From Chryseobacterium binzhouense (lineage in GTDB: Bacteria > Bacteroidota > Bacteroidia > Flavobacteriales > Weeksellaceae), in NCBI RefSeq assembly GCF_007474545.1, contig NZ_VKOG01000003.1, positions 1-64,000 on the forward strand: a stretch of DNA of 64,000 nucleotides. Reading direction: 5' to 3'. The position numbers and the translations under genes are program-made. This document shows, piece by piece, positions 1-64,000 of this stretch. The notes below the pieces were generated by a model, which saw nothing but the letters and a program-made list of their open reading frames with translations, searched no databases and was not told the DNA's origin. Within the stretch, counting starts at the first letter, position 1. Each line of letters opens with the position of its first letter.

Positions 1-13
1 TATATTAAATTGA

Positions 14-86
14 GCTTCCAGAGGGATTCGAACCCACGACCCCGAGATTACAAATCACGTGCTCTGGCCAACTGAGCTATGGAAGC
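14..86 (-). tRNA. tRNA-Thr (anticodon TGT)
   Basis: On the minus strand the sequence folds as a 73-nt cloverleaf with acceptor GCTTCCA/TGGAAGC, a GGTTCGAATCC T-arm and anticodon loop TTTGTAA, so the anticodon is TGT (Thr). CCA is not encoded. It is an exact copy of the tRNA at 440-512, and the 13 bases on its low-coordinate side are identical too. The minus-strand order Thr-Tyr-Gly-Thr is the order that precedes tuf in many bacteria; tuf would lie just left of the window (inference). Confidence 0.95.
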
Positions 87-179
87 AATTTAACTGGTGA
101 ACTGAGGCTGTAAGAGAACTCTACTCTACCGCTACATCAGTAGTTAAAAATAATACTTTTAAAAAAAGCATTTATTTGA

Positions 180-251
180 GCGGAAGACGGGGGTCGAACC
201 CGCGACATTCAGCTTGGAAGGCTGACGCTCTACCAACTGAGCTACTTCCGC
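180..251 (-). tRNA. tRNA-Gly (anticodon TCC)
   Basis: A 72-nt cloverleaf on the minus strand, with acceptor GCGGAAG/CTTCCGC, D-arm AGCTCAGTTGGTAGAGC and anticodon loop CTTCCAA, so anticodon TCC (Gly). The T-arm is GGGTTCGACCC. CCA is not encoded. It sits third in the minus-strand Thr-Tyr-Gly-Thr cluster. Confidence 0.95.
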
Positions 252-338
252 AATTTTGTTTCCAAAATTATTGGTAAACGCTGTGCAAACTTAGGAAATT
301 TCCTGTATTTATGCAACTTTTATTATAATATAAAATGT

Positions 339-418
339 GGGGAGAGCAGGATTCGAACCTACGAAGCCGAAGCAACTGAGTTACAGTCAGTCCCATTTAG
401 CCACTCTGGAATCTCCCC
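339..418 (-). tRNA. tRNA-Tyr (anticodon GTA)
   Basis: A minus-strand tRNA of about 80 nt with acceptor GGGGAGA/TCTCCCC, anticodon loop CTGTAAC (GTA, Tyr) and a long variable arm, as expected of a class II tRNA. The T-arm GGTTCGAATCC is intact. CCA is not encoded. It is second in the minus-strand cluster. Confidence 0.95.
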
Positions 419-439
419 AGATATTTTATATTAAATTGA

Positions 440-512
440 GCTTCCAGAGGGATTCGAACCCACGACCCCGAGATTACAAATCACGTGCTCTGGCCAACTG
501 AGCTATGGAAGC
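440..512 (-). tRNA. tRNA-Thr (anticodon TGT), second copy
   Basis: Identical over all 73 nt to the tRNA at 14-86, including 13 flanking bases on the low-coordinate side. It is the first tRNA of the minus-strand cluster and lies about 100 bp downstream of hpf. Confidence 0.95.
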
Positions 513-616
513 AAATAAAAAAAGAATTCAAAAGATCGCTGTTCCTTTTTTGCGTGTGCAAATATAGAACGGATTTTTTGAATTCTCAAACTTTTTATGA
601 AGTTTTTTCACATTTT

Positions 617-910
617 TTATGAGGCTAATTCTTTTTTCTTGATTAACAGTTTCTTAGCAGTATCTACACATAAATCCAAGCTTTCTTCAAAACTTGCACT
701 TGTCTTTTTAACAACGATATCATCTCCCGGAACCGCCAAAATAAGCTCAGTCGTCTTATTTGATTTATCTGAATTATTTTCCACTTTTAAAAAAACCTTG
801 CATTCTATAATTTTATCATAAAATGTGTCGAGCTTACTTACTTTTTTATTAACGTGCGCTTCGAGCGGTTCGTGTGGAGTTAAGCCGATTGCTTGTACTG
901 AAATCTTCAT
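617..910 (-). CDS. hpf: Ribosome hibernation-promoting factor, short form
   Basis: A 97-residue protein of the HPF/RaiA family, which binds the decoding region of idle 30S subunits and stabilises dormant ribosomes. It begins MKISVQAIGLTPHEPLEAHV, typical of the family's first strand and helix, and continues with a basic helix (HVNKKVSKLDTFYDK) and a second strand pair. The length matches short HPF without the C-terminal dimerisation domain. Its ATG overlaps the stop of xerC as ATGA (907-910), so the two genes are probably translationally coupled. The tRNA cluster follows downstream. Short HPF and YfiA are hard to tell apart by eye; the family is clear. Confidence 0.93.
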   Translation of the reverse strand: MKISVQAIGLTPHEPLEAHVNKKVSKLDTFYDKIIECKVFLKVENNSDKSNKTTELILAVPGDDIVVKKTSASFEESLDLCVDTAKKLLIKKKELAS

Positions 911-1794
911 AATTCTTCTTTTTTAATTGCTCTTGGATGAGCCTGATTAAACACTTTTTTCAACTGTTCAATATTGGCATTGGTGTACACCTGTGTGCTT
1001 GCAAGACTTGAATGACCCAATATTTCTTTTACTTTCGATATCTCTGCCCCATTGTCTAAAACATGCGTCGCGAAGCTGTGTCTTAAAATATGAGGACTTC
1101 TTTTCTGTTTAGAAGTAACAATACTAAGGTACTTATTAACTACTATATAAACAAATTTTTCGGTGAGTTTTTTTCCCAATCTGTTTACAAAAAATAAATT
1201 TTCAAATTCTTTCTTAGGCTTTCTCGTTTCCAGATAAGATTTTAACAGACTTCCTAATTTTTCGGAAATAGGAACATATCTCTCTTTATTTCCTTTTCCT
1301 AAAATTTTCAATTCATTTTTATACAAATCTACATCCTCAAATTTCAAGCCACAAAGCTCAGCTTTTCTCATTCCGGTCTGGTATAACGTTTCAACAATGC
1401 ATTCGTCAAGCAGATTTTCAATTTCCGGAAAGACTTTACTATTTAAAATCTCCATTTCTTCCTGTGACACCGGAATTTGTTTTTCAGCATAAAACTTTAG
1501 AGAATTGATAGTTTCCAGAGGTGAAACATCAATTTCACCCAGCCTTAAAAGAAATAGATAAAAACTACGCAAAGTAGAAAGTTTGCGGTTAACTGTTCTT
1601 TTAGAAACTCCTTTTTCATTAAGATCAACGATAAAATTCCTGATAATTTTCTTATCCGCCTGAATAATATTGTCCGAAGCCTCTGTTTTGAGATGAAACA
1701 AGATAAAATCATCAAGATCCCGCCCATAACTTATGATAGTATGAGGAGAATATCTTTTTTCATATTGTAAGTAATCTAAGAATTTATCCCGCAT
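907..1794 (-). CDS. xerC: Tyrosine recombinase XerC/XerD type
   Basis: A site-specific tyrosine recombinase of about 295 residues that would resolve chromosome dimers at dif. The N-terminal core-binding (SAM-like) domain covers roughly residues 1-85 and the catalytic domain follows with TGMRKAEL (Arg I), HILRHSFATH (His/Arg II), LGHSSLASTQVYT (His and the Tyr nucleophile). The frame is open to 1821, but ATG at 1794 (MRDKFLDYLQYEKRYS) is the family-like start; the nine extra codons upstream are hydrophobic and unlike XerC. It lies between rpsU and hpf on the same strand, a common flavobacterial order, and ends in an ATGA overlap with hpf. It is separate from the element integrases further right. 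Confidence 0.92.
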   Translation of the reverse strand: MRDKFLDYLQYEKRYSPHTIISYGRDLDDFILFHLKTEASDNIIQADKKIIRNFIVDLNEKGVSKRTVNRKLSTLRSFYLFLLRLGEIDVSPLETINSLKFYAEKQIPVSQEEMEILNSKVFPEIENLLDECIVETLYQTGMRKAELCGLKFEDVDLYKNELKILGKGNKERYVPISEKLGSLLKSYLETRKPKKEFENLFFVNRLGKKLTEKFVYIVVNKYLSIVTSKQKRSPHILRHSFATHVLDNGAEISKVKEILGHSSLASTQVYTNANIEQLKKVFNQAHPRAIKKEEL

Positions 1795-1873
1795 AATGTA
1801 AATATAAAAACAAAAAATCACTTACTAAATAAAATTATTTAATAAGTGATTATTGTATGTATTAAGAAAAATT

Positions 1874-2071
1874 TTAAGCCTGCTCCTCTTTGCTAAGATT
1901 TCTTTGCTTATGAGCAGCTTTCAATCTAGCTTGTCTTAATGTTACAGAAGGCTTGATAAACTGTTGTCTAGCTCTTAGCTGACGAACTGTACCAGTTTTG
2001 TCAAATTTTCTTTTATATTTTTTTAATGCTCTGTCGATAGACTCTCCGTCTTTTACTGGAATTATTAACAT
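1874..2071 (-). CDS. rpsU: 30S ribosomal protein bS21
   Basis: A 65-residue, strongly basic protein with the bS21 pattern: MLIIPVKDGESIDRALKKYK, then RQLRARQQFIKPSV and a basic tail. In Bacteroidota bS21 has been linked to sequestering the anti-Shine-Dalgarno region of 16S rRNA (established for the group, not shown here), which fits the lack of Shine-Dalgarno sites in this window. A TAnnTTTG box lies 24 bp upstream. xerC and hpf follow on the same strand. Confidence 0.96.
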   Translation of the reverse strand: MLIIPVKDGESIDRALKKYKRKFDKTGTVRQLRARQQFIKPSVTLRQARLKAAHKQRNLSKEEQA

Positions 2072-2094
2072 ATATTACATCTCATTTTGGATTG

Positions 2095-2102
2095 CAAAAG
2101 TA
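2095..2102 (-). promoter_or_regulatory. -7 box of the rpsU promoter
   Basis: On the minus strand the sequence reads TACTTTTG, a perfect match to the Bacteroidota -7 consensus TAnnTTTG, 24 bp upstream of the rpsU ATG. Mapping was by eye; the -33 element is not clear. Confidence 0.55.
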
Positions 2103-2184
2103 TGTATTTTTAATTAAACGACAAAATTATCGGTTATTAATTTTTCATCTTTAAACAAAATCTTACTTTTTAAACAAAAAATCT

Positions 2185-2192
2185 TATCTTTG
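2185..2192 (+). promoter_or_regulatory. -7 box of the ssrA promoter
   Basis: TATCTTTG matches TAnnTTTG perfectly and ends 13 bases before the 5' end of mature tmRNA, leaving room for a short precursor leader. Confidence 0.7.
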
Positions 2193-2205
2193 CAGAACAA
2201 TTCAT

Positions 2206-2604
2206 GGGGTTGACTGGTTTCGACAGCAAGACCAATGGATAAGTAAGCATGCAGAGAACCGCAGCGCAATCTCTTAAATCTTTTGCTGCGAAATTTTAAC
2301 TGGCAACGAAGAGTTCGCTCTTGCAGCTTAATATCGAAGTATAGTAGATCAAGCGTTTTCCCGAAGATGTTAGTAGGGAAGCAAGATATTCCACAAATGC
2401 TCTGTTCTGCGGCGTTTGATTCTGGGATATAGGAATGCGGAAATAAGGCTTTAGATGCTTCGGCTAAAGCTCGAAAACCTCAGAAGATAAGCTGGAAGTT
2501 GGGTGTCTGCTCTCTGCTTCCCGTCGAAAACCAATAGCAGAATAAGCATGTAGAAAGCTTATGTATTGCTTGTTTGGACGAGGGTTCGAATCCCTCCAAC
2601 TCCA
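2206..2604 (+). ncRNA. ssrA: Transfer-messenger RNA (tmRNA)
   Basis: A one-piece tmRNA that frees stalled ribosomes and tags the unfinished protein for degradation. The 5' end GGGGTTGACTGGTTTCGACA is the standard tmRNA start; it pairs with the 3' end CAACTCC plus discriminator A2604, and GGTTCGAATCC is the T-arm. The tag reading frame runs from about 2302 to 2331 and encodes GNEEFALAA before TAA, the usual bacteroidotal kind of tag ending in ALAA. CCA is not encoded. The last 16 bases are part of a 17-bp repeat found again at 18076-18092, so the 3' end serves as an integration site and has been rebuilt by the element to its right. Confidence 0.96.
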
Positions 2605-2605
2605 C
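2589..2605 (+). other. Attachment site in the ssrA 3' end (left end of element 1)
   Basis: AATCCCTCCAACTCCAC is identical to 18076-18092 and shares CCTCCAACTCCAC with 30130-30142, all in direct orientation. tmRNA 3' ends are well-known targets of tyrosine integrases, and an integrase gene begins 164 bp to the right. The crossover point inside the repeat cannot be placed by eye. Confidence 0.85.
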
Positions 2606-2618
2606 TAAGATTAATTTC

Positions 2619-2643
2619 AGACACCTTTAGGTGTCTTTTTTTA
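2619..2643 (+). terminator. Terminator after ssrA
   Basis: AGACACC-TTTA-GGTGTCT forms a 7-bp stem with a 4-base loop followed by seven T. It lies in DNA brought by element 1; the presumed original ssrA terminator is now near 30150. Confidence 0.85.
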
Positions 2644-2742
2644 TGCTTTAAATACAGGGTTTTACAAAGGTTTTAAGAAAAAGTAAAAACAATTAAAAGT
2701 AACTAAACTTAAAAAAACCGTCCCCAATAAATCCCCTTTTCG

Positions 2743-2750
2743 TATCTTTG
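2743..2750 (+). promoter_or_regulatory. -7 box of the element 1 integrase promoter
   Basis: TATCTTTG is a perfect TAnnTTTG box. It overlaps the TTG at 2748 where the open frame begins, which argues that translation starts at the ATG at 2769 instead. Just upstream lie TCCCC and ATCCCCTT (2721-2738), motifs that recur at the other end of the element and may be integrase arm sites, so the integrase may control its own promoter. Confidence 0.6.
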
Positions 2751-2768
2751 ATAGATAACCAGAGTTTT

Positions 2769-4031
2769 ATGGGGAATGTAAGTTTTGTTCTTAAAGAACC
2801 TAAGTCGATAAAAAAGACTTCAATTGTGCTAATATTTCGATACAGTAATCAAACTGTAAAAATTTATACGAAGCAATCTATTGAACCTATATTTTGGGAT
2901 AAATCTAAGCAGCGAGTAAGGCAGAGTTTGAAAGTAAATTCTGCAAAAATTAATTCGTTGCTGAATGAAATGGATTCAAAAATTGTAAAGTTGTATGATA
3001 AAGTTTTGGAAGACTATGAAAGAAATCCAGAGCCGAAGGAATTTAAAAATTTATTTGAGCTAGAATATTTTCAGAACAAACCTCAGTTTTCTAAAAGAAA
3101 AGTAAAACTTTTAATGGAGGTTTTTGATGAATACGGACAAAGAATGATTTCTGAAAACAAACCAAGCTCAGCGGACAAATACAGACAGGCTAAACAAAAT
3201 CTTTTAGATTTTTCTAAAGATTTAAGTTATAATGTTCAATTTGAAACAATGACAAATGAGTTTAGGAATCATTTTATTCACTATCTAAGGCATAATAAAA
3301 AATATGCAGAAACTACAATCCATCGAAAATTAAAATTCATAAAAACGATTGTACACTATGCTTTAGATTGTGGATACATCAGTGGAGTCAAGGTTAATCT
3401 TAGGAAATTCGGAGTTGCTGATGTTATTCCAGATAAAATTGCTCTAACACAAAACGAATTAAAGGAAATTGAAAATTTAGATCTAAGTCAAAATCTAAGA
3501 TTAGATAAAATCAGAGATAGATTTTTGATTGGTTGCTATACAGGACTGCGATTTTCAGATTTCATTAGACTTAACAAAAACCACATTATTGATGAAAGGT
3601 ATATTCAATTAAAGCAGGAAAAAACCAAAGACGTTAACACGCAACCATTTTGGAGTGAGGTTCGTAAAATTTTTGAAAAATACGATTATGAATTACCAAA
3701 ACCTATTTCTGAAAGTAACTTTAATCTTTATCTCAAAGAAATCTGCGGATTGTGTGACACTTTAAAAAAAGAACAGGAAATCACAGAATATGAAGGAGGG
3801 AAAGCAAAATCTGTTTACAAACCCAGATTTGAATTGGTAACCTCTCACACAGCCAGAAGAACCTTTGTTACACTAAAAGCGGAACAAGGATTAGCTCTGG
3901 AAGACATCGCTATAGCAACAGGACATAAAAACATTAAAACTTTACAGGGTTATATGAAGCTTGACGCAAAGCAGAAAGCGGATAGGTTGGCATTAATGAG
4001 TAAAAAAATATCAGAGAAAAATGGAAAATAG
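2769..4031 (+). CDS. Tyrosine integrase of element 1
   Basis: A 420-residue site-specific integrase that should catalyse insertion into the ssrA 3' end. It has an N-terminal arm-DNA-binding domain (about residues 5-90), a SAM-like core-binding domain (about 110-200) and a C-terminal catalytic domain with TGLRFSDF (Arg I), a middle lysine region, HTARRTF (His/Arg II), TGHKN and the nucleophile in LQGYMKLD. All catalytic positions are present, so it looks active. The start at 2769 was chosen because the frame's upstream TTG lies inside the promoter box. The next gene overlaps its last 11 bases. It resembles the integrases of Bacteroidota mobilisable elements and is clearly different from the broken integrase at 28760-29999. 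Confidence 0.93.
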   Translation: MGNVSFVLKEPKSIKKTSIVLIFRYSNQTVKIYTKQSIEPIFWDKSKQRVRQSLKVNSAKINSLLNEMDSKIVKLYDKVLEDYERNPEPKEFKNLFELEYFQNKPQFSKRKVKLLMEVFDEYGQRMISENKPSSADKYRQAKQNLLDFSKDLSYNVQFETMTNEFRNHFIHYLRHNKKYAETTIHRKLKFIKTIVHYALDCGYISGVKVNLRKFGVADVIPDKIALTQNELKEIENLDLSQNLRLDKIRDRFLIGCYTGLRFSDFIRLNKNHIIDERYIQLKQEKTKDVNTQPFWSEVRKIFEKYDYELPKPISESNFNLYLKEICGLCDTLKKEQEITEYEGGKAKSVYKPRFELVTSHTARRTFVTLKAEQGLALEDIAIATGHKNIKTLQGYMKLDAKQKADRLALMSKKISEKNGK

Positions 4032-4809
4032 AATACAACAAGAAAACCGCTTTATTTCAGCAATTTTATTAGGTGTTTTTGTTTCCGATAAGATTCTTGA
4101 TTACGACGGCTCTGTTGATTCTTTAAAACTAAACGTAAATGGGGAGATTAATTTTATCTACAGACCAGAGATTCTTGAAGACTATCTTTATGTTGCTAAC
4201 AACTTTTTTCAAAGTTTAACCTTAGACAAAGATTTGGAGGTTGATGATTTGAAATGTTTTGTTCAAAGTCTTTTTGAGGAGCATTTAGAATGTTTTATTT
4301 TAACATTAAAAAAAATGCTGAAAAATGAGATTACATCATTTAACAATTTTGATTTCATAATAAAGTTTACAGGAACATATTTCAGCAAATACCTTACAAA
4401 AGAATATATTTTGGAAAGGCTTGTTTTTAAATTCAACGATGATAATTTACTCAGTAAATATTCTTTTCTAAAACCATACTTAAACAACACTACAATTCCT
4501 CATACTGATTTTGATACTGACATCTTTAAGAACGAAACTGGATTTTTGATTTTTAAAGATTATTATCAATTATATATTGTAAATGAATATAAAGATTTCG
4601 GCTTTATCTTTCAAAGTTTGAAAGAAGATAAATTAATCCACAACATTCGTCATATAGATTTTGCAAAATGGTTGAGTACAAAAAAATACATTACCCAAGA
4701 AATTTATAACGAAATTGACTTAAAAAAAGGATTTGAAAGTTTGAACAAATTAACTAATGCCGCAAGATTAAATTCGTACATAAATCTTAGGGAGAAACAT
4801 CTAAAGTGA
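4021..4809 (+). CDS. Hypothetical protein co-transcribed with the integrase
   Basis: A 262-residue protein I do not recognise. It starts inside the last codons of the integrase gene (11-base overlap), so it is likely translated from the same message. It is acidic and rich in Phe, Leu, Asp and Lys, with no signal peptide, no clear membrane segment and no recognisable catalytic motif. Its predicted character is a soluble, mostly helical protein. The position suggests a role in control of integration or element maintenance, but this is only inferred from context. Confidence 0.75.
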   Translation: MENRIQQENRFISAILLGVFVSDKILDYDGSVDSLKLNVNGEINFIYRPEILEDYLYVANNFFQSLTLDKDLEVDDLKCFVQSLFEEHLECFILTLKKMLKNEITSFNNFDFIIKFTGTYFSKYLTKEYILERLVFKFNDDNLLSKYSFLKPYLNNTTIPHTDFDTDIFKNETGFLIFKDYYQLYIVNEYKDFGFIFQSLKEDKLIHNIRHIDFAKWLSTKKYITQEIYNEIDLKKGFESLNKLTNAARLNSYINLREKHLK

Positions 4810-4810
4810 G

Positions 4811-4829
4811 TTTTCCGATTATCGGAAAA
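4811..4829. terminator. Perfect hairpin after the integrase operon
   Basis: TTTTCCGAT-T-ATCGGAAAA is a near-perfect palindrome (9-bp arms around one base), directly after the stop of the 262-residue gene. With A and T runs on both sides it may act as a weak terminator in either direction. A protein-binding operator is an equal possibility. Confidence 0.4.
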
Positions 4830-4863
4830 AACGGACGATAATAAGCAAGTATATAAACTCAAT

Positions 4864-4892
4864 TTGCACCAAAATTTAACAAGATGGTGCAA
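4864..4892. promoter_or_regulatory. Inverted repeat over the start codon of the HTH gene
   Basis: TTGCACCA (4864-4871) and TGGTGCAA (4885-4892) form an 8-bp inverted repeat with a 13-base spacer. The right arm covers the second base onward of the ATG at 4884. This looks like an operator through which the HTH protein could repress itself, or a hairpin hiding the start codon. Confidence 0.45.
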
Positions 4893-5177
4893 TTAATCAC
4901 ATTATCAGTAGAGGATTTACATACTATTATCAAAAGTGCTGTTGGGGAAGCTTTGCAAAGCTCGCAGCCTCGACAGAAGGAAAATGATGAGGATGCTTAC
5001 CTGACTCGTCAACAAGTATCAAAATATCTTCATTTATCTTTAACGACCTTAGACACCTACACTAAAGAAGGATTATTGACTAGTTGCAAAATTGGTCACA
5101 GGGTTCTATACAAAAAATCTGTTATTACTACTTCACTTCAAGACAAAATTAATGCTGTAAAACACAAGTCTAAATAA
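4884..5177 (+). CDS. Excisionase-like helix-turn-helix protein
   Basis: A 97-residue DNA-binding protein. Residues about 37-85 match the HTH_17/excisionase-type winged helix: AYLTRQQVSKYLHLSLTTLD for the helix-turn-helix, then GLLTSCKIGHRVLYKKS for the wing. Such proteins in Bacteroidota mobile elements act as recombination directionality factors or regulators of excision. It lies between the integrase operon and the Rep-like gene, as in many small integrative elements. An inverted repeat overlaps its start codon. It could be a pure repressor; the fold is clear but not the role. Confidence 0.82.
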   Translation: MVQLITLSVEDLHTIIKSAVGEALQSSQPRQKENDEDAYLTRQQVSKYLHLSLTTLDTYTKEGLLTSCKIGHRVLYKKSVITTSLQDKINAVKHKSK

Positions 5178-5205
5178 TAAGTAAAACTTATCTACAATTT
5201 TTGGT

Positions 5206-6177
5206 ATGTTAGGCTTTACAATTGACAGCATTAAACTTTTCGTTAGTTGGGAACAACTAGAAAAGTTTGACTATGAAACGTTTAAGAAAAAACTTAAAAA
5301 AGTTAAAAATTACAAAAAATATTATAGGGATAAAAATGGCTATATGGCTTGGACAAAAGGTACTTACAGAAATTTTCATATTAATTTTTCTAAAAGTAAA
5401 GGAATATATCTGGCTGGAAGTATTTCTAATTATTATAAAGACTACTCTAGCTTACTCAGCTATTTTGAATTGAAGCAAGCTATAGAAAAATTAGGTTTAG
5501 AACTCGATTTATGCTTAAATGATGCAAGGATTTATAGGATTGATTTAGCCTTAAATATCCAAACTGATAATCCTATCGAGCAATACTCTCATTATCTTTT
5601 TGGTGATCTCTCAAAATTTAAAAGATTAGAGCAAGATAAAGGTGTATTGTTCAAAACCACTAGTAAGTCATTCTGCATTTACAATAAAAGTCTACAATTA
5701 AAACAAAAAAAAGGTATTGATTGCCGAGATGTTTTAAGATTGGAATTTAGACTTTTAAAAGGTGTTAGCAAATTCTTTGGAGTAGAGAAAATGAAAACCA
5801 GTAATCTCTACAATACTGAAATCTTTTTAAAACTTCTATACGGCTTCCAAGATGTTTATAATAGAATTGAAAAAAAACGCATACCAAAAGACTTTTCTGA
5901 CTTAGAATATATAAACCCAAAAATATTATCTAGTTGGATGAAGATAAAGAATGTTGTTAGTGAATTTGGGGGTGAATCAGAATTTTACAGAATGATTGAA
6001 CAAGCTGATTTGGAGGGTAAATTTAAAAACGCCAATGATAAAAGCCGTTGCAGGAAAGTCATCAGAGATTTATCTAATAATGACCTAACTACAAAACCTC
6101 ATCCCTTTATCTCTGAAATTTCAGAAAAAATCGACCTCGAAATTGAAAAATTCAAAACCAATATAACTAACTCATAA
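5206..6177 (+). CDS. Probable phage/plasmid-type replication initiation protein
   Basis: A 323-residue protein that looks like the gene II/X (Phage_CRI-like) replication proteins of filamentous phages and small plasmids. The best marker is ARIYRIDLALNI near residues 107-118, resembling the conserved R-D-x-x-x-N block of that family; the pattern of N-terminal strand-rich sequence with an internal LRLEFRLLK stretch also fits. Such proteins nick a double-strand origin and start rolling-circle copying. I could not pick out the catalytic tyrosine with confidence. The position next to an excisionase and a resolvase supports replication of an excised circle. A relaxase-like role is an alternative. 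Confidence 0.5.
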   Translation: MLGFTIDSIKLFVSWEQLEKFDYETFKKKLKKVKNYKKYYRDKNGYMAWTKGTYRNFHINFSKSKGIYLAGSISNYYKDYSSLLSYFELKQAIEKLGLELDLCLNDARIYRIDLALNIQTDNPIEQYSHYLFGDLSKFKRLEQDKGVLFKTTSKSFCIYNKSLQLKQKKGIDCRDVLRLEFRLLKGVSKFFGVEKMKTSNLYNTEIFLKLLYGFQDVYNRIEKKRIPKDFSDLEYINPKILSSWMKIKNVVSEFGGESEFYRMIEQADLEGKFKNANDKSRCRKVIRDLSNNDLTTKPHPFISEISEKIDLEIEKFKTNITNS

Positions 6178-6225
6178 TCAATATTTTATATTTCGTGTTT
6201 GCGAAAATTTTTGTATATTTAAGTA

Positions 6226-6963
6226 ATGAAAAATACAGATTTACAGATTTTTACAGCAAGCTTTGAGAGTCTAAATACCAAGTCTTACGAAGGTTATACA
6301 CTTATTAGTGTTGTAGGTAAAGTATATGGTAATTTCAGAAGCTCTGAAAAAATAAGAAAGTTGGTAGGATTTAGCATTTTCAGAATGTACAGCAATCAGA
6401 AAGCTGGAGATTTTTTAGCCTGTAACATACTTTACCGAAAAAAGCTTGAGAAAAAAGGAATAGAAAAATTATTAACTAACATAAACCAATTCTGTAAAGA
6501 AGAAAACAACAGCAAAGTTGTTTTGCTTGGGTATGGGGAGGGAAGGGAGTTTTGCTACAGGCACATCTTTGCAGATTTTTTAAGGGGCAATCAAATCGCT
6601 GTGAAAACAGAGGGATATATTGACCAATCCATCCAACAAAAATACTGGAATGATGACATTTATAAACTCCGAGGTCATTACAATTTAACTAATCAATTCG
6701 TTGGAAAGACTTTAGAGAGTATGGAATGGACTTTTGCTAAAACTATGCAAAACAACCCTCATTTCTATTGTATCCGTGAGAAATTCAATGATAACTTCAG
6801 CTTTTTGCAGATAGTTTCCCACATAAGAAGTTTTGGAACTTTAGTTGAGTTTGAAAATATAATTTATAGAGTTTGGACTTACAAAAATCACTCCTATTGG
6901 ACGATGCCAAGTGATTTACTTGATGAGGACGTAGACTTAATTAACAGGAAAATCAATTTGTAA
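6226..6963 (+). CDS. Hypothetical protein with a DUF488-like segment
   Basis: A 245-residue soluble protein. Residues about 97-122 read KVVLLGYGEGREFCYRHI, which resembles the LLCyE...CHRhxvA motif of DUF488 proteins, but the residue equivalent to the usual cysteine in LLC is Gly here. The C-terminal part (from about residue 125) has aromatic-rich sequence with no motif known to me. The gene follows the Rep-like gene after 48 bp, with a TATATTTA box upstream, and ends 1 bp before the next ORF, so the two are probably co-transcribed. Function is unknown. Confidence 0.7.
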   Translation: MKNTDLQIFTASFESLNTKSYEGYTLISVVGKVYGNFRSSEKIRKLVGFSIFRMYSNQKAGDFLACNILYRKKLEKKGIEKLLTNINQFCKEENNSKVVLLGYGEGREFCYRHIFADFLRGNQIAVKTEGYIDQSIQQKYWNDDIYKLRGHYNLTNQFVGKTLESMEWTFAKTMQNNPHFYCIREKFNDNFSFLQIVSHIRSFGTLVEFENIIYRVWTYKNHSYWTMPSDLLDEDVDLINRKINL

Positions 6964-6964
6964 A

Positions 6965-7402
6965 ATGGACAAATTAGACACATACAAGGAGGCTGCTAAA
7001 CAAAACAGGGATTCCACTACCTCTAAAAAGAAAAAGCTCTTGAAGGTACTAGAAAAGACCATGGGAGTTATCCAACCTGCTTGCAAAATGGCAGGAATAA
7101 ATAGACAGACTTTCTACAACTGGATAAAGTCTGATTCTCAATTTTATGAAGATTATCAAGATTTATTAGAAAAATCATTAGACTTTGCAGAAACATCTTT
7201 ACTTAAGCAGATTGCCGATGGAAATACAAGAGCAATAATCTTTTTTCTGAGTAATAGAGGAAAACATAGAGGCTATCGTCTTAGTAATTCAAAGAAAGCC
7301 AATTATCGCAATAATCAGAAATGTTATAATGAAGTGGAGAATATGTCTGATACTGAACTAATGGAAATTATATGTAAAGAATATCACATAAAGACAGCTT
7401 GA
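6965..7402 (+). CDS. phBC6A51-type HTH protein (terminase small subunit-like)
   Basis: A 145-residue DNA-binding protein. Residues 30-60 (MGVIQPACKMAGINRQTFYN) form the helix-turn-helix of the phBC6A51/terminase-small-subunit type, followed by a helical segment with LDFAETSLLKQIADGNTRAI and RGKHRGYR, the family's usual ending. In phages these start DNA packaging; in small Bacteroidota elements without capsid genes they are more likely regulators. No large terminase or structural gene is present. It starts 1 bp after the previous stop. Confidence 0.72.
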   Translation: MDKLDTYKEAAKQNRDSTTSKKKKLLKVLEKTMGVIQPACKMAGINRQTFYNWIKSDSQFYEDYQDLLEKSLDFAETSLLKQIADGNTRAIIFFLSNRGKHRGYRLSNSKKANYRNNQKCYNEVENMSDTELMEIICKEYHIKTA

Positions 7403-7467
7403 ATTTAATTCATTACATTTCATAAACGAGCGTTCAAGAATCATTACAAAATTATCAAATTAAAAAA

Positions 7468-8142
7468 ATGAAAAAATATATTGCCTATTACAGAGTTTCA
7501 ACAAAACAACAAGGAAGTTCTGGCTTGGGCTTAGATGCTCAAAAAACAATGGTCAGAAATTATCTCAAAGAAGATGATATGTTGATTGATGAGTTCGAGG
7601 AAGTGGAGAGTGGCAAAAATGACAACCGACCTCAGCTACTTACAGCCATAGAAAAAAGCAAGAGTGAAAGTGCAACCTTGCTCATCGCCAAATTAGATAG
7701 ACTTAGCCGTAATGCTGGGTTTATATTTTTACTGAAGGATAGCAATGTGGATTTCAAATGCTGTGATATGCCAGAGGCAAATTCGCTTACTATTGGGATA
7801 ATGGCTGTACTTGCACAGGAAGAACGTTTATTGATAAGTAAGCGTACTATTGATGCTTTGCAAGAACTAAAATCCAAAGGCGTAAAACTTGGCAACCCAA
7901 AGAATTTAACTCCAGAAGCCAGAAAGATGGGCAGTGAAGCGATGAGGTTAAAAGCTCTACACAATGACAACAATAGAAAGGCAACTGCACTAATAGTTTC
8001 TTTACGAAATGCAGGGAGTAGTTATGGCAAAATCGCAGATGAACTCAATAAGAGTGGTTTCAAGACCAGTAGAGGCTGTGAGTTTAGCTCATCTCAGACT
8101 CTGGTTTTGTATAACCGATTTTTGCAATGTCAAAATGCTTGA
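7468..8142 (+). CDS. Small serine recombinase (resolvase/invertase family)
   Basis: A 224-residue serine recombinase. The N-terminal catalytic domain has Arg9 and Ser11 in YYRVSTKQQ, the LDRLSRN motif near residue 74 and AVLAQEERLLISKRT leading into the long E helix. The C-terminus (about 165-220) is a helix-turn-helix of resolvase type (YGKIADELNKSGFKTSRG). Proteins of this size resolve circles or invert segments rather than integrate phages. A strongly structured DNA region follows 290 bp downstream and could be its target (inference). All catalytic residues I can check are present. Confidence 0.9.
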   Translation: MKKYIAYYRVSTKQQGSSGLGLDAQKTMVRNYLKEDDMLIDEFEEVESGKNDNRPQLLTAIEKSKSESATLLIAKLDRLSRNAGFIFLLKDSNVDFKCCDMPEANSLTIGIMAVLAQEERLLISKRTIDALQELKSKGVKLGNPKNLTPEARKMGSEAMRLKALHNDNNRKATALIVSLRNAGSSYGKIADELNKSGFKTSRGCEFSSSQTLVLYNRFLQCQNA

Positions 8143-8430
8143 CGAAAAAAGACTTCAAATAAAACCCTTAAATCATCTGGAATTTTAATAACAGCGGAGA
8201 TAAGAAATAAAGTGTTTATATCGCATTAAAAAGCACCAAATTTACGATAAGTTATAAACTAAATCACTTCAAATACTTATGGATAAAGAGATTTTTGTAT
8301 CAACGAAAATTAATTGAAAATAATTTATATATTTGTTAATAACGAAAAAACATAAAAATTATAAGAACAAATTAAGGTTGTAAATAACATATAGATATTG
8401 CGTTAAGCAGTTCATTTTCTTTGCTCAAAT

Positions 8431-8522
8431 ACTGGTAATATTTTAAACAAAAAGAAAAATGGCTGTAAGATGCACCCGACTGGGTGTGTTTTGCTTCATT
8501 TCTTTTTGTGGGTTATACCAGT
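8431..8522. repeat. Nested inverted-repeat structure (about 92 bp)
   Basis: Three nested stems share one axis: ACTGGTA (8431) with TACCAGT (8516-8522); ACAAAAAGAAA followed by ATG (8448-8461) with CATTTCTTTTTGT (about 8497-8509); and GCACCC-GACT-GGGTGT at the tip (about 8472-8487). It lies in a gene-free stretch between the serine recombinase and a small ORF. It could be a structured RNA, a resolution site or a replication origin for the Rep-like protein; the sequence alone cannot decide. Confidence 0.6.
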
Positions 8523-8582
8523 AGCCAGAGCAGAGGATGATGTCATTTCACACCCTTTCTCATTCTGGTAAATCAAATCTAT

Positions 8583-8678
8583 ATGAAAAAAAATCTTACT
8601 CAAAAATCCATTAAAATAATCTTAGCTACGGTAAACCGTAAAAAACTTCCAAGAATTAACTTTTATTTTGCATTCTGA
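8583..8678 (+). CDS. Small basic protein (31 aa) coupled to the next gene
   Basis: ATG at 8583 opens a 31-codon frame, MKKNLTQKSIKIILATVNRK and on to INFYFAF, whose stop overlaps the ATG of the membrane protein as TGATG. The strong overlap and the lack of any other start suggest coupled translation. The product is basic with a hydrophobic end and no family I recognise. It could equally be a leader frame controlling the downstream gene. Confidence 0.4.
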   Translation: MKKNLTQKSIKIILATVNRKKLPRINFYFAF

Positions 8679-9121
8679 TGAAATATAATAAGTTGATTTT
8701 TGGAAGTGTTGCAAGTCTCATTCTCGGGACTTTAATTTATATTCTTTTCAGGTCATCCACTCTTAAAGTCTTCACATGGCTGGATTTTGTAGGAATACAT
8801 ATTCTTGATAGTAAAATTAGAAAATCGGCTCTGGCAACTTCTAACTACATTCCAGATTGGGTTTTGATGTCTCTTCCAGACGGATTGTGGCTGTTTTCCT
8901 ACGTGTGCCTAATGCTTTATATATGGAAAAATTCTATTACTTTTTTTAATCTCTTTTGGATTAGTGTCATTCCAGCTATCGCCATTGCTTCCGAGGTAGC
9001 CCAAGGCTTGGGGATTTTACAGGGTACTTTTGATACTATGGACTTAATATTTTATTTATTTGGAGGTGTGCTTCCTCTCTATATTTTTAAAGATTCAATT
9101 AATTATAAACTTAAATTTTAA
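8678..9121 (+). CDS. VanZ-like membrane protein
   Basis: A 147-residue inner-membrane protein with four hydrophobic segments (about residues 8-26, 70-86, 91-110, 122-140). The stretch SEVAQGLGILQGTFDTMDLI near residues 108-127 resembles the E-x-x-Q...D-x-x-D pattern of VanZ-like proteins, though the family's Arg is replaced. VanZ relatives are linked to glycopeptide resistance in some bacteria, but most have no known function. The start overlaps the stop of the 31-residue ORF. The next gene begins 4 bp after its stop. Confidence 0.65.
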   Translation: MKYNKLIFGSVASLILGTLIYILFRSSTLKVFTWLDFVGIHILDSKIRKSALATSNYIPDWVLMSLPDGLWLFSYVCLMLYIWKNSITFFNLFWISVIPAIAIASEVAQGLGILQGTFDTMDLIFYLFGGVLPLYIFKDSINYKLKF

Positions 9122-9125
9122 CCTC

Positions 9126-9668
9126 ATGAACAAAAATTTTAAACATTTAGCTTCTGCCTCTGCATTCGCATTTTTCTTATTCATTGCTATGGGCAGTGGA
9201 GATGATAAAAAATCTTCAACAACATCATCTACCAGTTCTGCAAGTGCGGAAGCAGCCAGCTACAAGAAAGTAGGGGAAACTCTACCCACAGAATATTTTG
9301 ATGTAACAGTAAATACAGTGAATGTCAAAAACTCTGTTAGTACAGGAAATGAGTTTGTGGATTTATCTGCTGAATCAGGAACACGTTATCTCATTATTAA
9401 TACGACATTCAAGAACACAAGCAACGAGAGCCGTACACTAATAGATGGAGAAGTTTTGGTAAATTATAAAGGAAAGGATTACACATTTGACAAATCCGAA
9501 ACAATAATGTTAGATGGCTGGGGTTTGATGCTTGATCAAATCAATCCTCTTACAACCAAAACTACCAATTTAGTTTATAAAATTCCAGCAGAATTGATAG
9601 GAACGGCATTCTATAAGCCTGGACGTTCTGGAAGCGATGACTTGATTGATTTGGGTACAATTAACTAA
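9126..9668 (+). CDS. Exported DUF4352-like protein
   Basis: A 180-residue protein starting at ATG 9126 (MNKNFKHLASASAFAFFLFI), chosen over the upstream frame start because it begins a signal-peptide-like segment. A low-complexity Ser/Thr linker (about 28-45) is followed by a beta-rich domain resembling DUF4352: YFDVTVNTVNVKNSV, then RYLIINTTFKNTS, the usual extracellular immunoglobulin-like pattern. There is no lipobox cysteine. It probably forms a unit with the VanZ-like gene 4 bp upstream. A strong hairpin terminator follows. Confidence 0.6.
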   Translation: MNKNFKHLASASAFAFFLFIAMGSGDDKKSSTTSSTSSASAEAASYKKVGETLPTEYFDVTVNTVNVKNSVSTGNEFVDLSAESGTRYLIINTTFKNTSNESRTLIDGEVLVNYKGKDYTFDKSETIMLDGWGLMLDQINPLTTKTTNLVYKIPAELIGTAFYKPGRSGSDDLIDLGTIN

Positions 9669-9692
9669 TAACAAAATTGTGAAAAACCTTTT

Positions 9693-9723
9693 TGCTGTTC
9701 TAATTTCAGAACAGCATTTTTTA
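9693..9723. terminator. Terminator upstream of the five-gene operon
   Basis: TGCTGTTCT-AATTTC-AGAACAGCA forms a 9-bp stem followed by six T. A runs on the left side suggest action on both strands. With the hairpin at 13711 it brackets the operon between. Confidence 0.85.
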
Positions 9724-9798
9724 TTTGATTTTAACTGTTTTTGCTTTTGTAAGACTAAAAAATATTATTATTTTGTACAAAGGAAATTACTTAAATCG

Positions 9799-10338
9799 AT
9801 GTTCAAAAATATTATTTTCATAGGAGGTATTCATGGAGTTGGAAAAAGTACAATTTGCAAACATATTTGCAGCGAATTATCTATGGAATATTTGTCCGCA
9901 AGCGAACTATTAAAATGGAACGGCATTAATCAAGATTCAAAAAATAAAAAGGTTAAAGACATTTCCGATAATCAAAACCGCCTAATTGTTGGGTTGGAAA
10001 ATATTATTCAGAAGGGTAAATTTTATTTGCTCGATGGGCACTATTGTCTACTCAATAGTAATAACGAAATTTTAAAAGTTCCAATAGAAACCTTTGAACA
10101 AATCAATTCGATTTCTTTTAATCTGGTTTTAGGTAATATCTCTGAGATTAAGCAACGCCTTGAAGCAAGAGACAACAAACCTTATGATTATGAATTACTA
10201 CAACATTTTCAGGATGAAGAATTGGCTTATGCAAAATATTTGTCGAAAAAATTTAATGTACCTTTGAATATTGGAGAAAATAACGATTATTTGAATATTT
10301 TGGAGTCACTTTGTAAAACAATTAAAAGGACTAATTAA
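9799..10338 (+). CDS. P-loop nucleotide kinase-like protein (operon gene 1)
   Basis: A 180-residue protein with a clear Walker A, GGIHGVGKST, at residues 8-17 and the compact layout of AAA_17/18-type adenylate-kinase-like enzymes, including FYLLDGHYCLL near residue 75 as a Walker B-like strand and QRLEARDNKPYD (about 118-130) as an LID-type arginine region. Such enzymes phosphorylate nucleotides or other small molecules. The frame opens at 9646, but ATG 9799 directly before the P-loop is the natural start. It is the first gene of a packed operon: the membrane protein follows 3 bp later. Its substrate is unknown. Confidence 0.8.
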   Translation: MFKNIIFIGGIHGVGKSTICKHICSELSMEYLSASELLKWNGINQDSKNKKVKDISDNQNRLIVGLENIIQKGKFYLLDGHYCLLNSNNEILKVPIETFEQINSISFNLVLGNISEIKQRLEARDNKPYDYELLQHFQDEELAYAKYLSKKFNVPLNIGENNDYLNILESLCKTIKRTN

Positions 10339-10341
10339 ATA

Positions 10342-11379
10342 ATGGAAAACTCTTTCTTCGTTTTTACAGATAAAAACAATCCCGTTCAATTAGAGCGTTT
10401 TCACATCTGCACATGGGAGTTTAACAACAACAGTTCGTTAGTTGAGTTTGGTTTTGAAATATCTAGAGATTCAATAAAAGATAATAATTTAACTATTTCT
10501 CTTTTTATCCCTTGGGTTACAAGGACTTGTGAAGCAAAAGATTTATATGAAAAACTGAGTATTCCAGAAAATAGTCGTTTTATTTTTAATGATTCGGTTG
10601 CAAGTACAGATTCATTGGATGGAGGGAGAAATAAATTAGGTGTTATTCATAAATTCAGCGGAAGGAATGAGCTCTGTATTTTACCTGTAAAGGTTGAAAT
10701 TGTGAACGAAAATTTAGTTTCAGCCACTTTAAACCTTCAACCTTATCAAGAATATAATTCAGATTCCAAACCAAATATTTATTTTCGATTTTGGATTAAA
10801 CCATCAGTGCCTTATATATCTATGAGAAAGAAGGGAATAAGTAAATCTACAATCATTTATGATATTAAGGTTAACGAACAAAGAAATATTCCGGATAATA
10901 AAATCTCTTATTTCAGCGACAAAGCACTATGTGCAATAAAGAATTGTTTTTCGTTTAATATTGTTCCTAACAAATATGATATTGTATTTTTTGATAACTC
11001 TTCCTTAAAGAATGTAAGAACTTTAGAATATGATTCTTTCAATAAATATTTAGGAGACAAGAGGGTTAAAAAAGATGAATTGATTGTCGTTTTTAATAAA
11101 AAGCAAAGTATTGAATCCTATTCTTTTTTCTCAATTTATTCAATGGAAAGAATAGGTACAGGGCAGTTTGCTTTGGCAATACTTATAAGTATTATTTGTG
11201 GTATACTATTATTTATTCCCTCTTATCGCAAGACTTTTAATCCTGAAATTTCATTTCTAAAAGTTTGGAACAAATTGCCCTTTGAGATTTACTTAGCAAT
11301 TACTATAGCATTTGGAATGATTATATACTTTGTTTTACCATGGTTAAAAAACATTTTATATAAAATTAGAAATTTATAA
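10342..11379 (+). CDS. Membrane-anchored protein of unknown function (operon gene 2)
   Basis: A 345-residue protein without a recognised domain. Residues 1 to about 270 are a soluble, beta-rich region with no signal peptide; two hydrophobic segments follow at about 276-294 (FALAILISIICGILLFI) and 317-338 (IYLAITIAFGMIIYFVL), so the soluble part would be cytoplasmic and tethered by a C-terminal hairpin. This layout is common among membrane effectors of bacterial immunity, but no effector family is recognised. It starts 3 bp after the kinase and ends 1 bp before the HEPN-like gene. Confidence 0.75.
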   Translation: MENSFFVFTDKNNPVQLERFHICTWEFNNNSSLVEFGFEISRDSIKDNNLTISLFIPWVTRTCEAKDLYEKLSIPENSRFIFNDSVASTDSLDGGRNKLGVIHKFSGRNELCILPVKVEIVNENLVSATLNLQPYQEYNSDSKPNIYFRFWIKPSVPYISMRKKGISKSTIIYDIKVNEQRNIPDNKISYFSDKALCAIKNCFSFNIVPNKYDIVFFDNSSLKNVRTLEYDSFNKYLGDKRVKKDELIVVFNKKQSIESYSFFSIYSMERIGTGQFALAILISIICGILLFIPSYRKTFNPEISFLKVWNKLPFEIYLAITIAFGMIIYFVLPWLKNILYKIRNL

Positions 11380-11380
11380 T

Positions 11381-11821
11381 ATGAGCGAAATATTTGATTG
11401 TCCAAAAGAAGAGATTTGGGAAAAACGTAGAATGTGGGTCTATGATGAATTAGAAAAAGCAGAAGTCGGGATTCACTCTGTGAGTGATCACTCTACTGCT
11501 CTTTTTATGGATTTGCAAAAAGCATTTTGTGCTGGTGCTTGGATTTCTGTAGTCGTAATGTCAATATCTGTTATTGATTCACATCTCCGAGAAGAAATTT
11601 CTGATAAGTCTATCGGTACGGCAAAGTTACTACAAGAATTCTATGAAGGAGAGGGGATAGACTGGCTAAGAAAACTACGAAACCGATATGTACATCATAA
11701 TATTGATAATCCTTTTCTTGAAACGAATTGTTGGTATGATGAGCAAACAAGTTTAGAAAAAGATGCTTACAAGGCAATGAGAATGACAATTTCTGCATTA
11801 TTTCAAAATCCATTTATATGA
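11381..11821 (+). CDS. HEPN-like protein (operon gene 3)
   Basis: A 146-residue, all-helical-looking protein. Near residues 104-109 it has RNRYVH, which fits the R-x4-6-H motif of HEPN ribonucleases, placed after helix WLRKL as in that fold; helices before it carry AGAWISVVVMSISVIDSHLR. HEPN proteins cut RNA in toxin-antitoxin and abortive-infection systems, and some are inactive partners. The stop overlaps the next start as ATGA, so translation is coupled to the PIN protein. The call rests on one motif and helix pattern. Confidence 0.6.
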   Translation: MSEIFDCPKEEIWEKRRMWVYDELEKAEVGIHSVSDHSTALFMDLQKAFCAGAWISVVVMSISVIDSHLREEISDKSIGTAKLLQEFYEGEGIDWLRKLRNRYVHHNIDNPFLETNCWYDEQTSLEKDAYKAMRMTISALFQNPFI

Positions 11822-13320
11822 AAGCACTACTAGATACTAACATTATAATTCACAGAGAAGCATCCAAAGTCATTAATCAGGATGTAGGTATATTATATCG
11901 TTGGCTGGAGCGTGCAAAATATACTAAATGCGTTCATTCCTTAACGATCGCTGAAATTGAGAAATACAAAAATCAACAGACAGTTGAAACTTTTCAAATA
12001 AAATTGGGCAGTTACGAACAATTAGAAATTCCATCACCTTTGCAAGAAGAAGTTAAAGTTATTTCAGAAAAAGTTGATGTTAATGATAATGATAAGAATG
12101 ACACACAACTATTAAACGAAGTATTTATTGGTCGAGTTGATATATTAATTACAGAAGATAAAAAAATTCGTAAAAAAGCCATTGAGTTAGGTATTGAAGA
12201 TAAAGTTTTTACTATAGATTCCTTTCTTGAAAAGACTTTTGCTGAACATCCAGATTTAGTAAATTATAAAATACTAAATGTTCAAAAGTTAAAATTCGGA
12301 AGAATAAATCTTGATGATGACTTTTTCGCAAGTTTAAAAGAAGATTATTACGGTTTTGATAAATGGTTCATTAAAAAATATGATGATGAGGCGTACATAA
12401 CTGTAAATTCTAACAATGGATTACTTCTTTCTTTTCTTTATCTAAAAGTTGAAGATAAAAGTGAAAGTTATGCAGATATAAGTCCTTTATTCATTCCAAA
12501 AAAACGATTAAAAGTTGGAACATTTAAAGTTATCAATAATGGTTTTCGCTTAGGTGAGCGGTTCATGAAAATTATTTTTGACAATGCCTTAAAGAATCAA
12601 GTGGATGAAATTTATGTAACAATTTTTGATAAAAGAGATGAGCAAAAAAGATTGATAGAGATGCTGCAGCAATGGGGATTTATTTTATGGGGAAAAAAAA
12701 ATGAGGAATTAGTTTACGTGAGAGATTTCAGCAAAAAAATTAATGAAAGCAATTTAAAGCATACTTACCCATTTATTTCAAGAAATAATGACTCTTACAT
12801 TGTACCAATTTATGAAGAATACCATACAGAATTATTGCCCGATTCAATTCTAAATACTGAATCTCCAGAAGATTTCGTAGAAGATTTCCCACATAGAAAT
12901 GCTATAAACAAAGTGTATGTTTCTCGTGCAATATTACCCCATCCCAAAAAAGGAGATAATATTATATTTTACATGACGGGAGGTTATTACAAAAGCGTTG
13001 TTTCTACAATTGGTATTGTTCAAGAAGTAAAAACCGATTTTACTGATGAAAATGATTTTATTATATATTGTAGAAAAAGAAGTGTTTTTCCAGAAGACAA
13101 ATTACTTGCAATATGGCGTTACAAAGACTCAAAGCCTTTCGTAGTTAGTTTTTTATATGTCTATTCATTCCCACATAGAATTAATATGAAGGAGCTAATC
13201 GATTTAAGGGTTTTAGGTGGTGTAAATGATGCCCCTAGAGGATTTAAGCCCATTACAAAAGAACAATTTAACATTATATTACAAGCAACAAAAAGCGATG
13301 AGAGTTTTATTATCGATTAA
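11818..13320 (+). CDS. PIN-GNAT-EVE/PUA-like fusion protein (operon gene 4)
   Basis: A 500-residue three-part protein. Residues 1-140 form a PIN nuclease domain: MKALLDTNIIIHRE with the first acidic residue, AEIEKY, NDTQLLNEV, and LITEDKKIRKKA with the last ones. Residues about 165-300 look like a GNAT acetyltransferase (LKVGTFKVINNGFRLGERFM, then YVTIFDKRDEQKRLIEML, QWGF). Residues about 360-490 look like an EVE/PUA-like domain (KGDNIIFYMTGGYYKSV, IGIVQEV). PIN domains cut RNA and EVE/PUA folds bind modified or structured nucleic acid. The combination recalls the COG4933-type neighbourhoods with ASCH proteins. It overlaps genes 3 (4 bp) and 5 (23 bp). Confidence 0.82.
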   Translation: MKALLDTNIIIHREASKVINQDVGILYRWLERAKYTKCVHSLTIAEIEKYKNQQTVETFQIKLGSYEQLEIPSPLQEEVKVISEKVDVNDNDKNDTQLLNEVFIGRVDILITEDKKIRKKAIELGIEDKVFTIDSFLEKTFAEHPDLVNYKILNVQKLKFGRINLDDDFFASLKEDYYGFDKWFIKKYDDEAYITVNSNNGLLLSFLYLKVEDKSESYADISPLFIPKKRLKVGTFKVINNGFRLGERFMKIIFDNALKNQVDEIYVTIFDKRDEQKRLIEMLQQWGFILWGKKNEELVYVRDFSKKINESNLKHTYPFISRNNDSYIVPIYEEYHTELLPDSILNTESPEDFVEDFPHRNAINKVYVSRAILPHPKKGDNIIFYMTGGYYKSVVSTIGIVQEVKTDFTDENDFIIYCRKRSVFPEDKLLAIWRYKDSKPFVVSFLYVYSFPHRINMKELIDLRVLGGVNDAPRGFKPITKEQFNIILQATKSDESFIID

Positions 13321-13666
13321 ACCAGAATTTGCATTCAAAATATTTGAAGGAGTTAAAAGATTTGAATTTCGTAAAGTAATTTTCAAAAACCCAAATGTAC
13401 GGACAGTAGTTGTATATGCATCTTCTCCTGTTCAACAAGTTATCGGAGAATTTGAAATTGACGATATATTAAGTTCTAATCCAAATGAAATTTGGGAACA
13501 AACAAAAAAATATTCTGGAATTTCAGAAGACTTTTTTTACGAATACTTTGCAGATAGAGAGATTGCTCACGCAATTAAAATAAAAGAAATTAAAAAATAT
13601 AAGACACCTCTTTCTTTAAAGGAGGATTTCAACGTTTTACCTCCACAATCATATTTATATTTGTGA
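13298..13666 (+). CDS. ASCH domain protein (operon gene 5)
   Basis: A 122-residue protein starting at ATG 13298, inside the end of the PIN fusion gene. It begins MRVLLSIKPEFAFKIFEGVK, the classic ASCH opening (I-K-P-x-x-A..I..G.K..EfR), with EFRKVIF following and VVVYASSPVQQVIGEFEI as the central strand pair. ASCH is a PUA-like RNA-binding fold often found beside PIN-GNAT proteins in genomic islands. The overlap points to coupled production with gene 4, so it may be its partner or antitoxin (inference). A strong terminator follows 44 bp downstream. Confidence 0.88.
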   Translation: MRVLLSIKPEFAFKIFEGVKRFEFRKVIFKNPNVRTVVVYASSPVQQVIGEFEIDDILSSNPNEIWEQTKKYSGISEDFFYEYFADREIAHAIKIKEIKKYKTPLSLKEDFNVLPPQSYLYL

Positions 13667-13710
13667 AAATTGGTTTCCTTTAGTAAAGAATATCAATAAG
13701 AAAAATTAAA

Positions 13711-13741
13711 TGCTGTCCTAAAACTAGGACAGCATTTTTTT
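13711..13741. terminator. Terminator after the five-gene operon
   Basis: TGCTGTCCTA-AAAC-TAGGACAGCA is a perfect 10-bp stem with a 4-base loop, followed by six T. It closes the operon that begins after the similar hairpin at 9693. Confidence 0.9.
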
Positions 13742-13778
13742 ATCTATAAGCAAAATGGGTAATCAGTCTCTTGTTTAT

Positions 13779-13786
13779 TAAATTTG
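13779..13786 (+). promoter_or_regulatory. -7 box upstream of the 1267-residue gene
   Basis: TAAATTTG matches TAnnTTTG, 19 bp upstream of the ATG at 13806 and after the operon terminator, so the large gene probably has its own promoter. Confidence 0.5.
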
Positions 13787-13805
13787 TAATATTAAAATAA
13801 TTTAT

Positions 13806-16800
13806 ATGAGATTTATAAATACAAATGACATAGAAATGTGGTCTAATAGTGTTGATTGCCAATGCCATTTACCACATTTAATTAGGAAATTGATTTTGGC
13901 AACCGCAGACCAAACTAAAATTAGAAGTATTCAGTTTCCCTACGGAGAAGATGTGCAAGTTGGCGGATATGATGGAGAACTTACAACAGAAGTTGGGAAT
14001 ATTTTTGTCCCTGATGGAGAAAGTGTGTGGGAGTTTGGTACAACCAATAAAAAAGGAGGAAAAGCAAATGATGACTACGATAAAAGAAAAAATAACCCAT
14101 TAGGAAAGATGTCATCACAAACAACTTATATAAATGTTAGTGCAAAAAAGTATCGAGATAAGAAGAAATGGGCAGATGAAAAAAAAGGAGAAAATTTTTG
14201 GAGAGATGTTAGATATTATGATGCTATTGATATTGAGCAATGGTTAGAGTTATCTCCTACTGTTGAGGTCTGGCTTGCAGAAAAATTAGGAAAGCCTATT
14301 ACAGGTATTTATACGCTTGATGAGTATTGGAGACGTTGGAGTGAAAATGGTAAAATAAAAATAGCTCCCGAAATCTTATTAGGTAATAGCAGGGAAAAAG
14401 AAATTGATTCATTAAAATCTTTTCTTAGCAATGACCAAAACAAATTGTATATAAAATCTAAAACTATAGATGAAGCGACAGCATTCCCATTGGCATTTTT
14501 AAGACATAATGAGAACGATTTTCAAAAAGCAATTGTTGTTATTGATAATCGGGAAACTTTTAGCAAATTTATTCAAAATGATGTCGCATCAATTATTTTA
14601 ATAAGATTTAAGGCGGAAGGCACAGACCTGTCTGGAGCAACACAAAGAGGACATAAATTAATCATTCCGATTAGTATGTCAGATGAGCCAACAGGTTCAG
14701 AAAAAATACAACTACCATTAGTATCGAGGGATACGTTTGAAAATGGATTAAAAAAAATGGGTGTTGATTCTGAAAAAGCACGTCTTCTCACAAAAAATTC
14801 AGGTAGAAATATTTCAGTACTAAAAAGGCTTCTCCAATTTGATGATAATACAAAACCAAAATATTTGAAAGATGCCGAAGTCTATGATATTCTTCCAATT
14901 CTTCTTGTTAACAAATTTTCTGAGCAGAGAGAAGGAGATAGAGAAATAATTGAAAAATTGAGTGGAAAACCTTTTGCAGAGTATATCAAGTTTTTGAAAG
15001 AATTAATTAATCTGGAAGATTCTCCAGTATATAGCATTAATGGAATTTGGCAGTTAGTATCTCCTCCTGATACTTGGTTATATTTTGCAAAATATATTAC
15101 AAAAGAACAACTTGAAATTTTTAAAGAAATATGTTTAACCGTTCTTAGTGAAACTCGTCATAAATACACTATTCCTTTAGAAAATAGAGGTATATATTTT
15201 GAAACCCCAGAAAATAGGTCTAAATATTCTTCTGAACTGAAGACTGGTTTGTCAGAAACATTAGCCATAATTTCTGTATTCGGCGAAGAGAATGGATTAA
15301 ATTCAATACTGAGTGTTATGTATTATGTGGATGGGATTGTGCAAAAAATTCTTGAAAATAATATTCTTGTATGGAGGTCATTGTCTCGTAACTTAATGAT
15401 TTTAGCAGAAGCCTCTCCAGATGTTTTTTTAACTAACCTTGAAAGAATAATAAAAGATAATTCCGCTAAAAGTTTCTTTGAAGAAGAAAAAAGTTTTATA
15501 GGGGGAAATGCTAATGACCTTCCCACTATTTTATGGTGCTTGGATATTATAGGTTGGATGCCTGAACATCTTCTAAGGGTTTCTATGTTGTTATGTGAAC
15601 TCATTAAATTATCTCCAGAAAAACTACCTACCTTAAATACGCCTATCAGTAGTTTACAAAGTCTTTATAGGGTCTGGTATCCACAAACAAATGCAAATGT
15701 AGAAGAGAGAAAGGTAATTCTTGAAATTTTAATTAAAAAACATCCCGAAATTGTATTTGAATTGTTACATCTTCTAATAGATAAAGGTTTTGATACTGCT
15801 TTTCATACGCCAAGACCAAAGTGGAGGTTGTTTTCAGAAATTAAAGAAATTAGAGTAACTCAACAGGAAGTTTTCTATATGAGAAACTTCTGTATAGATA
15901 ATTTTATTGTCCTATCAGAAAATAATTTAGAAAGAATTCTTATTCTTATTGATGTTCTTGATAAATTTTATTGGGATAAGATAGACGTTGCTCTAAAAAC
16001 AGTAGAAGATAGTTGGCAGAATTTCTCAGAAACAGACAGAAATATAATATATAATGAGTTTAGAAAACAAATTGGAAAACATAGAAGCCATCCAACAGCG
16101 AGATGGGTATTACCCCCAAATATCTTACAAAAGTTAGAAAATATTGCTTTCAAGTTCAAAAGTAAAGATGAAATATTATCTGATTCTTATCTATTTGAAG
16201 AACAATATCCAGAGTTTATAGAAGGAAAGCAAATTAGAAATTGGAAGAAAAACAATGATGAAATACTTCAACGGAGAATAACATTTGTTGAAAAAATAAT
16301 AGAGAAATATGGTGTAGTTAAAATTTTTGATATGGCAAACGAGACAGAACATCCGTATTTATATGGGAATACTTTAGCTCTATGCATGAATCTAACCGAT
16401 GATGATGTTTTATTAGTATATGGATTAATTGGCTCTCAAAATCAAAAACATTATTCTTTATCAAGTAACTTTATAAGAGGACGTGAAAGTAAAACAAGTT
16501 TGGATGTTCAAACGGAAATTCTATATAGATTAATAAAATCTGGAATTTCAAATCAAGCTATTGTAAATTTTTTATGTTCATTATGGGATAGCATTAATTT
16601 ATGGAAATTTGTTTCTGATTTGAATAATGAAGAAGTGGAAAAATTATTTTGGAAATCCAAGCAAGGTTTTTTATACGCTAATGATAAGATAGAACTTTTT
16701 TATGCCTTAAAAAAATTACAGCAATTTGGCAAAGCGATTACTTTTCTCAATACTTTGGGTTGGGGAGTATACAATCATAAAGAACGCCTAACATCAGAAG

Positions 16801-17609
16801 AAATCTTAAAATTTCTGGAAGATTTAAGATTTGAAAATTTTGATGACACAACTCATCTTGACCATTACCAATTCGAGCAGATATTAGAATTACTGTATTC
16901 AAGAAACGATTATGATATAGTGCGTGGTGCTAATATAGAAATGAAATATGCTTTTATATTCACAAATTCTGATTCTCATTCCCCAAAAAATCTTTATAAA
17001 TTGATGTCAGAAAAGCCAGATGAATATTTTGGATTTCTAGCTCAAATATATTTACCAGAGGATGAAAATTTAAGAGAACAAGAATTAGAAAAAATCAAGA
17101 ATAACCCAAGTTATCCAGAAGTATATAAAGCAGGATGGAAAATTATGGATTCTTTTGATATGATACCTAGTTTACTTGAGGATGGTTCTTTAAATGGAGA
17201 TGTGTTGAATAAATGGATGGAAGAAGTTAAAGAACTTGCTAAAATAAATTGTAGAGAAAAAATTACTGACATTAATATAGGACATCTACTAGCAAAGTAT
17301 CCTATTGATATATCAAAAAACAAAGGTTTTCCTAACGAAATTTATGAAGTATTAGAGGGGGATAATGCAAGTGATAAAATGAGGCAAGCATTTGAAATAC
17401 AAATTTCAAATAGTTTAGGAATGACAACAAGGGGTGCTTTTGATGGTGGAAGCATTGAGAGATATAGAGCTTCTTTTTTTGATAATCTTTTCAATGAAAC
17501 CAAATTAATATATCCAAAAGCATCCTCAATATTTAGAAGCCTTAGAGATAAATATTTATTGGATGCTAAAGATGAAGATGGGCAGGCATTATTAAGTAGT
17601 TTAGAATAG
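13806..17609 (+). CDS. Large STAND-like protein with N-terminal nuclease-like domain
   Basis: A 1267-residue soluble protein. Residues 1-170 look like a restriction-endonuclease-like domain: GGYDGEL near 53-59, SVWEFGT near 73-79, AKKYRDKKKW and YYDAIDIEQWLE, a conserved set that I associate with nuclease-type N-termini of large prokaryotic NTPase proteins. Residues about 190-370 resemble a STAND NTPase core (SRDTFENGLKKMG, then NSGRNISVLKRLL as the winged-helix/sensor part), but where a Walker A is expected the sequence reads LYIKSKTIDEATAF, with no GxxGxGKT. The remaining 900 residues are helical and repeat-like, as in sensor arms of Avs-type defence proteins. No known system name is assigned. 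It follows the five-gene operon in element 1. Confidence 0.72.
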   Translation: MRFINTNDIEMWSNSVDCQCHLPHLIRKLILATADQTKIRSIQFPYGEDVQVGGYDGELTTEVGNIFVPDGESVWEFGTTNKKGGKANDDYDKRKNNPLGKMSSQTTYINVSAKKYRDKKKWADEKKGENFWRDVRYYDAIDIEQWLELSPTVEVWLAEKLGKPITGIYTLDEYWRRWSENGKIKIAPEILLGNSREKEIDSLKSFLSNDQNKLYIKSKTIDEATAFPLAFLRHNENDFQKAIVVIDNRETFSKFIQNDVASIILIRFKAEGTDLSGATQRGHKLIIPISMSDEPTGSEKIQLPLVSRDTFENGLKKMGVDSEKARLLTKNSGRNISVLKRLLQFDDNTKPKYLKDAEVYDILPILLVNKFSEQREGDREIIEKLSGKPFAEYIKFLKELINLEDSPVYSINGIWQLVSPPDTWLYFAKYITKEQLEIFKEICLTVLSETRHKYTIPLENRGIYFETPENRSKYSSELKTGLSETLAIISVFGEENGLNSILSVMYYVDGIVQKILENNILVWRSLSRNLMILAEASPDVFLTNLERIIKDNSAKSFFEEEKSFIGGNANDLPTILWCLDIIGWMPEHLLRVSMLLCELIKLSPEKLPTLNTPISSLQSLYRVWYPQTNANVEERKVILEILIKKHPEIVFELLHLLIDKGFDTAFHTPRPKWRLFSEIKEIRVTQQEVFYMRNFCIDNFIVLSENNLERILILIDVLDKFYWDKIDVALKTVEDSWQNFSETDRNIIYNEFRKQIGKHRSHPTARWVLPPNILQKLENIAFKFKSKDEILSDSYLFEEQYPEFIEGKQIRNWKKNNDEILQRRITFVEKIIEKYGVVKIFDMANETEHPYLYGNTLALCMNLTDDDVLLVYGLIGSQNQKHYSLSSNFIRGRESKTSLDVQTEILYRLIKSGISNQAIVNFLCSLWDSINLWKFVSDLNNEEVEKLFWKSKQGFLYANDKIELFYALKKLQQFGKAITFLNTLGWGVYNHKERLTSEEILKFLEDLRFENFDDTTHLDHYQFEQILELLYSRNDYDIVRGANIEMKYAFIFTNSDSHSPKNLYKLMSEKPDEYFGFLAQIYLPEDENLREQELEKIKNNPSYPEVYKAGWKIMDSFDMIPSLLEDGSLNGDVLNKWMEEVKELAKINCREKITDINIGHLLAKYPIDISKNKGFPNEIYEVLEGDNASDKMRQAFEIQISNSLGMTTRGAFDGGSIERYRASFFDNLFNETKLIYPKASSIFRSLRDKYLLDAKDEDGQALLSSLE

Positions 17610-17731
17610 TTGATGCGGAAAAAATTCATTTTGTTCTCCGAAAAAATGCTGAGAATAATTAGTGTATAACTAACTGGCTTAAGTGATTTCTCGGTTGCTA
17701 AAAAGGGCAATTATCGCATCAAATATAATGA

Positions 17732-17974
17732 TGTACAAAGTTAGTCCAGAACCATTATCTCTTTGTAAATAATGCCTCTAAAATAGCAAATGAGCGAAAA
17801 AGAATGATTCTAACGAAGCTACTTGAAGGATTTGAAGGAAATTTGACCTCATTAAAATACGCCAAGATTGCTAAAACTTCTGTAGATACTGCTTTTAAGA
17901 GATATAAACGATTTGGTAGAAAAGGAATTTTACTCAAAGCGGATTCAGGTGGTAGAAGTACAATTGTTAGTTGA
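17732..17974 (+). pseudogene. Remnant of a Fic-family protein C-terminus
   Basis: In one frame, without a usable start, the sequence encodes NERKRMILTKLLEGFEGNLT, AKIAKTSVDTA and GILLKADSGGRST before a stop. This is the winged-helix tail commonly found at the end of Fic/DOC adenylyltransferases (N-E-R-Q...LLeGFeG.LT...GGRST). The catalytic HPFxxGNGR core is absent. It lies between the large STAND-like gene and the right attachment site of element 1, so it is probably debris of an earlier cargo gene. Confidence 0.55.
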
Positions 17975-18075
17975 AGCTTTAATAAGCGACCCCAAAACCA
18001 TCCCCTTATGAAAATGAAATGTAAATAAATTATTTTAAAATTCTAATTATCAATTTCTTATGTAAATTATAAGGT

Positions 18076-18092
18076 AATCCCTCCAACTCCAC
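18076..18092 (+). other. Attachment site between element 1 and element 2
   Basis: AATCCCTCCAACTCCAC, a 17-bp exact copy of the ssrA 3' end (2589-2605) in the same orientation, with no tmRNA sequence upstream of it. It marks the right end of element 1 and the left end of element 2. Confidence 0.85.
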
Positions 18093-18094
18093 AT

Positions 18095-18135
18095 AAACCC
18101 CTGTAAATTATTTATTTGCAGGGGTTTGTATTTTT
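18095..18135 (+). terminator. Terminator attached to the middle attachment site
   Basis: AAACCCCTG (18095-18103) pairs with CAGGGGTTT (18119-18127), followed by TGTATTTTT. It sits 2 bp after the attachment copy, as expected if this was the ssrA terminator before element 1 arrived. Confidence 0.65.
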
Positions 18136-18136
18136 G

Positions 18137-18155
18137 GGTGCTAATTTAGGTGCTA
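18137..18155 (+). repeat. Presumed integrase arm site, left end of element 2
   Basis: GGTGCTAATTTAGGTGCTA is identical to 30002-30020 at the other end of element 2. It contains two direct copies of GGTGCTA 12 bp apart, the form of tyrosine-integrase arm-type sites. It lies 45 bp inside the attachment site. Confidence 0.7.
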
Positions 18156-18234
18156 AATAAATTTTCATTAATATTTTGTATTTTACTAAATTTAGTGATA
18201 TTCAAATTTCAGAACCATAATTTAATTGATAAAA

Positions 18235-19431
18235 CTATTTAGCTACAACAGGTGTAGTATCTGTTCCACCACTATTTGAAATCGTAATATTTCTTGTCCC
18301 AGCATCACTAATAAAAATGTTATCAATAATGAGGCAGGTAATTTCCCATCTAAATGAAACGGAAGTGTGATTAGCGATATTAGGTAACCAAGGTATTGTG
18401 TCGGCATAATCTGCATAAATGCTCCACGTTTGTGTAGCGCCGCCTGACTTGAAAGGATAAATATTTGGTATTACTGCTCCTTGCCTTGTTGTAGTATCTG
18501 ATGTTGGCTTTGATACATATAAAACTCTTTCAATTCCACCACTATCAAAACCTTTTAATACAGCATTAGTTATAATTAATGTGTAATCTGCGGCACGTAT
18601 ATTCGTATTAAAATTACTAACAAATTCATCACTTCCTGTACTAAGATTATATTTTACTGTCGTAAAGGTTTTATTGGCTGTAGATCCTTTACCTATTACT
18701 CCATTTGCGTCTACAAATAGAGGAACTTGGGCTACAAAAGTTTGGTTTTGTGTAGCAGAAGCAGAGCCGTTAGATTGCGTATAAATACTATTAGTAGCTT
18801 TATCTGTTGGCAAATTTCGAAAACGAACATTGCCAGAAACATCTAATGTCTCAGTTGGAGTAGTATTTAATATTGCCACTCTGTTATTAGTACCATCAAC
18901 AGACAAAGTATTCGAATCAATATTCACCATATCTACACCAGTACCGATGATGTTCAGTTTATTGGTAGCAGAAACCGAACTTATTGTAGTGGGTTCTGTT
19001 AAAGCTCCTCCAAGTTTTACATTAGTACCAATTGCATTAAGACCATTAGAAGCAGTGAGTAGACTTGAAGTAGCACTATCTGAAATTTTTTGCCAAAAAT
19101 CACCATCAAAATAGTAGTATCCTACCGTAGTTACATTTTTTCTTTGAGAAGTTGATGGTGCAGCTGCCCCAGAAGTATCGGTAACATATATTAAAGCTCC
19201 TATTTGATTGGTTCCGTACAGCGATTCTCCTTTTGCAATTAATTCTGCTCTGGTTAATCTTGGTGCTTGTAGACCCGTCATATCGGTTGTTAAAGACACC
19301 CCTAAATCATCTACCTTCCCATTAACATCTAAAGTTGTTTTGGGGGTTTCGGTATTAACACCTATTCTTCCACTTTGCGAGTATGCAATACTGAAAATAA
19401 CTAATGATGCTAAAGATAAACTTTTTTTCAT
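18235..19431 (-). CDS. Secreted surface protein, adhesin cluster gene A
   Basis: A 398-residue exported protein. A signal peptide (MKKSLSLASLVIFSIAYSQS) is followed by GRIGVNTETPKTTLDVNGKV and LQAPRLTRAELIAKGESLYG, a module found at the start of many flavobacterial secreted fibre-like proteins, then YYYFDGDFWQKIS near residue 110. The remainder is beta-rich with repeated DVSGNVRFRN-type segments resembling phage tail-fibre sequence. No T9SS sorting domain is visible. Its first 115 residues are nearly the same as those of the next gene, while the rest differs. It is the last of four minus-strand genes apparently transcribed together with the DUF4347 protein. Confidence 0.8.
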   Translation of the reverse strand: MKKSLSLASLVIFSIAYSQSGRIGVNTETPKTTLDVNGKVDDLGVSLTTDMTGLQAPRLTRAELIAKGESLYGTNQIGALIYVTDTSGAAAPSTSQRKNVTTVGYYYFDGDFWQKISDSATSSLLTASNGLNAIGTNVKLGGALTEPTTISSVSATNKLNIIGTGVDMVNIDSNTLSVDGTNNRVAILNTTPTETLDVSGNVRFRNLPTDKATNSIYTQSNGSASATQNQTFVAQVPLFVDANGVIGKGSTANKTFTTVKYNLSTGSDEFVSNFNTNIRAADYTLIITNAVLKGFDSGGIERVLYVSKPTSDTTTRQGAVIPNIYPFKSGGATQTWSIYADYADTIPWLPNIANHTSVSFRWEITCLIIDNIFISDAGTRNITISNSGGTDTTPVVAK

Positions 19432-19504
19432 TATATATTTTTATTTTAATAATATATATTTTATTTTAAAAATCTTAATATTATAAATTTTAAAAAACTA
19501 AAAA

Positions 19505-20884
19505 CTACGGAGTTGTTACCTTTGTAGAGTTCAAAGAACCGTCATCATTTACTGTGATTTTAAAGGTAGATCCATTTGGCGAAGTAAGAATGATACCTGT
19601 GCTTGCTGTAGGATAATAACTGCTACCATCTACAACCGCTTCTGTAACATTCCCCGCAGAACCAAGCGTAGCAGGTACTGTTACATTTACTAATCCTGTA
19701 GCATCTAAATAACCAACTTTACCTTTATTAAGGGTTGTGGAATCTGCAATACCATTTGCATTTGTTAAAGTAGTAACGGTACTACCATCACCATCCCAAA
19801 CCAATATTTTTTTACTTGTATTGGTGCTAAAATTAGCTAACGGGGCATTGATATAAAAAGCATCTGATGTAGTATCTTGAATAGAAAATCTACCCGTAAG
19901 TGAAGTTGGAACAGATGTACCAAAAGGTAAAACGTCTGAAACAATTACTTTTCCATTATGATTAATAAGAAAAGCAGGTTTTCTAACTCCAGTTGCTGTA
20001 TTTATGGTTGATGAAGGGTCTGCTCCGTTTGGTGTTACTGTAATTCTAAGAGCTGTACCTGCTGTTGTAGCCGACCAAGCTTCCGTAGAAAATGCTTGTA
20101 TTGAAGCTCCTGCGGTTTCATTCCAACCGCCAAAGGTTGAACCAGACCTCTCTGCTTCACCTGTATAGGAAGACATTACAAATTGTCCTAAACCAATACC
20201 AGAACCAACTGCGGTTGGAGCACTAGCAGAACTACCTTGAGCAGATTTTCTAAGAAATAAAGTTGGCCCGTTCCCAATTCTGTCTAAATAGTTTGCCGTA
20301 ATACCATAAGTATGCAAGGTACCATTAGGATTAACTGTTCCAAGACCAAATCTATGGGTATCGGTATATACCGCTTTTTGATAATTGGTTCTATCTGTTC
20401 CGGTAGTGAGAATAGAGGTTTCCGTTCTTGCTGGACCACCTGCACTTTGTGGGCCATTGGTACTGCTAGATTCAGCAACTACATCTTTCCAAATATCTTG
20501 TGTGGTATCACCAGATGCACTAGAATTTCCTGCAGATAATTTTATCCAAAATTCACCATCAAAATAGTAATATCCTACCGAGGTTACATTTTTTCTTTGA
20601 GAGGTTGATGGTGCATCTGCACCAGAAGTATCGGTTACGTATATTAGAGCACCTTTCTGATTGGTACCGTATAGCGATTCTCCTTTTGCAATTAATTCTG
20701 CTCTGGTTAATCTTGGTGCTTGTAAACCCGTCATATCATTTGATAATGATGCGCCGAAACTATCTACTTTACCACTAACATCTAAAGTTGTTTTTGGTAC
20801 TTCTGTATTAATACCTACTCTTCCGCTTTGTGAGTATGCAATACTAAAAAGAACTAACGATGCTATAGATAAACTTTTCTTCAT
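19505..20884 (-). CDS. Secreted surface protein, adhesin cluster gene B
   Basis: A 459-residue exported paralogue of gene A. The signal peptide and the GRVGINTEVPKTTLDVSGKV and LQAPRLTRAELIAKGESLYG segments are almost identical, ending at YYYFDGEFWIKLS; the C-terminal 340 residues are unrelated at sight and contain Gly/Ser/Thr-rich strands such as LGTVNPNGTLHTYGI. The layout is that of a conserved secretion or assembly head with a variable displayed part. Promoter sequence for a separate transcript is not obvious in the 73-bp gap. Confidence 0.8.
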   Translation of the reverse strand: MKKSLSIASLVLFSIAYSQSGRVGINTEVPKTTLDVSGKVDSFGASLSNDMTGLQAPRLTRAELIAKGESLYGTNQKGALIYVTDTSGADAPSTSQRKNVTSVGYYYFDGEFWIKLSAGNSSASGDTTQDIWKDVVAESSSTNGPQSAGGPARTETSILTTGTDRTNYQKAVYTDTHRFGLGTVNPNGTLHTYGITANYLDRIGNGPTLFLRKSAQGSSASAPTAVGSGIGLGQFVMSSYTGEAERSGSTFGGWNETAGASIQAFSTEAWSATTAGTALRITVTPNGADPSSTINTATGVRKPAFLINHNGKVIVSDVLPFGTSVPTSLTGRFSIQDTTSDAFYINAPLANFSTNTSKKILVWDGDGSTVTTLTNANGIADSTTLNKGKVGYLDATGLVNVTVPATLGSAGNVTEAVVDGSSYYPTASTGIILTSPNGSTFKITVNDDGSLNSTKVTTP

Positions 20885-20939
20885 TATTTTATTTTAAAAT
20901 TCTTAATTATTTTATTTTAAAATTCTTAATTATTATATA

Positions 20940-21515
20940 TTATTGAGCAGACCAAAACGTCCAGTTTTTACCATTATAAACACAGAACATATTATTGGTA
21001 GTGTCGTAAACAATAGCTCCAGGTTCTGGTGTTATTACCGATTTATAATCTTTTACAAGAGGTAAAATCATCGCCTTGTCGGTATCTTCTAAAACCAAAA
21101 CTCCTGGAATACTTGAAGGCGTTTTTCCTATTGATACCTTTGCAGTAGGCTTTTCTGTAATACCTGTTGCATTTTGTAAACTTGGGTCTACCACGCCGTC
21201 TGTAGCAACAGTAAGATCTCTCCAGATAGATATCGTTGTTGAGTTTTCAGCTGTCGCAACTGCAAGTTTTACTTTTTTGGCATCAATATCATAAATTAAT
21301 GTTCCTGGAACAGATCCACTCGCTACACTTGCCTCATCAGTAATCCAAGGTAGAACCAGAGCTTTTTGCTTGGAAATGTCGTTAAGATCTGTTGTATTTC
21401 CAGAATTTCCAAATTCTAAAGATGCACCAGGGGTAACACTAGATTTCCCGATAGCGACCTGTGCATGTGCTGCACAGGTGGCTAGAGTGAAAATAAATAT
21501 ATACTTTTTCATCAT
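20940..21515 (-). CDS. Secreted protein of the adhesin cluster, gene C
   Basis: A 191-residue exported protein with signal peptide MMKKYIFIFTLATCAAHAQ followed by VAIGKSSVTPGASLEFG, again the short tail-fibre-like motif seen in genes A and B. Two similar halves repeat the sequence pattern (ALVLPWITDEASV / AMILPLVKDYKSV, each followed by GTLIYD or GAIVYD), so it looks like an internal duplication. It begins 8 bp after the end of the large DUF4347 gene and is probably co-transcribed with it. Confidence 0.8.
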   Translation of the reverse strand: MMKKYIFIFTLATCAAHAQVAIGKSSVTPGASLEFGNSGNTTDLNDISKQKALVLPWITDEASVASGSVPGTLIYDIDAKKVKLAVATAENSTTISIWRDLTVATDGVVDPSLQNATGITEKPTAKVSIGKTPSSIPGVLVLEDTDKAMILPLVKDYKSVITPEPGAIVYDTTNNMFCVYNGKNWTFWSAQ

Positions 21516-21522
21516 TTAATTA

Positions 21523-24500
21523 TTAATTCGTTGGACAATCTTGCTTATCAAAACACTTCCAGCCAGCTCTTGTTGAATCTGTATTAATTCTCAAACAGTT
21601 AGAACGAGAATCATAATACATCATTCCTTTTACAGGGGCAAGAATAGCAGGAGTAGTATCTGGTTTCAATGGTTCTCCGATATTTGTTCCTGTAGATTCA
21701 CTTGGCATTCTATTGATAACAAAACCTTTGGTTTTTGCTTCTAGAACCGTCCAAGCTCCTGTTCTCACTACTGGCCATTCTGTAGAACCAGAACCAGCTC
21801 TACCAAGTGTGGTGATCCCATGTTTACCAGAAATTGCAGGTAATGAAGCAGTAGGAGCAGTTCCTGGCTTATAACAAGCGGCTGTACATTCTAATAAATT
21901 TGTAAGAGTATCATCATATGCAGAACCAATAGATTGCCCATCGACTACATCATAATCCGTGATATTATTATTAATTGGAACACCACAACTAGTAACACAA
22001 GAACTGGTTGCACAAATATTAATATTCACAGGTTGAGCAGTCAAAGTACCACCAGCTGTTACAAGATCAATTTTTCCAAATGATGCGCCTCCTTCAATCG
22101 CATCAGCACAACCATCATCGTCACTATCTAAATCTAATCTGTTGGGTATACCATCTCCATCCGAGTCTGGATCGAAACCTGAACAAAGAGATTTACTAGC
22201 GGCATAAGCAAACATATTTACTAAAAGTTTATCATTGTTTGTAGTTATAGTTGGACCTTGAGATACACCTCCTAAACTGGTCAGCATATCCACATCTGCA
22301 ACAAATATGTCTCCATATAATTGGTCAAAATAAATTACTGTTTTTTTAGCTGAAGCACCAGTAGAACTATCCCTTGCCAATGCTAAAGCAGAACAACCCG
22401 GTGTAAAACCAAATACACCTTGATAAGAACCATTCTGCTCAAAATTAGGAACATAACCAAATGGACCATCAAAAACTTCAGTCTGCGAACCAAGAGGTGT
22501 TGGAACACCAGGATTAACATTACCAGATATTGGAGTTGCACCGAAAGGTTTGGTTTGAGCTTGGGTAACAATCATTACATGTTTAGGATCTCTGGTCCAT
22601 AATTTGAAAGCATCAAACTCTGCCGCCGACAAAGAAGTATTTGTACCATTTCTATCTATACCTCCTATAAAGATGATATCCAAATTAAAACGCACCAAAT
22701 CTTCATAGGTAATTTGTTTACTACCAAATGCCTCTGGGGGGGTAGCACTAGGATTTCCATAAGCTGGACCGGTACCCTCCATAGGGACTAACTCAAGCTC
22801 CGCAGGGAAAGTACCATTAGGACCAAAATTGGCTAAATTGGTGAGTTTAGGAACTGAACTGGTATTCATAAATCCACCATCAAATGTGTATCCTGTGTCC
22901 GTAGTTCCAGTATGTCTGTCATTTGGAACATATCCAACTCTCAATTTAGCGCCAGGTATAGTACAACGTTCTACAGCTTTTTCAGTTTCATCAAGAATAC
23001 CATCATTATCATCATCTAAATCATCAAAATTTATTATACCATCTCCATCCGAATCTGTACAACCATCACCAGAAATATCTTGAGTAACATAAATTATAGT
23101 AGGTGAAGAAGTTTGTAAGTTAAAAGGATTTCTATATTGTACTTTATACTCACCAGCGGATAAATTCGAGAATTGATAAGTGCCAGAAAAATAGGTAACT
23201 CCCCCATCAATACTATACTCATACGCGCTGTTAATGGGTGAAGTAATGGTTATACTCCCTGTGGTATCAGTACAAGTAATATCCTTTTTAGTTACGGTTG
23301 GCGCTGCAAAGTCTACACCTGTTATACTAGCAGTTACCACTCTGGATTCGCAATCTATGCCCGTATTATTTTTTATTTGAATGGTATACGTACCAGTACC
23401 TAATCCTGAAAAAACATTACTCGATTGCCAAGCACCCCCGTTTATTCTGAATAAGAAGTTAGCAACTGGAGTTCTATTTACTGTAATACTTCCATTTGGT
23501 GGATTAGTGGTAGAATCGACTACGACTAAGTTTGCAGAAGTAAGATTTATTGGTGAATTTAGGGTTAACGTTCTGCTTGCAGAAATACAACCAGTTGTAG
23601 TATTTCTCTTTACAACAGTGTACGTGCCCGGTTGCAAACCTGTAAAATTATTGCTTGTACTCCAAGTAGTACCACCATCAATACTATATTCTATACCTGT
23701 TTCTGGTGTTGCTAAATTATCCACTAATATGGCACCATTTGCAGGAGAACAATCTGTTGGTTGGGTAACACCTGTATTTGTAGGTGTTGCTACTGTAGGG
23801 CCAGAAATAATTCTAGAAATTGTAGGGATAATTGGTGTACATAGTGAAGATTTCACTCTATACCCGACAGCATAAGTTCCAGCAGCTAGATTAGTAAAAA
23901 ATCTAGAATCTTGCCATGTATTTCCTCCATTGATGGTGTACTCATAAGTAGCATTATTATTATTTATAGTAATTGATCCATCTGGGGTAGTACAACTTGT
24001 GGCATTAGTACTAGTTGCGGAAACTGCGGATAAAGCCGAATCACTATTTACACCAACTGCAACATTAACAATATTAGAAACACATCCTAATCTTCGGATT
24101 CTAACATCATAAATACCCGGTTTAAGATTAGTTTTTACGTTAGTAGCTTGCCAAGTATTTCCACCATCAAAACTATATTCAGTTCCTGTTGTAGTTACAT
24201 TTACGGTTAAGGAACCTGTTCCTACAGTACCGCAAGGATTAGAATCTACAATTGTGATCTGAGTTGTTGCTAAAGTTAATATACCTCCAACGTTAGTATT
24301 TACGATTGGTGATACGCAACCATTTGCATTTCTATAAGCCACTCTGTAAGTTCCTCTTGCTAAATTTGAAAATACATTACTTGTTTGAAAAGAAATCCCT
24401 CCATCTATACTATATTGAAAAGGAGAAGGATTTGTTGCTGTTACTGTTGGTGCCGTTACTGTAATCGTTCCATTTGGATTAGGTGTACATGTGGTAACAT

Positions 24501-25731
24501 TTGTTGTTGTAGCAACAGGGTTTGCAAGAGTAGTTGTACCAAAAACAATAGATGTAGGAGTTGCACTAACACAACCTGTGGAGGTGCTTCTTAAAACAGC
24601 GCTGTACGTTCCAGCTGCTAAGTTGTTAAATATTCTAGAGGTACTAAAGGTAGCTCCCCCATCAATACTATACTCTACTCCAGTTACAGCATTAAGTGTA
24701 ATAGATCCATTAGGCGTCGTACAATTGGTAACTGCTGTAGCTGTACCTGCTGCATTTGCTGGTTTTGCAGGACCTGTTAAGGTAACAATTCTTACGTTTG
24801 AAACACAACCAGAAACCGTATTTCTTATAAACGCACGATAAGTACCTTCTGTAAGGCCACTAAAAACACCTGATAATTGCCATGTAACACCATTGTCTAT
24901 ACTAAATTCATTATTAGGACTTGCAGTTGCTGCAGATGCAACAAGAGTAATAGAACCATTAGGCGTTGGACAACTTGTTGAATTGGTAGAAGTACTTGCT
25001 GTTCCATTAAATGCAGGTCTTACAGGAACATCGGTTAACGTAACCGTAGAGGTTGTAGAAACACAACCTGGTTCCGATATTTTTCTAACTCTTAAAGAAT
25101 AACTGCCTGCAGGTAAGCCGGAAAAAATATTGCTGAGTTGGTAAGTTATCCCACCATTAATACTGTATTCTCTATCCGCAGTTGCCGTAAATGTAATTGT
25201 TCCATTACTGGCAGTACAGAAGGTATTATTAGTAGTAGTTACAGCGGGCAATGCAGGTGCACCAGTTGTACACGCTTGTAGATTACCTAGAAAGTTTTTA
25301 GGAATCATGATGTCACTCGATTTTCCTACTTCTAGTAACCAGTCTCCATCTTTTCCTGTAATATTAGTAGAGGCAGAAACTTGAATTTTCAGCTCAGATT
25401 CTAAATAAGCAACAGCTTCTGTACCTTTGCTTCCTTTTCCAAATTCGCAACCATAGATATTAAGGTATTTAATATCCTTGGATAGTTTGGGTCTTAAAAA
25501 ACTTGCTATTTGTTGAGCGTTTTTCCATTCTCCATTTATCAACAATTCTCCCGATTTACCATGTGAGTAAACATGATATACAGAGCGGTTAAAACCGCTA
25601 CTGATATCACTCGTATTTACCTCAATCCCTTGATCGAAATAAAAATTGGAAGTTTCTTTTGCATCAAAACTTTGACAAAAAAACAATAACAAAATAACTT
25701 TGAACGTAAATAAAAATTTTTTTTTCATCAT
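21523..25731 (-). CDS. Giant secreted adhesin with DUF4347 and SprB-like repeats
   Basis: A 1402-residue exported protein. After the signal peptide (1-24), residues about 25-150 form a DUF4347 domain (HVYSHGKSGELLING, YLNIYGCEFGKG, VSASTNITGKDGDWLLEVG). Next come about ten repeats of some 75 residues built on CxxPNGSITV...EYSIDGGxTW...SNVFSGLxxGTY, the pattern of SprB-type gliding adhesins. Two calcium-binding thrombospondin type 3-like stretches follow (DSDGDGIINFDDLDDDNDG, PDSDGDGIPNRLDLDSDDDG) with an intervening globular domain. The end, GMMYYDSRSNCLRINTD, resembles the other cluster proteins rather than a T9SS sorting domain. The promoter region faces the response regulator gene. Confidence 0.85.
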   Translation of the reverse strand: MMKKKFLFTFKVILLLFFCQSFDAKETSNFYFDQGIEVNTSDISSGFNRSVYHVYSHGKSGELLINGEWKNAQQIASFLRPKLSKDIKYLNIYGCEFGKGSKGTEAVAYLESELKIQVSASTNITGKDGDWLLEVGKSSDIMIPKNFLGNLQACTTGAPALPAVTTTNNTFCTASNGTITFTATADREYSINGGITYQLSNIFSGLPAGSYSLRVRKISEPGCVSTTSTVTLTDVPVRPAFNGTASTSTNSTSCPTPNGSITLVASAATASPNNEFSIDNGVTWQLSGVFSGLTEGTYRAFIRNTVSGCVSNVRIVTLTGPAKPANAAGTATAVTNCTTPNGSITLNAVTGVEYSIDGGATFSTSRIFNNLAAGTYSAVLRSTSTGCVSATPTSIVFGTTTLANPVATTTNVTTCTPNPNGTITVTAPTVTATNPSPFQYSIDGGISFQTSNVFSNLARGTYRVAYRNANGCVSPIVNTNVGGILTLATTQITIVDSNPCGTVGTGSLTVNVTTTGTEYSFDGGNTWQATNVKTNLKPGIYDVRIRRLGCVSNIVNVAVGVNSDSALSAVSATSTNATSCTTPDGSITINNNNATYEYTINGGNTWQDSRFFTNLAAGTYAVGYRVKSSLCTPIIPTISRIISGPTVATPTNTGVTQPTDCSPANGAILVDNLATPETGIEYSIDGGTTWSTSNNFTGLQPGTYTVVKRNTTTGCISASRTLTLNSPINLTSANLVVVDSTTNPPNGSITVNRTPVANFLFRINGGAWQSSNVFSGLGTGTYTIQIKNNTGIDCESRVVTASITGVDFAAPTVTKKDITCTDTTGSITITSPINSAYEYSIDGGVTYFSGTYQFSNLSAGEYKVQYRNPFNLQTSSPTIIYVTQDISGDGCTDSDGDGIINFDDLDDDNDGILDETEKAVERCTIPGAKLRVGYVPNDRHTGTTDTGYTFDGGFMNTSSVPKLTNLANFGPNGTFPAELELVPMEGTGPAYGNPSATPPEAFGSKQITYEDLVRFNLDIIFIGGIDRNGTNTSLSAAEFDAFKLWTRDPKHVMIVTQAQTKPFGATPISGNVNPGVPTPLGSQTEVFDGPFGYVPNFEQNGSYQGVFGFTPGCSALALARDSSTGASAKKTVIYFDQLYGDIFVADVDMLTSLGGVSQGPTITTNNDKLLVNMFAYAASKSLCSGFDPDSDGDGIPNRLDLDSDDDGCADAIEGGASFGKIDLVTAGGTLTAQPVNINICATSSCVTSCGVPINNNITDYDVVDGQSIGSAYDDTLTNLLECTAACYKPGTAPTASLPAISGKHGITTLGRAGSGSTEWPVVRTGAWTVLEAKTKGFVINRMPSESTGTNIGEPLKPDTTPAILAPVKGMMYYDSRSNCLRINTDSTRAGWKCFDKQDCPTN

Positions 25732-25886
25732 ACATAAAATGTTTTAATTCAAAATTTGTTTTCTCTAACATATTGAAGTACAAAATTATTCCATTGAAAA
25801 GTCTCAGGTAATGCCGATCATTATGTATATTTAATACCTAAAATTAGGTATATCAAGAATTACTAATAATGATTAATTTTACACTT

Positions 25887-26495
25887 ATGAATGCAGTATT
25901 GCTTGATGACCACAAACTTTTTTCTATTTCTGTAAAAATGCTATTAGAAGAAGAGCATATTTTTGATAAAATCGAATGTTTTGATGTGGTTGACGATTTT
26001 GAAAAGCATCTGTCTAAGGAAAAGACAGGTATCCTTTTTGCAGATTATTCCATACCGGAAGTGGATATGACCCAAAAAATCGCAAGATGGAGCCAGCAAT
26101 ATCCTTCTTTAAAAATCATTATTCTAAGTGGAATTATAGATGCATCTGCTATTTCTGAACTCATCAGTAAGGGAGCAAAAGCATTTTTATCAAAGTCAGC
26201 AAGCATAAAAGAGATAAAAGATGCCGTAAAATGGGTAATGAATAACCGTGTTTATATCTCTAATGATATGAAAGACGCAGTACTGAATGCAACTTTTACA
26301 GACCATCAAAGGCATTTCACCCCTCGAGAAAATGAAATTATTTATTGGATAAAAAAAGGAAAGTCTATTAAAGAAAAATCTGCTATTCTCAATCTGAGCG
26401 AGCATACCATTATCGTCCACCGAAGAAATATTATGAGAAAAGCCAATGTAAAATCTATAAATGAACTCATCATAAAACTTAATAACACGCCATGA
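25887..26495 (+). CDS. LuxR-family response regulator
   Basis: A two-domain regulator of about 202 residues. The receiver domain starts at once (MNAVLLDDHKLFSISVK), with the phospho-acceptor Asp in FADYSIP and the conserved Lys in AFLSKSAS. The C-terminal HTH_LuxR begins near residue 135 (FTPRENEIIYWIKKGKSIKE, LNLSEHTIIVHRRN). An in-frame ATG at 25869 would add six residues; 25887 gives the standard receiver start. It is divergent from the adhesin genes and overlaps the kinase gene by ATGA, so it probably controls the adhesin cluster in answer to that kinase. Confidence 0.9.
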   Translation: MNAVLLDDHKLFSISVKMLLEEEHIFDKIECFDVVDDFEKHLSKEKTGILFADYSIPEVDMTQKIARWSQQYPSLKIIILSGIIDASAISELISKGAKAFLSKSASIKEIKDAVKWVMNNRVYISNDMKDAVLNATFTDHQRHFTPRENEIIYWIKKGKSIKEKSAILNLSEHTIIVHRRNIMRKANVKSINELIIKLNNTP

Positions 26496-28453
26496 AAAAA
26501 TTTTTCCTATTTTTTTTCATTTTTACACAGCTATTTTCTATTTTGGCAAACGAGCCTCAACAAAAACCGAGAGATTATCAAAAAAAACTCAACTTACAAG
26601 AGGCCGAAAACATCATCAAAACGATGAGCTATGACCAAAATAGCGAGAAAGATTTTCTATTTCTTAAAAATAATTTTACCAGACTTCTCCAAGAAAATAA
26701 ATCCAGAGAACAAACCATAAAATCGCTTTCTGCTCTATCTCTTATTTACATCAACTTTCCTCAATTCTCTTCCCAGAAAGAAAAAACAGAAATCACAGAC
26801 CAATTGATAAAGGTGTTGAGAAAAGACAACAAGGGTTTTGAGAAATTTTTCCCATTGGCTCTGCTATCAAAAGGTTTACTCTTGCAACAAGAAAAAAAAT
26901 ACAATTTAGCAGACTTGTATTACGACGAAGGAATTGCTTTTTCTCAAAAGAATAAAATTTACAACTTTATTACCGATCTGTATAATATAAAAGGAAATAT
27001 GTACGAAGAAAAATTGCAGTATTACGAAAAAGCAATTTCCTACTACGATTCTGCGATGGTAAACATCAAAAAAAACATAAAAGAACCCAAATATCTAAAC
27101 GCCTACTACTCTCAAAACATTTTTAAAGCCCAAGCCAATATTAAAATCTATTTGGACACCAAAAACCCAACCAATCTTACGGAAGCAGAAAAATTACTAA
27201 ACATTATTTTTCAAAACAAAATTATACGCAATTATACCTCGGCTTACAGTTTACTATCTCTGATTTATTACCTGAAAAACGATTACAAAAAATCACAATA
27301 TTACATTAACCTCGCTACAAAAAAGGAATATTACGAGGTAAAAGACACCCTCTACAACGACAATCTCATCAACGGTATAAAAGCCCTAAATCTTATTCGA
27401 TTAGGAGATGAAGAAAACGCTCTGAAATTAGTGAAATCCATAGAAGTTAACAACATCAATCATATTCTTAAATTACTGTTGTTTAGCGAATTGTACACGA
27501 TTGAAAAAAACAGAGGAAATTACGAAAAGGCGCTTCTCTATCAAGAAGAAATGACGAAAATAAATGAAAACAACAATTTCTTGAACTACCGACTGAAAGT
27601 ACGAGAATTGGAGCAAAAAAACAAAGAATCTAAAAGGGAAGTAGAAATCAATAAACTAAAAATCACTAAAAGAAACCTCATTATTTTCATTATCATTATT
27701 GCCAATATTGTCTTTATCATCCTAGCGTACTATTACTACCAAAACAGAAAGAAAAAGAAGAAGCTAGAAATGTTGCAAAACGAAATTAGAAATATCACCA
27801 ATTATGAAAAACAAAAAATAGAAATCGAAAAAGAATTTGCGGTACAAGAAATTCAAAAAAAGATCTCGACCCAATTACATAATGACATTGGAGCAACATT
27901 AGTTACAACAATCAATTTCTTTAAAGTAAAAAGAAAAATTGAAAATAAAGAATCTGACTTGGCTTTTTGGGATGCGCTTATCGAAGATTTGCAAAAAATA
28001 TATGCCAATGTGCGTACAAAAAGTCACGAATTACATACCCCTGTTACACAAAATAAGATCAATGATTTTCTACAAAATCTAGAAAAAAATATCAATCTTG
28101 TTTTCAAAACCCAAGATAATATTAACCTTTCAACAGCATTTAAAATCGCTCCCGAAACCGAACTGAGCTATGCCCAAAAACTGATTATACTTTCTACCCT
28201 GAAAGAAGGTTGCAGTAATATTGTAAAGCACTCGAATGCTAAAAATGTGGATATAAAATTAACCGAAAACCAAGAAGAAATTATCCTTGAAATAGAAAAT
28301 GACGATAAGAAAAAACGTATAAAAACTCCCACGAAATCATATCAAAGTGGAATGGGATTACAGATGCTGAAAAACGAAATAGAAAGTAATAATGGAACTC
28401 TAATAACAAAGAATAATTCTGGATTTTTATTAAAAGTGGTGTTGAAAAAATGA
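26492..28453 (+). CDS. TPR-containing sensor histidine kinase
   Basis: A 653-residue membrane sensor kinase. A signal peptide (1-20) leads to an extracytoplasmic helical region with TPR-like repeats (about 100-370), one membrane segment (about 391-415, LIIFIIIIANIVFIILAYYYY), a coiled linker, a HisKA_3-type dimerisation helix with the phospho-acceptor His in STQLHNDIGATL (about 463-475), and a HATPase domain with EGCSNIVKHSNA (N box) and GMGLQML (G box). This TPR-TM-kinase design is common in Bacteroidota, paired with LuxR-type regulators as here. It overlaps the regulator gene by 4 bp. Its last 110 bp overlap a convergent ORF. Confidence 0.92.
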   Translation: MKKFFLFFFIFTQLFSILANEPQQKPRDYQKKLNLQEAENIIKTMSYDQNSEKDFLFLKNNFTRLLQENKSREQTIKSLSALSLIYINFPQFSSQKEKTEITDQLIKVLRKDNKGFEKFFPLALLSKGLLLQQEKKYNLADLYYDEGIAFSQKNKIYNFITDLYNIKGNMYEEKLQYYEKAISYYDSAMVNIKKNIKEPKYLNAYYSQNIFKAQANIKIYLDTKNPTNLTEAEKLLNIIFQNKIIRNYTSAYSLLSLIYYLKNDYKKSQYYINLATKKEYYEVKDTLYNDNLINGIKALNLIRLGDEENALKLVKSIEVNNINHILKLLLFSELYTIEKNRGNYEKALLYQEEMTKINENNNFLNYRLKVRELEQKNKESKREVEINKLKITKRNLIIFIIIIANIVFIILAYYYYQNRKKKKKLEMLQNEIRNITNYEKQKIEIEKEFAVQEIQKKISTQLHNDIGATLVTTINFFKVKRKIENKESDLAFWDALIEDLQKIYANVRTKSHELHTPVTQNKINDFLQNLEKNINLVFKTQDNINLSTAFKIAPETELSYAQKLIILSTLKEGCSNIVKHSNAKNVDIKLTENQEEIILEIENDDKKKRIKTPTKSYQSGMGLQMLKNEIESNNGTLITKNNSGFLLKVVLKK

Positions 28454-28746
28454 TATTCTATTATAGTACAATGAGCGTTGATTAAAACAATGGTAAACCT
28501 CAAAAAATCAATTATTTCTTTAAAATGGTAACTAAAGAAATTATCCAGTTTTTCATATTCGATTAGAAATTCGTTCTTTGTTTTTTCTGTTAATACTTCC
28601 TGTTCAGCTCTATATTTTGCTTTTCTAATTCTTTCGGAAAGTAATTTTTTAATTTTATCTCCTTTAATCCAATAATAAAGCATCATTGGGTAGCCCACAA
28701 GCTCCTCCCAAATATACCAACGTCCGTATAATTTCTTTTCATTCAT
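28342..28746 (-). CDS. Hypothetical protein next to the broken integrase
   Basis: A frame of 134 residues from ATG 28746 (MNEKKLYGRWYIWEELVGYP), which begins 14 bp after the integrase remnant stops. It has no recognised domain; residues 1-95 are charged and helical (LLSERIRKAKYRAEQEVLT). The last 37 codons lie antisense to the histidine kinase gene, so the natural C-terminus may have been lost and replaced by read-through. A real but truncated element gene and a chance frame are both possible. Confidence 0.35.
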   Translation of the reverse strand: MNEKKLYGRWYIWEELVGYPMMLYYWIKGDKIKKLLSERIRKAKYRAEQEVLTEKTKNEFLIEYEKLDNFFSYHFKEIIDFLRFTIVLINAHCTIIEYHFFNTTFNKNPELFFVIRVPLLLSISFFSICNPIPL

Positions 28747-28759
28747 TCTTAAAACAGTG

Positions 28760-29999
28760 TTATTTAAAAACCTCATTCATGTAATTAACTTTATCTTCTT
28801 CGCTTGGTCTGTAATAAGCGTTGAAAACCTCTAAACTCGTGTGTCCTGTATAACTCATAATCACTTTATCTGGAACTCTTTTGTTTTTCATTATCGTGAT
28901 AAAACTTCTTCGCGCGGTATGGGAAGAAATTCTTTCCCAAAATTCAGACTTCATTTCCACTAATTCATCACCGTATTTCATTGTTTTTTTAATTTCATCT
29001 GTAAACTCCAATTCTTGAAATACTTCTTTAATGTACTCATTCATTTTCTGGTTCGTAATATTGGGCAAATTGTAATCGTACTTTTCAAGAATAGATTTAG
29101 AGACGCTGTTTAAAGGAATTGCTAAGTTTTTGGATTTACTTTTCAAATCAATCACTCGGATAAAATTGCCATCAATATCACTTCTGGAAATTTTACTGTA
29201 ATTACCATATCTCATTCCCGTGGTACAACCAGAAACGAATAAATCACGAACTCTTTCCAATCTTTTGTTTTTTGTAAAATCGTGATTGTAAATTATCTCA
29301 ACCTGTTCGTAATTCAAGGCAATTTCATCAGTCCTGAATTTAGGCGGTTTCTTAAAACTAATAAAATCATTATTGTAGCTATATTTTTTGTTTAATGCCC
29401 AAAGTAAAAAAGTTTTCAATAATCCTACATTTCTATGAACGGTATTTGCTGAATGTTTTCTATCTTCAATACAAAATTTTAAAAATTTATTAAATGTTTT
29501 ACCATTGAATTTCCCTAACGATAACTTGTGATTTGCTTTATTTTCGAAATCTTCCAATAAAGTCTTATTACACTTGTAGCGTTTAAGCGTTGAATTGGAT
29601 ATTGAATTTCCAGAATAATCATTTTCTTTTTCCTCAATAAATTCCTCATAAATTCTAAAAAAATCATTTTTCGATTTTGTTTTTTTAAATTCTTCATCGA
29701 ATCTTTGTCGTAAAAGATTTAAAGTCAGTTCTTCATTAATTCTTATAACGATTAACTATTTCAGTGAAAAAACCACTATATCTGTCTAATTGCTTTTTAA
29801 TGCTTCTATGATTTTCAGCTCTTCGGGTTCTTCCATTCAAATCATTTGGCTGTCTATTTTCAAAATCCCATTCAGCAGGTGTAATTTTTTCTCCAGTAGA
29901 ATAGATGAAATTTTTGTTTTCATTCCCAAAATAAGAACGGAAATAAATAAGTGTTTCCTTCTCGGAGTTAGGTTCTTTAAGTTTAAAAGTCGAATTCAT
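28760..29999 (-). pseudogene. Frameshifted tyrosine integrase of element 2
   Basis: The 1240-bp stretch encodes a 410-residue integrase in two frames. Residues 1-87 (MNSTFKLKEPNSEKETLIYF, arm-binding domain) end at a stop near 29736. The continuation, NEELTLNLLRQRFDEEF, resumes in another frame within a few bases, and the rest is intact to 28760, with TGMRYGNYSK (Arg I), HTARRSF (His/Arg II), YTGHTS and the nucleophile in FNAYYRPS. One single-base change near 29735-29745 explains it. Unless this is a sequencing error, the protein is not made whole and element 2 cannot move alone. The gene starts 3 bp from the 19-bp arm-site repeat. Confidence 0.85.
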
Positions 30000-30001
30000 T
30001 A

Positions 30002-30020
30002 GGTGCTAATTTAGGTGCTA
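30002..30020 (+). repeat. Presumed integrase arm site, right end of element 2
   Basis: GGTGCTAATTTAGGTGCTA, identical to 18137-18155, lies directly upstream of the broken integrase's ATG, 110 bp inside the right attachment site. The place suggests both arm binding and self-repression. Confidence 0.7.
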
Positions 30021-30129
30021 GTACTTCTATATTTAGATATAAAAAACACCTATATTCATTTATGCAAATACAGGTATAATAATGATTAATAGAGTGTTTA
30101 TATATTAAGAAATATAATAGGTTCATTTT

Positions 30130-30142
30130 CCTCCAACTCCAC
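30130..30142 (+). other. Right attachment site of element 2 (displaced ssrA end)
   Basis: CCTCCAACTCCAC matches the last bases of ssrA, in the same orientation as the copies at 2589 and 18076, but identity breaks one base upstream. It is probably the original chromosomal ssrA 3' fragment, pushed 27.5 kb away. Confidence 0.8.
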
Positions 30143-30149
30143 AATGTAC

Positions 30150-30176
30150 AAACCATCCGATCAGGATGGTTTTGTT
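30150..30176 (+). terminator. Terminator after the displaced ssrA end
   Basis: AAACCATCC-GATCA-GGATGGTTT is a 9-bp stem followed by a T-rich tail, 8 bp beyond the third attachment copy. It is probably the ancestral ssrA terminator. Confidence 0.7.
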
Positions 30177-30207
30177 TATTTAAAACCATTCTTAACGAAA
30201 CATTTTA

Positions 30208-30215
30208 TAATTTTG
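30208..30215 (+). promoter_or_regulatory. -7 box, upstream small protein of the efflux region
   Basis: TAATTTTG fits TAnnTTTG and ends only 5 bases before the GTG at 30221. The surrounding 40 bp, including CATTCTTAACG, are conserved before the paralogue at 36752. Confidence 0.55.
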
Positions 30216-30220
30216 CAGAA

Positions 30221-30604
30221 GTGAAAAAACTGATCTCAATACTATTGCTTAGTTTATACTTGGTTTCTACAACCGAGCTGTATCAGTTTTTGAAAGTTCC
30301 GGTGCTTATTGAGCATTATATGGAACACAAAGAGCAGAATCCTAAACTTACAATCGGTTCATTTTTCAAAATCCATTATGATAATCCGGTAAAAGATTCA
30401 GATTACACCAAAGACCAGCAGCTTCCTTTCGTCTCGCACGAGGCACATCTCGTAGTTGTTTTCACTCCCGTAACTCCGCTTACACTCTTTTTTTCTGAAA
30501 AAGAAAACAACCAGATTATTAAATCTAATCCAACTTTTTATAAAAGCATCTTTTACAATAAAGATATTCTCAATTCCATCTGGCAGCCGCCGAAATCTTG
30601 TTGA
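30221..30604 (+). CDS. Small exported protein, first paralogue flanking the efflux genes
   Basis: A 127-residue protein with a signal peptide (MKKLISILLLSLYLVSTTEL) and the conserved segments LIEHYMEHKEQNP, FFKIHYDNPVKDSDY and KDQQLPFVSHE. It ends WQPPKSC, as its paralogue at 36752 ends WEPPKSIT. The family has several His, Asp and Glu residues that could bind metal, which fits its place before the CzcA operon, but this is inference. It starts at GTG; no in-frame ATG lies near. The -7 box lies so close that the message may be leaderless. Confidence 0.78.
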   Translation: MKKLISILLLSLYLVSTTELYQFLKVPVLIEHYMEHKEQNPKLTIGSFFKIHYDNPVKDSDYTKDQQLPFVSHEAHLVVVFTPVTPLTLFFSEKENNQIIKSNPTFYKSIFYNKDILNSIWQPPKSC

Positions 30605-30676
30605 TTTTTTTCTGAATTCCTCTCAAATATCACTTTGGGAGATTGCTGATACTTATTGGTCAATTTTATACAGTTT

Positions 30677-30824
30677 TTTATTTGGGCAGCTAATCCGTCC
30701 GAAGTTTATCTTGAGCTTGAAGGATTCCCGCTTTTTTGTTCCAACGAAGAGCTCCACTCAAATCGAGGAACGAGATTCGCCGATTCAAAAATTGAAGGTA
30801 AAAGAATGAGGCACTTCGGGCTGC
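30677..30824. repeat. Degenerate palindromic repeat, copy 1
   Basis: TTTATTTGGGCAGCT opens the repeat, CCCGCTTTTTTG and AAGAGCTCC lie in the middle and CGGGCTGC ends it. The same blocks in the same order occur at 38721-38803. The arms GGCAGC and GCTGC are inverted, and GCTTTTTTG faces AAGAGC, as in REP-type fold-back repeats. A 64-codon frame across it (30656-30850) is not considered a gene. Confidence 0.6.
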
Positions 30825-30979
30825 AAACCAGTATAAATTCCAGCGATTAAAATAGGCATTAATTGGTATCAGACCATTATTATTTATTCATAAGCATTTG
30901 CTAGAATCGTAATTCAAATAGAGATACTTATCTGTAAAACTATTTATCTATTATCTGCTAATAAACTCAACAAATCATT

Positions 30980-33900
30980 ATGCTTACAAAAATCATTGAG
31001 TTTTCTGTAAAGAACAAACTCATCATTGCGCTGTTGATTTTGGGATTGATAGGCGTGGGTTCCTATCAGGTTACCAAACTTCCGATAGATGCAGTTCCCG
31101 ACATTACCAACAATCAGGTGCAGGTCATTACCATTGCTCCTTCATTTGGAGCAACAGACATCGAAAGATTAGTGACATTTCCCATAGAACAGGCGAACAA
31201 TAATATTTCAGGATTAAAAGAAATCCGCAGTTTTTCTCGGTTCGGTTTATCGCTCGTTACCATCGTTTTCGAGGATGATGTAGATATTTACTGGGCTAGA
31301 CAGCAGGTGGCAGAAAGACTGCAGCAGGTTCAGACCCAGATTCCGCAGGGAATCGGAACTCCCGAATTAGGTCCTATTTCCACAGGTTTAGGCGAAATTT
31401 TCCAGTACGTGATCCGTCCCGAAAAAGGCTACGAGAAAAAATACGATATTACAGAACTCCGCACCATTCAGGACTGGATTGTCAGAAGACAGCTTCTCGG
31501 TGTAAAAGGCGTTGCCGAAGTCAGCAGTTTCGGAGGAAAACTGAAACAGTACGAAATTGCCGTCAATCCCGACAGGTTAAACGCTTACGGAATCACCATC
31601 AACAATGTTTTCGATGCTTTAAACACCAATAACCAGAACACAGGAGGAGCTTATATCGAAAAAGGACCGACCGTTTTATACATCCGGAGCGAAGGGTTGA
31701 TTGGCAATATCGAAGACATCAAAAATATTGCAATTGCTTCCAAAACCAATGAAATTCCATTATTTATAAGAGATGTTGCAGAAGTGAAAACCAGCTTTGC
31801 CACAAGATACGGTGCAATGACATTCAACGATCAGGGAGAAGTTTCCGGAGCAGTGGTGATGATGCTGAAAGGCGAAAACAGCAATCAGGTTATTAAAAAT
31901 GTAAAAGAAAAAATTGCACAGATTCAGAAAACCCTTCCGAAAGGAGTCGTAATAGAACCGTTCCTTGATCGTACCAAAATGGTAAACAATGCCATCGGAA
32001 CCGTTGAGAAAAACCTTACAGAAGGTGCATTAATTGTTGTATTTGTACTGGTTTTGTTCCTCGGAAATGTACGCGCCGGATTGCTCGTGGCTTCCGTAAT
32101 TCCGCTCGCAATGCTTTTTGCCATCTGTATGATGAATCTTTTCGGAGTCAGCGGAAACCTGATGAGTCTCGGTGCACTGGATTTTGGTTTGATTATCGAC
32201 GGTGCGGTGATTATTGTAGAATCCGTTCTGCATCAGTTCAGCCATAATTCAAAATTCAAAAAAATATTCTCCGTTGTAAAAGAAGAAATGGATACTATTG
32301 TTACCGATTCTGCCGGAAAAATGATGAACAGTGCCGTATTTGGACAGATCATCATCCTGATTGTTTATCTTCCGATTCTTACCTTACAGGGAATTGAGGG
32401 GAAAATGTTCAAACCGATGGCACAAACTGTCGCTTTCGCTTTATTAGGCGCATTTTTATTGTCGTTAACCTACATTCCGATGATGAGCTCTTTACTCTTA
32501 AGAAAAAGAAGTTCAAAACCAACCTTATCAGACCGGATGATGAAAAAAGTAGAGAAACTCTATCTTAAAACACTGCTTAAAATTTTAAGAGTTCCGAAAA
32601 TGGTATTTTCCATCGTGGCGGTACTTTTTGTCTTGGCAATTTTCATTCTCAGCAGAATGGGAGGAGAATTTATTCCTTCCCTTGAAGAAGGAGATTTTGC
32701 TGTTGAAACCAGAGTTTTGCCAGGAAGCAATCTCAATACAACCATTGAAAGTACCCAAAAAGCTGCTCATATCCTGAAATCAAGATTTCCTGAAGTACAA
32801 AAAGTCGTGACAAAAATCGGGAGCGGGGAAGTTCCTACAGATCCGATGCCGATGGATGCTGCCGATTTGATGGTGATCCTGAAAGACAAAAAAGAATGGA
32901 CTTCCGCATCTACATTTCCGGAACTGGCAGAAAAAATGACCAAAGAGCTGCAGGATGTTCCTGGTGTAACGGTAAGTTTCCAGTTTCCGGTGCAGATGCG
33001 TTTCAATGAACTGATGACGGGAGCAAGACAGGATGTCGTGGTTAAAATTTTCGGAGATGATCTTGACGTTCTTTCCCAAAATGCCCAGAAACTTGGTAAA
33101 ATTATTGAAACTGTGGACGGAGCCCAAAATCTTTACATCGAACCGATTGCCGGAATGCCGCAGGTAACCATAGAATACAACCGTCCTGTTATTGCACAAT
33201 ATCATTTATCCATTTCCGACATCAACCGGATTGTGAATGCCGCATTCGCAGGTCAGAGTACAGGTCTCGTTTTCGAAGGCGAAAAACGTTTCGATATGGT
33301 CGTTCGTCTTGATTCCAAAGTCCGTAAAAATGTGGATGATATTAAAAACCTGTTGGTTCCGACCCCTTTCGGAAACCAGATTCCGCTTTCTCAGCTTGCA
33401 AAAGTTGAAGTGAAAAACGGACCAAACCAGATTCAGAGAGAAAATGCACAGCGCAGAATTGTCGTTGGATTCAACATCAAAGGAAGAGATGTTCAGAGCA
33501 TCGTGGAAGAACTTCAGACTAAAGTAAACAAAGAGATCAAACTTCCGACAGGTTATTATATGACTTACGGAGGTTCTTTTGAAAACCTAAACAATGCAAA
33601 ACAGCGTCTGATGATTGCCGTTCCGGTTGCTTTGGCGCTTATTTTTGTAATGTTGTTTTTAGCATTCGGCTCAGTAAAAGAAAGTCTGCTGATTTACACC
33701 GCAATTCCACTTTCAATTATTGGCGGCGTATTTCTTCTGGCTTTGAGAGGAATGCCTTTCAGCATCAGTGCAGGTGTTGGATTCATTGCCCTTTTCGGAG
33801 TGGCGGTTCTCAACGGAATCGTTCTCATCTCAGAATTCAACAGATTATACAAAAGCGGAATCCGGAATATTGTAAGAATCGTAATTGATGGCGGAGAATC

Positions 33901-34132
33901 CAGACTTCGTCCGGTTCTGATGACGGCTTTCGTAGCATCTTTAGGATTTATTCCTATGGCGCTCAGCAACGGAGCAGGAGCGGAAGTTCAGCGTCCGTTG
34001 GCAACCGTGGTGATCGGAGGTCTGCTCGTTGCAACCTTCCTTACCCTTTTTGTACTGCCGCTTCTTTATGTAACCATTGAAAAAGGATTTAAAATGAAAT
34101 CGCCATCATTTGGAAAACGCAAACGCCTATAA
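30980..34132 (+). CDS. czcA: Heavy-metal efflux RND pump CzcA
   Basis: A 1050-residue inner-membrane proton/metal antiporter of the HME-RND family, exporting Zn, Co, Cd or similar ions through a tripartite complex. The first membrane segment starts at residue 13; TM4 carries the CzcA signature DFGLIIDGAVIIVES with Asp401, Asp407 and Glu414, matching the proton-relay residues of CzcA rather than the CusA pattern. Two large periplasmic loops and the C-terminal six-helix block are complete. The outer-membrane and adaptor genes follow 48 bp and 4 bp apart. A region of about 130 bp upstream shows no regulator gene; control is not evident. Confidence 0.95.
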   Translation: MLTKIIEFSVKNKLIIALLILGLIGVGSYQVTKLPIDAVPDITNNQVQVITIAPSFGATDIERLVTFPIEQANNNISGLKEIRSFSRFGLSLVTIVFEDDVDIYWARQQVAERLQQVQTQIPQGIGTPELGPISTGLGEIFQYVIRPEKGYEKKYDITELRTIQDWIVRRQLLGVKGVAEVSSFGGKLKQYEIAVNPDRLNAYGITINNVFDALNTNNQNTGGAYIEKGPTVLYIRSEGLIGNIEDIKNIAIASKTNEIPLFIRDVAEVKTSFATRYGAMTFNDQGEVSGAVVMMLKGENSNQVIKNVKEKIAQIQKTLPKGVVIEPFLDRTKMVNNAIGTVEKNLTEGALIVVFVLVLFLGNVRAGLLVASVIPLAMLFAICMMNLFGVSGNLMSLGALDFGLIIDGAVIIVESVLHQFSHNSKFKKIFSVVKEEMDTIVTDSAGKMMNSAVFGQIIILIVYLPILTLQGIEGKMFKPMAQTVAFALLGAFLLSLTYIPMMSSLLLRKRSSKPTLSDRMMKKVEKLYLKTLLKILRVPKMVFSIVAVLFVLAIFILSRMGGEFIPSLEEGDFAVETRVLPGSNLNTTIESTQKAAHILKSRFPEVQKVVTKIGSGEVPTDPMPMDAADLMVILKDKKEWTSASTFPELAEKMTKELQDVPGVTVSFQFPVQMRFNELMTGARQDVVVKIFGDDLDVLSQNAQKLGKIIETVDGAQNLYIEPIAGMPQVTIEYNRPVIAQYHLSISDINRIVNAAFAGQSTGLVFEGEKRFDMVVRLDSKVRKNVDDIKNLLVPTPFGNQIPLSQLAKVEVKNGPNQIQRENAQRRIVVGFNIKGRDVQSIVEELQTKVNKEIKLPTGYYMTYGGSFENLNNAKQRLMIAVPVALALIFVMLFLAFGSVKESLLIYTAIPLSIIGGVFLLALRGMPFSISAGVGFIALFGVAVLNGIVLISEFNRLYKSGIRNIVRIVIDGGESRLRPVLMTAFVASLGFIPMALSNGAGAEVQRPLATVVIGGLLVATFLTLFVLPLLYVTIEKGFKMKSPSFGKRKRL

Positions 34133-34180
34133 AGAAAACGCGATTACATATGACCTTTAAAAAACAATAAATATCTACAT

Positions 34181-35407
34181 ATGAAAAATAATCACAAAAA
34201 TATAACGGCTGTATTCATATTGCTATTCAACTTTGCAGGATTTGGATTGAAGGCACAAACGCCGATCAATCTTCAGACTGCGATCAATACCGCACTGGAA
34301 AACAACAGAAATCTTAAAAACGAAAAATTGAAATCTGAATATTCCAAAGCTTTGATAAAATCGGCAAATGATATTCCGCAGACTGGTGTAACGTTCGACT
34401 ACGGACAGATCAACAGTGCGTACAACGATACGAAATTTGGCGTTTCGCAGAACATTGCTTTTCCGACAGTGTATAAAAAACAGAAAAATGTATACACCGA
34501 GGAATGGAAAAAATCTCTGCTGAATGTTTCCCTGAAAGAATATGAACTTAAAAAGGCAGTCAGCCTTACCTTTTACAACATTCTGTACTGGAAGGAAAAA
34601 GAAAAACTGCTGAATGAAATCCTGAAACTGTACACCGACTTTTCAGACAAAGCGAACCTCAGACTGAAAGCCGGGGAAAGCAATATTCTGGAAAAAACAA
34701 CCGCTTCCAGCCAGAAATCGGCGATAGAAATTCAGTTAAAACAATTGCAGCAGGAATTAGCCGTTTTAAAGATCCAGTTTCAGTGGCTTTTGAATACGGA
34801 AACCGATTTTATTCCCGAAGATTCAAAATCTTTTGCCAATTCTTTAAACGAAAAACTGGCGGATCATCCTTTGCTCAAAATCTGGGAACAGCAGAAAAAC
34901 ATTTCCACAGAACAGATTGCACTGGAAAAAGCAAAAATGCTTCCCGGTCTGCAATTGGCGTACAACCTGAACAGTTTTAAAGGATTAGGTCCGGATGATA
35001 AACTCTACAATGCAACACCTCAGTTTCATTCGGTTCAGGTCGGTGTTTCGCTTACGATATTTTCGGGAGGTCAGAAAGCGAGAATTGAAGCTGCAAAAGT
35101 TGCGCAGTCTGTTGCAGAAAGTGAACTGAAAAACGCTGAATTCAACCTTCAGAATCAGCTTAAAAAAGCCAGAGAAATCTATCAGTCCAATCTGGAAATT
35201 GTTTCAAAATATGAAAGTTCCGACCTGAAAAATGCAGATGTTATTACCGAAACGGCGAAAAGACAGTTTATCGGCGGAGAAATCAATTACCTTGAATTTG
35301 TGATCCTCGTGAATCAGGCAGTACAGCTTAAAAACAATTACACCGATGCAGTCTGGAAACTTAACCAAAGCGCCATTGAACTGGAATACCTTACTTTAAA
35401 TCCGTAA
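34181..35407 (+). CDS. czcC: TolC-family outer-membrane efflux channel (CzcC-like)
   Basis: A 408-residue outer-membrane factor. A signal peptide (1-26, ending GLKAQ) is followed by two OEP repeats of long helices, the first opening INLQTAINTALENNRNLKN, the second around EQQKNISTEQIALEKAKMLP and FSGGQKARIEAAKVAQS, the usual TolC-type duplications. It would form the exit duct for the CzcA pump. The gene lies between czcA and the adaptor gene and ends 4 bp before it. It is shorter than E. coli TolC but typical for Bacteroidota CzcC. Confidence 0.92.
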   Translation: MKNNHKNITAVFILLFNFAGFGLKAQTPINLQTAINTALENNRNLKNEKLKSEYSKALIKSANDIPQTGVTFDYGQINSAYNDTKFGVSQNIAFPTVYKKQKNVYTEEWKKSLLNVSLKEYELKKAVSLTFYNILYWKEKEKLLNEILKLYTDFSDKANLRLKAGESNILEKTTASSQKSAIEIQLKQLQQELAVLKIQFQWLLNTETDFIPEDSKSFANSLNEKLADHPLLKIWEQQKNISTEQIALEKAKMLPGLQLAYNLNSFKGLGPDDKLYNATPQFHSVQVGVSLTIFSGGQKARIEAAKVAQSVAESELKNAEFNLQNQLKKAREIYQSNLEIVSKYESSDLKNADVITETAKRQFIGGEINYLEFVILVNQAVQLKNNYTDAVWKLNQSAIELEYLTLNP

Positions 35408-35411
35408 AAAA

Positions 35412-36551
35412 ATGAAATCAATTTCAATATATACCTTATTAATAAGCTTTTTTGTATTCATTCAATGTAAAAAAGAAGAAGCTCCCAAACAGGAAAAAAA
35501 TATCCCGAAAGACGAAAATATAGTCACTTTAACGGATGCTCAGTTAAGAAATGCACCGATAGAAACAACCACACTTTCGTTACAGAATATCGCTTCCACC
35601 CTGAAATTAAACGGGATGATCGATGTTCCGCCTCAAAATCTGGTTTCTGTAAGCATTCCGCTTGGCGGTTATCTGAAATCCAGTAATCTTCTTCCGGGAA
35701 TGCCGGTTTCCAGAGGTCAGGTGATTGCCGTGATTGAAAATCCGCAGTTCATTCAGCTTCAGCAGGATTATTTACTGGCAAGATCCAAAGCACATTTTGC
35801 AGAACTGGATTACAACCGTCAGAAAACACTGAACCAAAGTCAGGCAAGCAGTAATAAAGCCATGCAGCTCGCTCAGTCTGAAATGAACAGCCAGAGAATT
35901 TTAATGAATTCATTGGCGCAGCAGCTCAGACTCATCAATATCAATCCGGAATCTTTAAAATCGGGAAGCATTACGAAAAGCGTTCCGGTGTATAGCTCAA
36001 TCAACGGATTTGTAAGCAAAGTGAATGTGAACATCGGAAAATATGTAAATCCTTCGGATGTGCTTTTTGAGCTTATCAATCCCGATGACATCCACCTGAA
36101 TCTTAAAGTGTACGAAAAAGACCTGGAAAACCTGAAAAAAGGACAGCGTTTCGCAGCATATACCAATGCAGATCCGGGCAAAAAATATTATGGGGAAATT
36201 CTTCTCATCAGTAAAGATATCAGTCAGGGCGGTTTAGCGGAAGTTCATTGCCATTTTGATCAGTACGATCACAGTCTTGTTCCGGGAATGTATATGAATG
36301 CCGAAATTGAAACCAGCACCTCCTTTTCCAATGCAGTTCCGGAAGAAAGCATCGTGAATTTTGAAGGCAAAGACTTTGTTTTTGTTGAGGTTAAAAAGCA
36401 GACGTACCGATTGACTCCGGTTACTTTGGGGGAAACGGAAAACGGATTTATCCAGATCCTCAATTTTGATGATTTTAAGAATAAAAAGATCGTGACCAAA
36501 AATGCTTATACGCTTTTGATGAAGCTTAAAAATACGGAGGAAGAAGAATAA
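35412..36551 (+). CDS. czcB: Periplasmic adaptor lipoprotein (CzcB-like)
   Basis: A 379-residue membrane-fusion protein with a lipoprotein signal (FFVFIQCKKEE; Cys near residue 19). It has a biotinyl-lipoyl segment (GGYLKSSNLLPGMPVSRGQ), a helical hairpin (LLARSKAHFAELDYNRQKTL, QLAQSEMNSQR), then YSSINGFVSKVNVNIGKYV and a beta-barrel domain ending in a membrane-proximal part. It links CzcA to CzcC. Two hairpins downstream (36615-36665) may end the operon. Confidence 0.93.
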   Translation: MKSISIYTLLISFFVFIQCKKEEAPKQEKNIPKDENIVTLTDAQLRNAPIETTTLSLQNIASTLKLNGMIDVPPQNLVSVSIPLGGYLKSSNLLPGMPVSRGQVIAVIENPQFIQLQQDYLLARSKAHFAELDYNRQKTLNQSQASSNKAMQLAQSEMNSQRILMNSLAQQLRLININPESLKSGSITKSVPVYSSINGFVSKVNVNIGKYVNPSDVLFELINPDDIHLNLKVYEKDLENLKKGQRFAAYTNADPGKKYYGEILLISKDISQGGLAEVHCHFDQYDHSLVPGMYMNAEIETSTSFSNAVPEESIVNFEGKDFVFVEVKKQTYRLTPVTLGETENGFIQILNFDDFKNKKIVTKNAYTLLMKLKNTEEEE

Positions 36552-36738
36552 ATATTAAGTTTAAAGTAATTTGATATCATTATTCGTCAGTTAAAAATGT
36601 AAAGTCTGTCTGAACCAATTTCAGAATTAATTCAGACAAGTTTATAGTTTAAACAATAAACTAAAGCTGAACAATTTATTGAACATTTTAGCGTTATAAT
36701 CCGGATTAATTTAAAATCATTCTTAACGGGAAATTTAA

Positions 36739-36746
36739 TAAATTTG
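36739..36746 (+). promoter_or_regulatory. -7 box, second small protein of the efflux region
   Basis: TAAATTTG fits TAnnTTTG, with the same 5-base distance to a GTG start and the same upstream CATTCTTAACG block as at 30208. Confidence 0.55.
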
Positions 36747-36751
36747 ATTGT

Positions 36752-37138
36752 GTGAAAAAGTTGGTTTCCATATTGTTACTATCCTTATTCTTGGTTTCTA
36801 CAACCGAGCTGTATCAGCTTTTTAAGATTCCAGCTTTGGTGGAACATTATTGGGAACATAAACATCTTAATCCGGAAATGCCGCTGATCGCATTTTTCAA
36901 AGCACATTACGATCATCCTGCAAAAGACGGAGATTACGGTAAAGACAGAAAACTGCCTTTTATTATCCACGCAAAACCATTAAACCTTGTTTTTACACTT
37001 CAGCAAGGTTTTCAGTTGGAACTTCAGAATAACTCTTTCAAAATTTCTGTGTCTCATAAAATTCCTTCAAAAGACGAAGATTTCTGCTACAAAGGATTTA
37101 CCGGGTCTGTCTGGGAACCGCCGAAATCTATTACTTAA
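36752..37138 (+). CDS. Small exported protein, second paralogue flanking the efflux genes
   Basis: A 128-residue paralogue of the protein at 30221, with signal peptide MKKLVSILLLSLFLVSTTEL and LVEHYWEHKHLNPEMP, FFKAHYDHPAKDGDY and GKDRKLPFIIH. Several His are conserved (EHYWEHKH, KAHYDH), so a periplasmic metal-binding role beside the efflux operon is plausible but not shown. It starts at GTG with a promoter box conserved with the first copy. Together the paralogues frame czcACB, which suggests a segmental duplication. Confidence 0.78.
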   Translation: MKKLVSILLLSLFLVSTTELYQLFKIPALVEHYWEHKHLNPEMPLIAFFKAHYDHPAKDGDYGKDRKLPFIIHAKPLNLVFTLQQGFQLELQNNSFKISVSHKIPSKDEDFCYKGFTGSVWEPPKSIT

Positions 37139-37214
37139 AACCATTTGAAATTTTGATTTTACTTTAATCAAAACACATCATTTATTTTTCAAAATCATTA
37201 TAAAATTTAAAATA

Positions 37215-37658
37215 ATGAAAACATTATTATCAGCCATTCTTATGGTTGTATTATCCGTTGGTTTCCACGCACAAAGCAGACTGGAAAACGCAAAAAAAAC
37301 CGCAGCAGAAAACAAAGAACTGATTCTGCTTAATTTTTCCGGCTCAGACTGGTGTATTCCGTGTATCAAGCTTCATAAAAATATCATCGAAACAGAAGAT
37401 TTCAAAAAACTGGAATCTGATAAAGTAATTGTGTACATCAACGCAGATTTCCCGAGAAATAAGAAAAATCAGCTATCTGCCGATCTGAAAAAAGAAAATG
37501 CCTCTCTTGCCGATGCATATAATAAAAAAGGCTTGTTTCCGTATACACTTCTACTAAATTCAGAAGGAAAAATTCTGAAAAGCTGGGAAGGACTGCCTTC
37601 AGAAAATGCACTGGCTTTCAGTAAGGAAATCAGGGAAATCAGGGAAAATCAAAAATAA
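37215..37658 (+). CDS. Periplasmic thioredoxin-like protein
   Basis: A 147-residue exported thiol-disulfide protein. A signal peptide (MKTLLSAILMVVLSVGFHAQ) precedes a thioredoxin fold with the active site WCIPC in FSGSDWCIPCIKLHK (about residues 45-59) and a cis-Pro region FPYTLLLNSEGKIL. It belongs to the Thioredoxin_7/DsbDgamma-like group. It leads a run with apbE, a DUF4266 lipoprotein and DUF3570 protein, a set often found together in Bacteroidota, so it probably serves their extracytoplasmic assembly. The apbE start lies 10 bp beyond its stop. Confidence 0.9.
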   Translation: MKTLLSAILMVVLSVGFHAQSRLENAKKTAAENKELILLNFSGSDWCIPCIKLHKNIIETEDFKKLESDKVIVYINADFPRNKKNQLSADLKKENASLADAYNKKGLFPYTLLLNSEGKILKSWEGLPSENALAFSKEIREIRENQK

Positions 37659-37668
37659 AATAATAGAG

Positions 37669-38595
37669 ATGCTTAGAGAATTCAAAAGACCTCAGAAACT
37701 GATGGGGAATGCTTTTGAAATTACCGTTGTAAGCGATAATGAAAAACTTGCTTATGATCATATTGATGCAGCCATTGCCGAAATCCGAAGAATCGAAAAG
37801 CTTTTGACTACTTTCAGCGATGACAGTCAGACTAATCTCATTAATCAAAATGCGGGATTAAAACCCGTGAAAGTAGATTGGGAAATTTTTGACCTTATTG
37901 AAAGAAGCTTACGGATCAGCAGAATTACAGACGGTTACTTCGATATTTCTTACGGCGGAATCGATAAAAGTTTCTGGAATTTCGACTGTGAAATGAAAGA
38001 ACTTCCCGATCCCGAAAAAATAAAAGATCATCTGAAACTGGTTAATTATCAGAATATTATTCTCGATCGCGACAATCAGACCGTTTTCCTTAAAGAAAAA
38101 GGAATGCGCATCGGTTTTGGAGGAATCGGGAAAGGATATGCCGCAGAAAGGGCAAAAAGAATTCTTCAGGATAGAAATGTGAATGCCGGAATTGTAAATG
38201 CTTCCGGCGATTTGACAACTTGGGGAAATCAGGCGGACGGAAAACCCTGGACTGTAGGAATTGCCGATCCCGACAATGCAAAACAGCCTTTTTCTTATAT
38301 GAATATCACCGATATGGCGGTTGCAACGTCAGGAAATTACGAGAAATTCGTGGTCATCAACGGTAAAAAATATTCTCATACCATCAATCCCAAAACAGGA
38401 ATGCCTGTTTCGGGCGTGAAAAGTGTTACAGTATTTTGTCCCAACGCAGAAATTGCCGATGCAATGGCGACTCCCGTCAGTATTATGGGAATCGATGCCG
38501 CACTCGGTATGATCAACCAGATCAATCATCTGGAGTGTATCATCATCGACGATGAGGACAGAATTTATTCATCTCAAAACATTAATTTAAAATAA
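37669..38595 (+). CDS. apbE: FAD:protein FMN transferase ApbE
   Basis: A 308-residue enzyme that attaches FMN covalently to threonine or serine of extracytoplasmic redox proteins. It starts MLREFKRPQKLMGNAFEITV and has FSDDSQTNLINQN, the GGIGKGYAAERA loop, GIVNASGDLTTWG, and YSHTINPKTGMPV with AEIADAMATPVSIMG, the conserved Mg/FAD-binding motifs. The frame opens earlier at 37606 but that part overlaps the thioredoxin gene; ATG 37669 fits the family. A signal peptide is not evident. Neighbours are DUF4266 and DUF3570 genes. Confidence 0.93.
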   Translation: MLREFKRPQKLMGNAFEITVVSDNEKLAYDHIDAAIAEIRRIEKLLTTFSDDSQTNLINQNAGLKPVKVDWEIFDLIERSLRISRITDGYFDISYGGIDKSFWNFDCEMKELPDPEKIKDHLKLVNYQNIILDRDNQTVFLKEKGMRIGFGGIGKGYAAERAKRILQDRNVNAGIVNASGDLTTWGNQADGKPWTVGIADPDNAKQPFSYMNITDMAVATSGNYEKFVVINGKKYSHTINPKTGMPVSGVKSVTVFCPNAEIADAMATPVSIMGIDAALGMINQINHLECIIIDDEDRIYSSQNINLK

Positions 38596-38679
38596 AATAC
38601 TTTGTTTATCAGAACAAAATCCTCGGTATCTGATTCATACTAAAGCAATTAAATCAACTTTAAAAACAAATCAATACAA

Positions 38680-39036
38680 ATGACAGACCTTATAAAACAA
38701 ACTCAGAAGCTTTTCGGATATTTATTTGGGCAGCTTTCTCCGTCTTCCACTCCCGCTTTTTTGCTCGTTCCTCACAAAAAGAGCTCCGTTCAAGCCGGGC
38801 TGCGAAGATTCAACGTTTTAAATTACAAAACCATTGCAGTTCTTTCGATAGTAACAATTCCTTTGCTGAATTCCTGTACCACTGTAAAAGAATACGAAAA
38901 AAATAAGCTCAACGATGCCGAAATGGTGCTCGGAAACAGAATCATTGAGAAGACCGAACTGAGCTTTCAGTCTTACAGAGAAGGTTCTTCAGGAGTCAAT
39001 GCCGGAAAAGTGGGCGGTGGTTGCGGATGCAATTAA
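38680..39036 (+). CDS. DUF4266 lipoprotein with a repeat-derived N-terminus
   Basis: A 118-residue protein. From about residue 46 it is a typical DUF4266 lipoprotein: a hydrophobic stretch (YKTIAVLSIVTIPLLNSC), TVKEYEKNKLNDAEM, then REGSSGVNAGKVGGGCGCN at the end. Residues about 14-41 (YLFGQLSPSSTPAF and on) are encoded by the palindromic repeat copy at 38721-38803 and belong to no DUF4266 protein known to me. No ATG lies between the repeat and the signal segment, so the repeat has either been added in frame or has cut off the original start. The signal peptide may therefore be internal and export impaired. Confidence 0.8.
   Translation: MTDLIKQTQKLFGYLFGQLSPSSTPAFLLVPHKKSSVQAGLRRFNVLNYKTIAVLSIVTIPLLNSCTTVKEYEKNKLNDAEMVLGNRIIEKTELSFQSYREGSSGVNAGKVGGGCGCN
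38721..38803. repeat. Palindromic repeat, copy 2 (inside the DUF4266 frame)
   Basis: TTTATTTGGGCAGCT, CCCGCTTTTTTG, CAAAAAGAGCTCC and CCGGGCTGC occur in order. GCTTTTTTG faces CAAAAAGAGC and GGCAGC faces GCTGC as inverted arms. Copy 1 lies at 30677-30824 with longer internal spacing. Confidence 0.65.
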
Positions 39037-39071
39037 GAAAAGAGAATGGTAAAAATTTAATGTGATCTACA

Positions 39072-40250
39072 ATGAAAAAAATAATCATAAGTGTTGTTGC
39101 TCTTTTCGGAATATTTAATGCAAAAGCACAGGAAAACACAAATAACGAACAGCCCAAAAAGCTGACTTTTGAAGAAGCTAATTTAGTTTCTAGTTACTAC
39201 AAACAGGACGGAAACAATTCTGCCGTTACAGGAGGAATCGGCTCAGAAAAACTGACCGATATTTCCAACACGATCGATGTAACGATGGTGAAATACGATA
39301 AAAAAGACCGTAAAAATAAATTCAATGTAAGTGTCGGGATTGATCATTATACTTCCGCATCTTCGGATATGATTGACCTGAAAGCGAATTCATCGGCTTC
39401 CCACGCAGACAACAGAATTTATCCTGCATTAAGCTGGAGCCGCGAGAACGAAGAAAAAGGAACTACCCTGCTTGCTGCAATTTCTTCTTCCAGCGAATAT
39501 GATTATCAATCATACAGTGCCAATATTGGTTTTGCAAAAAAAACACCTAACAAGATGGGAGAATTTACCGCTAAATTTCAAGCTTTTCTGGATCAGGTAA
39601 AAATGATCGTCCCAATTGAACTCCGAAATGATCCTTCGGTGCAAAGTTCGGGAACACAAGGAAGAAATACTTTTGCCTTGTCTCTGGCGTACTCACAGAT
39701 CATTAATCAAAATTTCCAAATTGAAATTTTGGGGGATGCTGTTCAGCAGACAGGATATTTAGGTCTGCCATTCCATAGGGTATATTTTAATGACAATTCT
39801 GTTCATCAGGAAGCTTTGCCGGATAAAAGATTTAAAATACCTTTGGGAGTGAGAGCTAATTATTTCCTGGGAGACAAAGTGATTCTGAGAGCGTATTACC
39901 GTTATTATACGGACGATTGGGGCTTGAAATCCAATACTTTCAGCTTAGAGACACCGGTGAAAGTTTCACCTTTTGTTTCGGTGAGTCCTTTCTATCGTTA
40001 TTATTCTCAGACTGCGGCTAAATATTTTGCGCCTTATCAGCAGCATACGGCATTTGACGATTTTTACACCAGCAATTATGATCTGTCAAAATTCAACAGC
40101 CATTTTTACGGAGCAGGAATCAGAATCAGTCCGAAGAACGGATTATTTGGCGTAGAACGACTGAATATGCTTGAAATACGGTACGGACATTACACGAAAT
40201 CCATCGGGATGAAATCTGATATTATTTCGTTAAATTTAAGGTTTAAGTAA
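39072..40250 (+). CDS. DUF3570 outer-membrane protein
   Basis: A 392-residue protein with a signal peptide (MKKIIISVVALFGIFNAKAQ) followed by a beta-barrel-like sequence with alternating strands, for example SAVTGGIGSEKLTDISNTID, YSANIGFAKKTPNKMGEF, RAYYRYYTDDWGLKSNTFS, ending with a strand with terminal Phe-Lys (ISLNLRFK). This fits DUF3570, which is regularly found next to DUF4266 lipoprotein, ApbE and thioredoxin genes. The module is thought to act in an extracytoplasmic flavin-dependent redox or metal process, though its exact job is unknown to me. A hairpin follows. Confidence 0.88.
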   Translation: MKKIIISVVALFGIFNAKAQENTNNEQPKKLTFEEANLVSSYYKQDGNNSAVTGGIGSEKLTDISNTIDVTMVKYDKKDRKNKFNVSVGIDHYTSASSDMIDLKANSSASHADNRIYPALSWSRENEEKGTTLLAAISSSSEYDYQSYSANIGFAKKTPNKMGEFTAKFQAFLDQVKMIVPIELRNDPSVQSSGTQGRNTFALSLAYSQIINQNFQIEILGDAVQQTGYLGLPFHRVYFNDNSVHQEALPDKRFKIPLGVRANYFLGDKVILRAYYRYYTDDWGLKSNTFSLETPVKVSPFVSVSPFYRYYSQTAAKYFAPYQQHTAFDDFYTSNYDLSKFNSHFYGAGIRISPKNGLFGVERLNMLEIRYGHYTKSIGMKSDIISLNLRFK

Positions 40251-40256
40251 AAATCA

Positions 40257-40292
40257 ACATGACCTGCTAATAATTTTGCGGGTCATGTACTT
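40257..40292. terminator. Hairpin between the DUF3570 gene and the convergent gene
   Basis: ACATGACCTGC pairs with GCGGGTCATGT (one G-T pair), loop of ten bases, followed by a weak T-rich tail. It lies between two convergent genes. Confidence 0.65.
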
Positions 40293-40332
40293 TAATTAAT
40301 GATGGTTTTACAAACCCCTGAATTTTATACAA

Positions 40333-40869
40333 TTAAAGATTGGCTTTTAATCCAATTAAATTTAAAGCAGACTGGCTGAGATAAATTTCTCCAAGTGAAA
40401 CAAGTGATTCAATATCTGCAAAACCCTGAAAAATTTGTTCGTTTTTATTAAAAGACAATTCTATTGAAGAATTATAAGATACCGTTAATCTTGCGACAGA
40501 AAACCCGTTATAGGCAAACTCAAAACCCTCAAACAATATCTTTGCTTCAGCTCTTTGAAAAAACCTTTTCTCATCTAAAATTTTATTTCCTGAATTTTCA
40601 TCAGTACTTATCTCCTGATTGTGTGGTAAAGATTTCCAAATTTGATAATTTTTAGGTTCCTTAAGAACATTTCCTTTCTCGTCTAGAGGAACAAACATAT
40701 CCAGACGAAGAGGCATTCTGAGAAATTTTGCATAATTATTCATCAGATTGAGTGTATGAAGGTCTGCATATCCTTCATTAGAATAATATTCAATCACAAA
40801 ATCCGTCATTGGAATTAATCTCTGATCAAAAACCGGCATATCTAATTCTCTTATGAAATCAGTTAGCAA
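40333..40869 (-). CDS. Hypothetical protein
   Basis: A 178-residue soluble protein that I do not recognise. It starts MLTDFIRELDMPVFDQRLIP, is acidic, lacks signal or membrane segments, and has an SLVSLGEIYLSQSALNLIGL tail. It is convergent with the DUF3570 gene and stands alone on the minus strand, 285 bp from acpP. Codon use and composition resemble the core genes nearby. Confidence 0.75.
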   Translation of the reverse strand: MLTDFIRELDMPVFDQRLIPMTDFVIEYYSNEGYADLHTLNLMNNYAKFLRMPLRLDMFVPLDEKGNVLKEPKNYQIWKSLPHNQEISTDENSGNKILDEKRFFQRAEAKILFEGFEFAYNGFSVARLTVSYNSSIELSFNKNEQIFQGFADIESLVSLGEIYLSQSALNLIGLKANL

Positions 40870-41115
40870 ATATATAGTTTTAAAAGCCTGCCGAAAACCA
40901 TTTAATCTAGTTTAAAATAAATCAAAATAAGTACGAGTTACTTCATTTAAAATAATTCACGGGTAAAAAAATTATTTTCTATTAAAAAAAATAAGATTTA
41001 AAACCACATCAGTCATAAATAATTGATAACTAAAAGACTACCTTTATTCAGATTAAATAATGTATGTTCTTTCCACAAAAAAGAGGAAAAAAATGTTTTA
41101 TCGTAAAGAATTTTA

Positions 41116-41123
41116 TATATTTG
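41116..41123 (+). promoter_or_regulatory. -7 box of the acpP promoter
   Basis: TATATTTG, a perfect TAnnTTTG match, lies 31 bp upstream of the acpP ATG in a 285-bp AT-rich gap (40870-41154) that holds nothing else I can name. Confidence 0.65.
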
Positions 41124-41154
41124 CACCATCTAACAATTAAAAAAATAATTTACT

Positions 41155-41394
41155 ATGTCAGACATTGCATCAAGAGTAAAAGCTATCATCGCTGATAAGC
41201 TTGACGTTGAAGAAACAGAAGTAACTCCTGAGGCTAGCTTCACTAATGATTTGGGAGCAGACTCACTAGATACAGTTGAATTAATCATGGAATTCGAAAA
41301 AGAATTTAACATTCAGATTCCTGATGATCAAGCTGAAAAAATTACTACTGTAGGGCACGCTATCGCGTATATAGAGGAAGTAGTAAATAAATAA
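41155..41394 (+). CDS. acpP: Acyl carrier protein
   Basis: A 79-residue acidic carrier protein of type II fatty acid synthesis. The phosphopantetheine attachment serine is in [15 protein letters not shown], near residue 39, and the helices around it are canonical. It is followed 31 bp later by fabF, the usual pair, with rnc next, as in many bacteria. Confidence 0.97.
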
Positions 41395-41425
41395 TATCTT
41401 CAACAAAGGAAAATTTTAAAAGTTT

Positions 41426-42670
41426 ATGGAATTAAAAAGAGTAGTTGTAACTGGTTTTGGCGCAATAACACCAATAGGTAATAATGCGAGTGAATACTGG
41501 GAAAGTCTTGTAAAAGGCAAGAGCGGAGCCGCTCCTATTACTCTTTTTGATGCCAAAAACTTCAAGACTAAGTTCGCATGTGAGGTTAAAAATTTCAATC
41601 CATTGGATCATTTCGACAAGAAAGAAGCTAAAAAGATGGACAGGAATACTCAACTAGGACTTGTCGCTGCAAGAGAAGCAGTAAGTCATTCTAAAATTAT
41701 TGAAGACAATGTTGATAAAAACAGAGTCGGCGTAATTTGGGGATCAGGAATAGGAGGTCTTGAAACTTTTGAAACAGAAGTTTTGGGTTGGGCAAATACG
41801 GAAATTCCGAGATTTAATCCTTTCTTTATTCCTAAGATGATTGCGGACATTACACCGGGGCATATTTCTATTGAATATGGCTTCCATGGTCCCAATTACA
41901 CTACAGTTTCGGCTTGTGCCTCGTCAGCAAATGCATTAATTGATTCTAAGATGCTTATCCAGCTCGGTAAAGCAGATGTTATCGTCTGCGGAGGATCTGA
42001 AGCTGCTGTTACAGCAAGCGGAGTCGGAGGTTTTAATGCAATGATGGCACTTTCTACAAGAAATGACGACCCTACAACAGCATCACGCCCATTTGATAAA
42101 GACAGAGACGGTTTTGTATTAGGTGAAGGAGCAGGCTGCATCATTCTTGAGGAGTACGAACACGCTGTGAAGCGTGGAGCAACAATTTATGCAGAATTAT
42201 TAGGCGGCGGTATGAGTGCTGATGCACATCACATGACAGCACCCCATCCTGAAGGTTTAGGAGCTTATCTGGTAATGAAAAATTGCCTGGAAGACGCAGG
42301 ACTAACTGCTGATGAAGTAGATCACATCAATATGCATGGTACATCTACTCCATTAGGAGACATTGCGGAGTCTAACGCAATTTCAAGATTATTGGGTGAG
42401 CACGCTTATGACATTCAGATCAATTCTACAAAATCAATGACAGGTCACTTATTGGGTGCTGCCGGTGTCATTGAGGCAATTGCTGCTTTGGGAACAATTA
42501 TTCATGGTATCGTTCCTCCCACAATCAACCATTTTACTGATGATGAGAACATCGACAGCAGACTGAATTTCACATTCAACGAAGCTGCAAAAAAAGATGT
42601 AAAAGTTGCCATGAGTAACACATTTGGATTTGGTGGACACAATGCCTGTGTTCTGTTTAAAAAAATCTAA
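41426..42670 (+). CDS. fabF: Beta-ketoacyl-ACP synthase II
   Basis: A 414-residue condensing enzyme that extends acyl-ACP with malonyl-ACP. The Cys-His-His triad is in SACASSANA (Cys near 163), NMHGTSTPLGD and STKSMTGHLLGAAG; the C-terminal SNTFGFGGHNACVLF is the family's glycine-rich close. The order acpP-fabF-rnc indicates an operon; rnc starts 10 bp after its stop. Confidence 0.97.
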   Translation: MELKRVVVTGFGAITPIGNNASEYWESLVKGKSGAAPITLFDAKNFKTKFACEVKNFNPLDHFDKKEAKKMDRNTQLGLVAAREAVSHSKIIEDNVDKNRVGVIWGSGIGGLETFETEVLGWANTEIPRFNPFFIPKMIADITPGHISIEYGFHGPNYTTVSACASSANALIDSKMLIQLGKADVIVCGGSEAAVTASGVGGFNAMMALSTRNDDPTTASRPFDKDRDGFVLGEGAGCIILEEYEHAVKRGATIYAELLGGGMSADAHHMTAPHPEGLGAYLVMKNCLEDAGLTADEVDHINMHGTSTPLGDIAESNAISRLLGEHAYDIQINSTKSMTGHLLGAAGVIEAIAALGTIIHGIVPPTINHFTDDENIDSRLNFTFNEAAKKDVKVAMSNTFGFGGHNACVLFKKI

Positions 42671-42680
42671 TTATTACTGA

Positions 42681-43445
42681 ATGGAGTTACAGAAATATTT
42701 TTCTAAATTCCTCCTCAAACAAAGAAAAAGAAAACTTACTGAAAGAGATTACTTTCTGAGTACAGAGCTAAGCAAAATCTTAGGCATTCAAATTCAGAAT
42801 ATCAGCTTTTACAGAGAAGCTTTTTCAGCTAAAAACTCTTCTAAAAATCAGGAAAGCAATTACGAAAGACTGGAGTTTTTAGGAGATTCTGTTTTGGGTA
42901 CAATTATTTCCTGCCACTTGTTTCATACTTATCCTAAAGCTAATGAAGGGTATATGACTCAGATGAAATCTAAAATTGTAAACAGAAAAAATCTCAATAA
43001 GCTAGGGGAAGATTTAAAGCTTACCGATCTTTTACAGAAAAACAACAATGCTGTTGCTTTAGGCGAAAACATTTCAGGGAATCTCTTTGAAGCCTTAATT
43101 GGTGCGGTTTATCTGGATTTCCAATACGAAATCTGCAAAAAAATCGTTTTAGAAAAACTGCTTACCCCAACGGAAATCAATAAGCTTGAGAATAAAATTG
43201 TAAGCTACAAAGGTCTTTTGCTTGAATGGAGCCAGAAGAAGAAAATTAATATAAAATATGAAACCTGCGAAGAAATTCAGGTAAACAAATCTGTTGTTTT
43301 CCGCTGCCATGTGTGGCTTGGTGAAGAAAAGATTGCAAATGCCACAGAAACTTCAAAGAAAAAAGCTGAAGAAAAAGCAGCACAAAGAGCATTTTATATT
43401 TTAAATAAAAAAGAAAATATACTTGGAAGTCCAAAAACTTTATGA
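42681..43445 (+). CDS. rnc: Ribonuclease III
   Basis: A 254-residue double-stranded-RNA endonuclease that matures rRNA and cuts structured transcripts. The catalytic domain has the signature ERLEFLGDSVLGTII (about residues 54-68) and NLFEALIGAVYLD with the second metal-binding Glu; the C-terminal dsRNA-binding domain ends KKKAEEKAAQRAFYIL. It follows fabF closely and overlaps the next gene by 23 bp. Confidence 0.96.
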   Translation: MELQKYFSKFLLKQRKRKLTERDYFLSTELSKILGIQIQNISFYREAFSAKNSSKNQESNYERLEFLGDSVLGTIISCHLFHTYPKANEGYMTQMKSKIVNRKNLNKLGEDLKLTDLLQKNNNAVALGENISGNLFEALIGAVYLDFQYEICKKIVLEKLLTPTEINKLENKIVSYKGLLLEWSQKKKINIKYETCEEIQVNKSVVFRCHVWLGEEKIANATETSKKKAEEKAAQRAFYILNKKENILGSPKTL

Positions 43446-43896
43446 TTTTGATGAAACTGAATTTGAAGATATTACCATAGGCTTGGTAAGATTAGCCAAA
43501 CATATTCCCGATCATGAGTTTTTTTTCAGGATTAATCAGATCAATGATTTAACATTTTCAAGAATAAACGATCTTGTTTATAATGGTTTGTACTACGATT
43601 TTTCGTTTCCCCGATACGAAGCATATCATAAATACACCAAAACATGCTTCACATTTATTTCCAACAAATCCTCGGAAAGCAAACAAAAAAAGCTACAGAC
43701 CGAACTCTTCTCAGAAGAAGATAACATTAAATTTTTATTAAATAATCACCCAGAAGTAGAATATATTCTGCATAGTTCGGAACAATTTCCTGATTTTTCC
43801 GTAATTTTACTGGCTGAAAATCTTGTATTTCCAATTCAAGATTATAAATTGAGTTCGGAAGAAGAACTCTATCAAATAATACAATATTATGAATAA
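43423..43896 (+). CDS. IPExxxVDY family protein
   Basis: A 157-residue protein of a small family known from Bacteroidota and named for its motif; here the region reads HIPDHEFFFRINQ near residue 30. It has no known activity. The start is a TTG at 43423 inside the end of rnc, since no ATG is available; with the 8-bp overlap into pyk it makes rnc-this gene-pyk a tightly coupled run. It is soluble with mixed helices and strands. Confidence 0.85.
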   Translation: MEVQKLYDFDETEFEDITIGLVRLAKHIPDHEFFFRINQINDLTFSRINDLVYNGLYYDFSFPRYEAYHKYTKTCFTFISNKSSESKQKKLQTELFSEEDNIKFLLNNHPEVEYILHSSEQFPDFSVILLAENLVFPIQDYKLSSEEELYQIIQYYE

Positions 43897-45334
43897 GTAT
43901 TTAAAGAAGACAAAAATTATTGCAACACTTGGTCCTGCTTCGTCATCGAAGGAGGTTATGCTGGGACTTATGAGAGCGGGTGTTGATATTTTCAGAATAA
44001 ATTTTTCACACGCAGATTACGACCTAGTTAGTTCAAATATTAAAATCATCAGAGAACTCAACAAAGAGTATGGCTATTCGGTAGGTATCTTAGGAGATTT
44101 ACAGGGTCCGAAATTACGAGTAGGCGTTGTAAAAGAAGGATCTTATCTTAATCCCGGAGACATTCTTACTTTTACCAACGAAAAGATAGAAGGTGACTCT
44201 ACCAAAGTTTACATGACCTATCAACAGTTTCCGCAAGATGTAAATGTTGGCGAAAGAATATTAATTGACGACGGAAAACTTGTACTTGAAGTTTTGGAGA
44301 CTAACAAGATAGATACCGTAAAAGCAAAAACCATTCAGGGTGGACCATTGAGTTCAAAAAAAGGAGTAAACCTTCCTAACACCAATGTTTCTCTTCCTGC
44401 CCTTACTGAAAAAGATATTCAGGATGCCAATTATATGCTTGATCAGGAAGTTGACTGGATTGCTCTTTCTTTCGTACGTCACGCACAGGATATTATTGAT
44501 CTTAAAGAATTAATTTCTAAACATCCAAAAGGTCATTTTAAAACTCCTATCATTGCTAAAATAGAAAAGCCGGAAGGTGTAAAAAATATTGAAGAAATTT
44601 TGCTTGAATGTGATGGATTAATGGTTGCACGTGGTGATCTGGGTGTTGAAGTTCCGATGGAAGAAGTTCCTGCTATTCAGAAAAACCTTGTAGAAAGAGC
44701 GAGATTTTATTCTAAGCCTGTCATCATTGCCACTCAGATGATGGAAACAATGATCAATAGCTTAACTCCAACAAGAGCAGAAGTGAATGACGTTGCCAAT
44801 TCTGTATTAGACGGAGCAGATGCAGTGATGCTTTCCGGGGAAACTTCTGTTGGAAGATATCCGGTTCAGGTGGTTGAAAACATGGCAAAAATTGTAAAAA
44901 ATATTGAGACGACACATTTTTATCAGCATAAAAATGAGCCTATCGAAAAGGATTTTAACTGTATTGACGACAGATTTATTACCAATAGAGTCTGTCTTGC
45001 TGCGGTAAGAATTGCTAAAAGCACCAATGTTACTGCGATTGTTACTCTTACAAGTTCAGGATATACCGCTTTCCAGCTTTCTGCACACCGTCCGAATTCC
45101 CATATTATTGTTTACAGCGGAAACAAAAGAGTAATTACGATGTTGAATTTACTTTGGGGAGTTCGAGCATATTATTATGATATGAACAAGCCAACTGATG
45201 AAACCATCATCCAGGTAAATATGCTGACACATAATTACGGATACATTGAAAGCGGAGATTTTGTCATCAATATCAATGCTACTCCATCTTATGAAGGTGG
45301 TAAAACAAATACATTGAGATTAACAACGATTTGA
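43889..45334 (+). CDS. pyk: Pyruvate kinase
   Basis: A 481-residue glycolytic enzyme turning phosphoenolpyruvate and ADP into pyruvate and ATP. It starts MNKYLKKTKIIATLGPASSS; the active-site region IAKIEKPEGVKNIEEIL and MVARGDLGVEVP, plus MLSGETSVGRYPV, are the standard motifs, followed by the C-terminal allosteric domain (ITNRVCLAAVRIAKSTNVTA). Its ATG lies within the preceding gene, and a strong terminator follows. Confidence 0.97.
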   Translation: MNKYLKKTKIIATLGPASSSKEVMLGLMRAGVDIFRINFSHADYDLVSSNIKIIRELNKEYGYSVGILGDLQGPKLRVGVVKEGSYLNPGDILTFTNEKIEGDSTKVYMTYQQFPQDVNVGERILIDDGKLVLEVLETNKIDTVKAKTIQGGPLSSKKGVNLPNTNVSLPALTEKDIQDANYMLDQEVDWIALSFVRHAQDIIDLKELISKHPKGHFKTPIIAKIEKPEGVKNIEEILLECDGLMVARGDLGVEVPMEEVPAIQKNLVERARFYSKPVIIATQMMETMINSLTPTRAEVNDVANSVLDGADAVMLSGETSVGRYPVQVVENMAKIVKNIETTHFYQHKNEPIEKDFNCIDDRFITNRVCLAAVRIAKSTNVTAIVTLTSSGYTAFQLSAHRPNSHIIVYSGNKRVITMLNLLWGVRAYYYDMNKPTDETIIQVNMLTHNYGYIESGDFVININATPSYEGGKTNTLRLTTI

Positions 45335-45355
45335 TACAATCAGTTTAATATAAAG

Positions 45356-45383
45356 AAACCTCACAAATTTTGTGAGGTTTTTT
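45356..45383. terminator. Bidirectional terminator between pyk and the aldehyde dehydrogenase
   Basis: AAACCTCACA-AATT-TGTGAGGTTT is a perfect 10-bp stem with a 4-base loop, followed by T on the plus strand and mirrored by A upstream, serving two convergent genes. Confidence 0.9.
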
Positions 45384-45407
45384 ATAATTATTTTTGACTA
45401 TTAAACC

Positions 45408-46700
45408 TTATTTTGCTAAAATAGTTTTTGCAGTGACAAACTCTTTCAAAGCCAATAAAGAAAGTTCTGTTCCATAGCCGGAAGATTTTGTGCCTCCAAA
45501 AGGAAAACGAGGATCAGAACTTGTCATTCTGTTGATATTTACCGTTCCCGATTCTAATCCTTCAATATAAAACTGCTGTCTTTCTTTATTTGTAGTCCAA
45601 ACCGAGTTAGCCAGCCCGAAAGGAACATTATTTGCAATTTCCAGTGCTTTATCATCGTTTTCAGCAATCATAATCATTCCTAAAGGACCAAAAAGCTCTT
45701 CCTGTAAAATCGGATTTCCTTCTTGAACTCTTATTAATCCCGGATTAAATTCGTTATCTGATATTCTTTCCAGCGGAAGTATCACTACCGCACCGTGGGT
45801 CAATGCTTTCTGATACTGTTTTTCAAGATCATCTGCCAAATCAGATTTTGCCATTCCTCCCAATTTCGTTTCCTTCAGTTTAGGATCGGCAGGAACATAT
45901 TTTTTATATTCTTCAATGAATTTCGGAAGAAAATCAGATTCAACATCTTTCTGAATGATAAATCTTTTTGCGGCAACACAGGTTTGCCCGCAGTTTTGCA
46001 GTCTGGCTAAAGCTCCGACTTTGGCTGCTTCATCCAAATTAGCATCATCTAAAACAATAAAAGCATCGCTTCCTCCTAGTTCTAAAAGTGATTTCTTAAT
46101 ATTTTTTCCGGCAATTGATGCTACTTCCGCTCCTGCTTTTTCACTTCCGGTAAGACTTACGCCTTTTATTACTTTATGTTCCAGAATTTCCTTCACATCA
46201 CGATGTCCTACTTCCAGATTCTGAAAAACACCTTCAGGAAAGCCAGCTTCAATAAAAACTTTCTCAATAGCATTTCCGCTTCCGAAACAAATTGATGCAT
46301 GTTTTAGCACTACTGTATTTCCTGCCAGAATTGCAGGTGTTGCAAACCTTAAAACCTGCCAGAAAGGAAAATTCCATGGCATAACACCAAGAATTACCCC
46401 TTTGGGAACATAATGTATTTCCGAAATACTATATTCAGATTCTATTTTTTCAGGAAGTAGAATATTTTCAGCTTCGGCATAATAATTCATCATTAACGCA
46501 CATTTCTCGACTTCTGCGATAGACTGAGAAATAGGCTTATTCATTTCATTTGTTATAATTTCACCGAAAAATTCAGATTTGTTTTTAAATATTTCCGAAG
46601 CTTTTGCAATAAGTTTCTGTTTCTTTTCAAACGGAATTGTCTTCCATTCTTGAAAAGTTTTTTCAGCTTTTAATAGCTTATTTTCTATTAAATTTTCCAT
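45408..46700 (-). CDS. NAD(P)-dependent aldehyde dehydrogenase (succinate-semialdehyde type)
   Basis: A 430-residue aldehyde dehydrogenase. It has PWNFPFWQVLRFATPAILAG (substrate and cofactor entry), SLTGSEKAGAEVAS, the general-base Glu in LELGGSDAFIVLDDA and the nucleophile Cys in NCGQTCVAAKR, and FPFGGTKSSGYGTELS near the end. This matches the short Sad/GabD-like succinate-semialdehyde dehydrogenases; the exact aldehyde is not certain. It lies 160 bp downstream of hutG on the same strand, but with no close coupling, so a link to histidine breakdown is only a possibility. Confidence 0.9.
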   Translation of the reverse strand: MENLIENKLLKAEKTFQEWKTIPFEKKQKLIAKASEIFKNKSEFFGEIITNEMNKPISQSIAEVEKCALMMNYYAEAENILLPEKIESEYSISEIHYVPKGVILGVMPWNFPFWQVLRFATPAILAGNTVVLKHASICFGSGNAIEKVFIEAGFPEGVFQNLEVGHRDVKEILEHKVIKGVSLTGSEKAGAEVASIAGKNIKKSLLELGGSDAFIVLDDANLDEAAKVGALARLQNCGQTCVAAKRFIIQKDVESDFLPKFIEEYKKYVPADPKLKETKLGGMAKSDLADDLEKQYQKALTHGAVVILPLERISDNEFNPGLIRVQEGNPILQEELFGPLGMIMIAENDDKALEIANNVPFGLANSVWTTNKERQQFYIEGLESGTVNINRMTSSDPRFPFGGTKSSGYGTELSLLALKEFVTAKTILAK

Positions 46701-46862
46701 GTTAATTTTGTATTAAAGACAATGAGTCTTTTGCTTTTCATAAAGCATTATTATGATTACAAATGCTGTTCCTTGTAACTTGTATAGCTAATAATTAATT
46801 CTATGAAATAAATATTTCTTATCCGTCAAAAGAATAATGGTAAAATGATAATTGCTAAAGAT

Positions 46863-47783
46863 CTAAATCATAAACCACTCATTGGCTAGGCTTGCAGCGA
46901 GTCTTGATGTGCGATCCTGAATATCAAAATCAGGATTGACTTCTGCAATATCAAGCGCTGCCAGTTTTTCATTTCTAAGTATATGCCTGTATAAATGCAT
47001 AAAAGCTGCATCTGCAAAAATCCCGTTATAAGCGAATGCGGAAACTCCCGGTGCAATTGAAGCATTAAAAACATCCATGCAAATAGTCATATAAAGAATA
47101 TCAACAGATTCTGCCAATTCATTCACTCTTTCGTATACAGAAGGAAGATTTTCAAAAAATAATTCATCTGCCAAAATATATTTCATTCCAAGCTGATGAG
47201 CCGTATCAAAGAGTTTTAATGTATTGGAATTTCTCTGAATTCCGATATGTAAAGAGTTGATTTCACCTTCTTGTGCAATTTGCCAAAAACCCGTTCCTGA
47301 ACTTGCTCCTACTCCACTTTCCGGCTGTCTGTTATCGAAATGAGCATCAAAATTAACAATCCCGATTTTATGCTCAGGAAAAGCTGTTCTGATTCCACGA
47401 TAATGACCGAAAGTAACTTCATGTCCACCGCCTAAAACTAATGATTTACCACCTTTTAGTAAAACCTTTGACACATTTTTAGCCAATAAGTTTTGAGCAC
47501 TTTCAAGATTTGTATCTTCACAAGTGATATTTCCAAAATCAAGAAGAGAAAAATCCGGAAATATTACCGGAAAATTAGCTATATTTTTCCTTATTACATC
47601 AGGTGCTTTTTTTGCTCCCTGCCTGCCTTTATTTCTTCTAACTCCCTCATCCACAGCAAAACCGTGCAAAACAAAATTATTTTTTGAAATCAGATCATAA
47701 TTGCTTTCCTGTATTACTCTTTGAAATATTCTGTGGTAAAGGAGCTCTTCTCCGTCTAATCTTCCCTGCCAAATAGTATTCAT
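46863..47783 (-). CDS. hutG: Formimidoylglutamase
   Basis: A 306-residue ureohydrolase-family enzyme that hydrolyses N-formimidoyl-glutamate to glutamate and formamide in histidine catabolism. The manganese ligands are visible in GGGHEVTFGH, NFDAHFDNR and CMDVFNASIAPGV, with EVNPDFDIQDRTSRLAA near the end. hutI lies 12 bp upstream, so the two form an operon. hutH and hutU are not in the window. Confidence 0.93.
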   Translation of the reverse strand: MNTIWQGRLDGEELLYHRIFQRVIQESNYDLISKNNFVLHGFAVDEGVRRNKGRQGAKKAPDVIRKNIANFPVIFPDFSLLDFGNITCEDTNLESAQNLLAKNVSKVLLKGGKSLVLGGGHEVTFGHYRGIRTAFPEHKIGIVNFDAHFDNRQPESGVGASSGTGFWQIAQEGEINSLHIGIQRNSNTLKLFDTAHQLGMKYILADELFFENLPSVYERVNELAESVDILYMTICMDVFNASIAPGVSAFAYNGIFADAAFMHLYRHILRNEKLAALDIAEVNPDFDIQDRTSRLAASLANEWFMI

Positions 47784-47795
47784 TGTTTCGATTAT

Positions 47796-49040
47796 TTAAC
47801 TTGTAGTGTAACTTTGTTCGACTTTGAATCCATCAATATATACATTCTCAGCGTTTAAACTACCCTGATTGTAAAGAACATTCTGAAAATTGTCGGTTTT
47901 AAAACATATAAAATCAGCTTTATATCCTTCTACCAGTTTTCCCCTGTCTTCCAGACCAAGAGCGAAAGCCGATCGGAAAGTTATTCCGGCTAAAACTTCC
48001 GCAGTTGTAAGTTTCTCAAATGTTGCTATAATTGAAGCTTGCGTAATCAAATTTCCCATCGGCGCAGAACCTGGGTTCCAGTCACTTGCTATTGCGACAA
48101 TGGCTCCTGCATCCAAAAGTTTTCTTGCCGGAGTAAATTTTTCGCCCAATCCTAAACTGGCTCCGGGTAAAGCTGTCGCTACAGTATCTGAATTTGCTAA
48201 AAAATCAATATCATCATCAATTGTTGCCTCAAGATGATCAGCAGATTTTGCGCCAACTTCTACTGCAATTCTCGAACTTCCGGGTGTAAACTGATCTGCA
48301 TGTACGGTAATTTCAAATCCTAAATTTTTAGTTTTAAGTAAAAACCCTTTACTTTCTTCAGGCTGAAATGCTGATTTCTCAATAAAAATATCAACACGTT
48401 TTGCTAAATTCTCTTCTTTAACTTTCGGAAGAATTTCATCTACAATATATGCCAAATATTCTTCGTTACTTCCATCAAAATCTCTTGGTTTCAAGTGAGC
48501 AGAAAGACACGTTGGAATTAGGGTTGCTTTTGTCAGAATTTGTGCTTTTTTAATGATACGAAGCATTTTCAATTCGTTTTCAACATCCAATCCATAACCG
48601 CTTTTTACTTCGATGGTTGTAATTCCAAGAGAAATTAAAAAATCAATCCTCTGCAATAAAGTTTCCAGTAATTCTTTTTCCGAAGCAGCTCTTGTATGCT
48701 GCACAGAACTCCAGATTCCGCCTCCGCTTTCAGCAATTTCGAGATAAGTTTTTCCTGCATTCCGCATTGCAAAATCGTTCGCACGATTTCCGCCAAAACA
48801 AATGTGGGTATGAGAATCTACAAAAGCCGGAAGAGCAATTTGTTCTCCTTCAATGATTTCTAATTCTGCATTTTGGTATTTGGATTTTAATACTTCAAAA
48901 TTTCCTACCTGCTGAATTTTATCATTATTGAGTAAAATTCCACCATCAGTAATTATTTGAAGCTGTTCGTCAGAAAGTTTTCCTCTTAGCGGAAGATTGG
49001 CAAGCGTTACAACTTGCTTGAAGGGACCTATTAATTTCAT
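47796..49040 (-). CDS. hutI: Imidazolonepropionase
   Basis: A 414-residue amidohydrolase that opens 4-imidazolone-5-propionate to N-formimidoyl-glutamate, the substrate of HutG. Metal ligands and catalytic residues appear as FVDSHTHICFGGNRA, VHADQFTPGSS, ADHLEAT and ASDWNPGSAPMGN. hutG follows after 12 bp. A short gap of about 100 bp upstream holds the presumed promoter. Confidence 0.95.
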   Translation of the reverse strand: MKLIGPFKQVVTLANLPLRGKLSDEQLQIITDGGILLNNDKIQQVGNFEVLKSKYQNAELEIIEGEQIALPAFVDSHTHICFGGNRANDFAMRNAGKTYLEIAESGGGIWSSVQHTRAASEKELLETLLQRIDFLISLGITTIEVKSGYGLDVENELKMLRIIKKAQILTKATLIPTCLSAHLKPRDFDGSNEEYLAYIVDEILPKVKEENLAKRVDIFIEKSAFQPEESKGFLLKTKNLGFEITVHADQFTPGSSRIAVEVGAKSADHLEATIDDDIDFLANSDTVATALPGASLGLGEKFTPARKLLDAGAIVAIASDWNPGSAPMGNLITQASIIATFEKLTTAEVLAGITFRSAFALGLEDRGKLVEGYKADFICFKTDNFQNVLYNQGSLNAENVYIDGFKVEQSYTTS

Positions 49041-49146
49041 TTATTTTCTCTGTAGATTGATACTAAATACTTTGGTGGATAGAATTCTAATTCCCAAATG
49101 TAGTATAAAAACCAATTTTGGAAGTTCATTTTTTTTATTTTCTCAA

Positions 49147-49605
49147 TTATTTTATAATATCTTCAATTATTTCTAAATGATGTTTTGTGTGTATTTCAAG
49201 AAAAATTTTAGTCTGCCTTAGCCTAAGTTTTCCGAAAAATGGATGTTCAAAATATTTGTCTGCAGATAAATTTTCTAATTCTTTAATTTTATACCGCGTT
49301 TTCGATATATGCATCAATAAATCGTTATTATCAATATTTTCTTTTGGTTGAACAACTTTTGGTGATTTAGCTTTTCCTCTCGGTATTTTTTTCATTGTCA
49401 AAACTACAATTCTAATAAAGTTAAATTTCCATTTATAGTCATTTGGATTTGATTGAATTAGAAAATTTATAATCTCATCTAATGTCAACAACGAATGTTC
49501 TATATGCCATCCAACATTTGCTGGAGAAACTTCCTGATTTAATTCTCTACAAAATGGAATTTTATCTTCTAATTGATCTAACAGTTTCTCTAATTTGTTC
49601 TTCAT
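49147..49605 (-). CDS. DinB-like/DUF1569 four-helix protein
   Basis: A 152-residue, all-helical protein. GWHIEHSLLTLDEIINFL (about 33-50) supplies the first His, and QTKIFLEIHTKHHLEIIEDI near the end supplies His residues of the metal site, the arrangement of DinB/YfiT-type proteins; DUF1569 is the nearest fit. Members may act as thiol-dependent transferases or stress proteins. It stands alone. The 294-bp gap to ruvB (49606-49899) is AT-rich, with a TATCTTTA box at about 49872 for ruvB. Confidence 0.75.
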   Translation of the reverse strand: MKNKLEKLLDQLEDKIPFCRELNQEVSPANVGWHIEHSLLTLDEIINFLIQSNPNDYKWKFNFIRIVVLTMKKIPRGKAKSPKVVQPKENIDNNDLLMHISKTRYKIKELENLSADKYFEHPFFGKLRLRQTKIFLEIHTKHHLEIIEDIIK

Positions 49606-49899
49606 TTTTTTTTAATCATCTTATTTGTTGAATTATCATGACAATTACTTTCTCATTTAAAAGTTAATGTACAATCTTTTTTTTTGGATAATTTTTTAAT
49701 ATGACACCCACTATATGGAATATTCGGTGCTTTCTATAAAAACAAATATTTCGTAAAATCCCTTGTTAAGAAGTTTATCCTAAAGTTTTATCAAAAATAC
49801 TTAAAATATCTGTTGTTCTCAAATCTTAATTTTTCATCCATTTCTCATTCTAAACCTTAGACTAAAATTCCTATCTTTACAGTAAATGAAATTGAATAA

Positions 49900-50922
49900 A
49901 TGCCAGATTTTTTACATCCAGATAAAGACAATTATTCCAGCGAAGAGCTGATGCAGGAGCAGCAAATACGTCCTCAGAGTTTTAAAGATTTTGCCGGTCA
50001 AAGAAAAACACTGGAAAATCTAGAAGTGTTTGTAACTGCAGCCAAAAAGCGTGGCGGTGCGCTGGATCATGTTCTTTTGCACGGTCCGCCCGGTTTGGGC
50101 AAAACTACCTTAGCTAATATTATTGCGAATGAATTGGGTGTAAACTGTAAAATTACATCAGGTCCGGTTTTGGACAAGCCCGGAAGTTTAGCCGGTTTAC
50201 TGACCAACCTTGAAGAAAATGATGTGCTTTTCATTGACGAAATTCACAGGCTTTCTCCTATTGTAGAAGAATATCTTTACTCTGCAATGGAAGATTATAA
50301 AATAGATATTATGCTGGAAACCGGTCCGAATGCAAGAAGTGTTCAAATCGGGCTGAATCCTTTTACTTTAGTGGGAGCAACTACCAGAAGCGGAATGCTT
50401 ACCAAACCTATGCTCGCAAGATTTGGAATTCAAAGCAGGCTGGAATATTATACTATTGAATTATTATCAATGATCATTATCCGAAGTGCCGGTGTTTTAG
50501 GAATAAAAATTTATGAAGATGCCGCCATTGAAATTGCAAGACGCAGCCGCGGAACGCCCAGAATTGCCAATGCTCTTTTAAGAAGAGTAAGGGATTTTGC
50601 TGAAATTAAAGGAAATGGAGAAATTGAAATTGAAATTACAAAATACGCTTTAAATTCATTGAATGTAGACGAATTTGGCTTAGATGAAATGGATAACAAA
50701 ATTATGCGTGTCATGATTGAAAACTTTAAAGGAAAACCTGTAGGAATATCAGCTTTGGCAACTTCTATCGCAGAAAATCCTGAAACTTTGGAAGAAGTGT
50801 ATGAACCTTTTCTTATACAGGAAGGATTTATCATCAGAACTCCGAGAGGACGAGAGGTAACAGAAAAAGCATATAAACATTTGAATATTGCTAAACCGAA
50901 AAATCCGGGAGAACTTTTTTAA
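49900..50922 (+). CDS. ruvB: Holliday junction branch migration helicase RuvB
   Basis: A 340-residue AAA+ motor that drives branch migration with RuvA. It has Walker [13 protein letters not shown], Walker [12 protein letters not shown], the presensor hairpin and sensor region [17 protein letters not shown], and the C-terminal winged helix ending [19 protein letters not shown]. The next gene starts 43 bp later. Confidence 0.97.
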
Positions 50923-50965
50923 ATCACCACTGAATTAAAATCAATGAAACCAAAAAAATATATCA

Positions 50966-51832
50966 ATGAAACTATATCCTATACAATGCGGAAAATTTAA
51001 GCTGGACGGAGGTGCCATGTTCGGAGTCGTCCCAAAGAGTTTGTGGGAAAAAACAAATCCTGCAGACGAAAGAAATTTAATTGAACTGGGAACGCGTTCC
51101 CTCCTGATAGAAGATGGAAAAAAATTAATTTTAATTGACTGCGGTCTCGGGAACAAACAGGATGATAAATTCTTTGGACATTATTCGCTCTGGGGAGATG
51201 ATACTTTAGATAAAAATCTTCAGAAATATGGGTTTGTTAAAGAAGATATCACCGATGTATTTTTGACTCATCTGCACTTTGACCATTGTGGTGGTGCTAT
51301 AGAATGGAATGACGACAGGACAGGATACAGACCTGCATTCAAAAATGCACAGTTCTGGACTAATGAAAACCACTGGAAATGGGCAACAGAACCAAATGCG
51401 AGAGAAAAAGCAAGCTTCCTGAAGGAAAATATCATTCCAATACAGGAAAGTGGTCAATTGAATTTTTTACCGCTTCCTACAACCGGAAATTACGGCTTTG
51501 CACCAGATTTAAAAATGGATGTAATTTTTGTGGACGGACATACAGAGAAACAAATGCTTCCTGTAATCCAATATCAGGAAAAAACCATTGTCTTTGCTGC
51601 TGACTTAATTCCAACAACAGGACATATTCCACAAGTGTATGTAATGGGATATGACACAAGACCTTTATTAACGATAGAAGAAAAAGCTAAGTTTCTGAAA
51701 CAATGTGTAGAAAATGATTATCTTCTGTTCTTAGAACATGATGCTCATCACGAGCTTGCAAGTCTGAAAATGACTGAAAAAGGAGTTCGTCTTGATGAAA
51801 CTTTTAGTTTTAATGATGTTTTTGGATATTAA
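50966..51832 (+). CDS. MBL-fold metallo-hydrolase
   Basis: A 288-residue metallo-beta-lactamase-fold hydrolase. The zinc motif THLHFDHCGG (near residue 105) is complete, with VDGHTEKQMLP, FAADLIPTTGHIP and LEHDAHHE giving later ligands. This is the quorum-quenching-lactonase/YtnP-like subgroup by pattern, but the substrate cannot be told. It lies between ruvB and coaE, spaced 8 bp from the latter, so the three may be one transcript. Confidence 0.88.
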   Translation: MKLYPIQCGKFKLDGGAMFGVVPKSLWEKTNPADERNLIELGTRSLLIEDGKKLILIDCGLGNKQDDKFFGHYSLWGDDTLDKNLQKYGFVKEDITDVFLTHLHFDHCGGAIEWNDDRTGYRPAFKNAQFWTNENHWKWATEPNAREKASFLKENIIPIQESGQLNFLPLPTTGNYGFAPDLKMDVIFVDGHTEKQMLPVIQYQEKTIVFAADLIPTTGHIPQVYVMGYDTRPLLTIEEKAKFLKQCVENDYLLFLEHDAHHELASLKMTEKGVRLDETFSFNDVFGY

Positions 51833-51840
51833 TTTTAGTT

Positions 51841-52479
51841 ATGGAAGATTTATTGAATTCGGAATCAAAAAAAACAGAACCCTATCCCTCATTAAGCTCA
51901 AAAATAATTGGTCTTACAGGAGGTATTGGCTCGGGTAAAACTACTGTAGCAAAATTTATAGAAAACTGTGGATTTCCGGTTTATTACTCGGATGACAGAG
52001 CCAAAGAAATCGTTAACGATAATACCGAATTAAAGATAAAAATAAAAGAACTGTTGGGTGATGAGTCTTATAATGAAAATGAGCTCTACAACAGGAAATT
52101 TGTTGCTAAAAAAGTTTTTGAGAATGAAAATCTATTAGACCAGTTAAACAAGATTATTCATCCCGCAGTTCGTATTGATTTTGAGAATTGGGTAAAAAAT
52201 CAAACCAAATATTTGATCTTCAAAGAAACTGCTTTACTGTTTGAGCTAAAGCTTCATTTAGAATGTTATCAATCTATTTTAGTAACCGCAGAAGATAATA
52301 TCAGAATAAAGAGAGTGATGGATCGTGACCTTAAAACTTATCGGGAAGTACAGTCTATCATGGAAAATCAAATGGTGGAAAAAGAAAAAATTAAGTTAGC
52401 TGATCATATCATTTACAATAATGGAAATTTGGATGATCTGAAAGAACAAACAGAGAAAGTCATTTTCGAGATAGAATAA
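51841..52479 (+). CDS. coaE: Dephospho-CoA kinase
   Basis: A 212-residue enzyme for the last step of coenzyme A synthesis. The P-loop GLTGGIGSGKTTVAKF lies at about residues 24-39, later than usual because of an extra 20-residue N-terminal segment; YYSDDRAKEIV, IHPAVR and RDLKTYREVQSIMENQM are family-like. A later start close to the P-loop is possible but no ATG is present there. Confidence 0.95.
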   Translation: MEDLLNSESKKTEPYPSLSSKIIGLTGGIGSGKTTVAKFIENCGFPVYYSDDRAKEIVNDNTELKIKIKELLGDESYNENELYNRKFVAKKVFENENLLDQLNKIIHPAVRIDFENWVKNQTKYLIFKETALLFELKLHLECYQSILVTAEDNIRIKRVMDRDLKTYREVQSIMENQMVEKEKIKLADHIIYNNGNLDDLKEQTEKVIFEIE

Positions 52480-52497
52480 CCACAATTTAAATTAACA

Positions 52498-52527
52498 AAG
52501 TCACTGAAAATTCTCAGTGACTTTTTT
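52498..52527 (+). terminator. Terminator after coaE
   Basis: AAGTCACTGA-AAATTC-TCAGTGACTT, followed by T residues, forms a 10-bp stem. Confidence 0.88.
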
Positions 52528-52544
52528 GTATAATAGCTAAAGAT

Positions 52545-52580
52545 GGTAAAAAATAAGCTCTCATTTCTGAGAGCTTATTC
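52545..52580 (-). terminator. Terminator of the large T9SS adhesin
   Basis: AATAAGCTCTCA-TTTC-TGAGAGCTTATT is a perfect 12-bp stem; on the minus strand it is followed by a run of T. It lies 33 bp beyond the stop of the adhesin gene. Confidence 0.9.
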
Positions 52581-52612
52581 AATTTTTCAATTCAAGAGAA
52601 GAATAATTTTGA

Positions 52613-55600
52613 TTATTCCTTAATGAATTTTTTCTGAGCAGTACCTTTTACGTCATCAATGTCTATTACATAAAGTCCGTTGATTAGTCTGCTTACATCG
52701 ATCTTATTGTTTAAAATGATTCCGCTTGAGATTAACTGACCCGAAGCACTGTAAATCTTGTAATTCGCTTTCTTACTGATGTTTTTAACATTCAGTATGG
52801 TGCTTACTGGGTTCGGATAGATAAGAATATCTGTCTGGTTTACTGCATTATCTACAGGAAGTTTAGAAATTCTTACCGTATAATCTTCCACTTCACCATC
52901 TGCAAAACTTGTACAGTTTACAGGTATAGAACCTTTAGACATCGCTACTCTCATCACTACATATTTGTAGTCTGTCATGCTTACAAATGCATCAGCAGGA
53001 ACGGTGAATGTAGCACTTGCCGTAGGATTGGAGTTCGGTCCGTCTGCAAGAATTCTCTCATTAAGATCAAACTCTCCGTTTCTGTTGAAATCAATCCAAA
53101 CAGCTACACCAGAATCAGATGCCTGAGTTTTATTGATCACAATCTGGTTACCTGCAGAACCCTGAACCATTTCTATAAAAGCATCAGGATCATTAGTATA
53201 ATTCGTATACGTGGATGCCAAAGAAACTTTAGTCATCTCAGGTTTGCCCGTTGGTCTGGCTGTAACTTGTGAAATATATTCAGTAGTTGAATTAGCAGAT
53301 TGCATCGGACAGTAAGTAACCGTTGGGGTTGTGAAGTAGTATGGAGGAGTAAAGTTACCCGGTGTACCACTGCAAACATTGGCTACCTGCATCTCATATT
53401 TCGTTAATTCAAGAAGACCCGTAACAGTATACGTATTGGTGTTTACCGTAATCGTATTCCAGCCAGGAATTCCAACTTTTCTGTATCTGAAGATATAAGA
53501 GTTTGTAGCTCCAGGTCCTGTAAATGCATCCCAAACCACTACTGCACTGGTAGGATTAAGCTGAGTAATGGTAAGTCCCGGTGGCGGTACCTGACACAGT
53601 CTTACCGTAGTAAACACCTGAGGATTGGAGAAGTTATTCGGTGTGGTTTCTCCAACACAGATATTCGCTACCTGTACTTCATACGTTACAAATGAACTTA
53701 AACCTGTAATCGTGTAAGAGTTCAATGGCGGCTGTGGCAATGTAGGAGCTGAAATAGTGATCCATGTTCCTGTCCCTACTTCTCTGTATCTTAAAATATA
53801 ATTCGCACTTGCTACAACAGGATTCCATGTTACTACTGCCGAGTTAGCAGTAACATTGCTTACCACTACATTCGGAGGCGTAGGATCGCATCGAGTGGTA
53901 AAGGTTCTGATTGGCGTGAAAGTTCCTACTGAAGTATTACAAACAGCTGCAATCTGTACCTCATACTGCGTGGCAGGCGTTAAACCTGTCAGCTGATAAG
54001 GAGGAATACCGGTGATGGATGATACATTCACTGAAGTCCATGCAGAAGCAGGAGTCGTTACAGGTCTGTACTGAATAACATAGCTCAGGTTATTCGCTGC
54101 CGGTGTCCATACGATATTGGCTGAAGTATGCGTAATGGTATTGAAGGTAGGAGTTCCAGGCGTTGCATTGCTGCATGGTCTGAGTCTTACCGCATAATCT
54201 TCTACCTCTCCATTAACTGGTCCTGTACACATAACCGGAGCACTTGTACGTCTAAGTGCTACTCTCATAGTAGTAGTGTACGGTCCGGTGTAAGTACTTG
54301 GCTGGTTTGGAACTGTAAATGTCGCAGTTACAGGAGTGGTAGTACTTGCTGCTGATATTAAAATTCTTTCATTATCTGCAAAAACTCCGTCTCTGTTATA
54401 ATCAATCCATGCCGTTACTGCATCACTGTAAGTGGTACCATCCCACCCTTTTCCAACTGAAATCTGGTTCCCGACAGAACCTATTTCAAGGTTGATCACT
54501 GGAGTTGTATAGCTCGTGTAGTTGGTCTGAAGAGTCGTATTGCTTACCACAGGGAAGTTAACAGGCGTTACCGTTACATTGGCAATATAATCATTGGTGC
54601 CTGTTCCTACCATCGGACAGTAAGACAGTGGCGGTGTCGTAAAGTTGACAGAAGGACCAAATGCACCCGGTGTCCCGTTACAAATCGTCTGAACCTGAAC
54701 CTGATAAGCGGTCTGCTCGGTAAGTCCTGTAATCGTGTAAAAACTCTGACCGGTAGGCGTTCCTGTTGGTAAAACCTGTCCCGCTGCAGATGGAAGCCAT
54801 GGTCCGCTTGGACTAAGTCTCCACCTGATAACATAATTGGCTCCTAAAGTCGGAGTCCACGAAACTAATGCCGTGTTGTGGGTTGGGGTCACATTAACAG
54901 GAGTTGGAGGCGCTGTTGTACAAGGTAAAAGGTCAATAAATTTAATTTCATAATCTTCTACCTCGCCATTGCTTGTTAAATTAGCACACGCATCGGAAGG
55001 AGTAAGAAAATATACGATCACCCGCATCTTAATCTTACTTGGTCCAGAATATGCATCTACAGGAACTGAAAAACTTGCAGTAACAGGAGTTGTATTAGAA
55101 TATCCCAAATTCATAATCCTCTCTCCTCCCGGTGTTCCGACAGGATTGTTATTAAATATTCCATCTCCGTTAAAATCAATCCACGCATATGTAGAATATG
55201 TTCCCGAAGCAATAGACCTTCCTACAGAAAGTGTATTATTATTAGTTCCTCTTATTAAAGTAATTGTTTTTGTTGGATCTGTTGAATAATCTGTGTAAGT
55301 ACTTGGTCCTGAAGGATTATTAGTAGCAGGAACATAAGTACCTATCATAGAAATATTACTGATATAACCATTCGTTACCGTTGCTGTTCCAGAGCCACAA
55401 TACGTAAGAGCAGGGGTAGTAAAGTCAACAGGTGTAGAAAAAGCTCCCTGAGTTCCACATATTGTTGCCACTTCTACCTGATATTGTGTCTGCTCTATCA
55501 ATCCTGAAAGCGTTACGTTATTTACAAAAGGTGTAGTAACATTAATCGTTTGCCAAGGTCCTGAAGGCAGCACCCTGTACCGTACAACATAAGTTGCTCC

Positions 55601-57139
55601 CTGACTTGCAGTCCATGAAACCGAAGCTGATGTAGCGGTAACATTGTTAACCGTAACATTAGCAGGAGGCGCATTAGTACATGGTGCCAAAATAGTTCCT
55701 ACCAACTGAAGTCTCGGAAGAACCGAATATCTGCTGGTCGCAGTTGGCGGATTGGCAGGATCAGGATTATTGGTTGTATTGTAATAAAGCATTCCTCTAT
55801 TGGCTCCTGCACTGTAACTTCCCCAATTAGCAGTACATGATGTGCCTGTAGAGTTTTCATCAACCGCAACTACTACATTACTGGTTCCATCCCATAGGAA
55901 TGGTGTTGCGAGCGGTATCTCCACCCAGGTTCCGGCGGTCATTGCAGGAAGTATTCCCGAATAAACCTGAGTCATAGCTCCTGCAGAAATCCAGCTGGTT
56001 GTAGTAGAAAAATCATTTTGAGCAGTATTGCCCATATAAACCACCCATTGATTATAATTTCCTTGAGTTGTTGCCGTACTGGATACAAAAAACCTGATTG
56101 ACGTGATATAATTGTTAGTTCCTACTGCTGCTGAAACTTCAGCACCTGTATAGATTTGCTGAGAATAATTAAATCCTGAACACGAGTAAACAGGTAAAAA
56201 AGCGTGCGTTGCAGTTCCGCCACCAATCTGACCCGGTGTAAAAGGTTCTCCTTCCACCCAGACTGACTTATCAGAAGCAGAGCATACCGATCTCACCCAC
56301 CAGTAATAAGTTGTTCCTGAAACCAGAGGAGAAATCGAAGCCGATGTCCCCGGAATTATAGTTCCGACTGTTCCGGCTGTTGGTGGAGTATTAGTAGTTG
56401 AGTAATAATACTCATAACCACCTGCAGGAGCAGGAGCAGGAGCCAAAGGCGCAGCCCAGTTTAGCGTACCTGAAGTCGGCTGTACATTAGACACAGGAAG
56501 AGTAACCGGCTCAAAACAGCTCGGAGCCTGAATCACCTGGATCTCATCCAAAAGCACATCATCGTAAAAATAACCATTACCCGACACGTCTTTATCAACT
56601 GTAAATTTAAGCTGTACAGTAGATCCAACATAACTTGCAGCCAAAGCAACACCTACCGTTCTCCAACCAGAATCGTTGCTGTTATCAGACCAAATCTGAA
56701 CCCAACCACTACCATCGTTAACAGCCAGTTTGAGTTCATTGTTTGAGTAATTAGGAAGCGTTCCTGTAGATGAAGTGAGATGATTTTTAAACCATTCAAA
56801 TTTCACATAAGGATTCGTAAGTCCTGTAAGATTAATCTGCGGACTGATAAGCTCAACATTATTTTCGTTGGTATAAGGCGAGCTTGCATCTACCCACGCA
56901 AAAGTTCCCGCAGGTTTACCTCCGTTTCCAGTGGCTCCATAACCTGCAGAACCGCTAAATTTCCATCTTGCGTTTGCACTAGTGGATGTTGTTGTGGGAT
57001 TTTGGTTTGTCCAGCAGGCAGGAAGTGATCCCGTGCTGAACGACTGTAAAAACGGGACGGGTAACGGCGCACAGGTTTGTGCCGAAACCTTGAACTGCAT
57101 ACACAGCAAGAGTCCCAGAATCATTAGAAATCTGTTCAT
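52613..57139 (-). CDS. T9SS-secreted adhesin with FN3 and GEVED domains
   Basis: A 1508-residue surface protein. A signal peptide (MNRFLMILGLLLCMQFKVSA) is followed by a MAM-like domain (about 30-205: FSTGSLPACWTNQN to YFYDDVLLDEIQV), then about nine fibronectin type III domains marked by repeated VSWTPxxGAxYVxRYR and GLTEQTxYQVQV, alternating with three GEVED domains (GEVEDYEIKF, GEVEDYAVRL, GEVEDYTVRI) each with an IDFNGDGIF-type loop. The C-terminus (ILIYPNPVSTILNVK to FIKE) is a type A T9SS sorting domain. It is probably a cell-surface adhesin or matrix protein; no enzyme domain is seen. Confidence 0.92.
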   Translation of the reverse strand: MNRFLMILGLLLCMQFKVSAQTCAPLPVPFLQSFSTGSLPACWTNQNPTTTSTSANARWKFSGSAGYGATGNGGKPAGTFAWVDASSPYTNENNVELISPQINLTGLTNPYVKFEWFKNHLTSSTGTLPNYSNNELKLAVNDGSGWVQIWSDNSNDSGWRTVGVALAASYVGSTVQLKFTVDKDVSGNGYFYDDVLLDEIQVIQAPSCFEPVTLPVSNVQPTSGTLNWAAPLAPAPAPAGGYEYYYSTTNTPPTAGTVGTIIPGTSASISPLVSGTTYYWWVRSVCSASDKSVWVEGEPFTPGQIGGGTATHAFLPVYSCSGFNYSQQIYTGAEVSAAVGTNNYITSIRFFVSSTATTQGNYNQWVVYMGNTAQNDFSTTTSWISAGAMTQVYSGILPAMTAGTWVEIPLATPFLWDGTSNVVVAVDENSTGTSCTANWGSYSAGANRGMLYYNTTNNPDPANPPTATSRYSVLPRLQLVGTILAPCTNAPPANVTVNNVTATSASVSWTASQGATYVVRYRVLPSGPWQTINVTTPFVNNVTLSGLIEQTQYQVEVATICGTQGAFSTPVDFTTPALTYCGSGTATVTNGYISNISMIGTYVPATNNPSGPSTYTDYSTDPTKTITLIRGTNNNTLSVGRSIASGTYSTYAWIDFNGDGIFNNNPVGTPGGERIMNLGYSNTTPVTASFSVPVDAYSGPSKIKMRVIVYFLTPSDACANLTSNGEVEDYEIKFIDLLPCTTAPPTPVNVTPTHNTALVSWTPTLGANYVIRWRLSPSGPWLPSAAGQVLPTGTPTGQSFYTITGLTEQTAYQVQVQTICNGTPGAFGPSVNFTTPPLSYCPMVGTGTNDYIANVTVTPVNFPVVSNTTLQTNYTSYTTPVINLEIGSVGNQISVGKGWDGTTYSDAVTAWIDYNRDGVFADNERILISAASTTTPVTATFTVPNQPSTYTGPYTTTMRVALRRTSAPVMCTGPVNGEVEDYAVRLRPCSNATPGTPTFNTITHTSANIVWTPAANNLSYVIQYRPVTTPASAWTSVNVSSITGIPPYQLTGLTPATQYEVQIAAVCNTSVGTFTPIRTFTTRCDPTPPNVVVSNVTANSAVVTWNPVVASANYILRYREVGTGTWITISAPTLPQPPLNSYTITGLSSFVTYEVQVANICVGETTPNNFSNPQVFTTVRLCQVPPPGLTITQLNPTSAVVVWDAFTGPGATNSYIFRYRKVGIPGWNTITVNTNTYTVTGLLELTKYEMQVANVCSGTPGNFTPPYYFTTPTVTYCPMQSANSTTEYISQVTARPTGKPEMTKVSLASTYTNYTNDPDAFIEMVQGSAGNQIVINKTQASDSGVAVWIDFNRNGEFDLNERILADGPNSNPTASATFTVPADAFVSMTDYKYVVMRVAMSKGSIPVNCTSFADGEVEDYTVRISKLPVDNAVNQTDILIYPNPVSTILNVKNISKKANYKIYSASGQLISSGIILNNKIDVSRLINGLYVIDIDDVKGTAQKKFIKE

Positions 57140-57564
57140 AATTGTTTAGAATAATGGATTAGTAATTTGTTTAAAAAACTTCTTCGACTAAGAAATTTTA
57201 AATTTTTCGTAATAGAAATAAAAATAGTAGAGGTTTTCCCCATAGGCGATAATTTATTTGTTATTGAAACCAAATATAGGTTTTTTATTTTAATTAAAAT
57301 ATAAAAAAAGATGTATTTATTTTAAAATATTAACAAAAATAAAGCAAATTAATCACTAATTATTTATCAAAAAATACCCCAAAATAAAAAAAAACTATAT
57401 TTTAAATATTCAAATATTAAAATAACATTAAATTGTCAGTATTAGTAAAAAAACTAATTACAGAAAATTTTTCTTTTAAAACAAAATAGTTTCAGGCAGA
57501 AATAATTAATGCAAATGATATCTCAAAGCTTTAATAAAAAACCAGTAATTTAGCCATCCTAAAA
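57140..57564. other. AT-rich divergent intergenic region
   Basis: 425 bp between the divergent adhesin and tex genes, very rich in A and T (for example 57290-57480). It must hold both promoters; TAATTTAG at about 57546 is one mismatch from TAnnTTTG and fits tex. No ORF, RNA or repeat is recognised. Confidence 0.5.
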
Positions 57565-59694
57565 ATGACAATGAACGCAATAGCCTACATAAAAAATAAC
57601 GTTACTGTACCGGAAAAAAGTATAACGGCAACAATCAGACTTTTATCTGAAGATTGCACCGTCCCTTTCATTGCCCGTTACCGAAAAGATGCAACGGGAA
57701 ATTTGGACGAAACACAAATTGAGCAGATTTTAAAGCTTAATAAGCAGTTTGAAGATATTGTTAAAAGAAAAGAAGCTGTTCTGAAGTCTATTGAAGAACA
57801 AAATTCTTTAACCGCAGATCTGAAACAAAAAATTGAACAAAGTTTTGACATTCAGGAGATTGAAGATTTATATTTACCTTTTAAAAAACGCAAAAAAACA
57901 AAAGCTGATGCAGCCAAAGAAAAAGGACTTGAGCCACTGGCAAAAATCATCATGAGCCAAAAAGCAGATGATATACAGTTTTTAGCCTCAAAATATCTGA
58001 ATGAAAATGTATCTTCCGAAGAAGACGCTTTACAGGGAGCAAGAGACATCATTGCAGAATGGATTAACGAAAACATGTATGTCCGAAAAAATCTGCGCCG
58101 GCTTTTCCAGAGGAAAGCCATGATCACTTCCAAGGCTGTAAAAGCAAAAAAAGACGAGGAAGCTGCACAAAAATTTTCTCAATATTTTGAATGGGAAGAA
58201 AGCCTCACCAGAACTCCTTCTCATCGACTTTTGGCAATGCTGAGAGCAGAAGCAGAAGGCTTTGTGAGAACCAACATCAGTATCGACAAAGACGAAGCAT
58301 TAGAATTTATTGAAAACGCAATTATAAAATCTGATAACGAGTGTTCTGAGCAGATTTCATTAGCTATAAAAGACAGCTACAAAAGATTACTGGAGCCGGC
58401 AATTTCTAATGAAGCCCTACAGGAAGCCAAAGAAAAAGCAGATAAAAAAGCCATCGAAATTTTTTCTGAAAATCTTGCGCAGCTTCTGTTGGCTCCGCCA
58501 TTGGGAGAAAAAAGAATTTTAGCCATAGATCCGGGTTATAAAAGCGGGTGCAAAGTAGTCTGTCTGGATGAAAAAGGCGATTTGCTGCACAATGAAACCA
58601 TTTATCCTCATCCTCCGCAAAACGAGAGCGGAATGTCAATGAAAAAAATCCGCTCTATGGTAAATGCCTATAACATTCAGGCAATTTCCATCGGAAACGG
58701 AACGGCAAGCCGGGAAACGGAATTTTTCATCAAAAAAATCGGTTTTGAGAAGCCTATTCAGGTTTTTGTAGTTTCAGAAGCGGGCGCATCGGTTTATTCT
58801 GCAAGCAAAATTGCAAGAGATGAATTTCCGAGTTTCGATGTTACCGTTCGCGGAGCTGTTTCTATCGGACGAAGACTTTCTGATCCTTTGGCTGAACTGG
58901 TAAAAATTGATGCAAAATCAATCGGAGTCGGGCAATATCAACATGATGTAGATCAGACTTTACTAAAAAACGAACTGGATTCTACGGTAATGAAATGCGT
59001 TAACTCAGTTGGAATTAATCTGAATACAGCCAGCAAATCTTTATTAAGCTACGTTTCGGGAATCGGAGAAAAAATGGCAGAAAACATTGTGAATTACCGG
59101 ACAGAAAACGGCGCATTTGAAGACCGGAAACAATTAAAAAAAGTTCCGAGACTGGGCGAAAAAGCCTTTCAGCAGGCAGCGGCTTTCGTAAGAATTCATC
59201 ATGCCAAAAATCCGCTGGATAATTCTGCCGTACATCCCGAAGCCTACGGAATTGTTGAAAAAATGGCAAAAGATTTAGGCATAAAAACAAACGAACTTAT
59301 TGCTGACAAACAGAAGATTGCTTTGATTCAGCCTGAAAAATACATTACAGACCAAATCGGGATTTTAGGAATACAAGATATCCTGAAAGAGCTGGAAAAA
59401 CCCGGACTTGATCCCAGAAAAGCGGCTAAAGTATTTGAATTTGACCCTTCCGTGAAAAAGATTTCAGATCTGAAAATCGGAATGATTCTTCCAGGAATTG
59501 TCAATAATATTACTGCTTTTGGATGTTTTGTAGACCTCGGAATTAAAGAAAGCGGTCTGGTACATATTTCTCAGTTGAAAGACGGCTTCGTTTCCGATGT
59601 AAACGAAGTGGTAAAACTTCACCAGCACGTTCAGGTAAAAGTAACCGAGATAGATGAAGCCAGAAAAAGGATTCAGCTAAGTATGATTTTGTAA
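57565..59694 (+). CDS. tex: Tex-family S1 RNA-binding transcription accessory protein
   Basis: A 709-residue nucleic-acid-binding protein. It has the Tex N-terminal helical domain (VPFIARYRKDATGNLDE near 35), a YqgF/RuvC-like domain (LAIDPGYKSGCKVVCLDE near 320), two helix-hairpin-helix motifs (SLLSYVSGIGEKMAENIV, LKKVPRLGEKAFQQAA) and a C-terminal S1 domain (GMILPGIVNNITAFGCFVDL). The length is slightly less than E. coli YhgF. The downstream RDD gene begins 10 bp after its stop and is likely co-transcribed. Confidence 0.95.
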   Translation: MTMNAIAYIKNNVTVPEKSITATIRLLSEDCTVPFIARYRKDATGNLDETQIEQILKLNKQFEDIVKRKEAVLKSIEEQNSLTADLKQKIEQSFDIQEIEDLYLPFKKRKKTKADAAKEKGLEPLAKIIMSQKADDIQFLASKYLNENVSSEEDALQGARDIIAEWINENMYVRKNLRRLFQRKAMITSKAVKAKKDEEAAQKFSQYFEWEESLTRTPSHRLLAMLRAEAEGFVRTNISIDKDEALEFIENAIIKSDNECSEQISLAIKDSYKRLLEPAISNEALQEAKEKADKKAIEIFSENLAQLLLAPPLGEKRILAIDPGYKSGCKVVCLDEKGDLLHNETIYPHPPQNESGMSMKKIRSMVNAYNIQAISIGNGTASRETEFFIKKIGFEKPIQVFVVSEAGASVYSASKIARDEFPSFDVTVRGAVSIGRRLSDPLAELVKIDAKSIGVGQYQHDVDQTLLKNELDSTVMKCVNSVGINLNTASKSLLSYVSGIGEKMAENIVNYRTENGAFEDRKQLKKVPRLGEKAFQQAAAFVRIHHAKNPLDNSAVHPEAYGIVEKMAKDLGIKTNELIADKQKIALIQPEKYITDQIGILGIQDILKELEKPGLDPRKAAKVFEFDPSVKKISDLKIGMILPGIVNNITAFGCFVDLGIKESGLVHISQLKDGFVSDVNEVVKLHQHVQVKVTEIDEARKRIQLSMIL

Positions 59695-59704
59695 TACACT
59701 TCAA

Positions 59705-60283
59705 TTGAAAATTTCAGAAATAAAGGAAAGAAAAATTATCCACAGACCTACGCTCAGCTTTGATGATTACGGAAATAGGATTTATCATTCTTACGAATAT
59801 TATTTACCGTATAATCCGGGGTTTAAAGGAAATGAAACCCAGAGACTGTTTGCAAAATGGATAGATATGGCATTATTTGTTGTTATCTTTCATTATGCAT
59901 TCAGCATACAAATCATTGCGGGCATATTGCTGTCCATAGTTTGTGTCATTATTTTAGGAGCGCTGTCCGAGTTTTATTTCGGAACTACTTTGGGAAAAAA
60001 GATATTTAGGATAAAAGTTATTGATGATGAAGGAAATCATCCCGATTTTCGGACTTCGTTAAAGAGAAATATTTTATGCCTGGCTAATCTTTACCCCACT
60101 TTTTCTGAAGCAACTTCCGGAAGTATTGCCATGGGAACACGTACCACAATACAAATGCACTTTAGCATGCATCTGAACAATAAAATGTGTACAACATATA
60201 TTATCAAAGAAAGCAAGATAACGGAAATAAAAAGTCTTCTGGAAGACACCCGATCAGCAAACAACAGTCATCGTATCGACTGA
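59705..60283 (+). CDS. RDD family membrane protein
   Basis: A 192-residue membrane protein. RLFAKWIDMALFVVIFHYAF (about 48-67) carries the R and D of the RDD name in the first membrane segment, a second follows (IIAGILLSIVCVIILGALS), and TLGKKIFRIKVIDDEG is the conserved loop. Function of the family is mostly unknown; some act in transport. The start is TTG at 59705, 10 bp after tex, since there is no ATG upstream of the conserved part. Confidence 0.82.
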   Translation: MKISEIKERKIIHRPTLSFDDYGNRIYHSYEYYLPYNPGFKGNETQRLFAKWIDMALFVVIFHYAFSIQIIAGILLSIVCVIILGALSEFYFGTTLGKKIFRIKVIDDEGNHPDFRTSLKRNILCLANLYPTFSEATSGSIAMGTRTTIQMHFSMHLNNKMCTTYIIKESKITEIKSLLEDTRSANNSHRID

Positions 60284-60311
60284 AAAGTTATTTTTACCTG
60301 AATTTTACAAT

Positions 60312-60343
60312 AAAAAAACAGAGCCGGCTTTTAGAGCCGGCTT
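60312..60343. terminator. Terminator between RDD and histone-H1-like genes
   Basis: AGCCGGCT-TTTAG-AGCCGGCT is a GC-rich 8-bp stem flanked by A7 on the left and T-rich sequence on the right, so it can end both convergent genes. Confidence 0.85.
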
Positions 60344-60348
60344 CATTA

Positions 60349-60525
60349 TTATTTTTTTGATTCTTCAACAGAAACTTTTCTGAATTCTTTGAACAATTTG
60401 CTTAGTTCCAAAGCTGATTTACGAGCTCTTGTACCTGCTGCCTTGTTACCTTTTTCTGCTTGTTGGCTTGCTTCTGTTGTAAACGCTTCAAACTCCGCGT
60501 TGATTTTTTCGATAAGTTCTTTCAT
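60349..60525 (-). CDS. Histone H1-like protein (Hc1 family)
   Basis: A 58-residue, Lys/Ala/Glu-rich helical protein beginning MKELIEKINAEFEAFTTEAS and continuing with GNKAAGTRARKSALELSKLF, the standard short histone-H1-like protein of Bacteroidota, presumed to bind DNA. The frame is open to 60549 but the extra eight residues are not conserved-looking; ATG at 60525 is chosen. Confidence 0.9.
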   Translation of the reverse strand: MKELIEKINAEFEAFTTEASQQAEKGNKAAGTRARKSALELSKLFKEFRKVSVEESKK

Positions 60526-60726
60526 GTTTATAATAATTTTAGGATGCAAATATATGCTTTCAGATGGTTTCCGCCTAACATCAAAAAGAAAAAAACCATG
60601 TAAAATGAATATTTATGGTATTTTCTTCAGCCTTTAATGGCATTTGAGAGCGAAAAATGCATTGCAGCAACGTGGCAGAGCAGAATTTATTACGGAAAAC
60701 CTTAATTTTTGTTAAGTGGGTTTTCT

Positions 60727-60734
60727 TATATTTG
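60727..60734 (+). promoter_or_regulatory. -7 box upstream of the nuclease-like gene
   Basis: TATATTTG is a perfect TAnnTTTG match, with a TTTTTG about 20 bp upstream as a possible -33 element. Transcription would start near 60741, before the inverted repeat. Confidence 0.65.
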
Positions 60735-60754
60735 AGAAATTATAATCTAGATTT

Positions 60755-60789
60755 ACGCATTGCGTTAATGGTGGGTTGACGCAATGCGT
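60755..60789. promoter_or_regulatory. Perfect 11-bp inverted repeat at the start of the nuclease-like gene
   Basis: ACGCATTGCGT (60755-60765) and ACGCAATGCGT (60779-60789) are exact inverted copies with a 13-base spacer. The right arm includes the ATG at 60784. It could be an operator or a 5'-UTR hairpin that hides this start. Confidence 0.65.
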
Positions 60790-62019
60790 GAATGTAGAAG
60801 ATATAGCCAATTATACAAACAGCAGAGAATGACTGGAAGATACAAAAAAAGCATATTAGAACTTTTATCAAACCTCCATGAATCAAAAATAAATCCTTTC
60901 GAGAATATCGAAAAATGGTTAATTCTACAGGAAAAACTCTTAAGTAAAACTATTTACATTGAAAATAGAATTCGAACATGTAAAGAAGAAATTAAGGAAT
61001 TACAAAGGGTAAGAAAAAATCCAGCACAAAGATTATCAAAAGAAGAATCGATAAATGTAAAAAGTAAAATTAAAGAATTAGACTATAATATAGATGAATA
61101 TCATTGGCTTCTTTTGATTTTAAAAAGTATTGGAGACGGTATTGCTTTTACCTTTATTCATAAACTTGATATTAAACCACAGAATTTTAAAGAATCACCA
61201 GGATTTCTTTCTGGAAAGAAAGGTTTAATTCTAGAGAAAAAAATATTAAGACATTCGTTTAAAAATGGTTTAATTGCTATTCTTAATGATTTGACATCTG
61301 TTTTAAAATATGCAGATGTAACTATGATAACCGAGGATGGATTTTTCCCTATTGAGGCTAAATCTAGTGAAATGGACAATGAAAGGATTCGAAGACAAGC
61401 CGAGAAGACAAATAAACTATATAAATATCTTGAGGAGGACGAAATTGTTAATTTATATGGTGAAGATGGGCAGATTATGCGAAGAGTCGCATTGTGCAGT
61501 GATGAGATTAATTATCAAAAAGAATTTAGCAATTTACTTGAATCAGCAAGGGTTAAAGGATACGATTCTTATAAATTTGAAGATGGATTTTCATGTATAG
61601 TTGCATTTAAAGAATTTGACACGAATGAAGTACTTGATAGTGTTGTAAAAGGAGAAGGTTTTACAACTCCATATTTTTTTCATTTAAACATGTATAAATT
61701 TATGGGATATGGATATTATCCATTTTCGTTATTATTCAATTCAGCGGAACATTATTGGGATTTTTTGGAAGGAAATATAAATGTGATAGTTTTTATAGAT
61801 TTCTCGGCAATCGAAAAAATTTCAGAAAATTACGGATATAATGTAGAAAGAGCTAAAATGGAAGATTACGCTTTTACCTTTAAATCTAAAAATGAAAAAA
61901 ATGAAGTCTCATCATTTAGTATGTCTGAACATTTCTTTTTTAGAACTTTTATGGAAATGGTATCATTAAAGTGGTTACTAAATGACACTTTTCTAAGATT
62001 TAAGAATAGAATCGACTAA
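60784..62019 (+). CDS. PD-(D/E)XK nuclease-like protein
   Basis: A 411-residue soluble protein of no named family. Residues about 178-197 read ADVTMITEDGFFPIEAKSSE, the D...ExK pattern of PD-(D/E)XK nucleases on two strands; a charged coiled region precedes it (about 45-105). The C-terminal half has aromatic-rich sequence. The first ATG (MRECRRYS) lies in the inverted repeat; ATG at 60829 (MTGRYKKSILELLSN) is an alternative. It stands alone in an AT-rich patch with an orphan immunity-like gene, so a role in defence or interbacterial conflict is possible (inference). Confidence 0.65.
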   Translation: MRECRRYSQLYKQQRMTGRYKKSILELLSNLHESKINPFENIEKWLILQEKLLSKTIYIENRIRTCKEEIKELQRVRKNPAQRLSKEESINVKSKIKELDYNIDEYHWLLLILKSIGDGIAFTFIHKLDIKPQNFKESPGFLSGKKGLILEKKILRHSFKNGLIAILNDLTSVLKYADVTMITEDGFFPIEAKSSEMDNERIRRQAEKTNKLYKYLEEDEIVNLYGEDGQIMRRVALCSDEINYQKEFSNLLESARVKGYDSYKFEDGFSCIVAFKEFDTNEVLDSVVKGEGFTTPYFFHLNMYKFMGYGYYPFSLLFNSAEHYWDFLEGNINVIVFIDFSAIEKISENYGYNVERAKMEDYAFTFKSKNEKNEVSSFSMSEHFFFRTFMEMVSLKWLLNDTFLRFKNRID

Positions 62020-62036
62020 ATAACTGGCCATAACAA

Positions 62037-62207
62037 GGGTTTGGCGAAATGGAGGGTTAAAGTTATAACTTCAACATTTACACATCTTTCGCCGCATAAG
62101 CCGATTTTATTTTCTTTTTCATAAATTAGCAAATTGAAATCAGCTTATGCTACTGTGGTGCAAAAGTGAATTTTTGTACTTCCTTTTCCGCCACTGTCGC
62201 CAAGCCC
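62037..62207. repeat. Large fold-back repeat element
   Basis: GGGTTTGGCGAAATGG (62037-62052) pairs imperfectly with CCACTGTCGCCAAGCCC (62191-62207), and inside them GCATAAGCCGATTT (62094-62107) pairs with AAATCAGCTTATGC (62137-62150) with one mismatch. The whole 226-bp gap between two accessory genes is filled by this element. Architecture recalls integron attC sites or other recombination hot spots, but no integron integrase is in view. Confidence 0.6.
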
Positions 62208-62245
62208 CAAACCTCTATCTGTAATTTTACACTAACCACGCAAAA

Positions 62246-63067
62246 TTGGAAAAAATTGAAAAAAATTTATACAAAGAATATTTTGAAACTTTAAAATATT
62301 ATCTAACAATTCTTAATATTGATAAGGATAAAAGAATACTTGGTTGTACAGAGGAAGAAATAGAAAGTATAAAATCTAAAAAAGAAAATTTTCCACTTGC
62401 ATATGAAGAATTTTTGCGAAGTATTGGAAAATCTTTTTTATTTGAATTTATGAATGCCGAAAATATGGCATTTGAGGATTTAGATTATATCAATGAATTT
62501 GCAAATGAAGTATTTAGCAATAATTCCTTGGAATTAGAAGATGAGTTTGTAGTAATTTCAGAAAGAAGAAATGATTATATATCTTTAATTTTTACGGAAA
62601 ATGAAAACCCTCAAGTTTGGATTATGAGTGAGTGTTGGGATAAAAAAAATGGAGAGAATTTATCAATTAGAACAGAATCATTTACAGATTTAATGAATCT
62701 ATTTTTTAGAGAAATATTACAAAATCATACAGCGTCTTTTCATTTTGTTTCAAGTAAAATAAAAGATACTGAAAAATATATTCGGAATAAATATATTTGC
62801 TGGGTCAAAGGTCTAAATCAAATAAAAGAAAAAATTGATGATAATAAAAATGACAATAGTTTAGTTAATCAACTAAACCAGTATTTTCTCAATTATTATT
62901 TACCTAATAAAAATACCTTTGATAAAATATTGAATGATAATAAGCCTGAACAAAGTAATAAAAAATCAGGAAAAATTACTACAGAAGATAGTAAAATACA
63001 GCAAAAAAAATACAATTCTGAAAAAAAACAATCGCTATTAAAAGTATTTTTAAATTTTTTTAAATAA
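62246..63067 (+). CDS. SMI1/KNR4 (SUKH) family immunity-like protein
   Basis: A 273-residue acidic protein. Residues about 32-56 (GCTEEEIESIKSKKENFPLA, YEEFLRSIGK) match the opening of the SMI1/KNR4 fold, and LIFTENENPQVWIM near 115-128 its middle strands. SUKH proteins mostly neutralise polymorphic toxins. No toxin gene is next to it, so it is an orphan. The C-terminal 60 residues are Lys/Asn-rich and extend beyond the domain. The start is TTG at 62246, since the first ATG would remove the first helix. Confidence 0.7.
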   Translation: MEKIEKNLYKEYFETLKYYLTILNIDKDKRILGCTEEEIESIKSKKENFPLAYEEFLRSIGKSFLFEFMNAENMAFEDLDYINEFANEVFSNNSLELEDEFVVISERRNDYISLIFTENENPQVWIMSECWDKKNGENLSIRTESFTDLMNLFFREILQNHTASFHFVSSKIKDTEKYIRNKYICWVKGLNQIKEKIDDNKNDNSLVNQLNQYFLNYYLPNKNTFDKILNDNKPEQSNKKSGKITTEDSKIQQKKYNSEKKQSLLKVFLNFFK

Positions 63068-63087
63068 AAACTACAGACAACAAGGTT

Positions 63088-63156
63088 ATGGCTATTCTCC
63101 ACGGAATTTTGGGCTGGCTTTATGTGATTTATTTTGCTTTGACCGATAACAAATAA
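63088..63156 (+). CDS. Possible 22-residue hydrophobic peptide
   Basis: ATG at 63088 opens MAILHGILGWLYVIYFALTD followed by NK and a stop: one membrane-spanning segment. It may be a small membrane peptide or the tail of a lost gene. The stop runs into the terminator hairpin. Confidence 0.25.
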   Translation: MAILHGILGWLYVIYFALTDNK

Positions 63157-63190
63157 AAGCACCTTGTAAAAATACAAAGTGCTTTAAGTA
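63156..63190. terminator. Terminator downstream of katE
   Basis: AAAGCACCTTGT-AAAAAT-ACAAAGTGCTTT forms a stem of 11 pairs with one mismatch, with A- and T-rich flanks; it serves the minus-strand catalase and genes from the left. Confidence 0.75.
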
Positions 63191-63252
63191 TCAAAATATC
63201 ATATTCTATGATCAAGGATCTAAAATGACCTTCATACAGTTGTCATCTTTTT

Positions 63253-64000
63253 TTATTTCATTCCGTTTCTTTGTTTTTCCAGCTTCCAGGCTCTGTGAGA
63301 GGCAATTGCTGAAATGAAATTCTGATCTCCACAGTTGTTTTCCTCGAGAATTACTGCATAATCCTCATGTTTTTTGGTATAAATGTCCGTGTGATCATAA
63401 ATAAGCTCTGTATGATTCCCGAAATAAATTGCCTTACAGTGACGGTAAGCTTCATTGATGAAATCCAGTACGCCGTTTTTATAATCAGGTTGAACCCAAT
63501 GATGGGTAGAATTTTCTCCAGAAACCACATACACAGCATCAAAACAAACGCTTGCCGTACTTGTAATGGAATGATGAGGCATAAATGTGATGCCGTTTTC
63601 ACCTTTTACCGGAATCATTTCCGGAGCTACAAACTCTACTACTCCACCCTGCTCTTCAAGTTTATTCTTAAGACCGGAAACACTTTCATCGTTAAAACCG
63701 TCTGCAATCAGAAAAGCAATTTTTCTGCTTTTAATGGAGTCTTTTATCGTATTTGCCATGCTTAATGCTTCAGAGACTTTTGTTTCAGGCTCACGCTCTT
63801 CACTCTGCAATGATTGGGAATCCGCATCTGCAGGAATACTTCCGTTGGGTTTTTCTAATATTTTTATTTCCACAGCAAGCTTTGAAGCTACTTTTTGAGC
63901 CAGTTCCTTATCAATAAAGTTAAGCTGACTTACCATTCTCTCACGAATTGCCGGAATTGTTACTTTGGTCAATTCAAAAATTAAAGCTTTCTGCAAGTGT
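63253..64000 (-). CDS. katE: Large-subunit catalase, C-terminal part (5' end beyond window)
   Basis: About 249 residues of the C-terminus of a clade 2 (HPII-like) catalase, which removes hydrogen peroxide. The visible part has the helix after the heme domain (RERMVSQLNFIDKELAQKVA) and the GATase1-like flavodoxin-type domain (KIAFLIADGFNDESVSGLKN, VEFVAPEMIPVKGE, ALDxxYV-like AVYVVSGENS, HCKAIYFGNHTELI). The heme pocket and active-site His lie outside the window. A terminator sits 60 bp downstream. Confidence 0.93.
   Translation of the reverse strand, partial: HLQKALIFELTKVTIPAIRERMVSQLNFIDKELAQKVASKLAVEIKILEKPNGSIPADADSQSLQSEEREPETKVSEALSMANTIKDSIKSRKIAFLIADGFNDESVSGLKNKLEEQGGVVEFVAPEMIPVKGENGITFMPHHSITSTASVCFDAVYVVSGENSTHHWVQPDYKNGVLDFINEAYRHCKAIYFGNHTELIYDHTDIYTKKHEDYAVILEENNCGDQNFISAIASHRAWKLEKQRNGMK

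Follow-up and report, generated by a model that had tools for sequence, protein, structure and literature searches.

A compact run of five genes in Chryseobacterium binzhouense, lying in the 64,000-nucleotide stretch of DNA that we analysed (the window), raises the question of whether a P-loop kinase (K), a membrane protein (M), a HEPN-like protein (H), a PIN-GNAT-EVE fusion (P) and an ASCH protein (A) belong together, and of what such a set would do. The sequence-only reading of this stretch had taken them for one coupled set in a mobile element, and possibly for a phage-defence system. From the comparisons described here, we consider it probable (roughly 0.6) that they form an accessory-rich (PIN)-GNAT-EVE/ASCH/AAA_17 operon, of the PDC-M11 type and GevTA-like, that acts as a toxin–antitoxin-type phage-defence unit in a tmRNA-integrated island.

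Organization of the operon and its island

The five genes are tightly packed, the gaps K/M/H/P/A being +3, +1, −4 and −23 bp when recomputed from the coordinates (Table 1), exactly as had been claimed, and both of the flanking terminators of the sequence-only reading were recovered as hairpins. Between positions 9400 and 13900 there are four terminator-like sites (one being the same hairpin on the opposite strand), against 1.3 ± 1.2 in shuffled sequences. The operon is carried on an island of 15.5 kb situated at the tmRNA gene, and the assignment to a mobile element is borne out by a tyrosine integrase and by 17 bp from the tmRNA 3′ end that recur as a direct repeat. None of the seven other scanned proteins of the island gave a PADLOC match, which counts against the defence reading.

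Table 1. Positions of the operon genes, flanking hairpins and island features in the window.
Feature	Position	Strand	Description
Left copy of att-like 17-bp direct repeat	2589..2605	+	3′ end of the tmRNA gene
Island tyrosine integrase	2748..4031	+	Phage_integrase, E 8.6e-11
Terminator-like hairpin upstream of the operon	9693..9716	+	TGCTGTTCT stem; folding z = -4.0
K	9799..10338	+	179-aa P-loop kinase-like protein (AAA_17)
M	10342..11379	+	345-aa protein, two C-terminal hydrophobic segments, no known family
H	11381..11821	+	146-aa HEPN-like protein, variable slot between M and P
P	11818..13320	+	500-aa PIN-GNAT-EVE fusion (PDC-M11A; GNAT-EVE part GevT-like)
A	13298..13666	+	122-aa ASCH protein (PDC-M11B; GevA-like), 23-bp overlap with P
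Terminator-like hairpin downstream of the operon	13708..13737	+	TGCTGTCCTA stem; z = -8.1; scored on both strands
Right copy of att-like 17-bp direct repeat	18076..18092	+	copy of the tmRNA 3′ end

The P and A proteins

P matches the PADLOC profile PDC-M11A over residues 1–499 (E 2.6e-211); in PADLOC, PDC-M11 has the status of a candidate defence system. Its EVE domain scores above the Pfam cut-off (E 9.8e-6), the PIN part gives a sub-threshold match to PIN_3 (E 4.6e-4), and the GNAT part is identified by PHROG 13728 ‘acetyltransferase’ (residues 157–297, E 5.2e-21) and by the published family. Four residues that we take, from the PIN family, to be the active-site acids (Asp6, Asp92, Asp95 and Asp114) are near-invariant in a 25-row alignment of P. 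The conservation list and the P tree built on these rows leave out L013, L031, L038 and L041, in which P is frameshifted, PIN-less or truncated by the contig end. P had no match among PDB sequences, and no relative was confirmed in viral_contigs. A matches PDC-M11B (E 1.6e-51) and lies just above the Pfam cut-off for ASCH (E 2e-4); a homologue of A is present at 29/29 P loci. This count leaves out L053 (G774), which is on the same contig as L008 and identical to it across three sampled stretches, and because the 29 loci include close relatives (for example L029/L030/L047, L036/L054 and L041/L042), counts over them are not independent. The sequence features of PDC-M11 are all present in the operon, namely a GNAT-EVE protein, an adjacent ASCH gene, an AAA_17 gene and the PIN acids, the AAA_17 gene being frequent rather than obligatory in operons of this type.

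The sequence-only reading had regarded the union with a P-loop kinase as new, but the main text of Bell et al. (2020, PMC7641849) already describes (PIN)-GNAT-EVE proteins accompanied by ASCH and often also by AAA_17, so that our operon shares with theirs the fusion protein, the ASCH partner, the kinase and nearby restriction or defence genes. That text, to which the figures and supplements may add, mentions no membrane protein, HEPN or HNH gene in such operons: the words ‘HEPN’ and ‘transmembrane’ are absent from it, and the sole ‘HNH’ refers to EVE-HNH fusions. In the literature that we searched, Bell et al. was the only relevant paper; no experimental work on the PDC-M11/(PIN)-GNAT-EVE family was found, nor any system combining HEPN and HNH with PIN-GNAT.

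A second comparison is provided by Escherichia phage PhiR47_2 (PV340567.1), in which the homologues are annotated as GevT toxin and GevA antitoxin, a GenBank label for which our literature search found no underlying publication. The 357-residue GevT is 38% identical to the GNAT-EVE part of P (residues 159–499) and GevA is 55% identical to A, and the gevT/gevA-type overlap is also 23 bp. The phage has lambda-type genes and carries the pair downstream of cI. This pair, known here from the record annotation alone, has no PIN, K, M or H, whereas the P operon has all four. PIN-less GNAT-EVE forms occur in phages, so that some members of the family may work for the phage and not for its host.

Homologues of P adjoin known defence genes at five of the examined loci (Ssp/Pbe, type I RM, type II RM, ThsA-like and PD-Lambda-4_A), and at L042 P and ASCH-K sit between the HsdS and HsdR genes. 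Together with the PDC-M11 match, these neighbours back the view of the operon as mobile and of defence type.

The kinase and the membrane protein

K belongs to Pfam AAA_17 (E 1.4e-11) and has an intact Walker A motif, GIHGVGKST. Its PADLOC matches are weak (PDC-M51B, 1.5e-6, and VakA, 3.4e-6), and its matches among PDB sequences are adenylate and nucleotide kinases, the best of them at E 0.0041. A K homologue is present at 19/29 P loci, in three of them as one protein with ASCH, and was not found at the other ten (P being at the contig start in L038 and L057); K is therefore not indispensable everywhere.

M consists of an N-terminal part of ∼265 residues followed, by hydropathy, by hydrophobic segments at about 270–297 and 312–339. 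It has no Pfam match above cut-off and no matches in PADLOC, NCBIfam or PHROG; PDB sequences gave one chance-level match (E 0.41), plasmids and phages gave none, and no relative was confirmed in viral_contigs. Six homologues of M were found outside the window, with P and A adjoining M in all six and the order K-M-P-A in five, although five of these loci (L009–L013) were sampled on account of carrying M. A passenger role for M unrelated to P is not favoured, P being present at 6/6 M loci. In two congeners, a distant homologue, M2, lies between P and A; it occurs in 2/173 genomes of the genus, both times adjoining P. Homology between M and M2 is indicated by profile matches in both directions, with 0/2000 shuffles equally good, but hhalign gives a probability of just 5.5% (E 0.007). 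In the P tree (25 rows), one clade (100/99) carries M or M2 in eight of its nine members; of these eight, four entered via M alone and one is the window. We found no earlier description of M as a partner of (PIN)-GNAT-EVE operons, the main text of Bell et al. (PMC7641849) included.

The idea of one coupled set is thus upheld for K-M-P-A, by five other loci, and not for H, which was found at no other locus. Likewise, when the five-gene order was sought in other genomes, the exact set was found in the window only. What recurs is the four-gene set, together with the slot between M and P.

The gene between M and P

The motif definition of HEPN RNases is R-x4-6-H, and H has Arg100-x4-His105. However, its match to HEPN_Cthe2314 (residues 78–123, E 0.066) scores 13.6 bits against a curated cut-off of 27.1, and we therefore call it HEPN-like rather than class it as HEPN; in NCBIfam it matches PRK06630 below cut-off (E 0.0072). 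HEPN RNase toxins likewise are small proteins with R-x4-H, but no MNT partner is found among the five genes and the profile score of H is below cut-off. No homologue was found: the hits at 1/29 P loci and in 1/395 genomes of the phylum are the window's own, which rules H out as a conserved member of the set, and it is by position that H counts as part of the operon. Plasmids and phages gave no match, no relative was confirmed in viral_contigs, and PDB sequences gave one chance-level match (E 1.1). The proposal of two RNases in the operon is unproven: the PIN acids of P are conserved, but it is solely by its motif that H resembles HEPN. We found no earlier description of H as a member of such operons, and the main text of Bell et al. 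(PMC7641849) has no HEPN gene.

The position that H occupies is variable. The M–P slot holds an HNH_5 nuclease in L010 and L011 and a remnant of an HNH tail in L009, and HNH also adjoins P in L033 (broken) and L056.

Proposed mechanism and alternatives

In the mechanism that we propose, P would be the effector: its EVE domain would recognise a modified base, whether in tRNA, in rRNA or in the nucleic acid of a phage, with the PIN domain cleaving RNA and the GNAT domain acetylating. A, encoded by the overlapping gene, would keep P inactive in the uninfected cell, and K may phosphorylate or otherwise sense A, P or a nucleotide and so set the switch. M may tether the complex to the inner membrane, or act there, and the slot gene (the HEPN-like putative RNase here, the HNH nuclease in relatives) would contribute a further nuclease activity that can be exchanged. 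On infection, the phage would disturb A and free P, causing growth arrest ahead of phage release.

The same domains would also suit nucleic-acid modification, with GNAT acetylating a base or aminoacyl-tRNA, K phosphorylating a base or precursor, EVE and ASCH reading the mark, and PIN and the slot nuclease cutting un- or wrongly marked nucleic acid in a restriction-modification-like manner. Bell et al. (PMC7641849) place EVE and ASCH in one superfamily of base readers and cite the proposal of Iyer et al. (2013) that these proteins acetylate DNA bases; the L042 arrangement and a slot able to hold an HNH nuclease point the same way. Yet the operon genes include no base-hydroxylating or methylating enzyme recognisable in Pfam, PADLOC or NCBIfam, and in the phage the overlapping GNAT-EVE/ASCH pair occurs on its own, with no K, M or H, as would be expected of a toxin–antitoxin pair. 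PIN and HEPN, moreover, are RNA-directed folds, and we judge this explanation unlikely. Still less probable, in our estimate, is a plain addiction module in which the toxin–antitoxin pair stabilizes the 15.5-kb island and K, M and H are passengers of the mobile element: the location on an integrative island, the ten loci at which K was not found and the single occurrence of H would fit it, but M and M2 were found only adjoining P, and homologues lie inside or beside defence loci.

A narrower doubt, compatible with the defence reading for the other four genes, concerns H, which might be an antitoxin, an adaptor or unrelated cargo in a tolerant M–P gap rather than a nuclease effector. Besides the missing homologues and the HEPN score below cut-off, its GC content of 0.349 is above that of every 441-bp window of the remaining operon (0/284 overlapping windows as high), although in the island as a whole 114/1576 windows reach this value, which is not outside the island's range, and the GC3 of H does not depart from the range seen in its neighbours. 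Set against this are the intact R-x4-H, the tight junctions (+1 and −4 bp) and the different nuclease at the same position in two relatives, so that we hold a non-nuclease H to be possible, though not the better supposition.

A wider interpretation, which we advance tentatively, sees PIN-GNAT-EVE/ASCH/kinase operons as a modular immune platform in which a conserved trigger (P-A-K) is joined to a family of membrane partners dedicated to it (M/M2) and to a slot that swaps HEPN-like RNases and HNH nucleases as second effectors. If so, a single sensor would be able to set off the cleavage of RNA or of DNA, or an action at the membrane. With these comparisons, the computationally predicted defence family has a membrane partner that recurs among its loci and a nuclease position whose occupant can change, and whether the kinase, the membrane protein and the second nuclease are parts of an immune response or passengers can now be tested concretely.

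Layout of the operon and its island

The sequence-only reading had proposed a compact operon between two terminators, and this layout proved sound: the genes for K (AAA_17 kinase-like), M (a protein with two hydrophobic C-terminal segments), H (HEPN-like, with R100-x4-H105), P (a PIN-GNAT-EVE fusion) and A (an ASCH protein) lie closely spaced or overlapping on one strand, with a hairpin on either flank. The island that carries them lies at the tmRNA gene, which a tyrosine integrase gene follows; a 17-bp copy of the tmRNA 3' end delimits the island, which spans ~15.5 kb. The 1267-aa protein encoded directly behind the operon, within the island, matched nothing in Pfam, NCBIfam or PADLOC at E values up to 1 and had no homologue in the ORFs of the 28 other P loci described below; it is possibly an unclassified defence gene. 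The serine recombinase encoded upstream of the operon has, as judged by eye, counterparts upstream in both loci carrying the protein termed M2 below (L027, 5170-5739; L046, 4697-5350), the window and L027 proteins showing a weak likeness (E 9.9e-5).

Features of the operon and its surroundings in the window
Feature	Position	Remarks
Serine recombinase	7468-8142	Resolvase domain
Terminator-like hairpin	9693-9716	flank of operon
K	9799-10338	same strand as M, H, P and A
M	10342-11379	gap after K +3 bp
H	11381-11821	gap after M +1 bp
P	11818-13320	overlaps H, gap -4 bp
A	13298-13666	overlaps P, gap -23 bp
Terminator-like hairpin	13708-13737	other flank of operon
1267-aa protein	13806-17609	+ strand
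Repeat of tmRNA 3' end	18076-18092	17 bp

P, A and K as a known set

Over its whole length P matched the PADLOC phage-defence candidate PDC-M11A (E 2.6e-211) and A matched PDC-M11B (E 1.6e-51), while K gave weak PADLOC matches (best PDC-M51B, 1.5e-6, and VakA, 3.4e-6). Pfam placed EVE in P, ASCH in A and AAA_17 in K, and PHROG 13728 backed the acetyltransferase part of P. A P homologue was found by tblastn in 16 of 50,697 phage records; the first among the phage matches listed, Escherichia phage PhiR47_2 (PV340567.1), carries an annotated toxin, GevT, and antitoxin, GevA. GevT is 38% identical to the GNAT-EVE part of P and GevA 55% identical to A, and both gene pairs share a 23-bp overlap. The relevant passages of Bell et al. 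2020 (PMC7641849) describe (PIN)-GNAT-EVE operons as accompanied by ASCH, often with AAA_17, and view them as toxin-antitoxin or defence units. Taken with those passages, the PADLOC matches and the likeness to GevT/GevA therefore identify three of the five genes as a known set. The earlier interpretation, of a possible phage-defence system in a new combination, was half right: a candidate defence operon it is, but P, A and K were, going by the same passages, already known together.

Occurrence of the set

P occurred in six of 59 relatives, seven of 174 genus genomes, 12 of 395 order genomes and 12 of 395 phylum genomes, in overlapping draws that all include the genome of the window. M and H each turned up in one of the 395 phylum genomes, the window's own. 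Scanning genome contigs for M gave six loci out of 32 candidate stretches and, with 22 from further genomes and the window, these make 29 distinct P loci (duplicate L053 left out). A was found in all 29 and K in 19. In three loci ASCH and K form a single protein immediately 3' of P (with P read on +: L039, 7647-8624; L041, 1319-2269; L042, 7663-8613), a fusion that links the kinase to its ASCH partner. M was present in seven of the 29, namely the window and the six loci taken in because of M. In those six, P and A always lie downstream of M, and K immediately upstream in five (no K was found in L012); frameshifts break M and P in L013. The proposed five-gene set thus survives in part: K-M-P-A recurs in five other loci, but H in none of the 28.

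In L030 (7965-10229) and L047 (7876-10140), K-P-A is directly followed by three genes, for 464, 118 and 177 aa, possibly another accessory set; the 177-aa protein has a hydrophobic N-terminus by eye, and the 464-aa protein had no PADLOC match.

The putative membrane partner

Neither M nor H matched PADLOC; M had no Pfam family above cut-off and H a sub-threshold HEPN match. For M, as the putative membrane partner of a PDC-M11-type operon, we found no description. Two congeners (L027 and L046) show the order K-P-[306 or 310 aa]-A, and the M profile matched this additional protein, M2, at E 0.00067 in L027 and 0.027 in L046 (0.00076 for the best domain). A profile search in the opposite direction recovered five of the six intact M proteins among 1253 ORFs at 4e-5 to 8e-4, the M of L010 scoring 0.14, below a 63-aa chance ORF at 0.048. 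None of 2000 shuffled copies reached the real scores. M2 is likely rather than certainly a distant homologue of M, because hhalign on the shallow alignments gave a probability of only 5.5% (E 0.007). M2 occurred in two of 173 genus genomes, adjoining P in both.

A tree built from 25 P proteins contains a nine-member clade (100/99) made up of six M loci, both M2 loci, placed among the M rows, and L032, without M and M2. This share is partly by construction, since L009-L012 entered solely via M; among the clade members found by P searches alone (L008, from genome G774, L027, L046 and L032), three of four have M or M2.

A variable slot between M and P

The M-P junction in the window's clade holds an HNH gene, a HEPN-like gene or nothing. 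HNH_5 proteins occupy it in L010 (279 aa, 2.7e-13) and L011 (276 aa, 7e-12), L009 retains a fragment 75% identical to the HNH C-terminus across 44 residues, and the junction is free of genes in L008, L012 and L013. Outside the clade, L033 has a broken HNH_5 gene (1.3e-9) between P and A, and L056 an HNH relative upstream of P that shares 40% identity with those of L010 and L011; HNH recurrence around P is therefore independent of M. The GC content of H (0.349) was above that of every 441-bp window of the remaining operon (0 of 284 overlapping windows), which fits, but does not prove, a recent arrival; 114 of 1576 windows of the whole island were as high, and GC3 was not unusual.

Defence neighbourhood

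In L008 (7898-17881), K-M-P-A lies downstream of a gene for SspB and a 224-aa fragment of SspC, which covers only the first fifth of that protein's profile, with PbeA further downstream, as if K-M-P-A and an HNH_4 gene had been inserted into a phosphorothioate-type defence locus. P and the ASCH-K fusion of L042 are encoded between HsdS and HsdR in a type I restriction-modification locus, and other P loci adjoin a type II restriction-modification pair (L055), a ThsA-like protein (L030) and a PD-Lambda-4_A homologue (L027). Two sets of ten neighbouring proteins gave three and seven defence-type matches (CorA-like, TPR and no-hit rows uncounted); the proteins being hand-picked, these indicate occurrence, not a rate. 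In the window, PADLOC matched none of the four proteins flanking the operon within the island and none of nine further proteins (three inside it, six beyond).

Proposed working

P is probably the effector, because it combines GNAT with a PIN domain whose acidic residues (D6, D92, D95 and D114) are near-invariant; it would act through both, aimed by EVE. A, from the overlapping gene, is probably its inhibitor, as the GevT/GevA annotation implies. K is probably catalytically active, because its Walker A motif and LDGH residues show almost no variation across the 19 K proteins, and probably works on or with A, because the two are fused in some genomes. M would place the complex at the membrane or act there, and H or HNH would contribute nuclease activity. 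K-M-H-P-A is best read as a known candidate defence operon to which a putative membrane partner and a variable nuclease slot have been added.
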